Part shown: piece by piece, positions 1 through 64,000 of the stretch
Layout: each line of letters starts with the position of its first letter
Numbering within the stretch: the first letter of the stretch is position 1
Assembly: GCF_010672455.1 (NCBI RefSeq)
Contig: NZ_JAAHGO010000046.1
Span: 1-64,000 of the forward strand
Source of the DNA: Okeania sp. SIO2C9
Lineage (GTDB): Bacteria > Cyanobacteriota > Cyanobacteriia > Cyanobacteriales > Microcoleaceae
DNA length: 64,000 nucleotides
Reading direction: 5' to 3'
Notes under the pieces: generated by a model
The model's database searches: none
Told to the model about the DNA's origin: nothing
What the model saw: the letters and a program-made list of their open reading frames with translations, nothing else
Position numbers and translations under genes: made by a program

Positions 1-94
1 CTCGCACCAATATGGTTATTTAGTTGTCATCTGTTGAGGATTAAAGTGCGAACTCTACCTTATCGGTTACTCAACACAAGCCAGTCATCCCCCT

Positions 95-352
95 ATTTCT
101 AGGTTTCGACTGAACGAATCGCACCATTTTTGGCTGGTTGGCTCCCAACTATTAATTACTCTGAAATCGCGACCGTATTTTTCTGCTTTACCTTCTAGAA
201 ATGTTCGGAATGTCCGCCAACCTAAATCAGATATAGCTCTGGATAATTTACGGTTTTTGACCATTCCAGAAACATTGTCATACCTCTAAAACAATTGTTT
301 GGTTTTCAAAAATTATTTCGGTGGATAACTTATGCAGAAAATCTGTTCTGTA
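95..352 (-). pseudogene. IS200/IS605-type tnpB relic (C-terminal part)
   Basis: Read on the minus strand, this stretch encodes pieces of an OrfB/TnpB nuclease-transposase. One segment resembles the part leading to the second RuvC acidic residue (RTDFLHKLST..., IVLE). After a frameshift comes the segment MVKNRKLSRAISDLGWRTFR, followed by WEPTSQK just before the zinc-finger region. No open frame spans it, and neither the N-terminal domain nor the last RuvC motif is present, so this is a dead fragment. It matches, segment for segment, the larger tnpB relic at 6848-8275. No element ends were found around it. The remaining bases up to the first gene (about 353-626) show nothing I can interpret beyond AT-rich DNA. 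Confidence 0.6.
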
Positions 353-626
353 CAATGATTTCACATGAAATATAGTTTACGCTAAATTAAAAGTATAACA
401 CAATAAAATCGAAATTGGTGTGCTACGCAGTTTATTTATTGGTAGGGCATTCATCCCTAACCTTTAGAGGATGAGGGAATTCTGCCCGACATTCTGTTAA
501 AACTATAACGTTATAGTTTTTTAACATAAAAATCTATGAAAAAACCAAGTTTTCGGGCTCTCCTACCAAAGTCCTGATTCAGTTTATGATAAAAAATAAA
601 ATATTAAATATATAAGCTGAATTTTT

Positions 627-1610
627 ATGGAATCTGCTGTCAATATTCCCACAGAAGCAAAGACACCAGAAAAATTGCCAGTGATAGAAACTAATAATTT
701 AGGTAAATTTTACCGCACTGGTTTTTGGATGAATCAAAAAATAGAATCTCTTAAAAACTGTACTTTGACAGTTTATCAAGGAGAAACTTTTGGACTTTTG
801 GGACAAAATGGTGCAGGTAAAACTACCCTACTTAAAACTTTATTAGGAATTGTACGCCCTACATCTGGATCGGGACTTTTATTAGGGCAGTCAATAGGCG
901 ATCGAGTGATTAAAGAAAAAATTGGTTACTTACCAGAAAATCCTTACTTTTATGAATATTTAACTGGATGGGAATTTCTAGAATTTGTAGCAGGATTATT
1001 TCAAATACCAATATCAATACAAAAACAAAGAATTCCAGAATTACTTGACCTAGTGGGATTGTCTAAATCAACAGCTATTAGAAAGCAACTACGTCAATAT
1101 TCTAAAGGAATGTTGCAAAGAGTTGGTATGGCGCAAACTTTGATTAATGACCCTGAGTTAGTATTTTTAGATGAACCTATGTCAGGTTTAGATCCAATGG
1201 GACGTTATCAAATCAGAGAAATTATTATTTCGCTCAAAAAACAAGGGAAGACTATTTTTTTTAATAGTCATGTTTTGTCTGATGTGGAGAAAATATGCGA
1301 TCGCATTGCTATTCTGGTAGAGGGAGAATTAATTTGTATTGGTACTTTAGATGAAGTATTAGGAACTAATGAAAGTTATTATGTTAAGGGTAAAAGTGGT
1401 AATCTTAAGATTCTTAAACAATGGATACCAGATTTAGAATTTGAGCATAATTTTTGGCAAGGTCATTTGCGGGGAGACCCTAAAGAATTTTTAGTTAGTT
1501 TGGGATTAATGAAAGCTACACTGATGAAAATGAATATAGAAAGACTTAGTCTAGAAGAGTATTTTATGCAGCAATTACGAGAAAAGGGAATTTTTTCTAG
1601 TAGAGAATAG
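627..1610 (+). CDS. ABC transporter ATP-binding protein, NatA/CcmA type
   Basis: ATPase subunit of a two-component ABC transporter, probably working at the cytoplasmic membrane with a separate permease. Walker A is GQNGAGKTT (about residues 59-67), the signature region reads YSKGMLQRVGMAQ, and Walker B is LVFLDEP followed by the D-loop SGLDP. The switch histidine lies in FFNSHVLSDVE. The 327-aa length includes a C-terminal extension usual for drug- and Na+-type exporters. The signature has SKGM rather than LSGGQ, which is common in this subfamily. No permease gene adjoins it: it is followed by a small inverted-repeat element and then an opposite-strand gene, so its partner and substrate cannot be read from context. 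Confidence 0.85.
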   Translation: MESAVNIPTEAKTPEKLPVIETNNLGKFYRTGFWMNQKIESLKNCTLTVYQGETFGLLGQNGAGKTTLLKTLLGIVRPTSGSGLLLGQSIGDRVIKEKIGYLPENPYFYEYLTGWEFLEFVAGLFQIPISIQKQRIPELLDLVGLSKSTAIRKQLRQYSKGMLQRVGMAQTLINDPELVFLDEPMSGLDPMGRYQIREIIISLKKQGKTIFFNSHVLSDVEKICDRIAILVEGELICIGTLDEVLGTNESYYVKGKSGNLKILKQWIPDLEFEHNFWQGHLRGDPKEFLVSLGLMKATLMKMNIERLSLEEYFMQQLREKGIFSSRE

Positions 1611-1618
1611 GGTAATAT

Positions 1619-1839
1619 GATGTGCCCCTCCGAGGGAGCTACGCTATAGGTTAAATACTTATAAATAACTTAGTGAGGAATGAGGATCCGTCGGATCGGT
1701 GACGTACAGGAGTCAGGAGTTAGAAGAGTAGAAAGCAGATCAAGTAAACATGATTCAAATATTTCTTCGGTACTGTCAATTCTTAAATGTTATTTATAAC
1801 TGATTATCTTATAGTTTAGCTCTCCCGGAGGGGGCACAT
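1619..1839. repeat. MITE-like element with ~22-bp inverted ends
   Basis: The ends are imperfect inverted repeats: ATGTGCCCCTCCGAGGGAG at 1620 and its near-complement ending in GGAGGGGGCACAT at 1839. The flanks share AATAT (1614-1618 and 1840-1844), a possible 5-bp target duplication, weak evidence in AT-rich DNA. The interior contains degenerate AGGAGTCAGGAG-type repeats and no gene. The remaining gap to 2150 is AT-rich with nothing recognisable. Confidence 0.5.
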
Positions 1840-2149
1840 AATATTAAGTATGCAACCCTATTTTTAATATTATTATTAATGGTTTGTATTGTTGGTAATA
1901 ATTATGTTTTTCATAACCAATTAAAAATTATAAAGTTGTCATAAAACTATGATTTATAATTATTTAACTTGGAATTATTCCCTTATATTTATAGAGCAGA
2001 TAATTATTTTTAAGTTTTTCATCAACAACTATTGATACTACATTTAGTATTAATTTGGAATCTATATAATTTTACATAAAACTGTTTTATTCTCTATAAA
2101 AAAAAGTTTCATAATCTTCTTTTATCTTCATTGCTATATAAATATAAAA

Positions 2150-3088
2150 TTAATTAATCAAAACTTTTTTTCTTAAATTTGTATTGTTTTTTTTCAGTTT
2201 TCTGGTAATAGTAACTTCTAAAAAAATTTGCCAGGCTTTCAGAGAAAAAACTGCTGGTAATAATATATTGATAGCTGTTAATAATTGTTTTTGTTTGAAA
2301 GCTACTATACCCCAATGTAAATTTATGTATTGTCGTATATCTTCAAGGTCTGGAATTAGATTAGAATACTTTTTATGAACTTTAGTATAGATTTTTTCTT
2401 TCATTAAAATATTAGTATTACAACGTTTTTTCAAAGGAATTTTCCTGTCATATCCTCCTATCCAAATAGTACGATAAACTAAACATTGGTTGAGAAAAAT
2501 AGCATCACCAAACTCAGTAATTCTAATCCAAGAATCAATATCATCGCAACTCCTTAAATTAGTATCCCATCCTCCAGATGCTAAAAAAGCATCCCGACGA
2601 AAAGCAACTTGAATAGGAGTACCAAATGGCACTGATTCTAGTAACATCCCATAGTGAATATCTTCTTGGGAAATATAAAATGCTGTTCCAGGTCCTGTTT
2701 TATAAGTACGACTAATTTCTACCTGATGACAATCAACTTGTGCTGCCTGACAAGAAAGAATTACTGCTTGAGAATGAAGAGTAATTGCTTTAGTCATTTC
2801 CTCTATACAATTAGCTGCCATATAATCATCATCATCTAAAGGTTTTATCCAATCTCCCTGAGCATTTTGCACCCCTAAATTCATTGTTGCTGCATGACCT
2901 TGGTTAGAAGAAGTACAATAGTAAATGACACGATCTCCTAAGCTATTGACATATTTTTTTGTACCATCTATTGAACAGTCATCAACTACTATTATTTCAC
3001 ATTCAACCGTTTGTTCTAATGCCGAATTAATTGCCCGTTTTAATAAATCTAAGCGATTATAAGTTGTAATTACGATACTAAATTTCAT
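2150..3088 (-). CDS. glycosyltransferase family 2 protein
   Basis: GT-A fold glycosyltransferase that would transfer a sugar from a nucleotide-sugar donor, probably for surface polysaccharide or protein glycosylation. The N-terminus MKFSIVITTYNRLDLLKRAI is the classic family-2 opening. VVDDCSIDGT gives the first acidic nucleotide-binding motif and LDDDD near residue 90 is the DXD-like metal site. The acceptor-side motif is RSCDDIDSWIRI. An in-frame TTG two codons upstream (3094) is possible, but the ATG at 3088 has a good ribosome binding site (GAGGAAAAG, about 7 bases ahead), so I start there. The C-terminal third is lysine-rich and has no membrane segment. No partner genes adjoin it. Confidence 0.85.
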   Translation of the reverse strand: MKFSIVITTYNRLDLLKRAINSALEQTVECEIIVVDDCSIDGTKKYVNSLGDRVIYYCTSSNQGHAATMNLGVQNAQGDWIKPLDDDDYMAANCIEEMTKAITLHSQAVILSCQAAQVDCHQVEISRTYKTGPGTAFYISQEDIHYGMLLESVPFGTPIQVAFRRDAFLASGGWDTNLRSCDDIDSWIRITEFGDAIFLNQCLVYRTIWIGGYDRKIPLKKRCNTNILMKEKIYTKVHKKYSNLIPDLEDIRQYINLHWGIVAFKQKQLLTAINILLPAVFSLKAWQIFLEVTITRKLKKNNTNLRKKVLIN

Positions 3089-4820
3089 TGGCAACTTTTC
3101 CTCTACAATTGCATTAATAATATCAGAATATAAACTGTAATTTATATTAAAATAATAGTTGCAAAGTTTACAATTTTTATTTACATTATAGCGAAAAAAC
3201 TACTGCTACACCAATAATTTTACCTATATAAATATCTGCTGTTTGTGATTTATCTGCTGTTAATTCTAACTGAATTAGTAATATTGCTTCCTCTGCTTGT
3301 AATTATCTTCAGTATAACTACGTTCCTGTAGATAATTACAAGCATTACAAGCTGAATTTAATGTTTTTAAATTATAATTTCAATGTATTTTTATATCTGC
3401 TGAATTCAATAAGGTTTGTAGTAAGTTTTCAAATAATTATACTTTTACAGAATTGTAAAGTATTAAATTTAAAATGACGGTTATAGTTATATTTGAATCT
3501 TGAAAGATTATTTTCATCCCATTCTCATAGTTTCAATATCAAAGATATATATCTAGAAGTTATTTTTGATCGTTCATCAGTCATCCGTTAATATTTTAAA
3601 CAGGTTCGTTGAAGACCCTCACGCTTCTGGTTAAAAAACTTATGGTATATATTGATGGCAGGTTGCTCATTTCCATCACACACTTGTTAACGCAGTTCCT
3701 CCACAGGAGGCTAACTATTCACTTTTGACTGATTCAAATTACTCTTGTACAAACAACTTAACGTATGTCAACTGCCCCTGATAATTAGTTAGTTTTCCGT
3801 ATAAAATAAGATTACTAGTTTTAAAATCTAGCTTACTTAAATCTACATCTACTAATATCTCAACATTATAAATATCTAAGTTTGATATTGCAATCTTAGT
3901 TGATAATTATGTTATAAAATTGTATCAAATAGTGTAGTCGTCAAAATTTATGATTGATAAATCATAATTAATAGTGTTTTTATGAAATTTTAGATATTAC
4001 TGAACCTATGCCACTAATAAAATGCGATTAATCCAAATATGTACAGTGACGATATGACTAACGCCACGCTCCGCGAACGCTAAAAAAGCATTACGCGCAA
4101 GCAGAAATACACTCCCATCGTACAACTAGAGGACGATATTTAAGTTGATACCACGCACGCGCAACGCTCTTGTTGAAAACTAGGTACAGAAATTTTGATC
4201 GCTCGTCCAGGTTTCTTTTTGCCTTTCCAAAGTCCCTTAGGAAGTTGAGGTCTAATCCCTCTTACTAGATTAAATATTTTTTGATAAACAGTAGTCAATT
4301 CAGACATGGTATCTTGAACGAAGTCAGAAGTTATTTTTGTAACGGGGATTTTGAGCAACCCTACAAAAATATTTCGCGAATCAAGGCTAAATTTTATACC
4401 AAATTGATCAATGTTTGCTACAAATAGTAGGGACGTTGCATAAGGGCGTCCGTACGAAATAAGGAAGAAGCAAGAAGGAAGAAGGGATAAATATTGAAAA
4501 AAAAGGGATAAAGATAGAGATAACCATCTAAAATGAACTAGAGAAACTATTTTTAGGCATATCCGATAGAGATGCACTTTTTATAGCATTCTTTTTTCAA
4601 ACTGGTATTAGACCAATTATTTTGATAAAAGTGTGATACTTTTTATACATTTAATGATAGGGGTATCATGCTGGTTTTTCTGGCCTGATAGGGAGATTTA
4701 GACAAAGTCTAGCAATATTGTAGGTGATTGAGATAAAATATATATACATAGACTTCGCTACAGTTTGAGGAATAGGAAATAAAGACTGTCTATCAGGGCT
4801 TACGAAAAAACACTTATAAT
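3089..4820. other. long intergenic region without a convincing gene
   Basis: About 1.7 kb, very AT-rich. It contains a dispersed fragment (around 3690-3715) that recurs near 42961, and a patch with GC-rich words (4050-4110). The longest minus-strand frame (4140-4577) runs partly through AAGGAAGAAG microsatellite and looks spurious or relic. No tRNA or structured RNA was recognised. Confidence 0.5.
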
Positions 4821-4959
4821 AGAGTTGTTGGGAATTAAGCTGAGAAAATGGCTAAAACCCTTATTAGTCAAAGTTTATAGTGTTTTTTAAGCCTCCAATC
4901 CTGAAAATCTTATATAGTAAGCTTTTGAGGCTTTTGAATTTTTATTTCCCAACAACTCT
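4821..4959. repeat. 139-bp element with perfect 14-bp inverted ends
   Basis: The left end AGAGTTGTTGGGAA (4821-4834) is the exact reverse complement of the right end (4946-4959). The interior is non-coding and AT-rich. This is typical of a miniature inverted-repeat transposable element. No clear target duplication is seen in the AT-rich flanks. From 4960 to 5479 there is no convincing gene; a 69-codon frame at 4996 has no supporting features. Confidence 0.55.
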
Positions 4960-5479
4960 AATATAGAACTTAAAAACTAGAGTGCTCCACTATATATGGA
5001 GTTTATAACTGAAAAATTTGTAAATCTTATCTATAAATATCTGATTTATCAAGTAAATATTAAAAGGATAAATACTTTACAGTGTAAGGGTTTGACACTA
5101 TCTAAACCCCAAGGTCATAACTTTGGAAAAACCCATGCTAGAAAGGGATTTCAGCTCAGTTTACAAATCAGCTCTAAGTGTATATTTTTTTATCTCGTTA
5201 AATGATTGTAAAAGATAGTTAAGAATTAACTGTTTTGGCTACTGCAAGCGAGTATGATAAAGTATAAAGCCAAACTAAAGTTAACAAAAATTAGTAAGCT
5301 CTTGGATGAAATTAACACCCAGGGGTAAAGAAGCGAATAAGTTAAACTATCCAAGGATTTACAGCAGCAAGAAAAAAAGTTATTGTCAAAAACATTATTG
5401 TCACAAGATGTATTGATATTCATAACTTGTGACTTAATTTCAAAAGTAATTTTAACTTTAAATTGAGGAGAAAAAATTA

Positions 5480-6847
5480 ATGGCGATCGCTACAATTAAT
5501 CCAGCAACAGGAGAAACACTAAAAACTTTTGAACCAATCACAGATGCACAGATTGAAACGAAACTAGAGCTCGCAATAACAACCTTCCGTCAATATCGTC
5601 AAATTCCCATGACTCAACGTGGGGAATGGTTATTAGCAGCAGCCGACATATTAGAGAAAAATGCTGAAAAATTTGCTAAAATAATGACCATGGAAATGGG
5701 TAAAACTCTGAGTGGAGCAATCGCCGAAGCTAAAAAATGTGCCCTGGTCTGTCGCTACTATGCAGAAAATGCAGCAAAATTTCTCGCTGACGTACCAGCA
5801 CAAACTGACGCAAGTAAGTCCTTTGTCCGTTATCAAGCATTAGGTCCAGTACTAGCTGTCATGCCTTGGAATTTTCCCTTTTGGCAAGTTTTCAGATTTG
5901 CAGCACCAGCTTTAATGGCAGGAAATGTAGGTTTATTGAAACACGCCTCTAATGTTCCCCAATGTGCTTTGGCCATTGAAGAAATATTTAAAGAAGCAGG
6001 TTTCCCAGAAGGAGTATTTCAAACCCTATTGATAGGTTCCAATGAAGTAGCAGGCATAATGGCAGATGACCGAGTAAAAGCAGGAACTTTAACTGGAAGT
6101 GAACCAGCAGGAATGGCCTTAGCAGCAATAGCAGGTCAATCAATTAAAAAAACAGTCTTGGAATTGGGAGGTAGCGATCCATTTATAGTATTAGAAAGTG
6201 CTAATTTAGAACAAGCTGTGTCTACTGCTGTTACAGCTCGGATGTTGAATAATGGCCAATCTTGTATTGCAGCTAAACGCTTCATCTTGGCAGAAACCAT
6301 TGCTGAAGAATTTCAACAGCGTCTAGTAGAAAAATTTGAAGCTTTGAAGGTAGGAGACCCTATGTTGCCAGATACAGACATTGGTCCGTTAGCAACTCCA
6401 TCTATTCTTCAAGAGTTAAATTATCAAGTAGAAGTTTCTGTTGAGAAAGGAGCAAAAGTTTTGACTGGTGGTCATCTTTTATCTGACAGTCCCGGAAATT
6501 TTTACCCCCCTACTATTTTGGCGGAGATACCAGTAGATTCCCCTGCTTATGAAGAGGAGTTTTTTGGTCCTGTTGCCTTAATATTTAGGGTTACTAATAT
6601 TGATGAAGCAATAGAACTGGCCAATAACTCTCCTTTCGGATTAGGTGCAAGTGCATGGACTACAGATACAGCACAGACAGATAGGTTAATATCAGAACTC
6701 GAAGCAGGTGCAGTTTTTATCAATGGTTTAGTTAAGTCTGACCCCCGTCTACCTTTTGGTGGGATTAAACGTTCTGGCTATGGTCGAGAACTTAGCAAAG
6801 AAGGAATTCTAGAATTTGTCAATATTAAGACAGTTTGGGTTAATTGA
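5480..6847 (+). CDS. gabD: succinate-semialdehyde dehydrogenase
   Basis: Oxidises succinic semialdehyde to succinate with NAD(P)+. In cyanobacteria this is the second step of the bypass that replaces 2-oxoglutarate dehydrogenase. The aldehyde dehydrogenase fold is complete at 455 aa: MPWNFPFWQ (about 128-136) in the cofactor pocket, the general base Glu228 in LELGGSDPF, and the nucleophile Cys262 in [12 protein letters not shown]. The ribosome binding site GGAGAAAAA lies just ahead of the ATG. The companion decarboxylase gene (8944) is on the same strand but is now separated by a dead IS200/IS605 element whose end begins right at this gene's TGA. The protein is shorter at the N-terminus than E. 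coli GabD, as is usual for the cyanobacterial group. Substrate assignment rests partly on the neighbour. Confidence 0.9.
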
Positions 6848-8275
6848 CATCCTCCCGACACTGCTCTGCGAGACAGCGCGGGATTCCCATCCATCATTCA
6901 AACAGACTAAGCTGAACGAATGACTCAGAGCGGGTTGACACATCACTAGAAAATGCTGGCTTGCCAGTCTGACATTTCCTCCCTGTCCGATAAATAATCG
7001 ACCAGTGCCCCTCGGCGACCTCATCAAAAATTGATAGTTGAATCGGATTTTCTGTTGCTTTAGTTTCAACCTTGGTTTTTGGTTGAACAGTTTCTAAAAT
7101 ATTGATGGCAGCATTTACATCACGCTCGTGCAAAGTTCCACAATTAAGGCAAGTCCATTTTCTAACATTTAGTTCTTTTTTGCCTCCCTTAAAACCACAA
7201 TTAGAACATTTTTGAGAAGTAGGTTTCCACCTAGAAATAACTCTAAATTCCCTACCATATTTCTCGCATTTAGCCTCAGTTAAAGTCCTGAACTGCCGTC
7301 CATCCTGAGTCGCTGATTGCTTTAGCGCTCCTTACGGTTTTTAACCATACCAGAAACATTCAAGTATTCTAAAACAATTATGTCGTATTTTTCGACTAAA
7401 TCCGTTGAGAGTTTGTGTAAAAAATCCGTTCTAATATCTTTAATTTTGCCATGTTTGCGCAGCATTCCGTAGGAAAGTTTGGCTACTTTTAACCTATGCC
7501 TTTCACGACCCTTGCTGCCTTTTTCAGTACGAGAAATTTACGCTGGAATTTAGCTAGCTTTTTGAGGTTGTTCTTCAGAGGCTTTGGAGCATTAATTTTA
7601 TCTCCATTACTCAAAGTTGCAAAAGTCGAAATCCCCAAATCAATTCCTATTGAATTATTAGTTTCAGGTAAAGGTTCGGACTTAGTATCTACTACAAAAC
7701 TAACAAAATAACGATTGTTCGAGTCTTTGATTATTGTTAAAGAGGTAGGTTTATTAGGTAGTTTTCTAGAGCAAACTATTTTAATCTTACCTATTTTTGG
7801 TAGATAGATTTTATCTTGACCAATCTTGTAATTAGTACCTACAAATCTTGCAGATTGCCTAGACTTTCTAGATTTAAACTTTGGCGGTCTAACTTTAATC
7901 CTTTTGCCTTTACCTTTACAACTATCAAAAAAGTTTTTATAGGCACTTTCTAAATCTTTAAGAGATTGCTGTAATGGGGTAGATGCAACTTCCTTTAACC
8001 AAAGTAATTCTTGCTTGGCCTGAGGAATGAATTGTTTAGTTAAGTCCACATAGCTAGGTCTCTTTTGGCCGTTAGAATATAGTTGATTACAATGTGAATC
8101 GCGTACTATTCCAAACATATATGCAACAACCAAATAGTTGATTTAATTTGGTTATTTGAATATGATTTGGATAGATGCGGTACTTGTATCTGGACTTCAA
8201 TGCTTTTGGCCTGTTATTAACATTAAGTGATCTTATTGTAGCACAGGTTGGCATTCCCATACGACACCAAATCAA
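6848..8275 (-). pseudogene. tnpB: degenerate IS200/IS605 element, tnpB only
   Basis: A TnpB gene broken by several frameshifts. In minus-strand order: the N-terminus SRYKYRIYPNHIQITKLNQL (near 8195); a frame change near 8100; a long open segment (8133-7489) with the first RuvC motif IGIDLGISTFATL; then a break at about 7480, next to GGAATGCTGCGCAAAC, which is a word of a dispersed repeat. Further on come VLEYLNVSGMVKN (second RuvC acidic residue), a zinc-finger region with CSNCGFKGGKK and CLNCG, and HERDVNAAINIL (last RuvC motif). The segment from 6848 to about 6895 forms the GC-rich inverted-repeat right end typical of these elements, where an omega (guide) RNA 3' end would lie. No tnpA is present. 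The element sits between gabD and the decarboxylase gene and is inactive as protein. Confidence 0.8.
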
Positions 8276-8943
8276 AGATTATGGTGCGGGTATTCTGCCA
8301 ACATTAGATAAATATCTTATTTTTATAGCGTAACTGTTTGAGAGAAAAAGATTTAGTCAATATTGAAAAGTTGGTTTTGACAACCGGATTTAGTATGATA
8401 CTCAATTTAAAGTAGGGAGGAAAAATAATTTTTATATCTACTACTAAGGTATATTTTTTACTCCCTGTTGCCGATTTTGAGCAAATGTTAAATTAATTTT
8501 CCTCAGGTACTTAATTACTTGGCAAAAAAGTTAAATCGTGATTTAATTGATCTTTACTCCCGAAAAGAAAAAAGTAATCATTTATAGAATTTGTGTTTTA
8601 ATATTAAGTATTATATTTCAGGCTGATAATTTAGATAAATAGTAAAAATTACTATTCACTATACCCGTAAGTCCTGTTAAATTTAAAAAGCGTTTCCTGA
8701 GGCAATGCTATGCAAACAGCAATTGGTGCAGTCAGAATTTCCTAAAGTCATAATCAACAAACAGCGAGTGATTCTGAAACCGAGAGAAATGCAAATTCAA
8801 AGGGGATTACCCAGATTAAATTATCTGGTGCCTACAGGAATTTAAACCCAAGCTGATAGCTCAAAGCTCTTAACCTAGAGCTAGTTAAAGTTAAAACTTT
8901 CGATTTATTTTTCTACCACCTTTAACCAAAGGAGAAAATAGAA
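8276..8943. other. intergenic, upstream region of 2-OGDC gene
   Basis: About 670 bp with no gene. It contains one degenerate copy (near 8690-8715) of the dispersed GCATTTCCTGCGGAATGCTG-type repeat also seen at 14146, 37308 and 42102. The last bases carry the strong ribosome binding site AAAGGAGAAA for the next gene. Confidence 0.5.
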
Positions 8944-10581
8944 ATGAACACTGCAGAATTATTGGTAAAATGCCTCGAAAATGAAGGAGTCAAATATGTA
9001 TTTGGACTGCCTGGAGAAGAGAATCTGAATATCTTAGAAGCTCTCAAAGATTCCCCAATTCAATTTATAACTACCCGACATGAACAAGGTGCCGCTTTTA
9101 TGGCAGATGTCTATGGTCGTTTAACAGGAAAAGCAGGAGTTTGTTTATCAACATTAGGCCCTGGAGCTACTAATTTAATGACAGGTGTTGCTGATGCTAA
9201 TTTAGATGGCGCACCTTTAGTAGCAATTACAGGTCAAGTTGGTACAGATCGAATGCACATTGAATCTCACCAATATTTAGATTTGGTGGCAATGTTTGAG
9301 CCAGTAACTAAATGGAATGCTCAAATTGTTCGCCCTAGTAATACACCAGAAATTGTCCGCAAAGCATTTAAAGTCGCTCAACAAGAAAAGCCTGGTGCAG
9401 TCCATATTGATTTACCAGAAAATATTGCGGCAATGTCTGTGGAAGGGCAACCTTTGAATCGTGATAAGCAAGAAAAATCTTATTCTGCTTATCAAAGTAT
9501 GACTGAAGCAGCAATAGCAATTTCTAAGGCAAAAAATCCTCTAATTTTAGTGGGAAATGGAGTAATTCGAGCTAATGCAAGTGAAGCTGTAACGGAGTTT
9601 GCTACACAATTAAATATTCCTGTTGCTAATACTTTTATGGGTAAAGGTGCCATTCCCTACACTCATCCTTTATCTTTATGGACCACAGGATTACAACAAC
9701 GAGATTATATTAGTTGTGCTTTTGACCAAACAGATTTGGTTATTGCAGTTGGTTATGACTTGATTGAATATTCACCAAAAAAATGGAATCCTCAAGGCGA
9801 AATTCCAATTATTCATATTGGAGCAAAATATGCGGAGATTGATAGTAGTTATATTCCGATAGCTGAAATAGTGGGAGATATTTCTGATTCTTTGAATGAA
9901 ATTTTGCGACGCTCGGAACGCATAAATGAATTAAGTCCAACTGTCTCAGAAATTAGAACAAATCTTCGCTCTGAATATGAGGGATATAGTAAAGATAATG
10001 ACTTTCCAATTAAGCCTCAAAAAATAATTTATGATTTACGTCAAGTAATGGGGCCAGAAGATATTGTCATCTCTGATGTTGGCGCTCATAAAATGTGGAT
10101 AGCTAGGCATTATCATTGTGACCGTCCTAATACTTGTTTGATTTCTAATGGATTTGCCGCAATGGGTATTGCTATTCCTGGAGCGATCGCTGCTAAATTA
10201 GTCCGTCCTGATCGTAAGGTAATAGCTGCAACAGGGGATGGTGGGTTTATGATGAATTGTCAAGAGTTGGAAACTGCTTTACGAGTGGGTACTGCTTTTG
10301 TAACTTTAATTTTTAATGATGGTGGTTATGGTTTGATTGAATGGAAGCAAGAAGACCATTTCGGTAAGTCGTCTTTTATTAAGTTTGGCAATCCAGATTT
10401 TGTTAAGTTTGCTGAAAGTTTTGGTTTGAAAGGTTATAGAGTAGAGTCTGCTGCTGATTTAATTCCTACCTTGAAAGAGGCTCTTGCTCAAGATGTTCCG
10501 GCTGTAATCGATTGTTCTGTTGATTATCGAGAAAATGCTCGTTTTACTCAAAAATCAGGTGGTTTAAGTTGTTCTATTTAG
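8944..10581 (+). CDS. thiamine-diphosphate 2-oxoglutarate decarboxylase (acetolactate synthase-like)
   Basis: Predicted to decarboxylate 2-oxoglutarate to succinic semialdehyde, feeding the SSADH encoded at 5480. The three ThDP-enzyme domains are present in 545 aa: the PYR domain with the cofactor-activating Glu47 in RHEQGAAFMAD, a central domain, and the PP domain with the metal/diphosphate motif GDGG...NDGGYG. By sequence alone it would be called acetolactate synthase large subunit. The pairing with SSADH matches the gene pair characterised in Synechococcus sp. PCC 7002 (A2770/A2771), which is why I prefer 2-OGDC. No regulatory subunit gene (ilvN type) lies nearby. The ribosome binding site AAAGGAGAAA supports the ATG. 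Confidence 0.82.
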   Translation: MNTAELLVKCLENEGVKYVFGLPGEENLNILEALKDSPIQFITTRHEQGAAFMADVYGRLTGKAGVCLSTLGPGATNLMTGVADANLDGAPLVAITGQVGTDRMHIESHQYLDLVAMFEPVTKWNAQIVRPSNTPEIVRKAFKVAQQEKPGAVHIDLPENIAAMSVEGQPLNRDKQEKSYSAYQSMTEAAIAISKAKNPLILVGNGVIRANASEAVTEFATQLNIPVANTFMGKGAIPYTHPLSLWTTGLQQRDYISCAFDQTDLVIAVGYDLIEYSPKKWNPQGEIPIIHIGAKYAEIDSSYIPIAEIVGDISDSLNEILRRSERINELSPTVSEIRTNLRSEYEGYSKDNDFPIKPQKIIYDLRQVMGPEDIVISDVGAHKMWIARHYHCDRPNTCLISNGFAAMGIAIPGAIAAKLVRPDRKVIAATGDGGFMMNCQELETALRVGTAFVTLIFNDGGYGLIEWKQEDHFGKSSFIKFGNPDFVKFAESFGLKGYRVESAADLIPTLKEALAQDVPAVIDCSVDYRENARFTQKSGGLSCSI

Positions 10582-11003
10582 TTAGTAGTAGGTTTGATTA
10601 GGAGATTTTTCAGCAATTTATGATTGGTTATTGCTTGGTTGCTGAAAAATAATCTGGAGTTGGAGAGTTTCTGTATTTTCAGGAGTTAAGTAGGGTGGGA
10701 AATACAAATTTTTCAGCCACCAATGAGAAGATAACTAGGGAAAACTTACGATAAAATACCAAGTTTTTTTTGACAATTTAGCTATAAGTTACATCCTAAT
10801 TTTAACTCCTACTAAATTAGGATTAACTCAAGCAACTCCTATTTGTAATGATGCACAAATTCAAGATGAATATAACTGGACTTTTGGAAAAAAGTAAAGT
10901 ATAATAGCCTCTATTCTAGATAGAGAATAGGTTATACCTGAATTGATCCCCAGATAAATCCTAGATCGGCTTTATGCTGAATAAAAACCTCTCGATTCTC
11001 TTG
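10582..11003. other. intergenic, nothing recognised
   Basis: AT-rich spacer between the decarboxylase gene and the IS701 relic. No gene, no structured RNA and no clear terminator hairpin were identified. Confidence 0.4.
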
Positions 11004-11970
11004 TCACCAGCAAAAAAATTTGTAGGAAACACCTGTGAGAAATGCTTCTAAGGTTTCTGTAAAATTTGTCAAAGGCTTCTGAGCATAACGTTTTCTTAGC
11101 CCTCCCATTAATTGCTGATAAATAATGAAAGTATAGGCTGTAAAAACAAAAACAAAGTGACGTATGAGACTGGTTTTATTTCTTACTTGATATTCTTTTA
11201 AACCTAACCACCCCTTGGCTTCTCTATAAAACTTTTCAGGTAGTGGTGCATTGTAATTTTTTCGGTAACGGTATAGCAAGCATTTCAGCCACCATTCACC
11301 ATTACTATACAGGACTACCACTTTTCAATATAGTTTCTATGAGAAAAGGTTGCCACTATCCATTCTCCTGTTAGGTTTTTATCTTGTTTATTAGTGATTA
11401 AATAATCAACTTCAGTTGCATCTTTTACAGAACTATTATTCATGACGATTGCAATAGTTCTTTGACCACTCAGACCTTTGATTTCAGCTTCATATGGTAG
11501 CTACCCACACTGTCTTCGGTACATCTTGTTCTAAGGTGACTTCTTGAAAATCCTTTTGAGGTAAAGACAATGCAATTTCATCTAACCTTTTTTATAAGTG
11601 TTTTTTCCTGGTTTTTCGATTGATCACACTGACTTAGCGATTCTTCGCAAAACCACCTATATAGTTTAGTTATAGCCTTTCTAGCTCTTCTAAAAATGAG
11701 GAATTATTACCATAACCTCCATCCATTAAAACTACACCAGGACGATATTTTCTGGACAAAGTTTTATGAATTAATTTGAGTGCTAAATCCGGTTTTTTGA
11801 CAAATTCTTTATCTTCTTTTCCAGAAGGAAAAGAGGATGAACTTTGATATAATTCAATGTCTATTGGGAGAGTTCTCTCTCCATCATATAAATGGCTTGT
11901 AACTATCACTATTCCATTGTCTGTTTTACCAATTTCCCCAAGATATTGCCTACCTACTCCTGAAGTAAAA
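11004..11970 (-). pseudogene. IS701-family transposase relic
   Basis: A DDE transposase of the IS701 type in several frames. In minus-strand order: GRQYLGEIGKTDNGIVIVTS and the catalytic-domain stretch VVLMDGGYGNNSSFLEELE; then DEIALSLPQKDFQEVTLEQD; IKGLSGQRTIAIVMN; GEWIVATFSHRNYIEK; and the final part FYREAKGWLGLKEYQVRNKT (catalytic Glu) running to the stop at 11004. The true N-terminus is missing where the repeat element at 11971 begins. Between IEK and FYREAK an 81-bp element has inserted with an 8-bp target duplication, shifting the frame. The apparent start at 11321 comes from that insert and is not real. Confidence 0.8.
11239..11319 (-). mobile_element. 81-bp MITE with 8-bp target duplication (copy 1)
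   Basis: Flanked by perfect direct repeats ACTTTTCA at 11231-11238 and 11320-11327. Both ends start GGTAGT when read inward. The 81 bases are identical to those at 54667-54747, which have a different flanking duplication. It lies inside the IS701 transposase relic, and removing it plus one duplication restores the transposase sequence. It encodes no protein. Confidence 0.88.
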
Positions 11971-12178
11971 TCACCGAATAATTAAGGTTTAAAGCCTCTC
12001 CTAAGCTGCGCCACGAGCTGTCGCTCTACAAGGAGAAACAGCGGTGGAGGGATGGCTCCTAAACCTGCGCCATATCCAATCGACCAAGAGAAGAAAAATT
12101 TTTCATGATTAGTCAATCAATTCCGTTTTCACTCTCGAGGTAATAATTAATAATTAATAATTAATTATTAATTGTTGA
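11971..12178 (-). repeat. dispersed ~200-bp hairpin-bearing element (copy A)
   Basis: Reverse-orientation copy of a family found about eleven times in the window. The family starts with an AATTAATAATTAAT-type tract, carries CTTGGTCGATTGGATATGG in the middle and GGAGAGGCTTTAAACC near the end, and finishes in TTAATTATTCGGTA. This copy abuts the broken 5' end of the IS701 transposase relic. Confidence 0.7.
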
Positions 12179-12314
12179 ACACTTTTTCTATGTCCGTATG
12201 GCATCAATAATCAGAGAAAATCCATTCCTAATTTTCGTCTGATTACCTTTGTTCATAATTTGTAAACAACGCTCATTTATCAAGTTTTCATTCCATTGTG
12301 CAAGGTAGTAGTAA

Positions 12315-12520
12315 TTGAGGAGAGCAGAAAGCACTTATTAAGCCTGTTTTACGTTTACTAAACAAATATGAATTAGTAATTATTGGAGATAGATAATTCC
12401 AAGGTCCAGAGTTATCTTACTGGTTGAAACATCGAAAATCACCTCAAAAAAATTATTTTATTTTCAGACAAACAATAAATACTTACTATAGAAAACCAGG
12501 CAAAAATTATCAAAATTAGA
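12315..12520 (+). pseudogene. IS4-like transposase fragment
   Basis: One frame reads QKALIKPVLRLLNKYELVII, then GDR, a stop where GDREF is expected (GAA to TAA), then FQGPELSYWLKHRKSPQKNY and FIFRQTINTYY. This resembles the GDREF...RQ segment of IS4-type DDE transposases. Neither end of the gene is present. From 12521 to 13207 no further gene is convincing; a 64-codon minus-strand frame at 12812-13006 may be another relic. Confidence 0.5.
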
Positions 12521-13207
12521 TTAAGTATTTGTACTTTCAAGAGTTCACAGTTGATTTAATAACTAAAAAAAATTTTTTAGTGGGCTGATATAAATTTTGT
12601 TAGTGGTCTTTAATTGAGGCAAAAATCAACTTGATGTGTGGTTGTAGTTGAGCGATCGCTTAACACAAACCCCACTAATAATAATTATTTTCACTATTGA
12701 TTGCAATTTTCAAGAGTTACTTTAATTCTTTAAACCATTGTTAGTAATACTTTTGAGGCCATTTTAACCCCGTGAGCCTTTGGTTTTAAATAAATCATCA
12801 AACTTTTGACACTACTTTTCAAAGCATGGAGGTAAGGCACACAGGGTTGTTTCTTTCATCGCAGAAGTATTCTCAGGTAAAAGTGTTACTGGATAATGAT
12901 TTTCGACTATTTTACTGCATTTTTTTACTAAAGTCCAGATCACATACAAAGTAGAGAATGAAGTGTGTTCTACTATTGAACGATTATCAAGATTGCTGCC
13001 ACGCAATTAATAATGTTCTCAACGCCCTAAGTATGCTAAATTGAGAAATATTTTTCCATAATTTTATATTTTTAGGAGTCAGCTAACTTTTTTAGTATAA
13101 TGTAACAAAATTAACAGCACTTTTGCCTATGATAACTTAAAAATTTATACACCTCCAAAAACAAAAATTTATAGGTTATTGATAAAAACTATAGTGCTAG
13201 AGTAAAA

Positions 13208-13726
13208 ATGACTATTATTACAACTAGAGAAACAGCTTTTTTATTGGGTATCTGTTGTCAACGAGTTAGAGTTCTACTTTCTCAGGGAAGGATAAAAGGG
13301 GCTTATAAACATAAAGGATTTTGGCGTATTCCTCTTTATGGCCAAATGCCTGTTGTTATACCAGGTACTAGAGGCCCGGAAGGTGTCTGGTGTAAGAGGC
13401 TGCGACAAGCCCCCACAAGAATTCATGTCAATCAAAAGAAAATTCAAGCCAATGGTAAGAGAATTAATACAGATCCTCAAATGACTCCAGATCAATTAAT
13501 ACCAGTGGTTTCCATGAAGCAGGGAACACGCAATGATTTGGGTTATCAGATGGAGATTCATGGCCCTTGTCGTATAGTATATAAACCTTATCACCCCTTA
13601 AGTTGTGGTGCTCATTTGTGGATTGAGACCTATCATCCGGTGCAATTTGTAGATACTCAGTTTAAACCTGCGACGGCGAGGCGAACCTATAAAGATGTTG
13701 AAAATCACTATAGAAGAAAATTTTAG
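13208..13726 (+). CDS. small HTH-type DNA-binding protein (family unknown)
   Basis: 172 aa, function not known to me. The N-terminal 45 residues (TTRETAFLLGICCQRVRVLL then GRIKGAYKHKGFWRIPL) have the look of an excisionase/MerR-like winged helix-turn-helix. A basic middle part follows, then a conserved-looking C-terminal segment (GPCRIVYKPYHP...AHLWIET). A paralogue with the same three blocks lies on the other strand at 27369-27893, so this is a genuine gene family. It is surrounded by transposon relics on one side and the Dnd locus on the other. It could be a regulator or a mobile-element accessory protein; the sequence does not decide. Confidence 0.7.
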   Translation: MTIITTRETAFLLGICCQRVRVLLSQGRIKGAYKHKGFWRIPLYGQMPVVIPGTRGPEGVWCKRLRQAPTRIHVNQKKIQANGKRINTDPQMTPDQLIPVVSMKQGTRNDLGYQMEIHGPCRIVYKPYHPLSCGAHLWIETYHPVQFVDTQFKPATARRTYKDVENHYRRKF

Positions 13727-14007
13727 CTATTGGGACTGACACAATTTTTAAGCCTAAATATAGCTCAAACTCTGTTTGTAAGAGAAAGGAAGAAGGAAGA
13801 GGGAAGAAGGCTTAAAAGACTGAAAAAACTTAAATTTCCTATAGATATTCACCCTTGGTTTTAGCCTAAACTCCAGCACATTAGATATCTCCAGAAAAGA
13901 GGGAATAAGGGACAGGAAGAAATATTAAAATATTTATGGATAAGAATAGATTTTATTTTGGATTTTTGGAGATTTCTATTGGTAGAGAAATTTTCTATCA
14001 ATCTTTA

Positions 14008-14125
14008 CTAGTGCCGCTACGCGGAAGTCAGAAGTCAGAAGTCAGAAGTCAGAAGTCAGAAGTCTTGATTGGTAAGGCTTTTAGGATTTTGTAACTGGTC
14101 AGTTATTTCCGCCATTCTGCACTAG
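14008..14125 (+). repeat. 118-bp element with heptamer core, inverted partner at 22252
   Basis: Begins CTAGTGCC and ends GCACTAG, so its own tips are inverted. It contains five to six copies of the heptamer GAAGTCA followed by a unique ~60-bp segment. Its reverse complement, one heptamer shorter, lies at 22252-22362 on the far side of the dndD-dndC-HNH block. Confidence 0.75.
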
Positions 14126-14386
14126 GATTAACTTTAGTTGTAAGCATTTCCTGCGGAATGCTGCGCAAACAGCCATCAGCTAGTTTCCTATGGTCGGAAC
14201 TGCGGACTTCAGCTATTGATGAGAGAAGGAGGTAAAAGCAATTGAAAAATTAAGAGAGAATTAAAAGTTACTGCCAAGGTACGCTCCTTTAACCTTAGAA
14301 GGAATTATTCATTATTTGCACTCAGCGCTGACTGCTAAGAGCTAAATGCTTACCTTTAGTTGAAGAGGCAGAAGGAAAAAATTTGC

Positions 14387-14495
14387 TTACCAAAAATAGC
14401 TTACTTCCAGATTAGTTTGATTTTTTTGAGCATCATATTTGAGTAAATATTCGTCAGCGATCGCCTCTAAATTACGCAGATTTTCTATTTCTGCC
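14387..14495 (-). pseudogene. duplicated 3' end of dndD
   Basis: A diverged copy of the last ~35 codons of dndD, displaced by 149 bp: it reads LEAIADEYLLKYDAQKNQTN and ends in SYFW plus stop, where the intact gene ends in GYFW plus stop. It has no start codon of its own. It is a remnant of a tandem duplication of the gene end. Confidence 0.75.
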
Positions 14496-14535
14496 TAGAC
14501 AACTGCAGTTGAAAAAGTAGAGAGAAAAAAGTGGC

Positions 14536-16518
14536 TTACCAGAAATACCCCTTTTTGAGATTTGTCTGATTTTTTTGAGCATCATATTTAAGTAAATATT
14601 CGTGAGCGATCGCCTCCAAACTACGGAGATTTTCTACTTCTGATTTACCAATTTCAGTATCAGTAGATAAAAGAATAACTTGATGACTAGCAGAAGGGAA
14701 ATAACGTTCTACTAAATTCTGACGGTGGGATGAATCTAATCTACCCAAAGGTGTATCAATAGCGACGGGTAAATGTCTACCAGAAACCCTTGCCAAACCC
14801 CACAAAAATGAAATTGCCAAAAGCTGTTTTTCTCCAGCAGAAATGCGATGTTTAGGAACAACTTGCCCTTGATTATCGTAGAGAGAAAGAGCAAAGTTAT
14901 TAGTATCAATAGCCACACGGTGCACCAAGTCTGATTTATGCAAAAGATAGCGGAAACACTCAGTAACTTCCATCTCTAGCTTATTCAATTTTTTCAGGGT
15001 TAACTTCTCCTTAAATAGCTGCAAAGTTTTCTTCACTTTGCCAGAAGATTCAATGATATTTTGAATATTGTGACGCTCGATAGTTTCATCAGTATAACTA
15101 AATAATTCTTTCTTAGTTTGAGTAATAGTATCCTCCAATTTTTTACAATTGCGTTCACTATTTTCACAAGCTATCTGTATCCTAGCTAATTCAGTTTGTG
15201 CCTCCTGTAAAGCAGTTTCCAAAATTTCATAAGCTTCCGGAGATGCTGCACTTACCAACTGCTTTTCCAAAACATTAATTTCCACTTCAAAATCTTTGAG
15301 ACGAGTTAAACTTTTCCTAGCATTTGTCCGATAATTTTCAATCTCATAGCGCAACAAGTTTTCTAGTAAAGTTAACGCCTCCTCATCTGCCAATAACCAA
15401 GGTTCATCACTTTGATTAATATCCTCTTCAATCATCAGATTTTCTTGATGAAGAAACTTTTGAATTTTACTAATTTTGCCAGTAGGAATAGACAACTCAT
15501 TCAGATAATTAACTAAACGTAGGTCTCTTTCCTGAAAAGCATCCAAAGCTATTTCTGCTTCATGGCGTAAAATCTCTACATCACCCTGAGAACTTGCTTG
15601 TTCCAAAAGAGGAGAAATTAAAGCCAGAGGTAAAGCTCCCGCAGCAAGTTCAATCATTTCCTGACGAGCATTATCCATCTCTAATTCGACATCTTGAAAT
15701 TCTTGTTTTAACTGACTTCTCTCCGCAGCAATTTTTCCCCCTTCCGAAACAAATTTTCTCATGGCTTTTTGCTGTTTTTGTTCAGCCTTTTTTAACTGCT
15801 TTCGCAAATCTGCTAATTTTTCCGTAGCAACTTCCAAATCAGTCTTTTGTTGATGGAGTTTTTGTTCAATTTCTTCTAAATTTTTTAATTCTGTAGTTTT
15901 AGCAATTTGTTTCTTTTTCCGAGTCACCAAAATATCTAAATCTGTTGCCAGACGTTCAGCTAATTCCAGTCCTAATAATGATTGAATTGCATCTACAACC
16001 AAAGGTGGAGGAATTTCTAGTTCAGCTAATTCTTTTACCTGTTCTCCATCAAAGAGAAATAAATTAGAAATTCCCAAAGGTAAGAGATTTTCTATATATT
16101 CATCCCAGGCATTTGCTAAGTAAGAATCAGGCCATTCACCATCAAGAATTCCTAAACTATCTTTGCCATCTTTAGGATTTTTTTCCCAGGTACGAACTAC
16201 GCGATATTCTACAAGTTGGTCGTCTTGAATATGTTCAAAAGCTAATTCAATGCGAGTTTTTTCTGTAGGGGGAGTATTACGATTTACACATTGAGAAAGA
16301 AAGTCGCCATAAGTTAAATTTCCCCTAGTTGAACATTGGGCACGATGACCGTAAAGTGCAAGACGAATAGCATCTAAAAGAGTAGTTTTTCCTCCTCCAT
16401 TCATACCTCCAAATAAGATGATGGGGCGAGGGCGATCGGTAAGGGTAGGGCGGAGGTTTATTGTTTGTTTACCGGAGTAGGGTCCGAAATTTTGTAAGAC
16501 GAGTTCTAGGAAAATCAT
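14536..16518 (-). CDS. dndD: DNA sulfur modification ATPase DndD
   Basis: SMC/Rad50-like ATPase of the DNA phosphorothioation complex (DndCDE), thought to act on DNA during sulfur insertion. Walker A is FGGMNGGGKTTLLDA (about 36-50) and FLFDGEQVKEL is a DndD-typical motif. A long coiled coil rich in E, K and Q fills about residues 200-530. The C-terminal ABC signature is ISAGEKQLLAIS, with Walker B around LPVAIDTPLG and the DSSHRQNLV D-loop region. The 660-aa length is normal. dndC lies upstream on the same strand, but an unusual 2.3-kb repeat array separates the two genes, which normally adjoin. A diverged copy of its 3' end lies just downstream. Confidence 0.92.
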   Translation of the reverse strand: MIFLELVLQNFGPYSGKQTINLRPTLTDRPRPIILFGGMNGGGKTTLLDAIRLALYGHRAQCSTRGNLTYGDFLSQCVNRNTPPTEKTRIELAFEHIQDDQLVEYRVVRTWEKNPKDGKDSLGILDGEWPDSYLANAWDEYIENLLPLGISNLFLFDGEQVKELAELEIPPPLVVDAIQSLLGLELAERLATDLDILVTRKKKQIAKTTELKNLEEIEQKLHQQKTDLEVATEKLADLRKQLKKAEQKQQKAMRKFVSEGGKIAAERSQLKQEFQDVELEMDNARQEMIELAAGALPLALISPLLEQASSQGDVEILRHEAEIALDAFQERDLRLVNYLNELSIPTGKISKIQKFLHQENLMIEEDINQSDEPWLLADEEALTLLENLLRYEIENYRTNARKSLTRLKDFEVEINVLEKQLVSAASPEAYEILETALQEAQTELARIQIACENSERNCKKLEDTITQTKKELFSYTDETIERHNIQNIIESSGKVKKTLQLFKEKLTLKKLNKLEMEVTECFRYLLHKSDLVHRVAIDTNNFALSLYDNQGQVVPKHRISAGEKQLLAISFLWGLARVSGRHLPVAIDTPLGRLDSSHRQNLVERYFPSASHQVILLSTDTEIGKSEVENLRSLEAIAHEYLLKYDAQKNQTNLKKGYFW

Positions 16519-16639
16519 TTTTTAAGAAGTAGGGAATAGGGAATAGGGAATTAGGGTAATAGGGAGTAGGGAGTAGGAAAAAAAGTAGTGGGATAATTAA
16601 CTTGATTTTTTTATTCTTAGAATTTACCTTTTTTCAGTA

Positions 16640-18890
16640 GGAAATAAGTTTGAAAAATCGAATTTTCTTGTCAAGCAACGCCCGAATTTTTGCCTTTGAC
16701 TGAGACTGAGAAAAACAAAGGTTTTCCACAGATGAGGTTTCCAGATAAATTTTCATAACTTTCTAGTTATTGTGGAATTTTTCCCGGTAGGAGATAGGTC
16801 TGACAAAGAGAATTTTTTTGTAATTTTTGCCTTTGACTGAGACTGAGAAAAACACAGGTTTCCCACAGATGAGTTTTCCAGATAAATTTTCATAAATTTC
16901 TAGTCATTGTTGAATTTTTCCCATAGGAGATAGGTCTGACAAAGAGAGTTTTTTTGTAATTTTTGCCTTTGATTGAGACTGAGAAAAACACAGGTTTCCC
17001 ACAGATGAGTTTTCCAGATAAATTTTTATAACTTTCTAGTCATTGTTGAATTTTTCCCAGTAGGAGATAAGTTTGACAAATAGAATTTTCTTGTCAAGCA
17101 ACGCCCGAATTTTTGCCTTTGACTGAGACTGAGAAAAACAGAGGTTTCCCACAGATGAGTTTTCCAGATAAATTTTCATAACTTTCTAGTCATTGTGAAA
17201 TTTTTCCCGGTAGGAGGTAAGTCTGAAAATCCAATTTTCTTGTAATTTTTGCCTTTGACTTAGACTGAGAAAAAAAAAGGTTTTCCACAGATGAGGTTTC
17301 CAGATAAATTTTCATAACTTTCTAGTCATTGTGAAATTTTTCCCGGTAGGAGGTAAGTCTGAAAATCCAATTTTCTTGTAATTTTTGCCTTTGACTTAGA
17401 CTGAGAAAAACAAAGGTTTTCCACAGATGAGGTTTCCAGATAAATTTTCATAACTTTCTAGTCATTGTGAAATTTTTCCCGGTAGGAGGTAAGTCTGAAA
17501 ATCCAATTTTCTTGTAATTTTTGCCTTTGACTTAGACTGAGAAAAACCGAGGTTTTCCACAGATGATTTTTCCAGATAAATTTTCATGATTTTCTAGTCA
17601 TTGTGGAATTTTGACTGTAGGAGGTAAGTCTGACCAATCAAATTTTCTTGTCAACCAACGCCTGAATTTTGCCTTTGACCTAGACTGAGAAAAACAGAGG
17701 TTTCCCACAGATAATTTTTCCAGATAAATTTTCATGATTTTCTAGTCATTGTGGAATTTTTCCAGTAGGAGGTAAGTCTGACAAAGAAAATTTTCTCGTA
17801 ATTTTTGCCTTTGACTGAGACTGAGAAAAACACAGGTTTCCCACAGATGAGTTTTCCAGATAAATTTTCATAAATTTCTAGTCATTGAGGTTTCCAGATA
17901 AATTTTCATAACTTTCTAGTCATTGTGAAATTTTTCCCGGTAGGAGGTAAGTCTGAAAATCCAATTTTCTTGTAATTTTTGCCTTTGACTTAGACTGAGA
18001 AAAACAAAGGTTTTCCACAGATGAGGTTTCCAGATAAATTTTCATAACTTTCTAGTCATTGTGAAATTTTTCCCGGTAGGAGGTAAGTCTGAAAATCCAA
18101 TTTTCTTGTAATTTTTGCCTTTGACTTAGACTGAGAAAAACCGAGGTTTTCCACAGATGATTTTTCCAGATAAATTTTCATAATTTTCTAGTCATTGTGG
18201 AATTTTGACTGTAGGAGGTAAGTCTGACCAATCAAATTTTCTTGTCAACCAACGCCTGAATTTTGCCTTTGACTTAGACTGAGAAAAACAGAGGTTTCCC
18301 ACAGATAATTTTTCCAGATAAATTTTCATAATTTTCTAGTCATTGTGGAATTTTTCCAGTAGGAGGTAAGTCTGACAAAGAAAATTTTCTCGTAATTTTT
18401 GCCTTTGACTTAGACTGAGAAAAACAGAGGTTTCCCACAGATAATTTTTCCAGATAAATTTTCATAATTTTCTAGTCATTGTGGAATTTTTCCCGGTAGA
18501 AGGTAAGTCTGACAAAGAAAATTTTCTTCTCAAGTAACACCCAAATTTTTACCTCTGACTCAAACTGAGAAAAAGGTAGGTTTTCCAGAGGTGAGTTTGC
18601 CAGAAAAATTTTCATAACTTTCTAGTCATTGTGGAATTTTTCCCAGTAGGAGATAGGTCTGACAAATAGAATTTTCTTCTCAAGTAACAGATAATTTCTG
18701 CCTTTGACTTAGACCGAGAAAAACAGAAGTTTCCCACAGATGAGGTTTCCAGAGAAAATTCCATAACTTTCTAGTCATTGTGGAATTTTCCCAGTGGGAG
18801 GTAAGTCTGACAAAGAGAATTTTCTTGTCAAGTAACGCCCGAATTTTTGCCTTTGACTCAGACTGGGAAAAAGAGAAGTTTAATAAACAA
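16640..18890. repeat. large tandem repeat array between dndC and dndD (~16 units)
   Basis: About 16 imperfect units, counted by the marker GACT(T/G)AGACTGAG at 16698, 16835, 16971, 17121, 17257, 17393, 17529, 17677, 17813, 17987, 18123, 18271, 18407, 18557, 18706 and 18855. Spacing is either 136-137 or 148-150 bp, the longer form carrying an extra CAAGCAACGCCCG-like insert; one 174-bp step contains an extra partial unit. Each unit includes CCACAGATGAG, CCAGATAAATTTTCATAA and TTTTCCCGGTAGGAG. There are no variable spacers, so it is not a CRISPR, and no frame stays open through it. Some units can pair CCTTTG with CAAAGG. It lies inside what should be a dndC-dndD transcript. Confidence 0.9.
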
Positions 18891-18902
18891 GAAAATTATT
18901 TC

Positions 18903-20465
18903 TTACTCTTCCTCAGTACCTGTGGAACTTTGACCAGAAAATTTCATATTTGCCCAGCTTAATTGTTTAATTTTTTCTGAAACTTTTCCTTTCTCGACAG
19001 CTTCTTTTAAATCTCTTTTATTATGAGCGTTTTGAATAGCTTCTTCCTTGGAACGAGAACTTGTTTCAAAACATTGTTCGAGACTTTCATAAATCTTATA
19101 TCGATGAGACTTAATATAATATTGCCGCTCTGTATCTAACAGTTTTGCCATAAGTTCAAGGTGCATTTCATCCCCATTACATATTTCTTCTAATACTGAC
19201 CATTCATCACTACCTAAAAGACTTATTCCTGCACCAGGACGACAGTCTTCAAATTTCTCTCCTGTTACTTCTTCATATATACGAGGTAAACTATCATCAA
19301 ACTCGTGTTTTTCTTCTAACCAAATGCGTCTAATTTCACTCAGTTCTTCCAGAGAAATGAGAGTAATATCTCGCATATTTTCTGGAGCAGTTTCACGAAT
19401 TTGTCTTTGAGCTTCTAACAGTTTTCTCAGTAAAGTATCTCGCCATTCTTTTTTGTACGGACCAGGAATTGGTTCTACAGAAACTTCACCATCTATATTT
19501 CGTTCAAATAGTTGAACTGTACCCCAAATTCGCCGAAAATCTCTTTTATCTCTATCAGAAATATCTAGTTCCCGACGCAAATCTACAAGAGGTTGTAACC
19601 ATTCTTTTTCTTCATCATTTTGAATCATTGCTGACATAGATTTATCACTATCTACTAAGGTGCAAACCCAGCATCCAAAACGAGAACTTCCACAACTAGG
19701 AGTAGAAGTATCAACTACTAACGGACATTCATTATCTTCCGTTGCACCTCGATACATTGCTAGTAAATCTTTATTACTATTTCCCCAAGGATTTTCCCAC
19801 TGCATTAAATATAGCCAAACTTCATCAGTTCGCCAGTCTTCAATAGGGGAATAAATTAAAGAATTAAGTAAATTGGCATTAGGACTAAGGCGTTCCCGTA
19901 CTCGTTTTTCTTCTAGTCTTTTCATTGTTTTAGCGCGGTTAAGACTTTCCGCTTTACGAGTACCTAAAACTAGGATAACTTCTCCATTAGTTCGTACAGC
20001 ATTACGAATAAAAAGATTAGATGGTTCAATTTTTAAACGTCCCGTACACCATCTAAATTTCAGACGGGGTGCGGGATAACCTTTACCAATTAAGCCTACC
20101 CAATATGTATATTGAATATCTGGTTGTAGAAGGTGAGTTTCTATTGGCATTTTCTGTTCTTGGGCAACTCTGTCAATGTTTTTTAGAGATTGTTTAACCC
20201 AAGCAGAAACATAAGGATTTTCTACTCGTGTATCAGTAGTAATTACATAGATTTTTTTAGTTCTTTTTTCTACTGGTAAAGCAGCGATCGCATTCCATAT
20301 AAGTTGTAAAACTGCAGTACTATCTTTTCCTCCAGAATATCCAACAATTAAAGGGATTTCATCAAGGCAATATAATTCTTGAATTTCTATAGTTAGCTTT
20401 TCTATATCTTTGATTAGTTCAGCAGTTGTCCGCTCTGGAAAAAGAGATTTTTGTATTCCTACCAT
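18903..20465 (-). CDS. dndC: DNA phosphorothioation sulfurtransferase DndC
   Basis: ATP-pyrophosphatase of the PAPS-reductase family that supplies activated sulfur or adenylates DNA in phosphorothioation. The PP-loop is GYSGGKDSTAVLQL (SGGKDS at 44-49). Cysteines in CPLV, SCGSSRFGCWVC and nearby are the candidates for the Fe-S cluster reported for DndC. The 520-aa length is usual for cyanobacterial members. The HNH endonuclease gene ends 54 bp upstream on the same strand, so the two are probably one operon, with dndD further down beyond the repeat array. The C-terminal ~100 residues are charged and predicted helical. Confidence 0.93.
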   Translation of the reverse strand: MVGIQKSLFPERTTAELIKDIEKLTIEIQELYCLDEIPLIVGYSGGKDSTAVLQLIWNAIAALPVEKRTKKIYVITTDTRVENPYVSAWVKQSLKNIDRVAQEQKMPIETHLLQPDIQYTYWVGLIGKGYPAPRLKFRWCTGRLKIEPSNLFIRNAVRTNGEVILVLGTRKAESLNRAKTMKRLEEKRVRERLSPNANLLNSLIYSPIEDWRTDEVWLYLMQWENPWGNSNKDLLAMYRGATEDNECPLVVDTSTPSCGSSRFGCWVCTLVDSDKSMSAMIQNDEEKEWLQPLVDLRRELDISDRDKRDFRRIWGTVQLFERNIDGEVSVEPIPGPYKKEWRDTLLRKLLEAQRQIRETAPENMRDITLISLEELSEIRRIWLEEKHEFDDSLPRIYEEVTGEKFEDCRPGAGISLLGSDEWSVLEEICNGDEMHLELMAKLLDTERQYYIKSHRYKIYESLEQCFETSSRSKEEAIQNAHNKRDLKEAVEKGKVSEKIKQLSWANMKFSGQSSTGTEEE

Positions 20466-20519
20466 TTTTTAATACTCCTAAAATTTTTTTTAATTTATTC
20501 TGTATTTTTATGTTTATGT

Positions 20520-21494
20520 TTATGAGATAAATACATTTTGGCGATGCCATTGTAAAGCTTCTATTCTGGGGAAAGATTCTTTTTCATTTGGCAACCAAAG
20601 CTGATTACTATTAAATTCCTTCATTGGTTTAGAATTGGGTGATTCTTCTAAGAAATTATTGGAAACGATGATGTTATAATCATCAGTTATGGTAAATAAA
20701 CCTTTATCGAATGCCCAATGATGATTTTTACAAAATGATATGCCGTTATCTATTCTATTGTCATAAAATCTGGCAAATGGTTTTATATGGGCTCCATCTA
20801 CAATATTTTGCTTTATTGACATGGTGACTTTCATTCCACAAAAAGCACATTTATAGTTATAGGTATGTACAACTGCTTTACGAAAGATACCATCTCTAAC
20901 TACAGATTTTATGAGATATGATTTAGGTTGTTTTTGCTGTTGGTTAAATAAATTAATTGAATGTTCTTCCTCATCATCCTCTTTTTGGAATCTTTCATTA
21001 ATTGCTAGAAGTTCTTTAATATCTTTTTGATTGCCTGAAAACCAAGTTGCAATTAGTACATCTATTAATTCTTTTCTATAATTTTTGTCTTGCAGTAGTT
21101 CAAAAAGTTCTGGGTCTAAACTGGCATACTCAACTACCTCTTTCAATTTTTTCACGGAACTTGGAACTCGCTTTAAAGAATTATTTTTAGATTCAATATG
21201 CCAAAATCCTTCGCTCTGTAGATAGAAAAAAGGAAGGTGTAAATTATCTTTACCTTGATAAGTACCAGAAGATAAAATATCCCAATGTTTATTAAAGGTA
21301 TCAATTAATTGCTCTGAAGCAGCTATCTGATTATTTTCAATGAAACCTTGTGCAATTAAATCAATTACAGACAAAATTAAAATGGGCTTATATTCTGCAT
21401 TCGGACTTAGTCTTTTACTTGTCTTAAGTTCGGTAAAACGTTGACAGTAGTATGCTAATTTTTTTTCCCTATGTAATTCTTGATTTTCACTCAT
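20520..21494 (-). CDS. phosphorothioate-DNA-binding type HNH endonuclease
   Basis: Predicted modification-dependent endonuclease. The N-terminal ~150 residues match what I know as the sulfur-binding domain of ScoMcrA/SprMcrA-like enzymes: YKPILILSVIDLIAQG, then HLPFFYLQSEGFWHI, then LFELLQDKNYRKEL. The C-terminal third is an HNH nuclease: CAFCG, DGAHIKPFARFYDN, NGISFCKNHHWAFDKG. The 324-aa length fits. It is the first gene of the minus-strand run HNH-dndC-dndD. Such enzymes cut phosphorothioated DNA, so one inside a modification locus is notable: it may recognise a different sequence context or be held in check. Domain identity is by motif recall, not a search. Confidence 0.8.
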   Translation of the reverse strand: MSENQELHREKKLAYYCQRFTELKTSKRLSPNAEYKPILILSVIDLIAQGFIENNQIAASEQLIDTFNKHWDILSSGTYQGKDNLHLPFFYLQSEGFWHIESKNNSLKRVPSSVKKLKEVVEYASLDPELFELLQDKNYRKELIDVLIATWFSGNQKDIKELLAINERFQKEDDEEEHSINLFNQQQKQPKSYLIKSVVRDGIFRKAVVHTYNYKCAFCGMKVTMSIKQNIVDGAHIKPFARFYDNRIDNGISFCKNHHWAFDKGLFTITDDYNIIVSNNFLEESPNSKPMKEFNSNQLWLPNEKESFPRIEALQWHRQNVFIS

Positions 21495-21836
21495 TTATAG
21501 CACTAGCTAAAACATCTGTATTTTCACTATTTATTTCTGATAAACCAGTAGATTTAGTAAATAGGTAGGCAAAATTAAATCTAAAATAACTATCAAAGTT
21601 AAATTTACCATAACTATTCTAATTCCTCCTTTTTTAACTAGCTATCAGCTATTAGCTATCAGCCTAAAAATTTGTGCATAGACTTCTATAAGTTGTTTAA
21701 TTTGATGAGGGGTTTAAATCCCCTTTAAAAAACTGATTGCTGAACTGCTATTTCCAGAGCATTCCGTCACGAAACGCTTTTTAAATTGCAAAATTAAGTT
21801 GATTAGTTTCTCAGTTATACCTGCTACTTTCATTAA

Positions 21837-22041
21837 TTGATAATGAATAATGGATAATTACCTCTGGTTAAAACCGTTACGAAATTGAATATAAGGAAAT
21901 TTTATTTCTTCTCTTGGTCGATTGGATATGGTTAGGAAACCCATCAATCCCACCCAACGGGTGCGCTCCTAAGAACGACCGCTTTTTTATCCTTCAAAGG
22001 AGAGGCTTTAAACCTAGATTCGATTAATTATCAATTATCCA
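21837..22041 (+). repeat. dispersed ~200-bp element (copy B)
   Basis: Forward copy containing ACCTCTGGTTAAAACCGTTA, CTTGGTCGATTGGATATGG and GGAGAGGCTTTAAACC, bounded by ATAATGGATAATTA-type tracts. It lies in the 1.2-kb divergent spacer between the HNH gene and dndB. The rest of that spacer (21495-22709) has only AT-rich DNA and the inverted element below; the promoters for both operons must lie here. Confidence 0.65.
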
Positions 22042-22251
22042 TTTTAATCTTATACTTATACAAAATAAATAAGTTTTTAATCCCTTTTTTTTGCAGAAAT
22101 AAATAAACTGTATATTAGATACTATTTCTATTTTCAGTAAGGATGTATTCGTCAACTAAAATAGCTGATATTCAAATTTATTAAGTAGTAAGTTTTAGGA
22201 AAAATACTAATAAATTATTCATTTTTCTCTAAACACTATGCTCTGTGAAAA

Positions 22252-22362
22252 CTAGTGCAGAATGGCGGAAATAACTGACCAGTTACACAATCCTAAAAGC
22301 CTTACCAATCAATACTTCTGACTTCTGACTTCTGACTTCTGACTTCCGCGTAGCGGCACTAG
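22252..22362 (-). repeat. 111-bp inverted partner of the 14008 element
   Basis: Reverse complement of 14008-14125, with one fewer heptamer (TTCTGAC units) and about one mismatch in the unique part. The tips are CTAGTGC and GCACTAG. Together the two copies bracket dndD, the repeat array, dndC and the HNH gene. Confidence 0.75.
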
Positions 22363-22709
22363 CTGTTAATAGCTAAATGGCTATTATTTTGATGGTATAG
22401 CACTACGCATTAAAATTAGGACAGCTAAGAAACTTCAAAATATTACAGTTAAAATTTTTGACTCTAGCTGATAGCTGAATGTTGTTTGCGGAGCATGACA
22501 AACGGAAATGCTTATAGCTATAAAAAGACATCAATATTCATGCCTCATGTACCATCCGTTAGTATTGACATAATAAATAGTATATGATATCAAAATTACT
22601 ATACAATTAACAATTATACTGACTCAAAAGTTTTTAAAAACGTTTGTTGACAAAAATTTATATATATAGCAATTTTTAAAAAACGTTAAAATATTTCCCA
22701 AAATCAGCG

Positions 22710-24311
22710 ATGAAAAAGACCAATAAACCCACCTCAGAAATAGCAAAAGAAATTTTAGAAAATGATAATCGAGAAAGAGAAGCGATCGCCATTCTATTAG
22801 ACAAACATATAGGCAAAGATGACAGACTTTTAGTACAAAAAACCATGATGGGAAAAACCGAAGCTTATATAGGTTCCGTCACTCTAGAATGGTTAGATAG
22901 TCGAGTACGTTTTGCCTCTCAACTACCATTATTTCGGCAAAAATTTGATGTAGAAACAGATAATATAATTCGTGACGCAGAAACAATAGATGAAATTCAA
23001 CAACGTCCCCTAGATTGGTCTCGTCAAGCCCCATTAACCCTATATTTAGCAACAAGAAAAGCACATAAATTTCCAGCAGTATTAGTAGTAATTAGCCCCA
23101 GTTGGGTAGATAATCCCAAAGCAGAAGAATGGAATAAAAAAGGTGAAGCAAATAAATCTGCTACTGATTTTTTACCCCTAGATTCAGCCGGAAAAGTAGG
23201 ATTATTAGACCTACGTTTAGAAGTAGCAGTATTTGCCCTAGACGGTCAACATCGACTGATGGGAATTCAAGGTTTAATGGAATTAATAAAAACAGGTAGG
23301 TTGCCTAGATATAACAAACAAAAAAAACCAGTAGGTGCAGCTATTAACATTGATGATTTAGCGGAAACCCATCATATTGAATTGCCAGAATTACAAAAAT
23401 TAGCTTACGAACAAATAGGTATAGAATTTATTCCGGCAGTAGTAAAAGGAGAAAATAGAGCACAAGCACGACGGAGAGTTAGGTCAGTTTTTGCTCATGT
23501 AAATTTGACGGCTGTAAAATTAAGTAAAGGGCAGTTGGCATTATTAAATGAGGATGACGGGTTTGCCATTGTGGCTAGAAAAACAGCAATTTATCATCCT
23601 TTATTAAAAGAGAAAGATGATAGAAATCGACGAGTGAATTGGGATAGTGCAACTGTGGCAACTAAGTCTACTGTTTTAACAACTCTTCAGGCAATTCAAG
23701 AAATGTCTGAAAGATATTTAAAACCTTGTTATCCTCATTGGAAACCTTCAGATAGAGGTTTAATTCCCATGCGTCCTGAAGAAGAAGAATTAGAAGAGGG
23801 GCTAGAGGAATTTATGTTGTTTTGGAATTATTTATCTAATTTACCTAGTTATTCAAGATTAGAAAATGGTGCCGAAACTCCAGAATTGAGAAGATTTAGT
23901 TTTGAAATAAAACCAGGAGAAGGTCATGTTTTATTTCGCCCCGTCGGGCAAATTGCTTTTGCTGAAGCTCTAGGAATTCTAATATATAAAAAAGGCTTTT
24001 CTTTGGAGGAGGTCTTTCAGAAATTAAATAAGTATGACGTGGATGGTGGTTTGAGTGGAATAGAATTTTCTGACTCTATTTGGTATGGGGTTTTATATGA
24101 TTTTAATCGGAAGCGAATGTCCGTAGCTGGGAGAGATTTAGCTATGAGATTGTTTATCTATATATTAGATGGAATTTCTGACAAAATGGAACGAGCAGAA
24201 ATTCGTCGAGAGTTGGCAGAAGCAAGGAGAGTTGGGGATAATCAAGCTGTAGATTTTCAAGGTAAGTTTGTGGAATTAAAAAAGGTAGGGTTGCCGAAAA
24301 TTTTGTCTTAA
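22710..24311 (+). CDS. dndB: DNA sulfur modification protein DndB
   Basis: DGQHR-family protein. DndB acts as the transcriptional repressor or tuner of dnd operons and affects modification frequency. The hallmark DGQHR is at 178-182 in VAVFALDGQHRLMGIQ. Other visible parts are an N-terminal segment with PLTLYLATRKAHKFPAVLVV and the later EFIPAVVKGENRAQARRRVR. At 533 aa it is longer than some DndB proteins, with an extra C-terminal region. It is divergent from the HNH-dndC-dndD run and 1.2 kb away, so it could control that run from the shared spacer. No dndE follows; the next bases are repeats. Confidence 0.88.
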   Translation: MKKTNKPTSEIAKEILENDNREREAIAILLDKHIGKDDRLLVQKTMMGKTEAYIGSVTLEWLDSRVRFASQLPLFRQKFDVETDNIIRDAETIDEIQQRPLDWSRQAPLTLYLATRKAHKFPAVLVVISPSWVDNPKAEEWNKKGEANKSATDFLPLDSAGKVGLLDLRLEVAVFALDGQHRLMGIQGLMELIKTGRLPRYNKQKKPVGAAINIDDLAETHHIELPELQKLAYEQIGIEFIPAVVKGENRAQARRRVRSVFAHVNLTAVKLSKGQLALLNEDDGFAIVARKTAIYHPLLKEKDDRNRRVNWDSATVATKSTVLTTLQAIQEMSERYLKPCYPHWKPSDRGLIPMRPEEEELEEGLEEFMLFWNYLSNLPSYSRLENGAETPELRRFSFEIKPGEGHVLFRPVGQIAFAEALGILIYKKGFSLEEVFQKLNKYDVDGGLSGIEFSDSIWYGVLYDFNRKRMSVAGRDLAMRLFIYILDGISDKMERAEIRRELAEARRVGDNQAVDFQGKFVELKKVGLPKILS

Positions 24312-24336
24312 AGTATTAAAAAAAGGCAAGGTCATT

Positions 24337-24376
24337 TCAGTTATCAGTTATCAGTTATCAGTTATCAGTTATCAGT
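24337..24376. repeat. TTATCAG heptamer microsatellite
   Basis: Five consecutive copies of a 7-bp unit (CAGTTAT), followed by CAGTACCTCTG. The same block, one or two heptamers shorter, appears at 38746-38777 inside a broken toxin gene, so the whole segment behaves as a dispersed repeat. Confidence 0.7.
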
Positions 24377-24678
24377 ACCTCTGCAATAAGGAGGCTTGAA
24401 ATAAGGAATATTCTATTTTTTTATCCCCTTAAAAGGGGAGGCGCATACCCACAATTTTTCGGTGAGGAAGAGTTGATTGATGTTTTGAATTTTTTCAAAT
24501 TCTTTAGACTAGCTTTAATGCAATAAGCTACAAAAATTTATCTGCAATGAGAGCTGTTTTATACCAAGGGTGAAAAAAGAATGCTTTTGTGAGGTGAAAC
24601 TTCAATTATTAAGTAATTAACACAAGCGCAATGACATTTTTGATAATTAGCACACCAGGAGCGTATTAATAATTCTTA

Positions 24679-24907
24679 TGTTTACCGAAAAATTCAGGTA
24701 TAAACCCTCTCCATTTATGGAGAAAAAAGAAAAAAATCCTTTGATCCAATTCTCTTATTTATAAGAAGAGTTCATTAATTGATAATTAATAATTACCTCT
24801 GGTTAAAACCGTTACGGAATTGAATATAAGGAAATATCCTAGCACTTTTTTCCCCTTAAAAGAGGAGGCTTTAAATCAGAATTATTTAATTATTAATTAT
24901 TCGGTAA
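24679..24907. repeat. two partial copies of the ~200-bp dispersed element (copies K and C)
   Basis: A reverse partial copy (24679-24790, TTACCGAAAAATTCAGG start) is followed head-on by a forward short copy (24778-24907, with ACCTCTGGTTAAAACCGTTA and TTATTCGGTAACT end). The remaining parts of 24312-25171 hold STRR-like repeats and no gene. Confidence 0.6.
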
Positions 24908-25171
24908 CTAGACAGTGCAAAGTTCTTGGAATAACTATTGCTAGCTAAGGCTTTCAGCGATCTAAAGGTTAAAAACTCTTTATTGAGAGCTGTAAGTACT
25001 GTAAGCCTTTTCCAGTAATACTTTCAGTCTTCAAAGCAAATAGTTTTTTGGCAGAACTTTGTACTCTCCAGTTCGGTAATTCTAAATTCTAAATTCTAAA
25101 TTCTAAATTCTTGAATTCTCCCCTACTCCCGCACTCAAGAATCAGTAATAATAGGTTACAGAATATTATTT

Positions 25172-25432
25172 TCAACCATTACTCAATAAATATTTTTCTA
25201 AATACTCCCAATGTTGATGTCCGTATTCTTCTCGTAGTAAATCTTTCACATCAGCATTAATAACTAATTCTCCATCTTGATTATCTTGGAATAGTAGTCC
25301 ATGAGCAAGTACCTCTTGTAAATTACTGAGAGTATCTATTAAATTGGCGATCGAATAATGTTCTTCTACCCATTCAACAGGACTAGGTATTTCAGAATTA
25401 ACATTTATTGGATTATTAGTATTAACTTCCAT
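25172..25432 (-). CDS. small hypothetical protein
   Basis: 86 aa, not recognised. The sequence is acidic and predicted mostly helical, with VEEHYSIANLIDTLSNLQEV and a C-terminal EEYGHQHWEYLEKYLL. It has normal amino-acid composition, unlike the shadow frames around it, and lacks signal or membrane segments. It stands alone about 860 bp downstream of dndB on the opposite strand; a link to the Dnd system is only positional. The spacer from 25433 to 26010 carries nothing else recognisable. Confidence 0.5.
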   Translation of the reverse strand: MEVNTNNPINVNSEIPSPVEWVEEHYSIANLIDTLSNLQEVLAHGLLFQDNQDGELVINADVKDLLREEYGHQHWEYLEKYLLSNG

Positions 25433-26010
25433 AATTTAATATCAGTAAAAACCCTGAATTTTAATCAATTGTTCAATCTTAATATATCATCTGATTATTC
25501 ATGCCGTAATTTCAGTGAGGCTAGTCAAGGTGTTATTGTGACAAATTTTTATGTCTTTTGCAATTTAGCTCAATTTAATAGTATGACCTATTGTGGATCT
25601 ACGGATGTTTAAGAAAATAATAGGAGCTATATGAGGAGAAGTGAGGATTAAGGAAAAGAAAAAAGTAAACGACCTTTTTTACCTATGGATCGATGCCTAA
25701 CCTCTAGTCCATGAGATAGTACAAATGTCGCAAATAAGGAAGAATAAAAAAGTAAAAATAATAGATATAAGTGGCTTTTAGTATGGAAGAAGTTCTCTCT
25801 AGGCATAATTTTAAAATTTACTTTTTGCTGTAGCATTCTTTTTTATCGTTGATACAATGTCAAATTGGATTTAGCTTGTAATATTTATAAAAAAGTCAAA
25901 GTTTTTGCTTAAAGTAGGATTTGAGTATTTAAATAACTGGATTCTGATTTGTGCTATCTAAAGTAGTAATAGGTTAAACAATATAATTAAGATGGCTATA
26001 AACAAATTTT

Positions 26011-26901
26011 ATGGATGATATTTTTATTCAAATAGTTGCCTATCGGGATTTAGAATTAGTCCCAACAGTAGAAGAAGCGATCGCCCATGCAACTCATCCT
26101 GAACGCCTCACTTTTGGCATTTGTTGGCAGTATGGTACGGATGAGGAAAAGGACTATATCAGTAAAGTTAAAGGTATTAAAGATTGCCGTATTATTGCAG
26201 TGCCTGCTTCTGAAGCTCGTGGGGTCGGTTGGGCAAGGTCTTTGGTACAAAAGTTGTGGCAAAAGGAACGTTATACTCTACAAATTGATGCCCACATGAG
26301 ATTTTTGCCTGGTTGGGACATAGAATTGATTAAAATGCTGGAAATGTGTCCCAGTGAAAAACCTCTTTTGAGTACTTATCCTCCTGCTTACAGACCCCCT
26401 AGGGAATTGGTTGGGGATACGCCAAGTCGTTTAGAAGCAAAGGAGTTTGGAGATCCTGGTATTTTAAGTTTGAGAGCAATAGGCGATTTGAGTAAATGTA
26501 GTATTCCACAACTAGGAGCTTTTGTTGCTGCTGGGTTTATTTTTGCAGATGGGTTAATTATTGAGGAAGTACCCTACGACCCAGAGATTTATTTTACTGG
26601 GGAAGAGGTGTTATTTGCTGCGAAAGCTTGGACAAGGGGATGGGATATTTATCATCCTAATCTTAGTGTTTGTTGGCATTTTTATAATACTGGTAAAAAG
26701 CGGGTTGTACATTGGGAAGATCATCAAAATTGGTGGGTACAAAATAAGATATCTGAATCTCGTTTTCGTCAGATTTTGGGAATGGAAACTGCAACGGAAG
26801 ATTTTGGGATTTATGGATTAGGAAATGTCAGAAGTTTGGCAGAATATGAGGCGTTAGCTGGTGTGAGTTTTAAGGAGCGTTGGTTTATTCGTTTTATTTA
26901 G
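26011..26901 (+). CDS. GlcNAc-transferase family protein (GT-A, Skp1-type)
   Basis: 296-aa glycosyltransferase resembling the family that includes the Skp1 hydroxyproline N-acetylglucosaminyltransferase. The N-terminus FIQIVAYRDLELVPTVEEA starts a nucleotide-diphospho-sugar fold. LQIDAHMRFLPGWD carries the D-x-H metal motif, and FVAAGFIFADG plus YFTGEEVLFAAKAW contribute the acceptor side. CWHFYNTGKKR near the end is typical of the family. No signal or membrane segment is present, so it is probably cytosolic. It has no operon partner; two identical-stem hairpins follow it. The acceptor in cyanobacteria is unknown. Confidence 0.75.
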   Translation: MDDIFIQIVAYRDLELVPTVEEAIAHATHPERLTFGICWQYGTDEEKDYISKVKGIKDCRIIAVPASEARGVGWARSLVQKLWQKERYTLQIDAHMRFLPGWDIELIKMLEMCPSEKPLLSTYPPAYRPPRELVGDTPSRLEAKEFGDPGILSLRAIGDLSKCSIPQLGAFVAAGFIFADGLIIEEVPYDPEIYFTGEEVLFAAKAWTRGWDIYHPNLSVCWHFYNTGKKRVVHWEDHQNWWVQNKISESRFRQILGMETATEDFGIYGLGNVRSLAEYEALAGVSFKERWFIRFI

Positions 26902-26929
26902 AATAATTGAATATTCTCAACTTCATTCT

Positions 26930-26969
26930 TTGCCGAGATGAGAAAGTCTGAACTCTGAAATCTCGGCAA
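26930..26969. terminator. hairpin after GT gene (copy 1 of 2)
   Basis: TTGCCGAGAT (26930-26939) pairs perfectly with ATCTCGGCAA (26960-26969) around a 20-base loop. A ~60-bp near-identical copy lies at 27160-27210. No strong T-run follows, so it may be a repeat rather than a true terminator. Confidence 0.5.
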
Positions 26970-27168
26970 AATCTGCGGAATATTCTGTCATTCCCAATTC
27001 TGAAAATTATCCTTATCCTTCCTACAATACTTTACTCATTAGTAGGAAATATAGACAGTTTCTGTTTGTTGTTTTTCCCAGTTATAGTTGAGGAGAAATG
27101 GGAGAAAAAATTTCTAGCGATCACTATATTTTAATTTCCTACGAGTTAAAGATTTTCAACTTCATTCT

Positions 27169-27208
27169 TTGCCGAGATGAGAAAGTCTGAACTCTAAAAT
27201 CTCGGCAA
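27169..27208. repeat. hairpin repeat (copy 2 of 2)
   Basis: The same 10-bp stem and nearly the same loop as 26930-26969, with the flanking CAACTTCATTCTT also shared. The 239-bp displacement suggests a local duplication. Confidence 0.55.
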
Positions 27209-27368
27209 GATCTTCGATAAAAAATTTGAGCTTAAATATTCAGCATAAATCTGAGGAGTCTTTTGGCAACCCCAATAATTCAAAGTTATTCTAGATATTT
27301 TTGTAGCTGCCTAAAGACTAGAGGCTAAGATTTTTTTATTTTCTCGAACATTTCTTCTGAGAATATTT

Positions 27369-27893
27369 TTAACTTTTTTCTTTCCTCTTTCTTTTAAGCT
27401 TTTGCCTCTGCTGAATCACTTCCGGGGGCGGACCATAATCTCCTCTTGAAAAATAAATTCGTTCTACTTGATGTTGTGGCTCAACCTCAATCCACAGACG
27501 AGCGCCTCCTGCCTGATTTCTGTTTGGCTGATGTGGCTGATAAACGATTTGGCAAGGTCCGTTAATTTTTAGAGCGTGGCAATAATTTTTTTGATCTCCC
27601 ACTTTTACTGCAATTGCGGGATGAGAAGTTTTATTATCTCGGTTATAGTCAATAGTTTTTCGTAGAACATGAATAAAGGTATTGCCTGTACGTTCAGCCT
27701 TGTTCCAGGTTCCTTGAGGACCGCGACGACCGGGTACAATTTCTGGCACTCCTCGGCTGTTAAGAGGAATCATCCACAATCTTTTGACTTTGTAGGCTCC
27801 TAAAACTCTGTTTTGTTGGAGTAATATCCGCAGTCTACCTGTTGATATATTGAGTAAAAATGCTGCTTCTGTTGTACGAACTTCTGTACTCAT
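27369..27893 (-). CDS. small HTH-type DNA-binding protein, paralogue of 13208 gene
   Basis: 174 aa. The N-terminus TTEAAFLLNISTGRLRILLQ followed by NRVLGAYKVKRLWMIPL matches the HTH-like start of the gene at 13208. The middle GRRGPQGTWNKAERTGNTFI and the C-terminal NGPCQIVYQPHQ...ARLWIE also correspond. The C-terminal tail is a very basic KLKRKRKEK, suited to nucleic acid binding. The two paralogues are diverged and on opposite strands 14 kb apart, with the Dnd core between them. The function is unknown; candidate roles are a transcription regulator or a recombination accessory factor. Confidence 0.72.
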   Translation of the reverse strand: MSTEVRTTEAAFLLNISTGRLRILLQQNRVLGAYKVKRLWMIPLNSRGVPEIVPGRRGPQGTWNKAERTGNTFIHVLRKTIDYNRDNKTSHPAIAVKVGDQKNYCHALKINGPCQIVYQPHQPNRNQAGGARLWIEVEPQHQVERIYFSRGDYGPPPEVIQQRQKLKRKRKEKS

Positions 27894-28015
27894 AACTAGA
27901 TCGTTATAGTATTTATATATAATTTCTATTATGTGGAATATTTTTAAGTATATTAGATAAGTCTACATGAAAATGGCTTATTGTTGAAATTTATCAAAGG
28001 CTGATTTTTATTATT

Positions 28016-28109
28016 AGGACTTACGCATGAACGCTATTGGTAGGGTGTGAAGCGTGCTAGCGTAACGCACCAATACGCCGTATGTATATAGTACCTTTGC
28101 GTAAGTCCT
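28016..28109. repeat. 94-bp MITE with 12-bp inverted ends
   Basis: AGGACTTACGCA (28016-28027) is perfectly inverted at 28098-28109. The non-coding interior holds GTGCTAGCGTAACGCACC. This end sequence is a familiar dispersed repeat in filamentous cyanobacteria. No clear target duplication is seen. Confidence 0.65.
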
Positions 28110-28167
28110 GATTATATATTTTTGACTTTTGATTTTATTTTTGTTCGTAATTATTAAATATTATTAA

Positions 28168-28206
28168 ATGAGCCTTGTTGGCAATACCTAGGCTCATCTT
28201 TTTTTT
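28168..28206. terminator. hairpin with T-run near the end of the 28215 gene
   Basis: ATGAGCC (28168-28174) pairs with GGCTCAT (28191-28197), with a run of eight T on the plus strand at 28199-28206. It lies just past the minus-strand stop of the 28215-28682 gene, so it may close that transcript or be bidirectional. Confidence 0.5.
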
Positions 28207-28214
28207 ATCGTGTT

Positions 28215-28682
28215 TTAGTCAATCCTTCTTGATATTAGAAACCCTGCTAACTTCTCACCTATCGCAATTCCTGTTCTTAAACCTCCTAAATCAGAAATTT
28301 TTGAATATCCTGTTTTTGGAGATGTTTGTATATTTATTGCCTCGTCATTAGGCAGTATAGGAGATATTTGTATATTTATTGTTTTGTCATTAAGCAGTAC
28401 TAGAAACTCTGCAATTTTTTTAGAAAAATTACCTATATCTCGAATGAAAATTACAAATGTAACCAATTTTGCTGAAGAAGCGAGAATGTTACCTGCAAAA
28501 GGAATCAATTCTAATATTTGTGGAAGAATAAAAAACAAAATCAAGAAGATAACAAAATTCATAATTATAGAAATTTCATCTCTCTCTCCTTTATATTCTT
28601 TTCGAGTAAGTTCAACGGTACTATCTTGGTTTGAAATAAATAATTTTGGTACTTCATTTTCCTGGTTTCGCCTTCCCGACAA
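28215..28682 (-). CDS. hypothetical membrane protein
   Basis: 155 aa, not recognised. It has two hydrophobic stretches, IIMNFVIFLILFFILPQILE (about 39-58) and a weaker one around SSAKLVTFVIFIRDI, flanked by charged N-terminal and C-terminal arms. The C-terminal half contains a near-repeat (NIQISPILPNDEA and NIQTSPKTGY). It lies 33 bp downstream of another small membrane protein on the same strand, so the two probably form an operon. Confidence 0.55.
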   Translation of the reverse strand: MSGRRNQENEVPKLFISNQDSTVELTRKEYKGERDEISIIMNFVIFLILFFILPQILELIPFAGNILASSAKLVTFVIFIRDIGNFSKKIAEFLVLLNDKTINIQISPILPNDEAINIQTSPKTGYSKISDLGGLRTGIAIGEKLAGFLISRRID

Positions 28683-28715
28683 AAATTGAAATCCTACTTT
28701 ACGTTTCGGTAAAAT

Positions 28716-29180
28716 TTATCTAACTAAATACCTTTTTTTTACTTCACTAGGCTTAACATCCTTGATCTCAATTTCCTCTATACCCATTAAATTATCATTC
28801 AAAGGTGGCTCGAAAAATTGTTCTAAAATTCCAACGTTTGTAGAAAAAAGCTCAAAGGTAATTTCTTGGTTTTTAATGACTTTTCTACCAGTATTTTCAA
28901 TATCGCAAGAGATTAGATACAAATCTGTAAGCTCATAATTTTCACCATAAAGGATACTAATATTTTTCTGATCTATATCTTTTTTAAACTCTAAAATATT
29001 TAATATATTTATTGTATAGGAAAGCTCCATTGCTTGGTCTTGACGTTGCTTTTTCGATGAGAAATAATTAAACAACGCTACTGAAAAACCAGAGATAATA
29101 GCAATAGCAACTTTTTGCCAAAAATCACTATTGTCTAATAGTGTTTGAATTATTTTCGGATATTCATTTAAGTTATCCAT
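28716..29180 (-). CDS. hypothetical membrane-anchored protein
   Basis: 154 aa, not recognised. One membrane helix, VAIAIISGFSVALFNYFSSK (about 20-39), is followed by a soluble domain of ~110 residues with ELTDLYLISCDIENTGRKVI, which looks like a beta-rich domain. It is the first gene of a two-gene minus-strand unit with 28215-28682. Small paired membrane proteins beside defence genes are sometimes effectors, but nothing in the sequence proves that. Confidence 0.55.
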   Translation of the reverse strand: MDNLNEYPKIIQTLLDNSDFWQKVAIAIISGFSVALFNYFSSKKQRQDQAMELSYTINILNILEFKKDIDQKNISILYGENYELTDLYLISCDIENTGRKVIKNQEITFELFSTNVGILEQFFEPPLNDNLMGIEEIEIKDVKPSEVKKRYLVR

Positions 29181-29213
29181 CTGATAATCTCCTTATTTTT
29201 TTTAATAACAATG

Positions 29214-29321
29214 GGGTGCATCTCTTATGTGCAAAAATACTTTTTTATTATTCCCTATTCCCTGTTCCCTGTTCCCTAAAAGCGATAAATTTTTGGCTTT
29301 ATTCAAAATTGAGATGCACCC
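29214..29321. repeat. 108-bp MITE with GGGTGCATCTC ends (copy 1)
   Basis: GGGTGCATCTC at the left is perfectly inverted as GAGATGCACCC at the right. The interior has TATTCCCTGTTCCCTG-type heptamers and GATAAATTTTTGGCTTTATT. A second copy is at 59309-59426. Confidence 0.7.
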
Positions 29322-29374
29322 TGACAATGATTAATTTTATACCAATTTGTTAAATATATGGAAGAGTTTTATCA

Positions 29375-29580
29375 CTATTTGTAATATTAAGCTCTCCCAT
29401 TTTAATTAAATCTGATGAAATTCGCTATAGCTGACAACTATTAACTGCTAACTATTAACTGCTAACTGAATAAATGGTATAAGTTTCCAAATTTGTAATA
29501 TTAAGCTCTCCCATTTTAATTAAATCTGATGAAATTCGCTATAGCTGACAACTAATAACTGCTAACTATTAACTGTTAAC
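29375..29580. repeat. tandem duplication of ~85 bp in a ~115-bp period
   Basis: The segment TTTGTAATATTAAGCTCTCC through TATAGCTGACAACTA occurs twice, followed each time by variable TAACTGCTAAC heptamer repeats. It is non-coding, between the small membrane genes and the PfkB gene. Confidence 0.7.
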
Positions 29581-29603
29581 TAACAACTGATAACTGATAA
29601 CTG

Positions 29604-30461
29604 TTAACTGTTAATCCACTGCCGAGTACCGAAATATTTACAAGAATGAGCCGCAATATTCGCAGCATTTGCCAAAGCTTCTGTAAATTCCCCATGAAAA
29701 ATATAGTGACAAAAAGCTCCATGAAAAATATCACCAGCACCTAAAGTATCAACAGCATTAATTTTCGGAACTTCCACATTACCAAACTTACCTTGACTCA
29801 AATATTTAATAGGTTTTTCTCCTTGAGTAATAGCAATATGTGGAATATTTTGATTCGCTAAATAGGTAAAAACTTCCTCTTGACTTTCACAGTTAGGAGG
29901 ATAAAAATTAGCAGAACAAATAGCATAATCAACAAAAGGTAAAATTTTCTCAAATCCTGGTTTCCAACTACCACCATCTATAACAATAGGAATATTTTTT
30001 GACTTAGCAAGTTGAACAATTTCTAAACTCGCCGCCATTTGATGACCGTCGATTAAAACAATATCAATATTATGAATAATTTCTGGGTCAATCAATTCTT
30101 TTGAAATTTGAGACTTAGTAGCATTGATAGAAATTACAGAGCGATCGCCTGTATTTTGAGTAGTAATAATTGATGAAACTGGTGGTGGTTCGGAACGATT
30201 TTTATCTAAGTCTTGTATTGTGACATTATGCTTTTCTAAATCTGCTCTAATTAGATGAGTTATCGGATGATTTCCTAACCCACACAGAAGAGTTGCTTGA
30301 TTATCAAAGTAGCTAAATGTTACGGCGGCATTTGTGGCAGGTCCCCCTGCTGTAATAGTATAATCAGCAGCAACAATTTTTTGATTTTTTTCGGGATAAG
30401 TTGTTGTGAGATAAAGTAAATCTAAGGTTATTAATCCGACAAATAATCCGGTTTTAGTCAT
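29604..30461 (-). CDS. PfkB-family carbohydrate kinase
   Basis: Predicted sugar or nucleoside kinase of the ribokinase family, transferring phosphate from ATP. The 285-aa protein has the N-terminal signature ITAGGPATNAAVTFSYFDNQ, and the C-terminal signature DTLGAGDIFHGAF contains the catalytic Asp and the anion hole. The small lid region lies after residue 10. The substrate cannot be told from sequence. It is transcribed away from the helicase gene and alone on its strand; the stop is preceded by TAACTG heptamer repeats. Confidence 0.85.
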   Translation of the reverse strand: MTKTGLFVGLITLDLLYLTTTYPEKNQKIVAADYTITAGGPATNAAVTFSYFDNQATLLCGLGNHPITHLIRADLEKHNVTIQDLDKNRSEPPPVSSIITTQNTGDRSVISINATKSQISKELIDPEIIHNIDIVLIDGHQMAASLEIVQLAKSKNIPIVIDGGSWKPGFEKILPFVDYAICSANFYPPNCESQEEVFTYLANQNIPHIAITQGEKPIKYLSQGKFGNVEVPKINAVDTLGAGDIFHGAFCHYIFHGEFTEALANAANIAAHSCKYFGTRQWINS

Positions 30462-30740
30462 TGTTTTTTTTCGGGTTTACCAATTTCAAAAAATATATTT
30501 ATATCCAAAAGTAAAGTAAGTATTGTATTAGGAACAATAAATCCAGGTATTCCTCAATATTAATGCTTAGGAGTAAAATTTGGTATTCACCTAAATCTTT
30601 AAAAAATTATCTAGCTCATAATCCCTAATATGGATAAAAAAAAATTTGCTACAAATCAAGGGTTGGGAATTAGAAATATTTACTACTACTACTTCTTAGT
30701 TCTGCAACAAACTTATTGTTCATAAAATTCCTCCATTAAA

Positions 30741-31690
30741 AAAGATATTTATCCTCCACAGTCAATATTCAGATGAAAAGATATAGATTTATCTTTGCTG
30801 TAGATAAATTTTGCCCTATTTGAATATCCGGTTTATCTTAAATATCAAGAAATTAAGGAGACAAATAGTCTGATGTGAGTCATTAATTTTTTCTGATAAT
30901 CCATTCATAAATACTGGTGAAAAATTTTTGTCTAGTATGACACCACAAAAAATGCTTATCCAACTATTATCCTTGAAAAAATTACACTGAAAACTCATAA
31001 CTAATTTGTCAAAAGATATTTATCCTCCACAGTAAGTATGATCATGAAAAAATATAGAGTTACTTACAGCTAAGATAAATTTTGCCCTATTTGAATATCC
31101 GGTTTATCTTAAATATCAAGAAATTAAGGAGACAAATAGTCTAGTGCTAGTCATAGCTAATTTGCCAAAAAATATTTATCCTCCAAAGTTAAGTATAAGA
31201 ATGAAAAAATATAGAGTTACTTACAGCCAAGATAAATTTTGTCATCTTGAGAATGCCTGAATTATCATAAATATCAAGAAATTAAGGAGACAAATAGTCT
31301 GATGTGAGTCATTAATTTTTTCTGATAATCCATTCATAAATACTGGTGAAAAATTTTAGTAAAGTATGGCACTACAAAAAATGGCTATTACAACTATTAT
31401 CCTTGAAAAAATTACACTGAAAGCTCATAGCTAACTTGCCAAAAAATATTTATCCTCCACAGTCAATATTCAGATAAAAAAATATAGAGTTACTTACAGC
31501 TAAGATAAATTTTGCCCTCTTTGAATATCCGGTTTATCTTAAACCTCAAGAAATTAATCTGACAAATAGTCTGATGTGAGTCATTAATTTTTTCTGTTCA
31601 TCTATCTCATAGATACTTGTAAAAATTTTTAGTAGAGTATGGCACTACAAAAAACGCCTGTAACAACCATAAGATTCTAGTACACTGCAA
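30741..31690. repeat. four imperfect repeats upstream of the Dnd helicase
   Basis: Copies begin at the word ATTTATCCTCCA at about 30747, 31018, 31174 and 31448 (periods ~271, 156 and 274). Each has a GATAAATTTTG segment; three carry TTGAATATCCGGTTTATCTT, and the long copies continue through TGATGTGAGTCATTAATTTT. The short second unit lacks the latter half. No frame is kept open; a 60-codon frame inside is not conserved between copies. Confidence 0.8.
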
Positions 31691-31782
31691 TTAATAGTTT
31701 TGATTTAAGTTTAAAACTAAGTTCTGATAACTATATAATAAATTTATTTATTGAAAATTGGTGTATCTAAAAATTAGTGTAA

Positions 31783-33171
31783 ATGAATAAACTAAAAGTA
31801 AATTTTTGCTGTCCGAGAATGCCATCTAATCTGAAATTACGACACTATCAAGAGCAAGCTATTAATAATTGGTTTACAAATAGAGGTAGGGGAATTTTAA
31901 AGATGGCAACAGGTAGTGGAAAAACAATAACTGCCTTAGCGATCGCTACTCAACTTTATCAAAAAATTGCTTTACAAGCATTAATTGTGGTTTGTCCTTA
32001 TCGTCATTTAGTAACTCAATGGGCAAGAGAATGTGAAAAGTTTAATCTTCAGCCAATTCTAGCTTTTGAGAATGTAAATACTTGGCAAAATCAACTTTCT
32101 ACTACACTTTATAATATTCATTCTGGCTATGAAAAATTTATTACTGTTATTACTACAAACTCTACTTTTATTTCAGATAGTCTCCAATCTCAGATTAAAT
32201 ATTTTCCTGAAAAAACTCTGATTATTGGGGATGAAGCACATCATTTAGGTTCGCCTAAGTTAGAGAAGAGTTTACCAAAAAATATTGGTTTAAGACTTGC
32301 TTTGTCTGCCACGCCAGAAAGATATTTTGATGACCAAGGAACTACGGCAATTTTAGATTATTTTGGTGAAGTATTACAGCCTGAATTAACTTTAGCTGAT
32401 GCCATTAGACAAGGTGCTTTAGCTCGTTATCTTTATTATCCAATTTTAGTGGAATTGACTGAAGCAGAAAGTCGGGCGTATGCTAAATTAACCTCGAAGA
32501 TTGGTTGGGCATTATTATTATCAGAAAAAGAAAATGTAGAAATAGAAAAAGAAGATTTAACTGCTTTATTAATTCAGCGTTCCCGTTTAGTCGCTTCAGC
32601 AACAAATAAATTAACAGCATTAAAAGCATTAATGGCAAACCGTTTACAAACCAGTCATACTTTATTTTATTGTGGGGATAGTTCGGTAGAAACTGAAGAT
32701 ATTTCAAATTTAAGGCAAATGGAAGCGGTGGTAAGAATATTAGGTTATGAATTAGGTTATCGAGTTAATACTTATACTGCTGAAACTCCGATTAAGAAAA
32801 GAGAAAAATTAAGGCAACAATTTGAAAGTGGAGAATTGCAAGGTTTAGTAGCAATTAGATGTTTAGATGAAGGAGTAGATATACCAGCAATTAAAAATGC
32901 AGTTATTTTGGCAAGTAGTCAAAATCCACGACAATTTATTCAGAGAAGAGGCAGAATTTTACGACCTCATCCAAGTAAGGAAAGGGCAACTTTATTTGAT
33001 ATGATTGTTTTGCCTCCAGATATGGGTAGAAGTACATTGGAAGTAGAACGAAATTTACTGAGAAAGGAGTTAAAAAGGTTCTTAGAATTTGCCGATTTAG
33101 CAGACAACGCTGGAGAAGCTAGGGTGAAATTATTAAACATTCAAAAAAGATATGGATTATTGGATATTTAA
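31783..33171 (+). CDS. Dnd-system restriction helicase (DEAH box, SF2)
   Basis: 462-aa superfamily-2 helicase. It has the Q-motif-like RHYQEQAINNWF, Walker A MATGSGKTIT (41-50), DEAH at 150-153 in IIGDEAHHLG, motif III LALSATPER, and motif VI FIQRRGRILRPH. The compact size, the MPSNLKLRHYQ start and the ending LLNIQKRYGLL match what I recall as the DNA phosphorothioation system restriction enzyme family (TIGR04095-like). No nuclease domain is obvious, so it probably translocates for a partner. It is preceded by a four-copy repeat region and converges with the NTPase gene 90 bp away. Confidence 0.75.
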   Translation: MNKLKVNFCCPRMPSNLKLRHYQEQAINNWFTNRGRGILKMATGSGKTITALAIATQLYQKIALQALIVVCPYRHLVTQWARECEKFNLQPILAFENVNTWQNQLSTTLYNIHSGYEKFITVITTNSTFISDSLQSQIKYFPEKTLIIGDEAHHLGSPKLEKSLPKNIGLRLALSATPERYFDDQGTTAILDYFGEVLQPELTLADAIRQGALARYLYYPILVELTEAESRAYAKLTSKIGWALLLSEKENVEIEKEDLTALLIQRSRLVASATNKLTALKALMANRLQTSHTLFYCGDSSVETEDISNLRQMEAVVRILGYELGYRVNTYTAETPIKKREKLRQQFESGELQGLVAIRCLDEGVDIPAIKNAVILASSQNPRQFIQRRGRILRPHPSKERATLFDMIVLPPDMGRSTLEVERNLLRKELKRFLEFADLADNAGEARVKLLNIQKRYGLLDI

Positions 33172-33261
33172 CTTGGAGGAAGGAAGAAGAAAGAAGGAAG
33201 AAGGAAGTAAAAAGTAAGAAGAAGTATTTCTGTGTTTTTAATTTATGAAAAAGAATAATTT

Positions 33262-36200
33262 CTAAGCTTCTAAAATTTCTCGTCTCAACCACTTAATAAT
33301 ATTATCTATTAAATTGGGATGGTGGGGTGAAATAGATTCTATATTGTCACATTTTTGGTCTGAGATAAGATAAATGGAATTACCAAGAGTGCTTAAGGAA
33401 GTGATAAATGTTTCGCTGAATGAGCGATCGCTTTTGGATGTGTAAAATATGAGTGCTATTTGTTTGTCTAATTTTTTCAGATTGAGTCGCAAGTATGTTT
33501 TGAGGGATGACATTGTAGTGGGGGTTGGTGTTATTTCTGGGCAACCTTTTTCTATCATTTCAATATAGATATCTGGGGCGGGGTTATCTGGGTTAGTAAA
33601 GTTTGCTCCGTCGATGCAGATAGGAATAATAGTTTGGTTTAGGTTGGGATTATTGGTGAGATTTTGGCGCAGAGTAATGGGAAGTTGGGTTAAGTTGAGG
33701 TGTTGAGTTGTGGTGGAGTTAATGACAGGAATATTATCGGTTGTTTCTGGGTAGGTGGTAGAAGTTGCAGAATGCCAAGCGTTGTAGAAGTCTGGGTAGC
33801 TCATGTGTTGGGCGCAGTGCCAAACAATTTCATTTGCAGCTATATATCGTGTGAAATTATCATTAGGAACTTTGTCTTGTACATACTCTTTGAAGCTAGT
33901 AACCATGATTTTTAATTGTTCTAGTTCAGTAATTTCCTTAAATAAGATAGTAATTTCAATTGGAAAGTCATTATTTTTAATAGTTGAAAAAAACTCAATA
34001 ATTTTTTCAAGTATCCAAACATTTAAGAAAGTTCCGTTGTCTCTAAAAGCTGTTAGACACATTGTACGAAATAATGAATATTTATTGAATGTAATACGCT
34101 CTAAGAGTAGCTTGATTGTATCATTATCATTTGTATTAATTCCATACTGTATACATTTTAAAAAATTATAATCTACAGATTCAGATGTGATATTTTTATG
34201 AGTTACTAAAAAAAACTTAAAGTCTTCATATATTTGGATTTCTCTTTGATTAAATTCATTATTAGCTTCAAAACTATCATCAATTATTTCATTCTCAAGC
34301 TCTAATTTATTTGTGGTAATTTCATTCTCAAGCTCTAATTTATTTGTAGTAATTTCATTAAGTACAATATCTGCTAATTCAATGATGTTTGTATCATTAT
34401 AATACTTGTGCAGTGTTTCTAATGCTTTGAAAATGCTTTTATCTCTAGAAATAATATCGACGATAAATCTATAAGCACATGAAAATATATCTTCTGATTT
34501 ATGGATGTGCCATTGTATGCGAGGAATTAGTAGTAGATTTTTTAAAATTTCTGGTTCATTAAAAAAATGAGGATTAGATAAGCTATATTTTTCTATAAAA
34601 TAGATCAAAATCAAGTATTCTTCTTCATTTTTTGCCCAGCTATATACGGTTATTATCTGATTTATCATTTCTAAATTGAGATTTCTTTTTTCCAATACTT
34701 TTAGTAATTGTAGAAAAACTCTAAATTCTCCGTTTGAGCACACCAGGTAAAGTAAAGCTTCATCGTATGTTTCATTCTTAATTTCTAACTTTTCTAATAA
34801 ATCAACAAGATTTAAGATTATCATAGAACTTACTTCAGGTTGAATCATGGCTGAAATTATGATTTCTAGCAATTCATCGTTATCAGAGATATTCATTACA
34901 TTAAAATTGCTTAGTTGAGCAAGTGTTACAGTTGTTAGCAACCGGATGTCATAGTCTTCACTAAACAGAAAAACTAAAAGCTTTTCTAAAACTTTTTGGC
35001 TTATTATTTCTGTATTTATACTTTTGGTTTTCAATAAAATGTTAATAATTATAAGACATTTTTTTTCCTCTTGATTAGTCAAAAATAATTCAACTAACCT
35101 AGTTATAGCTGGTGGATATAAATTTTCATGTTGTAATATAACCTTAGCAGCCTCTAATACAATTGAATCATTCCAATGTAAAAAATCAACTAATTTTGCT
35201 ATTACAGATTCTTTTATTTGAGATATAGAAAATATACGAGACAAAAACTTAATAACCTTAAAACTACGACGATCATTTGTTGCATATTTTACGCAATTAT
35301 TTAGTATATTTGAATCTAGAGTAGGCAATACCTTTAGAGAATCTAACAATAAATCCTCATAACACAAGTTTATAGGTTTAGTTAAATATGAGTGAATTAA
35401 ACTAAATATTTCTTTGTTAAATAAAGAAGTTTCTGCTGTTATGTAAAAACCTGAAATTACAAAAGGTAGAATTTGATAACCGTAAAAAGATAAACACTCA
35501 TCTAATTTAAAATAATTAAAAATTTTGAGAAACTTTTTTCCATCTTCTGGTGAACAATTACCACCTTCCATCCACATTAAAGCTACTTCTTGCCAGTATG
35601 AATTAAAAATTCGGTAGGTTGAGTTTGATACATCTCCAGGAATATGATTAAACAAAAACTCCCAGTTAGGAATAACAAGACTAGCAAAATATTCTTGAAA
35701 AGTTCGATGGAAAAACGTATAAACTTTATCTGTCTTAAATTTTTCGTCTACTAAAACTAATAAATCTAAATCTAAAGCCAACTTTAACAATTTATAATCC
35801 TGAATTTCTTTGTAAATTAAACTCTCAGATAGCCGAAACTTTTCCGAACTATCTAAACCAGCTAAAGCCACCCTACCTAAAGCTTGATGAAGTTCATTTT
35901 TTAAATTAAGCCTAACATTCCAATCAATATCTATTTTTTCAGGCTTCCACTCATAAAAATACCGGATAAACTGTTGATAAAGTCCTGCTTTTGTTTCTGG
36001 CAATTCTGCATTTTCGTCAAAATAAAAAATCTGACACAACAACGATAACCGCAGAGGATTTCTAACCAAATCATAAATCCTTTCATGGCGTGACTCTTTT
36101 AACTTTTCCTCCAACTTTTTACCCCGTTTTTCATTCTCAGCTTTAACAAACCACTGATGAATAAAATCATCGACTTGCTCAAATTTAAACTCCAAAGTTT

Positions 36201-37227
36201 TGTAAGTTTCAAAACCACTAAGAGGATTATTAAAATTAACATCCCAAACATTTGTGCGACAAGTTAAAACTACTCGCGCTGCATTTAAGAAACCAGTAAG
36301 TTGTTGTTGAATATTTCTCAGAGTTTTCCCTGCCGAACTTTCCCCTATTTCATCCACACCATCAAGCAACAACCACACCTCATTCTTTTGTAATAATTTT
36401 GTTAAAAGTTTCTCCAAAGTTGCTGAGTCAATATCTAAATCTATGAAAAACATCGCATTTGGCAACCACTTTTTCAGAATGTACTCTTCCAGTGTTTTTC
36501 CCTGCAAATCTCCCAATGGGATACATATATATAGATGGTTTGTGTTTTTCAGGTAGGTAGCAATTTTATCTAACCAAGTCGTCTTACCCGATCCTGCTTC
36601 TCCAACAATAGCAGTAAATTTATTTTTCTTCCCTTGAATAACATCCAACAAAAATTCATCATATTCGTAAGTGCGGGTAATAACCTCTTTCTCCCTGAAC
36701 TTTTCCATCCCATTATTCTCACTGTGACGTTGTTGTAATTTGCGTTCAACTAACCCCAATTTCACAAATACTTCAACTTCACATCCTATTTGAGTTGCTT
36801 TACGTCTGAGTTGTTGAGTTGTTTGCTGCTTTTCCAGCATTTTTGCACATACTTCACGCCAATTAATTTTTATTTCAGTGGGGGTGGGAGGTAAGTTTTC
36901 TAGTTTTTTTCTGTAGTCTTTGAGGAGTCGAGAAACAGAATTTTCAGAAGTTTTACGCCAGTTAATTTTATTTCCAGAGTTAACTAAATTTTCTATTGCT
37001 GGATAGACTTCTTTAGATAAAGTTTGTCGAACAGTATCAGAAATATTTTTACTCTGATAGTTCAATTTTTTAGCTATTTCATTAGGAGAGTTAGCACACA
37101 AAACTCCTCGTAGAAATATTTTGGCATTTGGTGATAAAGATTTCCCACCTGCATCAGCTAAATCAAGATAAAGTCTATCTATTTCCCAATTTTGATAAGC
37201 TTCTGAAAATTCTTCTTCAAATGTCAT
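33262..37227 (-). CDS. NACHT/STAND NTPase, candidate antiviral sensor
   Basis: 1321 aa. N-terminal ~80 residues form an HTH-like domain (LSPNAKIFLRGVLCANSPNE). The NACHT ATPase follows: Walker A GEAGSGKTTW (209-218), Walker B with VWLLLDGVDEIGES, sensor motif VVLTCRTNVWD, then a winged-helix part. Residues ~560-1000 are helical repeats of HEAT or ARM style. Around 1000-1020 the peptide EITTNKLELEN is tandemly repeated. The C-terminus has WHCAQHMSYPDFYNAWH, a Cys/His motif I associate with cyanobacterial NACHT proteins, and an alpha/beta segment (IIPICIDGANF...). No classical nuclease effector was recognised. Its setting among Dnd genes suggests a defence role, by inference. Confidence 0.75.
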   Translation of the reverse strand: MTFEEEFSEAYQNWEIDRLYLDLADAGGKSLSPNAKIFLRGVLCANSPNEIAKKLNYQSKNISDTVRQTLSKEVYPAIENLVNSGNKINWRKTSENSVSRLLKDYRKKLENLPPTPTEIKINWREVCAKMLEKQQTTQQLRRKATQIGCEVEVFVKLGLVERKLQQRHSENNGMEKFREKEVITRTYEYDEFLLDVIQGKKNKFTAIVGEAGSGKTTWLDKIATYLKNTNHLYICIPLGDLQGKTLEEYILKKWLPNAMFFIDLDIDSATLEKLLTKLLQKNEVWLLLDGVDEIGESSAGKTLRNIQQQLTGFLNAARVVLTCRTNVWDVNFNNPLSGFETYKTLEFKFEQVDDFIHQWFVKAENEKRGKKLEEKLKESRHERIYDLVRNPLRLSLLCQIFYFDENAELPETKAGLYQQFIRYFYEWKPEKIDIDWNVRLNLKNELHQALGRVALAGLDSSEKFRLSESLIYKEIQDYKLLKLALDLDLLVLVDEKFKTDKVYTFFHRTFQEYFASLVIPNWEFLFNHIPGDVSNSTYRIFNSYWQEVALMWMEGGNCSPEDGKKFLKIFNYFKLDECLSFYGYQILPFVISGFYITAETSLFNKEIFSLIHSYLTKPINLCYEDLLLDSLKVLPTLDSNILNNCVKYATNDRRSFKVIKFLSRIFSISQIKESVIAKLVDFLHWNDSIVLEAAKVILQHENLYPPAITRLVELFLTNQEEKKCLIIINILLKTKSINTEIISQKVLEKLLVFLFSEDYDIRLLTTVTLAQLSNFNVMNISDNDELLEIIISAMIQPEVSSMIILNLVDLLEKLEIKNETYDEALLYLVCSNGEFRVFLQLLKVLEKRNLNLEMINQIITVYSWAKNEEEYLILIYFIEKYSLSNPHFFNEPEILKNLLLIPRIQWHIHKSEDIFSCAYRFIVDIISRDKSIFKALETLHKYYNDTNIIELADIVLNEITTNKLELENEITTNKLELENEIIDDSFEANNEFNQREIQIYEDFKFFLVTHKNITSESVDYNFLKCIQYGINTNDNDTIKLLLERITFNKYSLFRTMCLTAFRDNGTFLNVWILEKIIEFFSTIKNNDFPIEITILFKEITELEQLKIMVTSFKEYVQDKVPNDNFTRYIAANEIVWHCAQHMSYPDFYNAWHSATSTTYPETTDNIPVINSTTTQHLNLTQLPITLRQNLTNNPNLNQTIIPICIDGANFTNPDNPAPDIYIEMIEKGCPEITPTPTTMSSLKTYLRLNLKKLDKQIALIFYTSKSDRSFSETFITSLSTLGNSIYLISDQKCDNIESISPHHPNLIDNIIKWLRREILEA

Positions 37228-37490
37228 TTACTTAAACTATTTTGATAAATCTACAAATCTAATTTTATCAATATTTATCATAGCACTTGTAAGCATTCAG
37301 CTATTAGCATTTCCTGCGGAATGCTGCGCAAACAGCCATCAGCTTTTGAACATATTCAAGCAAGAAATGAGGTTAGGTTATAGGCAATTTAATTAATGAA
37401 TTTTAATCCTTCTTGGCGGATAATTCCCCTTCAGTATGATCATGAATTAATAACAAATAGCTGATAGCTGATGGCTGACTGCTTACTAGC

Positions 37491-37530
37491 ACTCACAAAA
37501 TACTCACAGTTTTACTCACACTTACTCACA
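37491..37530 (+). promoter_or_regulatory. four phased ACTCACA direct repeats
   Basis: ACTCACA occurs at 37491, 37502, 37514 and 37524, spaced 11, 12 and 10 bp, about one helical turn each. It lies ~70 bp upstream of the nuclease-fold gene at 37599. The arrangement is what a multimeric DNA-binding regulator would use; it could also be slippage-derived repeats. Confidence 0.45.
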
Positions 37531-37598
37531 GACTGTGAATAGATTTTATCTAATCTTCTAGATAAGCTGTAAATAGTTAACAGAAAGGAGAAAAAATT

Positions 37599-38156
37599 AT
37601 GACTACTTATCAACTCAGCCTTTTCCCTAACACTGAATATATCTCTAGTAAATCTAATAATTTAGATGACTTATCTTCTGCTTATCGTAATTTTAAAAGT
37701 GGCGAAGTTATCAACGAATTAGAAATGAAAGTCATAGACATTTTGGAAATTGTTTTAGGAAATAATTTCCGTTATTGTCCCCAAATTACTCTCAATAGTA
37801 TTTGTCTTAACGCTGGCTGGATACCCAAAAATATTTGGGAAATTTGGATTAATTCCAAAGTAGATATTGCTGTAATAGAACGAGGTTTAAAAACAAATCG
37901 TCAAGCAAAATTAGTAATAGAATGTCAGTCATTTTGCCATAAACTCCCAGAAGTAAAAGAAAACGACTACTACAAATATCAAATTTTATCTACTGTAAAT
38001 ATTCCGTTAATTTATGTAGATCAAGTTCCAGAAGATGAGCGTTTTTATCGCTTTTATACACCCAATGAAACAACCGGAATATTTTATAACTCGATCACTC
38101 AAGATAATAGACAGCAACTCAAAACATTTCTAGAACAAAACATTGTTCAAAAATAA
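37599..38156 (+). CDS. small nuclease-fold protein (DUF2726-like)
   Basis: 185 aa. The central part, KVDIAVIERG followed by AKLVIECQSFCHKLPEVKEN, has the D...(E)xK-like pattern of restriction-endonuclease-fold proteins of the DUF2726 type. The ending IPLIYVDQVPEDERFYRF fits the second half of that fold. A canonical Q-K catalytic pair is not certain, since ECQ replaces ExK. The ribosome binding site GAAAGGAGAAAA is strong. Four phased ACTCACA repeats lie upstream. It stands alone between the STAND NTPase (divergent) and a dead toxin-antitoxin pair. Calling it an active nuclease would be inference. Confidence 0.6.
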   Translation: MTTYQLSLFPNTEYISSKSNNLDDLSSAYRNFKSGEVINELEMKVIDILEIVLGNNFRYCPQITLNSICLNAGWIPKNIWEIWINSKVDIAVIERGLKTNRQAKLVIECQSFCHKLPEVKENDYYKYQILSTVNIPLIYVDQVPEDERFYRFYTPNETTGIFYNSITQDNRQQLKTFLEQNIVQK

Positions 38157-38389
38157 CCAAATTAATGGCAGTTTTAAAGTTATAAAGTTACTGAAAATTT
38201 AGGTTTGGTTGATGAAGGAAACCCAGCACGATCTTGGTGAGTTGGGTTGCGCTGTCGCTTAATCCAACCTACTAACTAAACCTAAACAATGTTAGAATAA
38301 AATTTGTTGGGCTAATATTAGATTTTGTGGGGCAACCTAGCTAAAATTAATTAAATATTTAGAATTAAATGTTTAGTGAGTATAAACCA

Positions 38390-38689
38390 ATGAACCCAAC
38401 CAATAAACAAGCCCAAACCTGTCTAAAAGTTTGTCAGATGATGATTACTATTAATTTAAAACCAGAAATTGAAGCTCTAATCCAACAAAAAGCTACGTCA
38501 CAAGACTTATCAATTGAACAATATATTGAAATTTTAATAGAAAAATAAATTGAAAATATTGTTTCTGAAGTTGAGGAAACAGCCTACTTATTTAAAAGTG
38601 AAACTAACAAAAATAGGCTGTTAAATGCAATCGAAAATGTTGAACATCAAACAAATTTAATTGAACTTTCATTAGAGGAAGTTGAGTGA
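38390..38689 (+). pseudogene. YefM-type antitoxin, interrupted by a stop
   Basis: From the ATG at 38441 the frame reads MITINLKPEIEALIQQKATS and on to ILIEK, then TAA at 38546. It continues in the same frame as IENIVSEVEETAYLFKSETN...LLNAIENV to TGA at 38687. The second part matches the toxin-binding tail of YefM antitoxins (ETxYLxxSxxNxxRLLxAI). Without the single in-frame stop it would be one small protein. The start of a YoeB-like toxin overlaps its stop codon. Confidence 0.6.
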
Positions 38690-38736
38690 GTAAAAGAATT
38701 GCATTTGAAGCTTCTGCTTTTTCAGACTTTACTTAG
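38686..38736 (+). pseudogene. YoeB-type toxin, only first 16 codons left
   Basis: GTG overlapping the antitoxin stop (GTGA) begins VSKRIAFEASAFSDFT, then TAG. This matches the YoeB/Txe start (xKxIAFxxxAFxDFTxW). The sequence then runs straight into the TTATCAG microsatellite block that also occurs at 24337, so the toxin was probably destroyed by insertion of that repeat. Confidence 0.6.
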
Positions 38737-38863
38737 TGGGTTATTTCAGTTATCAGTTATCAGTTATCAGTACCTCTGATGAAATTATTATTATTGCCTG
38801 TAAATACCATTATGAGCAATAAAAGAACTTTAGATATGATATTTTTTCTGCCGAATGATAGTT

Positions 38864-39060
38864 CATTAATGGATAACGGATAATGGATAATTACCTCTGG
38901 TTAAAACCGTTATTGATTGAAGATAAGGAAATATTATTTCTTCTCTTGGTCGATTGGATATGGCGAGGAGACCTCGCCATCCCTCGACCGCTTTTTTTCC
39001 TTAAAAGAGGAGGCTTTAAACCATAATTATTTAATTATTAATTAGGGCTTGCTGATTAAA
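38864..39060 (+). repeat. dispersed ~200-bp element (copy D), possibly split
   Basis: Contains GATATGGCGAGG AGA CCTCGCCAT, a perfect 9-bp stem with a 3-base loop, inside GGTCGA...TCGACC. Its usual tail TTAATTATTCGGTA is found only at about 39297-39315, so roughly 240 bp beginning AGGGCTTGCTGA appears to have entered the copy. The region to 39430 also holds CTACTCC heptamers. Confidence 0.65.
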
Positions 39061-39430
39061 TATCAAAACATTTAGAGATAAAGGTTTCAAGAATTTTAGG
39101 TGCTGAAAAAGTAGCAGCTTTTCAGTTGATGGAGCGGAAAAAGTGAAGATTTTTCTATCATAATGATAGAAAAAGTAAGGGTGGATTATGAATGACTAGT
39201 TCTTCAGCTAACTCCCCTAGATCCTAACTCTTCACTACTCCCTACTCCCTACTCCCTACTCCCTACCATAGCAAAAAGACTTTCCATACGCAAACTCTAA
39301 TTATTAATTATTCGGTAAAAAAAAGTAACTCCAGTTTATTTCAGACAGCTATCTCTAGCATTCTCTTATTTTTTTCAAAATTTACTCTTTCTTCCCTACT
39401 CCCTACTCCCTACTCCCTTCTGACATTAAA

Positions 39431-39676
39431 ATGACTTCAAAATACTCAGACAAACCAACCACAGAAATATCAACTATTTTTTCAGAAAAGCAGTCAAAAT
39501 ATAATCATAAAACTCAAACAAAACTGAATAACATTCAAGAACCAATTACTACTGCACCCCCAGAAGTAAAGCAAATTATTGGGCGAGTATTACAACTAGA
39601 AAAAGACCGACTTTATAAAAAAACACCCCGGATAAACGATGATATTCTCAAAATTATCAAGGAAGCAGTTCAATGA
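39431..39676 (+). CDS. small Dnd-associated protein
   Basis: 81 aa, basic. The C-terminal half PEVKQIIGRVLQLEKDRLYK then PRINDDILKIIKEAV fits what I recall as the DNA modification system-associated small protein. The N-terminal half is low in complexity. Its TGA stop overlaps an ATG (ATGA at 39673) that starts a truncated copy of the following ATPase gene, showing that the two genes were originally translationally coupled. The real downstream ATPase now starts 327 bp further on because of two partial duplications. It probably acts with that ATPase. Confidence 0.65.
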   Translation: MTSKYSDKPTTEISTIFSEKQSKYNHKTQTKLNNIQEPITTAPPEVKQIIGRVLQLEKDRLYKKTPRINDDILKIIKEAVQ

Positions 39677-40002
39677 AATTAATTTCAATTATTTTGTGTA
39701 ATTTCCGTCAGTTTTACGGCAAAACACCAGAAATAATTTTGGCATCAGGGAAATGGAGTTTTTTTACTTCTTACTTCTTACTTCTTACTTCTTACTTCTT
39801 CCTTCTTCCTTAAATTAAGATGATATTCTCAAAAAAAGAAATAGCAGTTCAATGAAATTAATTTCAATTATTTTGTGTAATTTCCGTCAGTTTTACGGCA
39901 AAACACCAGAAATAATTTTGGCATCAGGGAAATGGAGTTTTCTTGCTTCTTACTTCTTCCTTAAATTAAGATGATATTCTCAAAAAAAGAAATAGCAGTT
40001 CA
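39640..40002 (+). repeat. two truncated tandem copies of the gene junction
   Basis: The sequence from GATGATATTCTCAAAA through the first 26 codons of the 40003 gene occurs three times. Truncated copies start at ATG 39673 (46 codons, stop 39811-39813) and ATG 39852 (40 codons, stop 39972-39974). After codon 26 both diverge into GGAAATGGAGTTTT plus CTTCTTA heptamers. The third occurrence is the intact gene. Confidence 0.88.
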
Positions 40003-42069
40003 ATGAAATTAATCTCAATTATCTTGTGTAACTTTCGTCAGTTTTACGGCAAAACACCAGAAATAATTCTGGCATCAGGCCAGAAAAATACAACAATAAT
40101 TCATGGCAATAATGGTGCAGGTAAAACTACCATAATGAACGCCTTTACTTGGGTACTTTATGAAAAATTTAGCGCCGCTTTTGTAGTAGAAACTCAACTG
40201 GTAAATAAACGAGCAATTACAGAAGCAAAACTTGGTAAAGCCATAGCTTGTTGGGTAGAAATTTTATTTGAACATGATAATAAACGGTATCAAGCTAAAC
40301 GTTTATCACGAGCTTATAGGAATGAAAAAAATGAAATTGAACATGGTAAAAGTGAGTTATATATGCAAATAGCTGGAGATGACGGACGTTGGTCTCCACC
40401 CCCAGAACATCCTGATGATATTATTGGTAGAATTTTGCCAGAAAGTTTACATCGATATTTCTTTTTTGACGGAGAAAGAATTGAGTATATTGTTAGAGAT
40501 GACCGGAAAAGTGAAATAGCAGAAGCAACGAAAGAATTATTAGGAATTGAAGTATTAAATCGTTCTGTTAGACATTTAGGGGAAGCAAAAAAATCCTTAG
40601 AAACTGATTTGAGATTAATTGGTAATCCTGAAACTAAAAAACTGCTGAAAGAAAAAAATCAAATTGAACAAGAAATTAACAAATTATCAAAACGCCAAAC
40701 AGAGATAGAGAAAGAATTGCAAAATCATCGAGAAGTTAAGAAAGAAATTAGTAGTCGTTTAGTGGAATTTAAAGGTGCAGAAGGATTACCCCAACAAAAA
40801 GACCAATTAAATCTCCAGGTATTATCAATCAAAGAACAAATATTACAAGCTAATCAGGGGTTAAAAAGAGCTATATCAACTCGTGGTTATATGGTTTTCT
40901 TGTCAGATGCCATAGAAAAATTCCGAGAAATTTTTGGTAATTTAAAAGAAAAAGGTGAGTTACCTATAGGAATAAAAAGACAGTTTGTACAACAATTATT
41001 AGACAAACAACGTTGTATTTGTGGAGCAGAATTAACTATAGGTTCTCTAGGGAGAAAATCAGTAGAAAAATGGATGGAAAAAGCCGAAATTGCTGATGTA
41101 GAAGAAACCGTAATTAGAATTAGTATACAGATAGATGAAATTGACAAACAAGTACTAGAGTTTTGGGATGAAGTCGATCGACAACAAGCTAATATCGAAA
41201 AATTGCGTTATCAACTTTCACGGGTTGAAAATGAATTAGAATCAGTTCATAAAAAACTACGAAATTATCCAGACGAAGATATTCAGCAGTTACAAAAACG
41301 GTTAGATGAAATAGAAATCAAGGTAGGAAACTTAAATCGAGAAACTGGCTCAAACTCTCTACAACTAGAAACTTTAAATAAAGAAATAAAAATCTTAGAT
41401 AAACAACTTGATAAACAACAAATGAATGAATTAAAACAAGTTTTAGCTCAAAGGCGAATTGCAGCTACTCAAGATGCTATCAATAGATTGATAGAAGTCC
41501 GAGGGCGTCTAGAAAAACAGTTTAGAGTTTCTTTAGAAAAACGAGTACAAGAATTATTTTCAGAAATTTCTTTTACTCCCTATATTCCTAAATTGAATGA
41601 AAATTATGAATTAACTTTAGTAGAAAATACTGGTGGAGAAGATGCTTTAGTTGCCGCTTCTACAGGAGAAAATCAAATCCTCAGTTTGGCATTTATTGGC
41701 AGTATTATTGACGAAGTACGAATCTGGAGTCAAAAAAACACTTTAATGGGACCCGATAGTAGCACTTTTCCCATAGTAATGGATTCCCCTTTTGGCAGTT
41801 TAGACGAAATTTATCGCAGACAAATTGCCAATATTATTCCTCAACTAGCAAATCAATTAGTTGTATTAGTAACTAAAACTCAATGGCGAGGAGAAGTAGC
41901 GGAAGAAATGGCTAATTATATTGGTAGAGAATATGTGCTTTCTTATAATTCTCCAAAATTAGATTGTGAAGAGGATGCTATTCAGTTAAATGGAGAATCT
42001 TATCCTTTGGTAAAACGTAGTCCGAATGAATTTGAATATACAGAAGTGCTGGAAGTAGATTATGATTAA
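40003..42069 (+). CDS. DndD/Rad50-like AAA ATPase
   Basis: 688-aa SMC-like ATPase related to DndD but distinct from the dndD at 14536. Walker A is HGNNGAGKTTIMNAF (34-48), and the DndD-like motif FFFDGERIEYIVRDD is present. A long coiled coil is interrupted near residue 330 by KQRCICGAEL, which looks like a Rad50-type zinc-hook CxC. The C-terminal ABC half has STGENQILSLAFIGS (signature) and FPIVMDSPFGSLDE (Walker B, D-loop). It follows the small Dnd-associated protein. It may be a DNA-end or modification-status sensor in the restriction arm. Two 5' fragments of it lie just upstream. Confidence 0.82.
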   Translation: MKLISIILCNFRQFYGKTPEIILASGQKNTTIIHGNNGAGKTTIMNAFTWVLYEKFSAAFVVETQLVNKRAITEAKLGKAIACWVEILFEHDNKRYQAKRLSRAYRNEKNEIEHGKSELYMQIAGDDGRWSPPPEHPDDIIGRILPESLHRYFFFDGERIEYIVRDDRKSEIAEATKELLGIEVLNRSVRHLGEAKKSLETDLRLIGNPETKKLLKEKNQIEQEINKLSKRQTEIEKELQNHREVKKEISSRLVEFKGAEGLPQQKDQLNLQVLSIKEQILQANQGLKRAISTRGYMVFLSDAIEKFREIFGNLKEKGELPIGIKRQFVQQLLDKQRCICGAELTIGSLGRKSVEKWMEKAEIADVEETVIRISIQIDEIDKQVLEFWDEVDRQQANIEKLRYQLSRVENELESVHKKLRNYPDEDIQQLQKRLDEIEIKVGNLNRETGSNSLQLETLNKEIKILDKQLDKQQMNELKQVLAQRRIAATQDAINRLIEVRGRLEKQFRVSLEKRVQELFSEISFTPYIPKLNENYELTLVENTGGEDALVAASTGENQILSLAFIGSIIDEVRIWSQKNTLMGPDSSTFPIVMDSPFGSLDEIYRRQIANIIPQLANQLVVLVTKTQWRGEVAEEMANYIGREYVLSYNSPKLDCEEDAIQLNGESYPLVKRSPNEFEYTEVLEVDYD

Positions 42070-43636
42070 ACCTCTGGCAAAAGTGTTAATTAAATCGTAA
42101 GCATTTCCTGCGGAATGCTTACATTAAATCAATTCAAGACTATGAAATAAACAATTTTATCAAAATAATATGGGTATAAAACCCCGCCTTTTAAGGCGCA
42201 ATATTTTTGGAGTCTTGCTCAAATCCCTGTTAAAAAAATAACTTCTGACTCACAGGAGTGCGCATTCCGCAAGCGAGCTGGCGTCGTCGCGGGGTCGCAC
42301 CGCTTCTGACTTCTGACTTCTGACTTCGTTAACTCCCTATTCCCTATTCCCTGACTTCTGCAAGAAGTCTTTTAAACTCTAAACAGTAGAATATATAGCA
42401 GTCTAAGGAAAAGTTAGAACATATCAAAAGTTTAAAACTCAGACAACGCAAGATTCTTCCTTCTTACTTCTTATTTCTTCCTTCTGCTATAACTATACAA
42501 TTTCACAGAAGTCATCCATCAATTGCCTAATCATGAGAAAAATTTCCTCCGGAAATACTGCGCAAACAGCTAGTTCAACAATTAATAATTAATAATTAAC
42601 AATTATCTCTCCTTGAAAAGAAGAGGATTGACGCGGAGCGTGAAAATTTTTTCTTCTCTTGGTCGATTAGATATGGCTCCGAGAACTAGCTATCCCACCC
42701 TACGGGAAGCTACGAAGATCGACCACTTTTTTCTTCTTTAAAGGAGAAGCTTTAAACCTTAATTATTCGGTAAGACAAACTCAAGACAGTCATCCTTTAA
42801 AATTGCATGAACACCTAAACTTTGATTGAAAATAATTTCAAATGATTATTTCACCTCATTAGATATAACCGAAAAATTTTGGCCTCAAGGCTCCCTTTTT
42901 AAGGGGATAAAAAAGATAATATTCAATATTTAAACCTTCTTGTTTCAGATAGATGTACTGTTAACGCAGTTCCTCCAGCAGAAAGCTAACTGATAACTGA
43001 AATGACATTATTTATGTGAATTAGTTTCGTAATATAGCACTACGGATTTAGGTTATACCATTTCTCCATGAAGTTGCACTTAATATAAAGATGAGAATAG
43101 TCAGTTTAATCAGGTCTGAGCAATAATTATTAAGCGCATTGTTACAGAGAAATGGTATTAGGACACTACTAAACCCTGTTTACGGAGCATTGACCTAGGA
43201 AAAAGCAGCGTCAGAGATTACTTTTGACTTTTGACTTTTAACTTCTAACTTGCGCGTAGCGCTATATCAACTCAAGTTTTTAAGTGGAGATATTGTGGAG
43301 TAATCTCACCCTTTTTATCCTGGATTTATACATAGATTATTCCCTTATCGCTGCCCTCGTTTGTGTAGCATGACAAACGGAAAGTCAGAAATAGGAACTC
43401 ATCAAGTCAGAAGTTTTTTCGCACGATCATTTTCGGTAATAAAATCTCTATTTTATGACGGAAAATAGGGTGACACGACCCCCGCTATAAATTTTATTTT
43501 AGCCATTGAAAATTAGTGGTGAGTAACAATCTCCCACTAATTTTAACCTCTAACTTTCCTGCGGAATACTGCGCAAACACACTTCTGATTTCTGAGTTCT
43601 TGAATATAGCTCCTCGGAAAAAGGTAAAATAGTCAA
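42070..43636. other. 1.6-kb intergenic region rich in repeats
   Basis: No gene. It holds one short copy of the CCTGCGGAATGC repeat (42102-42120), a TTCTGAC heptamer run (42303-42325), copy E of the ~200-bp dispersed element (42573-42776), a partial copy at 42868-42930, and a fragment shared with 3690 (42961). Confidence 0.6.
42573..42776 (+). repeat. dispersed ~200-bp element (copy E)
   Basis: A full-length forward copy: a TCAACAATTAATAATTAATA start, CTTGGTCGATTAGATATGG, and a CCTTAATTATTCGGTAA end. The middle hairpin arm has diverged. Confidence 0.7.
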
Positions 43637-43657
43637 ATGTTAAATAAGAGAGAAATT

Positions 43658-44122
43658 ATGATACATAATATTCAAGATATTGAAGGCATGAACTCTGTAT
43701 ATGCTAACAAATTAATAGAAGTAGGTATTACTAATGTCGCAGAACTATTAAAAAAATGTTCCTCTCTCACAGGAATAGAAGAATTAGAGCAAGCTACTAC
43801 CATTGAAAAAGACCTGATTATTCAGTGGGTAAATTTTGCTGATTTATCACAAATTAAAGGAATAGACCTGGAATATTTTTCCCTATTATCAGCTTTAGGA
43901 ATACATACAACTTCTCAGTTAAAAAATCGCTTTCCTGAAACACTCCACTCTCAGATAATGAAGCTTAACCGTCAAAAACAACTGGTACAACGCTTACCTA
44001 GTTTAAGTCTTGTTAGAAGTTGGGTTGCTCAGGCAACAAATATTCAAAGAAAAACTGCCCATAACAATGTGCCAACTACTAAATTACCATCAAAAAAATG
44101 GTCTATAGATTGGTCTGATTAA
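43658..44122 (+). CDS. DUF4332-type helix-hairpin-helix protein
   Basis: 154 aa from the ATG at 43658 (another in-frame ATG lies at 43637, but AGAGAGAAAT precedes the second). It has two tandem helix-hairpin-helix-like blocks: IEGMNSVYANKLIEVGITNV and IKGIDLEYFSLLSALGIHTT. Each has the G-x-(N/D) turn and the 'GI(x)T' ending seen in DUF4332 proteins. This fold binds DNA or mediates protein contacts. The C-terminal ~45 residues are basic. The function is not known, and no operon partners are present. Confidence 0.7.
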   Translation: MIHNIQDIEGMNSVYANKLIEVGITNVAELLKKCSSLTGIEELEQATTIEKDLIIQWVNFADLSQIKGIDLEYFSLLSALGIHTTSQLKNRFPETLHSQIMKLNRQKQLVQRLPSLSLVRSWVAQATNIQRKTAHNNVPTTKLPSKKWSIDWSD

Positions 44123-44136
44123 GAAAAAAGGTAGTG

Positions 44137-44330
44137 TTCAACAATTAATAATTAATAATTACCTCTCCTTGAAAAGAAGAGGATTGACTAATCATGAAAA
44201 ATTTTTCTCTCTTGGTCGATTGGATATGGCGAGGAGACCTCGCCATCTCTCGACCGCTTGTTTCTCCTTGTAGAGCGACAGCTTGCGGCGCAGCCAAGGA
44301 GAGGCTTTAAACCTTAATTATTCGGTAAAC
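44137..44330 (+). repeat. dispersed ~200-bp element (copy F), best-preserved hairpin
   Basis: A TTCAACAATTAATAATTAAT start, CTTGGTCGATTGGATATGG, the perfect stem ATGGCGAGG / CCTCGCCAT, then TCTCGACCGC, AAGGAGAGGCTTTAAACC and a TTAATTATTCGGTAA end. It begins 15 bp after the previous gene. Confidence 0.75.
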
Positions 44331-44449
44331 AAATAATGATTTTTGAAGTTTAACTCCTAACAATTAAAGGAATATACTACTAATATCCTGACATCTTTAG
44401 GACTACGAGAAAAAACAGCAACCCTACAGCTTAAAGTTAAAAAAAATCT

Positions 44450-45125
44450 AGCGAGAAATCCCATAAAATCTCATTGTGTGAAGCACAAAAAATCGCCTAG
44501 GTTTTTGCCTTGTATTGCTCAAATAATTGTGAGAGAATTTAAGTATAAGGGTCAACTCGCCCCTTTACTTGACTTTTTATTCAACCAAATAATATACATG
44601 AAATACTCAGCACTCACTGCCACAAATAGTCTCAAGAAATAGAGGTGATTTTTATGAGTTATCTATATAGAAGCGATCGCTCTGCTGAGAATCCCCACTA
44701 AAATCTCATTGTGTGAAGCACAAAAAATCGCCTAGGTTTTTGCCTTGTATTGCTCAAATAATTGTGATAAAGTTCTTATATTAGGAGTTGTTCGCCCCTA
44801 CACATGACTTTTTATTCAACGCCACAGATGAAATACTCAGCTTCAATTACAGGAAGTTTAAATGCCCCTATGAATTTACCTTTTTCGGTTCTTCAGTCTC
44901 ACACCATTTCTTCAAAGTAATTTCTATTAGGTATATAAAAGGGATGTAGCTACCGCACTTGCTCCGTCAACCCTCTACTGAGAATCCCCACGAAATTGTC
45001 ATTGTGTGAAGCACCAAAAAAACCTTTGGGTTTTTTGCCTTGCATTTCTCAAATAATAGTGATACAGTTCTTATGTTGGGAGTTGTTCGCCCCTACACAT
45101 GACTTTTTATTCAACAAAAAAATAG
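44450..45125 (+). repeat. three-copy ~140-bp repeat
   Basis: The segment TCATTGTGTGAAGCAC, a ...TTTTTGCCTTG segment, and GACTTTTTATTCAAC occurs at 44471, 44706 and 44999 (spacings 235 and 293). Each copy is preceded by (A)ATCCC and followed by variable DNA. It is non-coding; a 108-codon frame at 44996 runs through the third copy and the CCTTCTG microsatellite and is not credible. Confidence 0.75.
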
Positions 45126-45231
45126 TATTTCACATAAATATAAATTTTTATCATTTCCCTTATGGGTTTAATACCCCACCGTCTACACGGTGCTCAAAAT
45201 TGTTTGGGGTGAGAATCCCCATGCAATTTTC

Positions 45232-45287
45232 CCTTCTGCCTTCTGCCTTCTGCCTTCTGCCTTCTGCCTTCTGCCTTCTGCCTTCTG
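45232..45287 (+). repeat. CCTTCTG heptamer microsatellite, 8 perfect copies
   Basis: Eight exact tandem copies of CCTTCTG followed by a ninth imperfect copy. This is the longest perfect heptamer tract in the window and is expected to vary in length between isolates. Confidence 0.9.
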
Positions 45288-45350
45288 CCTTCTTCAATCG
45301 TTTTCAGTTAGAAAGAATTTAAATAACTCTCCTATGAGAAATCCAGCTAT

Positions 45351-46130
45351 TTAATTGTAATTTGATCGAGAAACATCAGACTTTTTAAACACTAAAAAAT
45401 GTTGTTGTGGTAAAAAATCATCAGTCTCTTGCCAAACCAAACCCACAGAATTCATTTCTTTTTTTACCTGTTTCTCAGTCATCTTGTGCAAACCTTTAAT
45501 CATAATCATCGGATTTTCACCCCGATATTCCAATAAAATAACCCGCCCACCAGACTTCAAAGCAGCAACTATTCCTAACATCATTTCTCGCGGATATTCA
45601 AACTCGTGGTAAGCATCAACTAACAAAGCAATATCAACAGTAGAAGAAGACAAATTAGGATTATTTACATCCCCTAAAACCGTCTCAATATTAGTAATAT
45701 TTTCCTCATTTTTAACAAAATTAATTAACTCCAACATCTCCGGTTGTATATCTACCGCAATCACCTTACCTTGAGGAATCAAAGAACTAATTCTAAAAGT
45801 AAAATAACCAGTACCAGCACCAATATCTGCCACAACATCAGTAGGTTTTAAATCAAGACGATCGATAGCACTTTGAGGATTTTCTCTATAACTTCTGCTA
45901 GGTCTTTCTAACCATGCAGCACCTTCATGACCCATAACTTTAGCTATTTCTCGACCTAGATAAAATTTCCCAAGACCTTCCGGATTATGGATAGTTTTAT
46001 ATTGATAAATTCCATCTGAAGTAGCAGCAACATTAGTTTTTATAGAACAAGCATTTAAGAGTAGACTTAGAATAAGTATACATAAAATTATACCTATATT
46101 TTTCAAAGAGTTAATGAACAGTATATTCAT
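45351..46130 (-). CDS. SAM-dependent methyltransferase with lipoprotein signal
   Basis: 259 aa. Residues 1-28 form a bacterial lipoprotein signal: hydrophobic IGIILCILILSLLL followed by the lipobox LNAC with Cys28. The mature part contains a class I methyltransferase: motif I VVADIGAGTGYFTF, motif II-like GKVIAVDIQPEML, motif III VETVLGDVN and IALLVDAYHEF. A SAM-dependent enzyme predicted outside the cytoplasm is odd, because SAM is cytosolic. The family is known in cyanobacteria and planctomycetes but its substrate is not. The gene is alone, converging with the repeat region. Confidence 0.8.
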   Translation of the reverse strand: MNILFINSLKNIGIILCILILSLLLNACSIKTNVAATSDGIYQYKTIHNPEGLGKFYLGREIAKVMGHEGAAWLERPSRSYRENPQSAIDRLDLKPTDVVADIGAGTGYFTFRISSLIPQGKVIAVDIQPEMLELINFVKNEENITNIETVLGDVNNPNLSSSTVDIALLVDAYHEFEYPREMMLGIVAALKSGGRVILLEYRGENPMIMIKGLHKMTEKQVKKEMNSVGLVWQETDDFLPQQHFLVFKKSDVSRSNYN

Positions 46131-46579
46131 AGCAAACTAGAATTAAATAACTGGAATCATACTATCATATTCCACAAGAATACTAATTAAAGCCAAAGCA
46201 AAATTTAGTTATAACTACTTTCCTTATACTTACCTGATATATCTGTTGTTAGCAGTTGTATTTAAGAGGTTAGCCTAAGAAACTCTGATTTTTAATAAAT
46301 CCTATTTCTCAAAATAAATCTCAATAATTTTTATCCTTAAACAGAGAATATTAAAGCCTAAAATAATTAATAATTAATTATTAGGTTACTTGGAGTCAAA
46401 ATGCTATATATCCAAGCACAAACACATAATTTTAAACTGAATAAATTTAGTTATACCACAAGTGATAAACAACATAAATATTCCCATCTTTACCCCTTTG
46501 GTATATATTTTGATTTGAGATACAGTAGTTTGTAGCAATTTGATAAATAAATAAAAATAGTTGAAAAAGTAATATAATT
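46131..46579. other. intergenic, nothing recognised
   Basis: AT-rich spacer upstream of both the lipoprotein methyltransferase (minus strand) and the MazG-like relic (plus strand), so both promoters must lie here. A TAATTAATAATTAATTATTA tract is at 46366. Confidence 0.4.
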
Positions 46580-46915
46580 ATGCCTCAAGAATATAATAAA
46601 TTAGTGCGTTATCGCATTCCCTAAATTATCCGTAAAAGTGGTTTAGAGTGTAAAACTATAACTCTCTCAGAAACAGAATATCGCCAAGCATTACGAAATA
46701 AACTTATTGAAAAAGCCCAAGAAACAACAACAGCAAGTAGCGCTGATTTAGCTATAGAAATAGCTGACTTATTAGAAGTAGTAGATGCTTTACTTAAAAG
46801 TTACGGTATTTCTCATAATCAAATTATACTCGAACGAGACAAAAAACGGGCAACTAAAGGAGATTTTGAGCAGAAAATCATGTTATTGTGGACAGAAGAA
46901 AATACTACTAAATAG
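46580..46915 (+). pseudogene. MazG-like / phosphoribosyl-ATP pyrophosphohydrolase-like gene with early stop
   Basis: The frame starts MPQEYNKLVRYRIP, then TAA where family members have Glu (RIPEII), then continues uninterrupted as IIRKSGLECKTITLSETEYR and ADLAIEIADLLEVVDALLKS to the TAG at 46913. The EIAD...EVVDAL block is the MazG-type metal-binding helix. A single GAA-to-TAA change explains the break. Reinitiation downstream is possible but no good start is seen. It is 12 bp upstream of the RidA-like gene, so they were an operon. Confidence 0.65.
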
Positions 46916-46927
46916 AAACCATTAAAA

Positions 46928-47320
46928 ATGTCAATAAAAAACATATCAACTAATACACCTTGGGAAACAATTGTAGGTTATTCCCGTGCAGTACAAATCG
47001 GTAATTTTATTTACGTTTCAGGCACTACTGCTACCGATAAAACAGGGAAAATTATTAGTACAGATGCTGATGAACAAAATGTACAAATTATCCAGAATAT
47101 TGAAACAGCTTTACAGACAGTCGGAGCAAGTTTAAAAGACGTACTGAGAACCAGAATTTATGTAACAAATATCAAGGAATGGGAACAAATAGGTAAGGCA
47201 CATAGTACATTATTTGGTGAAATTAAACCCGCTACTACAATGGTATAAGTAAAGCGTTTAATATCTCCAAAAATGTTAGTATAAATTGAAGCAAATGCTG
47301 ATATTTCAGAAGAAGAATAA
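46928..47320 (+). pseudogene. RidA-family gene with two late nonsense codons
   Basis: Imine deaminase family (RidA/YjgF). The first 106 residues are normal: [20 protein letters not shown] and [20 protein letters not shown] to PATTMV. Then comes TAA in place of the expected Glu (TMVEV), continuing VKRLISPKMLV, a second TAA, then IEANADISEEE and the natural stop at 47318. The last 24 codons, which complete the family's final strand, are therefore lost. Both breaks fit GAA to TAA. A 106-aa truncated product could still be made but lacks part of the trimer interface. Confidence 0.65.
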
Positions 47321-47367
47321 AGAGGTTAAATATCTACATTATATTTAATCATACTATAGATAATATT

Positions 47368-47503
47368 CAATAATTAATAATTAATTATCCCTTTTAAGGA
47401 TAGAATTTGCGAACAGGGTTTTTTTGTTTATTTCTTCTTGTAGAGCGACAGCCTGTAGTGTAGCTAAAAAGAGGATTTAAACCTTAATTATTCGGTGAAA
47501 AAT
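47368..47503 (+). repeat. dispersed element, short copy G
   Basis: Starts TTCAATAATTAATAATTAAT, contains TTGTAGAGCGACAGCC and ends CCTTAATTATTCGGTGA. It lacks the central hairpin. Confidence 0.6.
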
Positions 47504-47574
47504 TCATAGCTTTTATCTATAAATTTTGAAAATTTTACAAATCCCAAATAGATTAATATATTGAATTTTTAGTA

Positions 47575-48039
47575 ATGAATAGAATAAGAATTGCCAGAGA
47601 TAAAGCAGATTTAGTCAAAGCTTTAACCGAGTCAGAAGAAAAAACAGGTCCTTTTAAAACTTATGCTGATGTAATGGTATTTGCCGCATCTTTAGCAATT
47701 AAGAAAAACCACCGAGTTCCACTAACAGAAATTTCTCAAAGAGAACCAGGTCCAATTAGTATAGAAGTGTTTTGGTCTAGGGGATATGAAAATATTATTA
47801 AATTAATCGCGATCGCCGACACAAAAGATACACAAATTCTCTCTCCAACAAATGAAGAAATAGAAGAAAATTACATTAAAATATTTGAAGAATATGCCAA
47901 TGGAGGGTTAGAAATATTACGAGATGAAATGCGGGGTGCAGTAGATTATTCAGAACGACTTTTATTAGTCTTAATTTCCCAGAGATATCAAAAATCTCAG
48001 CCAGAAGCAGAATTTGATTTAACTAAATTTTTGAAATAA
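47575..48039 (+). CDS. dnd system-associated protein 4
   Basis: 154 aa. The sequence RIRIARDKADLVKALTESEE then TGPFKTYADVMVFAASLA and the C-terminal RDEMRGAVDYSERLLLVLIS match what I recall as the dnd-associated protein 4 family (TIGR04062-like), found next to DNA phosphorothioation loci. The role is unknown; it is mostly helical with no membrane segment or nuclease motif. It lies 5.5 kb downstream of the DndD/Rad50-like gene and 14 kb from the helicase, on the same strand as both, and marks the far edge of the Dnd island. The call is by memory of the family. Confidence 0.72.
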   Translation: MNRIRIARDKADLVKALTESEEKTGPFKTYADVMVFAASLAIKKNHRVPLTEISQREPGPISIEVFWSRGYENIIKLIAIADTKDTQILSPTNEEIEENYIKIFEEYANGGLEILRDEMRGAVDYSERLLLVLISQRYQKSQPEAEFDLTKFLK

Positions 48040-48410
48040 ATAAAAAAACCTCACTGGCAAACCCAACTGAGACCCTTAATCACAATAATTTTTAACATCT
48101 ATCTAGCTACTTAATATTAATGTTATCTTTTCTCAGCCTGAATTATCATCAAATCAAATAATATCATGTCCGGATAATAGCGTGATAAAAAAACTTTCTC
48201 CTTCTCCTCATCTTTCTTCTTCTTTCTTCCCTCCTGACTCGGTCATCCTTCATCGTTTATTTATAACTGTTCAACCGAAGATGATATAACTCTTTTTTGA
48301 CTTTTGACTTTTGACTTTTAATTTTTAACTTTTGACTTATAGTTTAGGTGCGCCCATACAGGTATGATGACGATATTGAGCATCAAAAAGGGAACGCAAA
48401 TTAAAGAATC
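48040..48410. other. upstream region of glgA
   Basis: About 370 bp with no gene. It carries TTTTGACTTTTGACTTTTGA heptamers (48293-48340). The glgA promoter should lie in the last 100 bp; no classic box stands out. Confidence 0.4.
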
Positions 48411-49826
48411 ATGCGAATTTTATTTGTGGCAGCTGAAGTAGCTCCTTTAGCCAAAGTTGGTGGTATGGCCGATGTAGTCGGAGCCTTACCCAAAGTGCTA
48501 CGGGCCATGGGTCACGATGTCCGTATCTTTATGCCTTACTATGGCTTTCTGGGCGACAAAATGGAAATTCCAGAACAACCAATCTGGGAAGGAAATGCCA
48601 TGTATCAAAGCTTTAGCATTTATGAGACGGTACTACCAAAAAGCGACGTGCCGTTGTACCTATTTGGCCATCCAACTTTTTGGCCACGTCGTATCTACTA
48701 CGGAGATGACGAAGACTGGAGGTTCACTCTATTTGCCAATGGAGCGGCTGAGTTTTGCTGGAATGGCTGGAAACCAGATATTATTCATTGCAATGACTGG
48801 CACACAGGCATGATTCCAGTTTGGATGCACGAAACCCCAGATATTAAAACCGTATTTACTATTCATAACCTAGCTTATCAAGGACCTTGGCGCTGGTTAT
48901 TAGAAAGAATTACTTGGTGTCCCTGGTATATGGAGGGACATAATACAATGGCTGCAGCAATACAGTTTGCCGACCGGGTAACTACTGTTTCTCCTACTTA
49001 TGCAGGTCAGATCCAAACACCAGCTTATGGCGAACGCCTAGATGGTTTAATGTCTTTTATTAGCGGTAAGTTAACAGGTATTCTTAATGGTATTGACCTG
49101 AACTTTTATAATCCAGCTAATGACAGATACATTGCTCAAACTTATACTATCGATACCTTAGAAAAACGTGCTGCTAATAAAATTGCTCTCCAAGAAGAGG
49201 TAGGCTTTGAAGTAAATAAAAACACGTTTTTAACAGGAATGGTCTCCCGACTGGTAGATCAAAAAGGACTTGATTTAATGCTGCAAGTATTGGATCGGTT
49301 TATGGCTTATACCGATAGTCAGTTTATATTGTTAGGCACAGGCGATCGCTTCTATGAAACCCAAATGTGGCAGATAGCTACTCGTTACCCTGGTCGTATG
49401 AGTGTCCAACTTTTATATAATGATGCCCTATCTAGGCGGATCTATGCAGGTACCGATGCTTTTTTAATGCCTAGTCGGTTTGAACCTTGTGGTATTAGCC
49501 AATTGTTGGCCATGCGTTATGGTAGTGTACCTATTGTGCGTCGCACAGGAGGTTTAGTTGATACAGTATCTTTCCATGACCCGGTTAACAATACTGGTAC
49601 TGGCTATTGCTTCGATCGCTATGAACCACTAGACTTCTTTACTGCAATGGTTAGAGCTTGTGAAGCTTTCCGCTTTAAAGAGCAATGGCAAGAATTACAG
49701 AAACGTGGTATGAGAGAAAACTTTAGTTGGGACAAATCAGCTCAGGAGTATATTAAAATGTACAAATCAATACTTGGCTTACCTGAGGAAGAAACAACAA
49801 CAGACAAGGAGCCTGAATTAGTCTAG
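48411..49826 (+). CDS. glgA: glycogen synthase (GT5)
   Basis: Adds glucose from ADP-glucose to the glycogen chain. 471 aa with the N-terminal ADP-glucose motif [13 protein letters not shown] (15-27), [18 protein letters not shown], the linker [15 protein letters not shown], and the C-terminal domain with [13 protein letters not shown] and the catalytic-site [13 protein letters not shown]. The length and motifs fit cyanobacterial GlgA. Base composition is visibly less AT-rich than the surrounding accessory genes, consistent with a core gene. A hairpin terminator follows at 49846. It is monocistronic. Confidence 0.95.
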
Positions 49827-49845
49827 TAAAACCTAATTTTAGAAT

Positions 49846-49892
49846 AGGAATTGAGTTAAAACACCCAATTCCTTATTTCTTTATTTCTTTTT
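49846..49892 (+). terminator. intrinsic terminator of glgA
   Basis: AGGAATTG (49846-49853) pairs perfectly with CAATTCCT (49866-49873), followed by a T-rich tract with three T-runs, ending TTCTTTTT. Confidence 0.7.
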
Positions 49893-49999
49893 ATAGAAAG
49901 CTTGTACTGAAATGTATCAGTTGTCAGCTTTTTTATTTCTCCGAACGTCTTGCTTTTAAAGCTAGTTAATTTACTGAATTAACATCAAAAATTCTTTTT

Positions 50000-50428
50000 T
50001 TAAGTAAATAAATCTAGCGGTAAATGACCATAAGTTCCATTAATTCCTGTATCTTCAGCAGATTGACAAGATACTAATACCCCTCTATATTCTCCAATAT
50101 AGGATTCAAGATGATATGACTCTTTTATCCCATTAAACTTGATATAAACTGAACCTTCAATTGTTCTAAAATTAGAATCATCAATTAGGGTAGTATTATA
50201 TCCTAATGCCCCTAGATAGCTTTCTAAAGCAGATAAAGCCTCAGTAGTTGATTCGGCACAAATTCCCAACATTTGATAGTCAGACAAATTAGCTAATAGC
50301 AAAATTGCTGCTTGAGTAATAGCTTTTTCCTCTGGTGATTCTACTAACTTAATGTTTTGACAGGTAAATTTATGGAGGATTTCTTCAGCTTGAACAACAG
50401 TGAGATTCTGAATGTTTTGAGTAGACAT
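50000..50428 (-). CDS. DUF1824 family protein
   Basis: 142 aa from the internal Met (MSTQNIQNLTVVQ, at 50428). A longer frame to 50503 adds 25 residues that look like untranslated leader. This is a cyanobacteria-specific family of unknown function, recognised from NIKLVESPEEKAITQAAILL, the centre GICAESTTEALSALESYLGA and the conserved ending GEYRGVLVSCQSAEDTGING followed by TYGHLPLDLF. It has no membrane or signal segment. It is transcribed toward glgA and lies 174 bp from it. Confidence 0.75.
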   Translation of the reverse strand: MSTQNIQNLTVVQAEEILHKFTCQNIKLVESPEEKAITQAAILLLANLSDYQMLGICAESTTEALSALESYLGALGYNTTLIDDSNFRTIEGSVYIKFNGIKESYHLESYIGEYRGVLVSCQSAEDTGINGTYGHLPLDLFT

Positions 50429-50503
50429 ATAATACTGTAAATTGTATGACGATAATATCTGTAATATTGGTGGGATAACAGGAGTTTTATAAAAATTATA
50501 CAA

Positions 50504-51226
50504 TTTTCAATAACTCAACTAAATAAAGTTAATCAATGACAGCCTAATATTACATCTATCATATTGTCTAAAGTACAAAATTTATAATAGTTAACTGAGA
50601 ATATGAAAAATACTATAGTAACCAGCCTATTTTATACTTCTTACTCTCTAACACTTGAAATAATTAGCTATCTCAAGAGTTCAGGGTTAATACTTACTTC
50701 TGAACTTTCATGTAATAATTGACAGGAAGCTTTAACATGAGTTATTATCACTCTTAATCAACTATAGCCATCCTAAGATAGAATATGAATATAAGCTACA
50801 TATAAAGAGAATTAACCGTCAGTATTTAGATGATTAAATTTTTTTCAAAACCTATTTAAATAATTTCTATTATATTATTTAAGTAAAAATATTTTATGAA
50901 ACAATCTTTTTGATGAGGAACTACAAGTTTAGTCAAATTTATTATATGTATAAACTAGAAAAACTTGCTATCTTGCTATCCATAAATAAAAAAAAAAAAT
51001 AATTTATGACTATCTTCATAGGTCTTGAGTTGTATCAATACTTTTTAAATTTATCCATTACACTAATCCCTACTATTTTGATTCAAAAATATCGCACAAA
51101 TAAAATATCTACATAGGAATATAGAATAAAATTTCTCAATAACTAATTACCAAATCAATAAAATAATCCTTAGATCGAATAAATAAAATTATAATAGAAG
51201 TAGTAAACTCAGGAAATTAATCATCA
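50504..51226. other. AT-rich intergenic region
   Basis: About 720 bp between the divergent DUF1824 and GT4 genes. It is extremely AT-rich, including a run of nine A at 50990. No gene, inverted-repeat element or heptamer tract was seen; it must contain both promoters. Confidence 0.4.
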
Positions 51227-52396
51227 GTGAAAATATCATTAGTTGTTAGTGACTTATCAACCAGTGGTGTGGGAAGATGGGGAGGCGCAGTACGTCCTTT
51301 CTTATTATCTCAAGCACTAAAAAAACTACAAGTAGATGTAGAAATTGTGGGCTTTGTTAGTGGAGAAAAACAACAACTAACAACTAATCAGGAAAATACT
51401 ATTATCGCCATAGATAGCCACAATTACTATCCCAAATTTTTATTATCAGCCAAACAACTTCTAGATAAAATAACAGGAGACATAATTTATGCCTACAAAT
51501 TAAAACCTACCAGTCTAGGTTTATCTCTAATCAGAAAAATGCAAATCCATCGCCCAGTATTTTTAGATATTGACGATTGGGAGTTAAGCTGGCATGGAGG
51601 AGATAGTTGGAAATATCATCCCAGTCTTAAACAATTAGCTAGAGATATCTTGAAACCAGAAGGAGCATTGCGACAACCAGACCATCCCTTTTATTTAAAA
51701 TGGGTAGAAAGTTTTGTCTCCAAAGCAGACAGGGTAACTCTACACAATCAATTTCTCAAAAAACGCTTTGGTGGTACTTATTTACCAAATGGAAAAGACA
51801 CGAATTTATTCGACCCAAGCAAGTACGATCCAGAGGTAAGTAGAACTAGTTACGGCTTGAGCGATTATAAAATTTTAATGTTTCCAGGGGCACCACGACC
51901 TTATAAAGGCGTAGAAGATGTTTTAATAGCCCTAGAGAATATCAATCAGCCAGATTTAAGGTTGGTCATTGTCGGAGGTAGTCCTTATGATGATTATGAC
52001 CGTCAACTAATGGAAAGATGGGGAAATTGGATAATTAAAATGCCAAAATATCCACCTACAGTTATGCCAGAAATTGTAGCGGCCGCCCATATAATAGTAG
52101 TCCCCCAGAGAGATACTCCAGAAGCTCAAGCACAATTTCCATTAAAATTAACTGATGGGATGGCAATGGCCAAACCAATTATCGCCACAAAAGTAGGGGA
52201 CATACCAGAAATTGTAGGCGATACTGGTTATTTAGTCGATCCTAGTTCTCCCGAACAAATTGCAGCACAAATTGAATTAATATTTAACGACTTAGCCACA
52301 GCAAATATTAAAGGCATGAAAGCTAGAGAAAGATGTATTAAATATTATAGTATTGATGCTATGGCAGCCATTTTATCAGAGTTAATCAAAATATAG
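51227..52396 (+). CDS. glycosyltransferase family 4 protein
   Basis: 389 aa, GT-B fold. It has an N-terminal acceptor domain (LVVSDLSTSGVGRWGGAVRP) and a C-terminal donor domain with LMFPGAPRPYKGVEDVLIAL and the E-x7-E-like region FPLKLTDGMAMAKPIIATKV followed by GDIPEIV. It probably transfers a sugar during exopolysaccharide or lipid-linked oligosaccharide assembly on the cytoplasmic side of the membrane. The ABC exporter gene starts 65 bp downstream on the same strand, so they likely form an operon for synthesis and export of a glycan. Confidence 0.85.
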   Translation: MKISLVVSDLSTSGVGRWGGAVRPFLLSQALKKLQVDVEIVGFVSGEKQQLTTNQENTIIAIDSHNYYPKFLLSAKQLLDKITGDIIYAYKLKPTSLGLSLIRKMQIHRPVFLDIDDWELSWHGGDSWKYHPSLKQLARDILKPEGALRQPDHPFYLKWVESFVSKADRVTLHNQFLKKRFGGTYLPNGKDTNLFDPSKYDPEVSRTSYGLSDYKILMFPGAPRPYKGVEDVLIALENINQPDLRLVIVGGSPYDDYDRQLMERWGNWIIKMPKYPPTVMPEIVAAAHIIVVPQRDTPEAQAQFPLKLTDGMAMAKPIIATKVGDIPEIVGDTGYLVDPSSPEQIAAQIELIFNDLATANIKGMKARERCIKYYSIDAMAAILSELIKI

Positions 52397-52460
52397 CGTT
52401 AGCGAGCAGCTATTAATAGTAGTAAAAATTGAGATAATTTAATATCCCAGGAAAATATAA

Positions 52461-54479
52461 ATGTCTACAAAAGAATTTATTTTAAAATTTATTCGGCGTT
52501 ATCCTTTCCACATAATAGGAAATATTATATTAGGCTTTGCCGGAGGATTATTTAATGGAGTTAATACAGCCCTAATAGTACCAATACTACTGAGAATTTC
52601 TGGGCAAGAAATTGAATTGAAGGATGCTCCAACTATAATTAAGTTTTTATTATCTCCTTTTGACGGAGTACCAGAAAAGTATCGCCTTGTGGTGATGCTT
52701 TTAGCAGTGATATTAACTATTATTCTGAAAAATTTAACCATATATTTAAAGAGTTTGTTATCAGTAGCCTTTAGTCGTAGCCTCACAAATAGTATTAAAT
52801 CGGAAATGTTCCAAACATTAATGGACAGCGACTTAGACTTCTTCACGAAAGTAAAAGTAGGAGATTTAACAAAACGTTTAGGCTCAGATACAGCTCAATG
52901 CACTGCAACAATTAATGCTTATATTAATTTAATAACTCAATCAATAACTATTTTATTATTTGTTAGCATACTAATTTCTATCTCTTGGCAGCTTACTTTA
53001 ATTTCTACTCTATTGGTAAGCTTAATAGCAGGTATTAATCAATTATTTATACATCGCTCAAAGAAATTTGGATCTTTGTTGAACCGGCAACAAAAAACTT
53101 ATGCCATCAAAGTAATTGAAACTCTCAGTGGTATCCGGTTAATTAAATCAGTAAGTAGCGAAAATAGAGAATATAAACAGTTAAGAAAATTAATGCTGTC
53201 CTTGGAAGATATAGCGCTGAAAGCAAAAATGAATTCAGCATTAATTGCACCAGTGAATGAGGTGACCAGCATAATTACAGTAATCTGTATTTTATTATTA
53301 GGTAAAACTTTCTTAGCCGATCAAATGGCAAACGTTTCTGCTATATTACTTACCTATCTTTTTGTTCTATTTCGTTTACTGCCAATGATATCAGGAATTA
53401 ATGGTAGTCGTAATCAAATTGCCAAAGGGTCTGCTAGTTTTGATATGGCTGTAGAGTTATGGAGAAGAGATAATAAACCAATTATGAAACCTGGTTCCAT
53501 ACCTTTTCAAAAAGTTAGGAGAAAAATTCATTTTAATAAGATTTCTTTCTCTTATCCAGGTAATAGTAATTTAGTCCTCAAAAATGTTGATGTATCTGTA
53601 CCTAAAGGTAAAACATTAGCATTAGTGGGAGGTTCGGGAGCAGGTAAGTCAACATTTGCTGACCTACTACCAAGATTTTATGACCCTATCTCTGGTTCCA
53701 TTACTATAGATGGCATTGACTTGCGTGAGTTCGATATTACCAGTCTCAGAAGAAAAACTGGTATTGTTAGTCAAACTACTCATTTATTCAACGACACAGT
53801 TAGAAATAATATTTTTTATGCTCGTCCTGATGCCACAGAAGATGAAATGATTAAAGCGGCCAAACAAGCTAATGCTTATGATTTTATTATGGAATTGCCA
53901 AAGCAATGGGAGACCGAAATAGGCGATCGGGGTGTTATGCTTTCTGGGGGTCAACGTCAACGCTTGGCTATTGCTAGAGCATTATTGCAAGATCCAGAAA
54001 TATTAATCTTAGACGAGGCCACCAGTGCCCTTGATACTGTTTCTGAGCGTTTAGTGCAGGAGGCCATCGATAAATTAAGTCGAGACCGAACAGTTTTAGT
54101 TATTGCCCACCGTCTCTCAACAATTCAAAATGCAGACCAGATAGCTGTTTTAGAGCGTGGAGAATTAGTGGAAATTGGCACTCATTTAGAACTTCTACAA
54201 AAAGAAGATGGTTACTATCGCCGTCTCTATTCTATACAGTTTGGCGACCAATCTAAGCCAGATAGTTATATTGACCACCAACTTTTGACTAAAGCTTCTT
54301 ATGAAGCTCGTGGTTTTCTAAATCAAATTATTGGTTCTTTAAGACTATTAGCTGATGAAATAGTTGATACACCCGAAGAACAGGTAGAACTTAGTGAGGA
54401 AGCTTTTCAGTCAGCAATTTCTCTTTTAAGAACCCTAGAAATATTTGAAAATCAAATGGTAAATGAGAAGAAAGTTTAA
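52461..54479 (+). CDS. ABC exporter, permease fused to ATPase (HepA-like)
   Basis: 672-aa half-transporter, acting as a homodimer. An N-terminal transmembrane domain of six helices (about 1-310, for instance ILLFVSILISISWQLTLIST) is followed by a nucleotide-binding domain: Walker A GGSGAGKSTFADLL, Q-loop GIVSQTTHLFND, signature LSGGQRQRLAIARAL, Walker B ILILDEATSALD, switch HRLS. About 75 extra C-terminal residues of unknown role follow. It resembles HepA-type exporters of heterocyst-envelope or other polysaccharides and lies 65 bp after a GT4 gene. The substrate is probably a lipid-linked glycan, by context. Confidence 0.87.
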   Translation: MSTKEFILKFIRRYPFHIIGNIILGFAGGLFNGVNTALIVPILLRISGQEIELKDAPTIIKFLLSPFDGVPEKYRLVVMLLAVILTIILKNLTIYLKSLLSVAFSRSLTNSIKSEMFQTLMDSDLDFFTKVKVGDLTKRLGSDTAQCTATINAYINLITQSITILLFVSILISISWQLTLISTLLVSLIAGINQLFIHRSKKFGSLLNRQQKTYAIKVIETLSGIRLIKSVSSENREYKQLRKLMLSLEDIALKAKMNSALIAPVNEVTSIITVICILLLGKTFLADQMANVSAILLTYLFVLFRLLPMISGINGSRNQIAKGSASFDMAVELWRRDNKPIMKPGSIPFQKVRRKIHFNKISFSYPGNSNLVLKNVDVSVPKGKTLALVGGSGAGKSTFADLLPRFYDPISGSITIDGIDLREFDITSLRRKTGIVSQTTHLFNDTVRNNIFYARPDATEDEMIKAAKQANAYDFIMELPKQWETEIGDRGVMLSGGQRQRLAIARALLQDPEILILDEATSALDTVSERLVQEAIDKLSRDRTVLVIAHRLSTIQNADQIAVLERGELVEIGTHLELLQKEDGYYRRLYSIQFGDQSKPDSYIDHQLLTKASYEARGFLNQIIGSLRLLADEIVDTPEEQVELSEEAFQSAISLLRTLEIFENQMVNEKKV

Positions 54480-54666
54480 CGCTCAAAGTTTTATCGGCTC
54501 AGTTATTCTTATGAATAATTAGGGTTTGCTTATGGAAGTCTTTTGGTATAGGGTAGGAGTCAGGAATCATATAAAATCCGGTTAAATAGTTATAGATTGG
54601 TTAAGTAAGGAGGAATCAGGAGTCAGGAGTTAGCAGTCAGGATTAGAGAGAATCACAAAGATATAG

Positions 54667-54747
54667 GGTAGTCCTGTATAGTAATGGTGAATGGTGGCTG
54701 AAATGCTTGCTATACCGTTACCGAAAAAATTACAATGCACCACTACC
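54667..54747 (+). mobile_element. 81-bp MITE with 8-bp target duplication (copy 2)
   Basis: Flanked by perfect direct repeats AGATATAG at 54659-54666 and 54748-54755. All 81 bases match copy 1 (11239-11319, opposite strand), which has a different duplication. The left end is GGTAGTCCTGTAT and the right end read inward is GGTAGTGGTGCAT (10 of 13 equal). The flanking 54480-55161 has no gene, only AGGAGTCAGGAG-type repeats. Confidence 0.88.
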
Positions 54748-55161
54748 AGATATAGTAGTTATGACGATTGAAGATTTTTTTTATGTCCAATTAAACGGAT
54801 TTGATATCAGGAGTCAGGAGGAATGGGGAATTTAGAGGAGTTAGTCAGATATTTTATCCCTTGATTTTTCTGCAATTATTCTGCCTTTTATCCTAACTTT
54901 TTGGTTGCTCAAGCTTAAAAAGTTGCACTTTTTTACAGCGAAAAAAAGCTACAACCTTTACCTGTTAATGCTTTTAGATTTAATCAGCATAGCAATAATT
55001 AATCAAAAATTTTGATATATTTAGAGAATTAGCTGATTTTATATAGTGTTTTTATTTGAAATGTAAATCTAGATTAAGGTTTTTTTTATAAAAAAAAGTG
55101 CACTGATGGAGTAGCTTATATCCTTGTGTTTGCTAGTATTTATTGCTGTTTTCTCTCCTTT

Positions 55162-55295
55162 ACCGAAAAATTGTGGTTTAAAGCCTCCCCTTTTAAGGGG
55201 ATAATAAAAAAATTTTCATGAATTTGTCAATCCTCTTCTTTTCAAGGAGAGGTAATTATTCATTATTCATTATTCATTATTCATTGTTGAATATT
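55162..55295 (-). repeat. dispersed element, short reverse copy H
   Basis: Starts TTACCGAAAAATTGTGGTTT, contains GTCAATCCTCTTCTTTTCAA and ends in four ATTATTC heptamers plus ATTGTTGAA. It lacks the central hairpin. Confidence 0.65.
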
Positions 55296-55382
55296 CCCTC
55301 CATACCTTTTTCATAACACTTGGTCTCTACCTCCCAAATAAAAATGCGAACAAAGTTTGTTACACTAAAACGCTAAATGGAG

Positions 55383-56258
55383 TTATCGCTCCCATTTTTC
55401 AAATATCCATTCTTGCAAAATAGGATTGACTAATTCTGGCGCTTCATCTTGAGGACAATGACCAACCCCAGGTAAAGGAATAAACTTTTCAACTGTTTCA
55501 AACTTAGCAAATTCTTTTGCCAATTCAATATTTTCCCAGGGGTCTTCCTCTCCCCATAAAATGAGAGCCGGACATGGTAGTATTGGCAATAAATCTTCAG
55601 GTAAAGGTCCTTGGGAATAACCAGTAAAAGCTACAAAAACATCAACTGCTCCCTCATCTTTTGCTGCACTTAAGAGTAGATCTATTAATTCATCAGTAAC
55701 AGCTTCAGAACGTTTATAAGCTTGCAACAATACTCGCCTGACTGTTTTCTTTGTTGCTAACTGGTTAAAAAATATTTGACTTATCCACTTGACTTTTAGC
55801 ATTTTTTGTACTAAGGATGCTCCTTGACTGCGATACCAAGGAAGAGTAGAGCGTTTCCGTTCGTGCAAAAGTCGCAAAGAACAATTGATAATTCCTATAC
55901 CCAAAGAAATATCTGGATAATCCACTGCCGCCTGCATAACCGCAATACAACCAACAGAATTTCCGATCAGAAAAGCAGGAGTACCAACTATTTCTCTACA
56001 GAAATCAGCAATTTGTTGACCCCAGGTTTCAAATGTATAGGTAACATCTTTACTTGGAGTTGGTTTAGCTGAAGCACCAAAACCAAGTAAGTCAATAGCA
56101 TAACAGCGACAACTTGTAGCTAATACAGGGATATTTTTGCGCCAGTGTCCCCAGGAAGCACCAAAACCATGTACTAATACTATAGAAGGGCCTTTTTCTC
56201 CTTGGCTTTGGTAGCAGATAGGCCAGCCTCGCCATATCCAAGTTTTAGCGGTAGTCAT
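55383..56258 (-). CDS. alpha/beta hydrolase
   Basis: 291 aa, alpha/beta-hydrolase fold of the kind shared by cyanobacteria and chloroplasts. The oxyanion region is VLVHGFGASWGHWRKNIPVL. The nucleophile Ser lies in the elbow LIGNSVGCIAVMQ, the acid in LILWGEEDPWEN, and the catalytic His in LPGVGHCPQDEAPE. There is no signal peptide, so it is cytosolic or stromal-side. The physiological ester or amide substrate is unknown; relatives include pheophytinase-like and epoxide-hydrolase-like proteins. The spacer to 56888 has no gene; a CTACTCC heptamer tract lies at 56627-56660. Confidence 0.85.
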   Translation of the reverse strand: MTTAKTWIWRGWPICYQSQGEKGPSIVLVHGFGASWGHWRKNIPVLATSCRCYAIDLLGFGASAKPTPSKDVTYTFETWGQQIADFCREIVGTPAFLIGNSVGCIAVMQAAVDYPDISLGIGIINCSLRLLHERKRSTLPWYRSQGASLVQKMLKVKWISQIFFNQLATKKTVRRVLLQAYKRSEAVTDELIDLLLSAAKDEGAVDVFVAFTGYSQGPLPEDLLPILPCPALILWGEEDPWENIELAKEFAKFETVEKFIPLPGVGHCPQDEAPELVNPILQEWIFEKWER

Positions 56259-56888
56259 CAGATTTAAGATGTATTAATCGTTAGTTTTATTATTTTACCT
56301 GAATCTACCTTGAGGAATTTTTTGTAGTTTGCCATGGAAGAATAATTTTCATCTTAAACCTAGAAAAAATCAGCAATTTATCTCAATAATTATCTTCTAA
56401 ATTAGATTTATTATTTGTTGATATATATAGTGTTTCTCAAGTTACTTGAGCTACAGTTGTTTTTCTTATTTTCTTTCTTGGTGTGCGTTACAGGTGCATT
56501 TGTCGGCTTTCTCAGGCGCGACCTGCTGGCCTTTTGTTCCAACCTCTGTCGCACCCCGCGGGGTCGCATCGCTATTTCCTGTTTCCCGAATTATTACTCT
56601 GTACGGACGTTGTATGCAAGATCCCTATCTACTCCCTACTCCCTACTCCCTACTCCCTAATTAAGAAATAGGAGTAAGAGTTTTAAAGGTTTTATCTAAA
56701 ATAAATTTTGATATTAGCGTTTTTATTTTCATACTTATACTTTGTTTTCAAGTATAGTTACCATTCATCATTAATATGAAAAACGTTATATATAAATCCT
56801 CAATTGGTTGTGACAATTTTTATAATAGTTAATTTTAACTGAAAACCTTTAAAAATTTGTACGTCGCCTTCCCCAACCACAAAAATAT

Positions 56889-57142
56889 TACCGAAAAATT
56901 AAGGTATAAAGCCTCTCCATTCATGGAGAAAAAAGCGGTCGTTTTGCTACGCCAAATTTTTGCGGAGCATTCCGATAGGAAAAAGCGCGGCTTCCCGTAG
57001 GGTAGGATGGCGCAATTCGGAGCAGCTCTGTCAAGAGCTAGTCTTCTCGCCATATCCAATCGACCAAGAGAAGAAAAAAATCCTTTTAGTCAATCCTCTT
57101 CTTTACAAGAAGAAGTAATTATTAATTATTAATTGTTGAAAA
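56889..57142 (-). repeat. dispersed element, long reverse copy I
   Basis: At 254 bp this is the longest copy. It has a TTACCGAAAAATTAAGG start, CGCCATATCCAATCGACCAA in the middle and an AATTATTAATTGTTGAA end, with an extra ~60-bp GC-rich insert (TTGCGGAGCATTCCGATAGG region) in the hairpin arm. It ends ~100 bp before the agmatinase start. Confidence 0.7.
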
Positions 57143-57240
57143 CTTAAATAGGATTGCTATAATACTCTACGTTTAAAATTTACAATAACCATCAAAAAAT
57201 TCAAAAAATTATTTAACTCTAGAATACTAAAATATTAAAA

Positions 57241-58152
57241 ATGTCAGCAATTTACCCTACATCAACTCTACCATTTATCGGTTCGGAAATTGAACCAGAC
57301 TACACCACTGCCAAAGTAGCAATTTTACCAATTCCTTATGAAGCAACTACCACTTATAGAAGGGGTTGTGTTAACGGTCCATCAGCATTATTAGATGCGT
57401 CTCAACAGTTAGAATGTTATGACGAAGAATTAGACCGGGAAACTGGTTTAGAAGTTGGTATATATACCCACGAATCCATAGCAGATACTCGTAATGGCAA
57501 AAAAATATTACCATTGGATATGCTAAAAGTCACTCAAGAAACAGTAGAAAAATTAGTTAATGATGGAAAATTTGTCATTGCTATAGGTGGGGAGCATAGC
57601 ATTACAAATGGGATTGTTAAAGCTTATCGAAAAATATATTTAGATGAAAAATTTACAGTAATTCAAATAGATGCTCATGGCGATTTACGTTATGAATATG
57701 AAGGTTCAATATATAACCACGCCTGTGTAATGCGACGGATAATTGAAATGGAATTGCCAACAATACAAATCGGTATTCGAGCGATTTGTAAAGAAGAAGC
57801 AGATTTAATCAAGGAGAAAAATCTCACAGTTTTTCGTGCAAGAGAAATAGTGATTCAGCCAGATTGGATAGATAGATCGATCGCTAGTATTCAGACTAAA
57901 CGAGTTTTTTTAACAATAGATTTAGATGGAATTGACCCAACATTAATTCCTGGAGTTGGTACGCCAGAACCTGGTGGACTAAATTGGTATTCTTTAACTG
58001 AATTTTTGCGTAAATTATTTGAATTACACGAAGTAATAGGTTGTGACATTATGGAGTTAGCTCCGATAGTTGATTCTGTAGTATCTGAGTTTACAGCAGC
58101 TAAATTAATCTATAAACTTATTGGATATCAGGCATTAGCTCAAGGGTGGTAA
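57241..58152 (+). CDS. speB: agmatinase family ureohydrolase
   Basis: Hydrolyses agmatine to putrescine and urea, or a related guanidino compound. 303 aa with the binuclear metal motifs in order: GGEHSITNGI (first His), DAHGDLRYEYEG and NHACVMRR, then LTIDLDGIDPTLIPGVG followed by TPEPGG. One substitution from the common DAHADLR is seen. Some cyanobacterial members annotated as agmatinase (Sll1077 type) proved to be guanidine hydrolases; the shorter length here points instead to the other group, but the substrate is not certain. The last 47 codons are tandemly duplicated just downstream. A thioredoxin-like gene follows. Confidence 0.85.
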   Translation: MSAIYPTSTLPFIGSEIEPDYTTAKVAILPIPYEATTTYRRGCVNGPSALLDASQQLECYDEELDRETGLEVGIYTHESIADTRNGKKILPLDMLKVTQETVEKLVNDGKFVIAIGGEHSITNGIVKAYRKIYLDEKFTVIQIDAHGDLRYEYEGSIYNHACVMRRIIEMELPTIQIGIRAICKEEADLIKEKNLTVFRAREIVIQPDWIDRSIASIQTKRVFLTIDLDGIDPTLIPGVGTPEPGGLNWYSLTEFLRKLFELHEVIGCDIMELAPIVDSVVSEFTAAKLIYKLIGYQALAQGW

Positions 58153-58156
58153 AAAT

Positions 58157-58348
58157 ATGGGATATGATAGAAAAATATTTGTTCTAAGTAAGGCAATTTT
58201 TGAGCGTAAATTATTTGAATTACACGAAGTAATAGGTTGTGACATTATGGAGTTAGCTCCGATAGTTGATTCTGTAGTATCTGAGTTTACAGCAGCTAAA
58301 TTAGTCTATAAACTTATTGGATATCAAGCATTAGCTCAAGGGTGGTAA
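58157..58348 (+). pseudogene. duplicated 3' end of the agmatinase gene
   Basis: A 196-bp tandem duplication: bases from 58009 (CGTAAATTATTTGAATTACA) to about 58199 recur from 58205 to about 58395 with only a few mismatches. The copy gives a 63-codon frame whose last 47 residues (KLFELHEVIGCDIMELAPIV onward) repeat the agmatinase C-terminus, preceded by 16 residues read from the duplicated spacer. It lacks metal motifs and is unlikely to function. Confidence 0.85.
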
Positions 58349-58413
58349 AAATATGGGATATGATAGAAAAATATTTGTTCTAAGTAATGCAATTGTTTAC
58401 AGGTAATAGAGAT

Positions 58414-58974
58414 ATGAGTTTGACTGAAATGACAGGAACAGAAATTGATAATTATGCTCCAGATTTTGAATTGCCAGGAGTAGATGGTGAGGTTCATCAT
58501 TTAGCAAGATATTTAGAAAATTTTAAAGTAGTGTGTGTGATATTTTTGAGTAATCAATGCCCAGAAGTAGATTTATACATTGAACGGATTAAGCAACTGC
58601 AAAAAGATTTTCAAAACCAAGGAGTAATCATAATTGGAATGAATGCTAATGATGCGACGATTTCTCCCAAAGATAGTTTTGAAAAAATGAAAGAATTTGC
58701 AGCTAATAATAAACTAAATTTTCCCTATATTCGGGATGTAACTCAAGACGTAGCAGAAAGCTTTGGGGCTGACAAAATACCCGAGGCTTTTTTATTGGAT
58801 CGGGAAGGTAAGTTACGATATCGTGGCCTAATAGACGATAATGTTAATCAGCCAGAAGCAGTAAAAGTTGCTTATCTACATCAGGCAATTGCCCAACTTC
58901 TTCATCTTGAAGAAGTAACCCCATCTCATACAGAAGTTGTTGGTTGCTCAATTAAATGGCGCCAGAAATTATAA
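58414..58974 (+). CDS. thioredoxin-fold (AhpC/TSA-like) protein
   Basis: 186 aa from the ATG at 58414. An upstream ATG at 58387 lies inside the duplicated spacer and would add nine residues. Peroxiredoxin/thioredoxin fold: YAPDFELPGVDGEVHHLARY, then VCVIFLSNQCPEVDLYIERI with a single Cys where thioredoxins have CxxC, and the cis-Pro loop DKIPEAFLLDREGKLRYRGL. This SNxCPxV-type family is of uncertain redox role; one-Cys peroxidase chemistry is possible. The last residues include another Cys (VVGCSIKW). It lies 62 bp after the duplicated agmatinase tail. Confidence 0.8.
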   Translation: MSLTEMTGTEIDNYAPDFELPGVDGEVHHLARYLENFKVVCVIFLSNQCPEVDLYIERIKQLQKDFQNQGVIIIGMNANDATISPKDSFEKMKEFAANNKLNFPYIRDVTQDVAESFGADKIPEAFLLDREGKLRYRGLIDDNVNQPEAVKVAYLHQAIAQLLHLEEVTPSHTEVVGCSIKWRQKL

Positions 58975-59047
58975 CTCAACAGTAGTAATACTGGGGTGAT
59001 TGAATAAGGAAAAAGTGGATGGGGACTCAAACCCCCAACAAGCTTTT

Positions 59048-59222
59048 CATTAATGGATAATGGATAATGGATAATTGATAATTGATAATTACCTCTGGTT
59101 AAAACCGCTACGGAATTGAATATAAGGAGATATTATTTCTTTTTTTTCCCCTATCCAAGGGGAGGCTTTAAACCTGAATTATTTAATAATTAATAATTAA
59201 TAATTAATAATTCGGTAAATAC
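59048..59222 (+). repeat. dispersed element, copy J
   Basis: Forward copy with ATGGATAATGG tracts, ACCTCTGGTTAAAACCGCTA, GGGGAGGCTTTAAACC and a TAATTCGGTAAAT end. The central hairpin is absent. Confidence 0.65.
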
Positions 59223-59308
59223 CCTGTAGAAGGCGCGGTATTAAACCCAAAAGAAAAAAATAAAAAATTAACCGTCACTTCTTTAAACCCTTTGATAAAA
59301 GTTATAAA

Positions 59309-59426
59309 GGGTGCATCTCATATTTGCAAAAATACTTTTTTCCTATATATTCCCTATTCCCTATTCCCTATTCGCTGTTCCCTAAAAGCAATAAATTTTT
59401 GGCTTTATTCACGCATTGAGATGTAC
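59309..59426. repeat. GGGTGCATCTC MITE (copy 2)
   Basis: Starts GGGTGCATCTCATATTTGC and ends ...TTGAGATGTAC, sharing AAAAATACTTTTTT, the TATTCCC heptamers and ATAAATTTTTGGCTTTATTC with 29214-29321. The right end has decayed. The rest of the gap to 59679 shows nothing else. Confidence 0.65.
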
Positions 59427-59678
59427 AAGTTATAAAAAACTGAATAAATGGTAATTTCCAACTTTTGATAATTTAACTCTCATACCAATCTTATGTGAGT
59501 CTGTACAAAATTATGAAATTTATTAACTTATCTGTCTTGCACTACAGTCAACTCTGATTAAAATATTATTCTATGCAACTTCTTATGAATTTAGTCTCCA
59601 GAATAAAATAGTGGAAAAAAGCAGATCAACTGGTATCGTATTGTGGAAGCAACTTTAAGTTGAGAAAAGACTCACAGT

Positions 59679-60401
59679 ATGGGGACAGTTGATCAACGGG
59701 TTTTGCTGAAATTGAGCGGCGAATCCTTGATGGGAAGTCTGGGCTATGGCATAGATCCGGCAGTAGTCCAAGGAATTGCTCAAGAAGTGGCCGAAGTAGT
59801 GGCCACAGGAATTCAAATGGCAATTGTTGTTGGAGGCGGTAATATTTTTAGAGGTGTAAAAGCAGCCTCGAAAGGAATGGACCGAGCAACAGCAGATTAT
59901 GTTGGCATGATTGCCACTGTGATGAATGCCATTACCTTACAAGATGCCCTCGAACAAGCAGGAGTGCCGACAAGAGTCCAAACAGCGATCTCCATGCAGG
60001 AAATAGCTGAACCTTATATTCGTCGTCGAGCCATTCGCCATCTGGAAAAAGGCCGAGTGGTAGTTTTTGGCGCAGGTTCTGGTAATCCATTTTTTACCAC
60101 TGATACTACTGCAGCTCTCAGAGCAGCAGAAATTGACGCAGAGGTAATTTATAAAGCCACTAAAGTCGATGGGGTCTATGATTCCGATCCAGAAAAGAAT
60201 CCACAGGCCAAACGATACGAGTCCCTAACTTATGGGGAAGTATTAAGACAAGACTTACGGGTAATGGACAGTACAGCGATCGCTCTTTGCAAAGAAAATA
60301 ATATCCCGATTATTGTATTTAATCTTTCGGTTACGGGTAATATCCGTAAGGCCGTTATGGGAGAAAAAATTGGAACTATTGTGAGAGGTTTTGATGAATG
60401 A
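59679..60401 (+). CDS. pyrH: UMP kinase
   Basis: Phosphorylates UMP to UDP; cytosolic, essential, hexameric. 240 aa of the amino-acid-kinase fold: [19 protein letters not shown] (N-terminal ATP site), [14 protein letters not shown], then [20 protein letters not shown] and [15 protein letters not shown]. The length is exactly usual for the bacterial enzyme. The last bases overlap the start of frr (ATGA), giving the conserved pyrH-frr operon. Composition is less AT-rich than the accessory region. Confidence 0.96.
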
Positions 60402-60946
60402 ATATAGAAGAAGCTGAAAAGAAAATGAAAAAAGCAGTTGAAGCTACTCAAAGTTCCTTCAACACCATTAGAACTGGAAGAGCTAATGCTTCTCTTTTAG
60501 ACAGAGTAATAGTTGAATATTATGGAGTTCCAACTCCACTCAAATCTATGGCAAATATTGGCATCCCAGATGCTAGTACCATTACTATTCAACCTTTTGA
60601 TAAAAGTAGTCTGGGCTTAATTGAAAAAGCAATTAATATGTCAGACGTTGGTTTAACTCCCAACAATGACGGATCTATTGTACGGCTAAATATTCCCCCA
60701 CTCACCAGCGAACGTCGTCAGGAAATGGTTAAGTTAGCAGCTAAACTTGCTGAAGAAGGGAAAGTTTCTGTCCGTAATATTCGTCGTGATGCTGTAGATT
60801 CAGTTCGTAAACAGGAAAAAAATAGCGATATTTCTAAAGATGAATCACGAGATTTGCAAGACAAAATTCAAAAGAAGACAGATAAATACATCGCCAAAAT
60901 AGATGATTTACTAGCTGCTAAAGAGAAGGATATTACAACGGTTTAA
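60398..60946 (+). CDS. frr: ribosome recycling factor
   Basis: Releases the ribosome from mRNA after termination together with EF-G. 182 aa with the two-domain signature: [20 protein letters not shown], the hinge [14 protein letters not shown], then [12 protein letters not shown]-like [20 protein letters not shown] and [17 protein letters not shown]. The ATG overlaps the pyrH stop by four bases, indicating translational coupling. It is complete and typical. Confidence 0.96.
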
Positions 60947-61207
60947 AAAAATCTTGAAAATCACAGATAAACAAAAGTAAAAAGTAAAAAATCAAGAGTT
61001 CAAAAACCTATATATCGACAAGATATGTAAAATCAAGTATCTTAAGAAAATAATAGGTAAGGTGGGCACTCTGTGATTTTTGCAGGGGGAAGGTTTCATA
61101 GATGGTTTAAGCAATTAAATAACTTTTCTATAGAAACTACCCCTGCTCAATAAGTATTTTCCCATCCTCACAAATCATAAAAAACCTCAGTATTAAAGTT
61201 AGAAGAA

Positions 61208-62323
61208 ATGTTTGATTGTATAATCGTAGGAGCAGGTCCAGCAGGAGGTACAGCAGCTTATCATTTGGCTAAAAAAGGACGTTCTGTTTTAGTCATAGAA
61301 AAGGAATCTTTGCCTAGAATAAAAGCTTGTGGTGGTGGGGTATCTCCAGCCATCGCTCAGTGGTTTGACTTTGATTTCACTCCAGCAATTTCTCTCAAGG
61401 TCAAAAAAATTCGCTATACATGGAAATTAGAAGACCCCGTAGAAGCAGATTTACCTTCTGCAATGTGGATGGTAAAACGGGATATTTTCGATCATTTCCT
61501 GATCCAAAAAGCTCAAGCAGAAGGTGCAGAACTAAGAGAAAAAACAGAAGTTACAGGTATTGAATTTAAAAGCGATCATTGGGAAGTTAAAACAAACGGA
61601 GAACCTGTTACAGGTCGTTATTTAATTGCGGCAGATGGAGCAAAAGGCCCAATGGCTAAATGGTTAGGTTTCAAAGAATCAAAAAAACGGCAAAGTTTGG
61701 TTTTTGAAACAGCATTAAAAGACCAAAATAAACAAGTTAACTTTGAATTTGGCTCAGTTAATAATGGCAATATCTGGAGTTTTCCAAAAGCAGATTCTTG
61801 CTCAATTAATATTGCTACTTTTAGAGGTGGAGAACCCAAAAATCTATCTAAAGATTTGATGGAATATGCACAAAAAATTGGTTTAAGTGCAAATCAAAAT
61901 GAATTATTAGAACATCCTATTTCTCTATGGGATGGAGATAAAAATCTCCACACAGAAAATGCAGTATTGGCAGGAGAAGCAGCAAGTATATTAGACCCCT
62001 TATCTGCCGAAGGAATTCGCCCCTCAATTTTCAGTGGTGTCAAAGCTGCTGAAGCAATAGATGAAGCTTTAGGAGGTAATGGGGATGCTCTGAAGAAATA
62101 TACTCAGGTAATAAATGAGGAATGGGGTGCAGATATGGTTTGGGCAGGTCGTCTAGCAGGAGCATTTTATAGGTTTCCCAAAGTAGCTTATAAAATGGGA
62201 GTTAAACTACCCGCAGCTACCGAAGTAATCAGTAAAATTCTTTGTGGAGAATTGCGTTATGCAGATATTGCTAACCGGGCTATTAAAAAACTCAGTGGCA
62301 GTTTTTTACCAGGAAGAAGTTAG
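61208..62323 (+). CDS. geranylgeranyl reductase family FAD protein
   Basis: 371-aa flavoprotein of the group that includes ChlP and archaeal lipid reductases. The FAD-binding start is CIIVGAGPAGGTAAYHLAKK with the E of VLVIEKESLPR. The conserved CGGGVSP motif follows, then YLIAADGAKGPMAKW and the second FAD motif VLAGEAASILDPLSAEGIRP. It would reduce isoprenoid double bonds with NADPH or a ferredoxin-linked donor. It is not ChlP itself on length and motif grounds, more a paralogue; the exact substrate is unknown. It is monocistronic with a terminator hairpin at 62358. Confidence 0.85.
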   Translation: MFDCIIVGAGPAGGTAAYHLAKKGRSVLVIEKESLPRIKACGGGVSPAIAQWFDFDFTPAISLKVKKIRYTWKLEDPVEADLPSAMWMVKRDIFDHFLIQKAQAEGAELREKTEVTGIEFKSDHWEVKTNGEPVTGRYLIAADGAKGPMAKWLGFKESKKRQSLVFETALKDQNKQVNFEFGSVNNGNIWSFPKADSCSINIATFRGGEPKNLSKDLMEYAQKIGLSANQNELLEHPISLWDGDKNLHTENAVLAGEAASILDPLSAEGIRPSIFSGVKAAEAIDEALGGNGDALKKYTQVINEEWGADMVWAGRLAGAFYRFPKVAYKMGVKLPAATEVISKILCGELRYADIANRAIKKLSGSFLPGRS

Positions 62324-62357
62324 TTGAATATAAACACAAAGAAATATTAGGAAATAG

Positions 62358-62408
62358 TGAGTAGTCAAACTTCTGGCTGAATTTAAAATTTCTAACTACT
62401 CATTTTTT
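62358..62408 (+). terminator. intrinsic terminator after the GGR-family gene
   Basis: TGAGTAGT (62358-62365) pairs with ACTACTCA (62395-62402), followed by TTTTTTCC. The loop is long (29 bases). The gap onward to 62685 shows nothing else. Confidence 0.6.
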
Positions 62409-62685
62409 CCTATTTGTTTATATTGATTAAAAAAATAGTTAGTCAATTGCAACTTAAGAAAATACAATCTACTGAGCTTGATGGACTTTAACTGAATCGG
62501 AAAATAAAAATAAGTTCTGATTACAGCACTCGGTACAGCCTTAATTATCTATAAGATTAAATTTTTTCATGTGGTATAACTGATGTTATTAATTTAACTC
62601 TAGTTAAAAACACAGCCCACAGATTAGGTAAAACGCATCTTATTTTCAAGTACTTGTATGCTCTATATTTTATTATGGTAAAGTA

Positions 62686-63095
62686 TTAATTTTTTATTAA
62701 TAACACATCATCTAACCCAGTGCAATCCGGATTGGGGCCTTTACCATATTCGGCTCTAATTTCAAAAGTTGTTGCATTTTCAAGAATATTTTTAAGAGTA
62801 GTGCCATTTTCACCTTTAATGACCCAACCTTGATTGTTTTTGAGTGAAACTAAAAATGTTTCCCAGGTTTCTTTAGGTCTACGGGAAAAAGAATACTCTG
62901 CTGAAGCAGTTTTATTTTTAATACGGATATCAGGTTTAGACCAGTAATAATCTCCACCCTCACTTTTGAGAGAAAGTTTCAAATGGGTAAATGAATTCAA
63001 GTCACCATTAAATTGTGCAGGAGAGAGAAAATATGTTGTTAATCCATCTCCCCTATCATCACAAACTTTTATATAGCCGTCATTACTCTTCTCCG
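62686..63095 (-). pseudogene. laminin-B-domain protein, 3' part (split by IS1)
   Basis: C-terminal part of a laminin B (domain IV)-like module, an extracellular beta-sandwich. Residues read SNDGYIKVCDDRGDGLTTYF, LNSFTHLKLSLKSEGGDYYW and, near the end, ATTFEIRAEYGKGPNPDC followed by GLDDVLL, as in known laminin-B domains. The frame appears to start inside the IS (63255), but that is an artefact. Joining 63095 to 63862, which removes the IS1 element and one 8-bp duplication, restores an uninterrupted frame (PDSGSSEKSNDGYIKVCDD). The gene is therefore disrupted by a recent insertion. Confidence 0.82.
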
Positions 63096-63853
63096 GGCGT
63101 TGCTGAAAAGTAATGATAAATGTTCTATAATTACCCACATGAAATGTCCAAAATGTAACTCCACCAAAACCAGAAAAAACGGCCATCGTCGTGGCCAACA
63201 ATGTTTCCAATGCCGAGTATGTGGTCGGCAATTCCTTGAATCCCCGAAAATGCAACCCTATTCACCACAGATTAAAGAACTATGTCTCAAGATGTATGTT
63301 AATGGTATGGGTTTACGAGGTATCGAACGAGTAACAGAGATTGATCATACAACCGTTATCAAATGGATTAAAGAGGCAGGTATCAAATTACCGGATGCAC
63401 CCGAAGAGGAGGAAATACCAGAAATAACTGAAATTGATGAGTTACAGACTTATCTGGGAAATAAGAAAAACAAAGTTTGGATTTGGACAGTAGTGAACCA
63501 TTGGAAGCAAGGAATCTTGTCCTGGGTCATAGGCGATCGCAGTAATAAAACCTTTCAATATTTGTGGTCAATAATTAAGTGCTGGCATAGTTTTTGGTAT
63601 GTAAGTGATGGTTATTGTGTATACCCTTGTTTTATTGCAGAGAGAGGATCACGCGCGTGAGTAAAACTTATATGACCAGGGTAGAAGGGGAAAATACTCG
63701 ACTACGACATTACCTAGCTCGCCTTCACCGCAAAACCCTTTGCTACTCGCGCGTCCCTTGAGATGCTCAAGTATTCCATTCGTCTTCTGCTGCACTATCT
63801 TAAATTTCAAACTCTTCCTATCGAAGCATAAATCATTACCAATCAGCAACGCC
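63096..63853 (+). mobile_element. IS1-family insertion sequence, 758 bp
   Basis: Ends are imperfect inverted repeats: GGCGTTGCTGAAAAGTAATG at the left, and GGCGTTGCTGATTGGTAATG read inward from the right (17 of 20 equal). It is flanked by perfect 8-bp direct repeats CTTCTCCG at 63088-63095 and 63854-63861. It carries one transposase gene, which is frameshifted. The insertion interrupts a laminin-B-domain gene. Confidence 0.92.
63139..63831 (+). pseudogene. IS1-family transposase with two frameshifts
   Basis: The single-frame cyanobacterial IS1 transposase starts at MKCPKCNSTKTRKNGHRRGQ (zinc ribbon CxxC...CxxC) with an HTH around LRGIERVTEIDHTTVIKWIK. The DDE domain is present in WIWTVVNHWKQGILSWVIGD and YVSDGYCVYPCFI. 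The frame breaks near 63650 (GAGAGAG next to CGCGCG), continues as VSKTYMTRVEGENTRLRHYL, breaks again near 63750 at TCGCGCG, and ends LEMLKYSIRLLLHYLKFQTL...A and TAA at 63829. The in-frame product stops at 63660 without the conserved C-terminal block, so this copy is probably inactive. Confidence 0.82.
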
Positions 63854-63861
63854 CTTCTCCG

Positions 63862-64000
63862 AGCTTCCTGAATCTGGCATTAAACTCGCTTGCAGAGGAA
63901 AAGCTGTCCAACCTTCTCTATCACCTGAATTAAAAGCCGATACTATAGAATTTAAGTTCTTACTAACCTCCAACTTTTTTTCTAATGATTTGATTTTTGT
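63862..64000 (-). pseudogene. laminin-B-domain protein, 5' part (runs off window)
   Basis: The minus-strand frame is open to the window edge: IKSLEKKLEVSKNLNSIVSA then FNSGDREGWTAFPLQASLMP. The FNSGDREGWT piece is the usual start of a laminin-B module, and KSLEKKLE suggests a short coiled coil before it. It continues into 62686-63095 once the IS1 element is removed. The N-terminus lies outside the window. Confidence 0.75.

What the first reader, a model, noticed from the sequence alone, without database searches (positions are those of the whole stretch)
11231..11327. 81-bp transposable element, two identical copies, each with its own 8-bp target duplication
11239-11319 and 54667-54747 are identical over all 81 bases in opposite orientation, yet flanked by different perfect 8-bp repeats (ACTTTTCA and AGATATAG). 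This is direct proof of recent transposition by an exceptionally small element. One copy knocked into an IS701 transposase, so the order of events is readable. The ends GGTAGT...ACTACC do not match the IS1 ends in this window.
Basis: seen in the sequence. Interest (0 to 1): 0.75.

Follow-up and report, generated by a model that had tools for sequence, protein, structure and literature searches.

The report
Tiny IS1-type hitchhiking transposable element
An 81-base piece of DNA with no gene of its own has copied itself about thirty times into one cyanobacterial genome, most likely by borrowing the enzyme of a known kind of jumping gene (IS1); this is a well-known kind of element, made a little more interesting by an apparently long history across related genera.

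Summary
The two 81-bp copies (11239-11319, 54667-54747) are identical, in opposite orientation, each with its own perfect 8-bp target duplication. The genome holds 30 copies at >=99% identity (16 identical, 14 with one substitution); 24 have perfect 8-bp duplications and one a 7-bp one. Uninterrupted sites with a single target were seen in relatives or paralogs for 13 of the 24. It is a transposed element, not a segmental duplication.

It is best read as a MITE of the IS1 family. Its right end matches at 21 of 22 bases the terminal repeat GGTAGTCCTGCATAGTAATGGT that bounds three IS1 elements of 783-805 bp; two of these, in related genomes, have 8-bp duplications, and one looks intact (Okeania). 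In this draft genome only a damaged 805-bp IS1 with these ends was found, so the active enzyme source is inferred. "Exceptionally small" is overstated: cyanobacterial MITEs of 77 bp are in print.

Full-length relatives occur in two other genera and, singly, in two other families. One genome of another genus has 18 diverged matches, 7 with perfect duplications, suggesting an old lineage that re-amplifies. New member of a known kind.

The parts
11239..11319 (+). 81-bp IS1-type MITE, copy 1 (left end GGTAGTGGTG at 11239)
11231..11238 (.). target duplication ACTTTTCA, left
11320..11327 (.). target duplication ACTTTTCA, right
   Evidence: single copy at an uninterrupted paralogous site
11239..11257 (+). 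left terminal inverted repeat GGTAGTGGTGCATTGTAAT of copy 1
11301..11319 (-). right terminal inverted repeat (reads GGTAGTCCTGTATAGTAAT on - strand) of copy 1; 21/22 with the IS1 terminal repeat when extended to 22 bp
54667..54747 (-). 81-bp IS1-type MITE, copy 2, identical, opposite orientation
54659..54666 (.). target duplication AGATATAG, left
54748..54755 (.). target duplication AGATATAG, right
11007..11228 (-). downstream open piece of the transposase remnant interrupted by copy 1
   Evidence: no Pfam match on its own
11673..11981 (-). upstream open piece of the same remnant, Pfam DDE_5 (IS701-type by recall)
   Evidence: E 1.2e-14

Best explanation
[quoted passage not shown] It codes for no transposase. 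Its two imperfect inverted ends (left GGTAGTGGTGCATTGTAAT, right GGTAGTCCTGTATAGTAAT) are taken to be the binding and cleavage sites for the transposase (InsAB) of an IS1 subgroup whose full elements are 783-805 bp with ends GGTAGTCCTGCATAGTAATGGT. The transposase would act in trans, cut at the outer GG/CC and insert the element at A+T-rich 8-bp targets, which are duplicated on repair. SHOWN from sequence: the element's exact edges, 30 near-identical copies, 8-bp duplications, uninterrupted sites, and ends and duplication length shared with IS1 elements. INFERRED: that InsAB of this subgroup is the enzyme, that it acted in trans, and that an intact source was or is present in the host.
For: 30 copies at >=99% in the own genome, 24 with perfect 8-bp duplications. 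Uninterrupted sites with the target once for L003, L005, L006, L008, L010, L012, L013, L015, L021, L022, L023, L024 and L027, i.e. 13 of the 24 duplication-bearing copies (in L008, L021 and L027 the target itself differs by one base or gap). Right end 21/22 to the IS1 terminal repeat; the two window copies are the only 21/22 matches in 64 kb on both strands, next best 17/22. The own genome's 805-bp element with this repeat at both ends encodes an InsA-type zinc ribbon PF03811 and DDE_Tnp_IS1 PF03400. Elements with perfect 22-bp ends and perfect 8-bp duplications: L110/L160 (789 bp, GACTATCT, Okeania sp. SIO2F4; insA frame, A9 run, insB frame) and L114 (783 bp, GAATAGTT, stops in frame). The same ends bound longer elements without a transposase in this genome: of 20 tabulated (91-416 bp), 15 have perfect 8-bp duplications, 2 have 7 of 8, 3 have fewer. 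A+T in targets 78% against 65% in flanks. Print support that IS1-family elements can pair GGTGGTG-type ends with 8-bp duplications: the composite insert bounded by ISAba3-like IS1 elements in PMC6382973 (passages).
Against: No intact IS1 with these ends was found in the own genome: the 805-bp copy has no duplication and its insA frame is broken, though its insB frame is open. Of the nine IS1-transposase matches in the genome, the other three without stops (C24:588871 at 61%, the window's own at 36%, C245:25367 at 28%) showed no such pair of ends (C24 had one weak end at 5 mismatches). The left end is a poorer match (16/22 to its own right end; positions 7-8 are GG, not CC). Similarity to IS1 seems confined to the ends (read by eye). 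Four of 30 copies have no duplication and one only 6 of 8. No activity was observed.
Confidence: 0.92

Rival explanations
1. Segmental duplication, gene conversion or an ordinary dispersed repeat (REP-like), not a transposon.
For: Short, without a gene, hairpin-capable on one strand (z -3.30 for the - strand).
Against: Identity ends at 81 bp; 24 of 30 copies have different perfect 8-bp duplications; uninterrupted sites hold one copy of the target.
Confidence: 0.01
2. A MITE moved by a different transposase family that also makes 8-bp duplications (ISL3, IS66, IS256 or IS1595 types, duplication lengths recalled), as for the 187-bp Microcystis MITE assigned to ISL3.
For: Duplication length alone does not decide; PMC11448079 (passages) shows an 8-nt-duplication MITE with ISL3-type ends in a cyanobacterium.
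Against: Ends GGTAGTCCTG... match IS1 elements at 21/22; the one transposase-bearing element among the end pairs examined in this genome is IS1. The Microcystis MITE begins GGCTCTTCG. I did not survey the other IS families of this genome for these ends beyond the end searches.
Confidence: 0.04
3. The element arose recently in this species by internal deletion of a resident IS1, rather than being an old lineage.
For: 30 copies with at most one substitution each look like one young burst.
Against: Relatives of the same length at 78-90%, interior included, occur in other species of the genus, in genera g4 and g11 and singly in two other families.
Confidence: 0.06
4. The element is kept for a function as an RNA or DNA hairpin (regulatory RNA, terminator or attenuator), besides being mobile.
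For: - strand fold -24.2 kcal/mol, 0 of 200 shuffles as low; over 14 diverse copies a consensus fold of 20 pairs is kept, including an inner 9-pair stem (columns 15-23 with 47-55) broken in 9 of 126 cells; one copy sits just upstream of a maf-like reading frame (L013, label recalled).
Against: Covariation term only -0.03, one pair of 20 with a two-sided change; the inner stem repeats the end motif, so its pairing may follow from the end sequence; + strand of the own copy is ordinary (z -0.43); no Rfam match in the window.
Confidence: 0.07

Closest known systems
IS1 family insertion sequences (subgroup with ends GGTAGTCCTGCATAGTAATGGT, e.g. the 789-bp element of Okeania sp. SIO2F4, L110/L160)
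   Same: Terminal repeat 21/22 at the right end; 8-bp target duplications
   Different: No insA/insB; left end differs at positions 7-8 (GG) and 14 and beyond 19; about a tenth of the size
MITEAba12 of Acinetobacter (PMC6382973; abstract and passages)
   Same: 113-bp element without a gene, terminal repeats and duplication length shared with a resident IS, similarity to IS confined to the ends, spread over species, one genome with duplications at 17 of 22 copies
   Different: Partner is ISAba12 with 16-bp ends and 9-bp duplications, not IS1
187-bp Microcystis MITE (PMC11448079; passages)
   Same: Cyanobacterial, 33 identical copies in one strain, 8-nt duplications, gene disruption
   Different: ISL3-type ends GGCTCTTCG; 187 bp
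MITEs of Anabaena sp. 90, 77-541 bp (PMC3542288; passages)
   Same: Size range includes 81 bp; some cause pseudogenes
   Different: Authors found no IS with matching ends in that genome ('type II')
Nezha MITE of cyanobacteria (known here only from a reference-list entry in PMC10969869; paper not read)
   Same: Cyanobacterial MITE called active in its title
   Different: Not compared; sequence not seen

Membership tests
MITE | short, no transposase gene | tested here: met
   81 bp, too short to encode a transposase
MITE | terminal inverted repeats | tested here: met
   imperfect: 16 of 22 identical between ends
MITE | many near-identical dispersed copies with target duplications | tested here: met
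   30 copies, 24 with perfect 8-bp duplications
MITE | ends and duplication length shared with an autonomous IS | tested here: met
   IS1 elements L042, L110, L114 share the ends; L110 and L114 have 8-bp duplications, L042 has none
IS1-family MITE | co-resident intact IS1 with these ends | tested here: inconclusive
   only a damaged 805-bp copy found in a 317-contig draft; intact-looking one in another genus
IS1-family MITE | mobilised in trans by InsAB | not testable with these tools
   needs an assay
IS1 family (the partner) | InsA zinc ribbon plus IS1 DDE transposase | tested here: met
   PF03811 E 1.2e-7 and PF03400 E 1.2e-17 on L042 frames; L110 not run through Pfam, but its product is 80% identical to the L042 one over residues 27-168
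IS1 family (the partner) | two frames joined by -1 slippage on an A run | tested here: inconclusive
   L110 has an insA frame ending just after an A9 run with the insB frame following; slippage itself not tested

The most novel reading that the evidence does not exclude
The 81-bp element is not a throw-away deletion product but an old, self-standing parasite lineage: it has kept its length, its interior and its unequal ends (GG left, CC right at positions 7-8, in contrast to CC/CC in the three IS1 elements with these ends) across three genera of one cyanobacterial family and, in single copies, two further families, riding whichever IS1 transposase is present and bursting independently in at least two genera. 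The unequal ends, seen in all 11 transposase-less elements of different length tabulated, would then be an adaptation, for instance to keep so small an inverted repeat from forming a perfect cruciform or to set the order of end cleavage.
Probability: 0.3. Interest if true: 0.5.

Novelty: new member of a known kind. Interest (0 to 1): 0.3.

Why it matters
It gives a clean case in which edges, targets, uninterrupted sites and partner IS type can all be read, and it suggests a near-minimal substrate for an IS1-type transposase. The possible long life of an 81-bp lineage, with bursts in different genera, bears on whether bacterial MITEs are short-lived by-products or durable parasites. Among the titles and abstract openings listed by the paper searches (several listed only part of their matches, and one search matched mostly unrelated words) I saw none about an IS1-family MITE in cyanobacteria; the library lacks most subscription journals and ISfinder was not available.

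Tried and rejected
Regex search with indels shifted the element edges and gave false short duplications; replaced by coordinate-based reading. An exact 27-base pattern in genome contigs found nothing (the window's own or very near genomes may be left out there), a 24-base pattern in viral contigs found nothing, and the 81-mer found nothing in plasmids. Rfam over the window: none. A comparative fold in a script returned an empty structure with zero energy, which I do not rely on; the tool's consensus fold was used instead. The tree of 28 rows has one well-supported inner branch out of 25; it shows clustering by genome but no firm order; it holds 4 own rows (the consensus and three of the one-substitution variants) and 24 others, all of 81 bp. 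One search used 14 copies chosen for diversity. Recombination between copies as the cause of missing duplications: comparing by eye the flank octamers of the copies without duplications, I saw no swapped pair. Papers read in passages without a bearing on the partner: PMC2246112, PMC3718332, PMC4853749 (its MITE has 10-bp repeats).

Limits of the counts. It allowed like ends to pair, and only the 805-bp IS1 came out as a close right/right pair; still, the end patterns themselves favour GG-left and CC-right elements. Of the pairs printed there, three (C1:176752-176876, C24:561030-561175, C253:954-1093) are not in the table, and three longer lines (577, 1452, 3300 bp) were alternative pairings that I did not pursue. 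Uninterrupted sites: one search held 22 of the 24 sites (L001 and L017 left out) and its list was cut by a very common repeat at the L024 site; the sites not among the 13 were not tested one by one. For L004 alignments span the place but the target octamer differs, so it is not counted. One search scored up to 15 candidates a genome and only 2.

Full report
OBSERVATION. In the whole genome that holds the window (10.88 Mb, 317 contigs) there are 30 full-length copies at 99-100% identity. 16 are identical and 14 have one substitution each; 24 have perfect 8-bp duplications (24 different octamers), L014 has 7 bp, L007 matches at 6 of 8 positions, and L016, L019, L025 and L029 have none. The first look scored 40 of 124 candidates, but an independent search of the left end gave 33 exact hits, of which 28 are among these 30 (the other two copies have a change inside the left 19 bases) and five belong to other elements. 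The count of young copies is therefore probably complete for this draft.

INSERTION SHOWN. I compared the flanks, joined without the element and one duplication, with other species of the genus and with paralogs in the same genome. For 13 of 24 duplication-bearing copies a continuous site with one target octamer was seen: L003, L005, L006, L008, L010, L012, L013, L015, L021, L022, L023, L024, L027; in L008, L021 and L027 the target differs by one base or gap. L005, L006 and L010 have it in own-genome paralogs (L005 also in G003), the others in G001-G004. For L004, the second window copy, alignments span the place but the target octamer differs, so I do not count it. The remaining sites were not tested one by one. 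Two copies lie 45 bp apart with different duplications (L001 and L017), so they are two insertions.

PARTNER. Sequences like the two ends are very frequent in this genome: 221 places for the left and 131 for the right 19-mer at up to 3 mismatches, against 4 and 6 for the patterns read backwards. Pairing 68 left and 47 right listed places gives elements of 91 to 416 bp and one of 805 bp. Of 20 shorter ones tabulated, 15 have perfect 8-bp duplications, two have 7 of 8 (L039, L045), and three (L043, L050, L053) have fewer. The 805-bp element encodes an InsA-type zinc ribbon and an IS1 transposase, but its insA frame is broken and it has no duplication. In relatives, L110 (789 bp; same end coordinate on its contig as Okeania sp. 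SIO2F4, L160) and L114 (783 bp) have perfect 22-bp ends and perfect 8-bp duplications. L110 has the layout of IS1: an insA frame, a run of nine A, then the insB frame. The MITE's right end matches these at 21 of 22. Against this reading: no intact IS1 with these ends was found in this genome.

HISTORY. Diverged copies of the 81-bp layout lie in all five genomes searched of the genus. In the family 12 of 61 genomes match at E<=0.001, G008 and G060 only at the right end and G054 only in part. In the order 13 of 388 genomes match at E<=1e-5, including single full-length ones in two other families (G234 84%, G197 78%), neither with a duplication. Genome G007, another genus (its IS1 ends at the same contig coordinate as that of a Trichodesmium-labelled assembly, L161), has 18 matches of which 7 have perfect 8-bp duplications. 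Rows cluster by genome on a tree (6 label changes against a shuffled mean of 11.3, 0 of 200 as low), but single nodes are weak. I read this as an old element that burst at least twice; transfer between lineages is not excluded.

STRUCTURE. The - strand of the own copy folds better than shuffles (z -3.30), the + strand does not (z -0.43). Over 14 diverse copies the consensus keeps the pairing of the ends and an inner 9-pair stem that repeats the right-end motif, with almost no covariation (-0.03; one pair of 20 changed on both sides). This neither shows nor excludes a selected hairpin. All 11 transposase-less elements tabulated have GG at positions 7-8 on the left and CC on the right, while L042, L110 and L114 have CC on both; the patterns used to find them favour this, although like ends were allowed to pair. 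An IS1 with a GG end exists in the genus (L093), so common descent explains this as well as selection would.

CONTEXT. Copy 1 interrupts a decayed DDE_5 transposase. Most sites are outside long reading frames: 6 of 30 have an open frame of 100 or more codons across the junction. Targets are A+T rich (78% against 65%).

LITERATURE. MITEs of 77-541 bp in Anabaena sp. 90 (PMC3542288), an 8-nt-duplication ISL3-type MITE in Microcystis (PMC11448079) and MITEAba12 (PMC6382973) are close parallels; of each I saw passages only. Verdict: an ordinary kind of element, a new IS1-type member, with an interesting age.

Noticed in passing
63096-63853 (+): An IS1-family element of 758 bp with ends GGCGTTGCTGAAAAGTAATGAT/GGCGTTGCTGATTGGTAATGAT and perfect 8-bp duplication CTTCTCCG; transposase PF03400 E 1.5e-7.
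   Followed up: partly
own genome, e.g. L046-L060: Larger MITE families with the same ends, notably a 146-bp one with near-identical copies and 8-bp duplications, and relatives (106-169 bp) differing in the number of AGATGGGG-like units inside.
   Followed up: partly
54640-54820 and L010: Copy 2 and the L010 copy lie about 20 bp apart in register within the same interspersed repeat (...TGTCCAATTAAACGGATTTGAT); one search lists 10 own-genome places that align across the joined L010 site.
   Followed up: no
L013 left flank: An 81-bp copy lies just upstream of a reading frame that looks like maf (label recalled, not searched); could affect its transcription.
   Followed up: no
L033, L034, L072, L073, L080, L081, L084: An old 81-bp relative appears in several places with nearly the same left flank (AATTGATTTTAT), i.e. 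carried inside another repeat family, in three species of the genus (own, G002, G003).
   Followed up: no
L042 1500-1560: The 805-bp IS1 seems interrupted by a short GCGTTCGCGTAGCGTCCCGTAGGGAATCGC-type cyanobacterial repeat (repeat type recalled).
   Followed up: no
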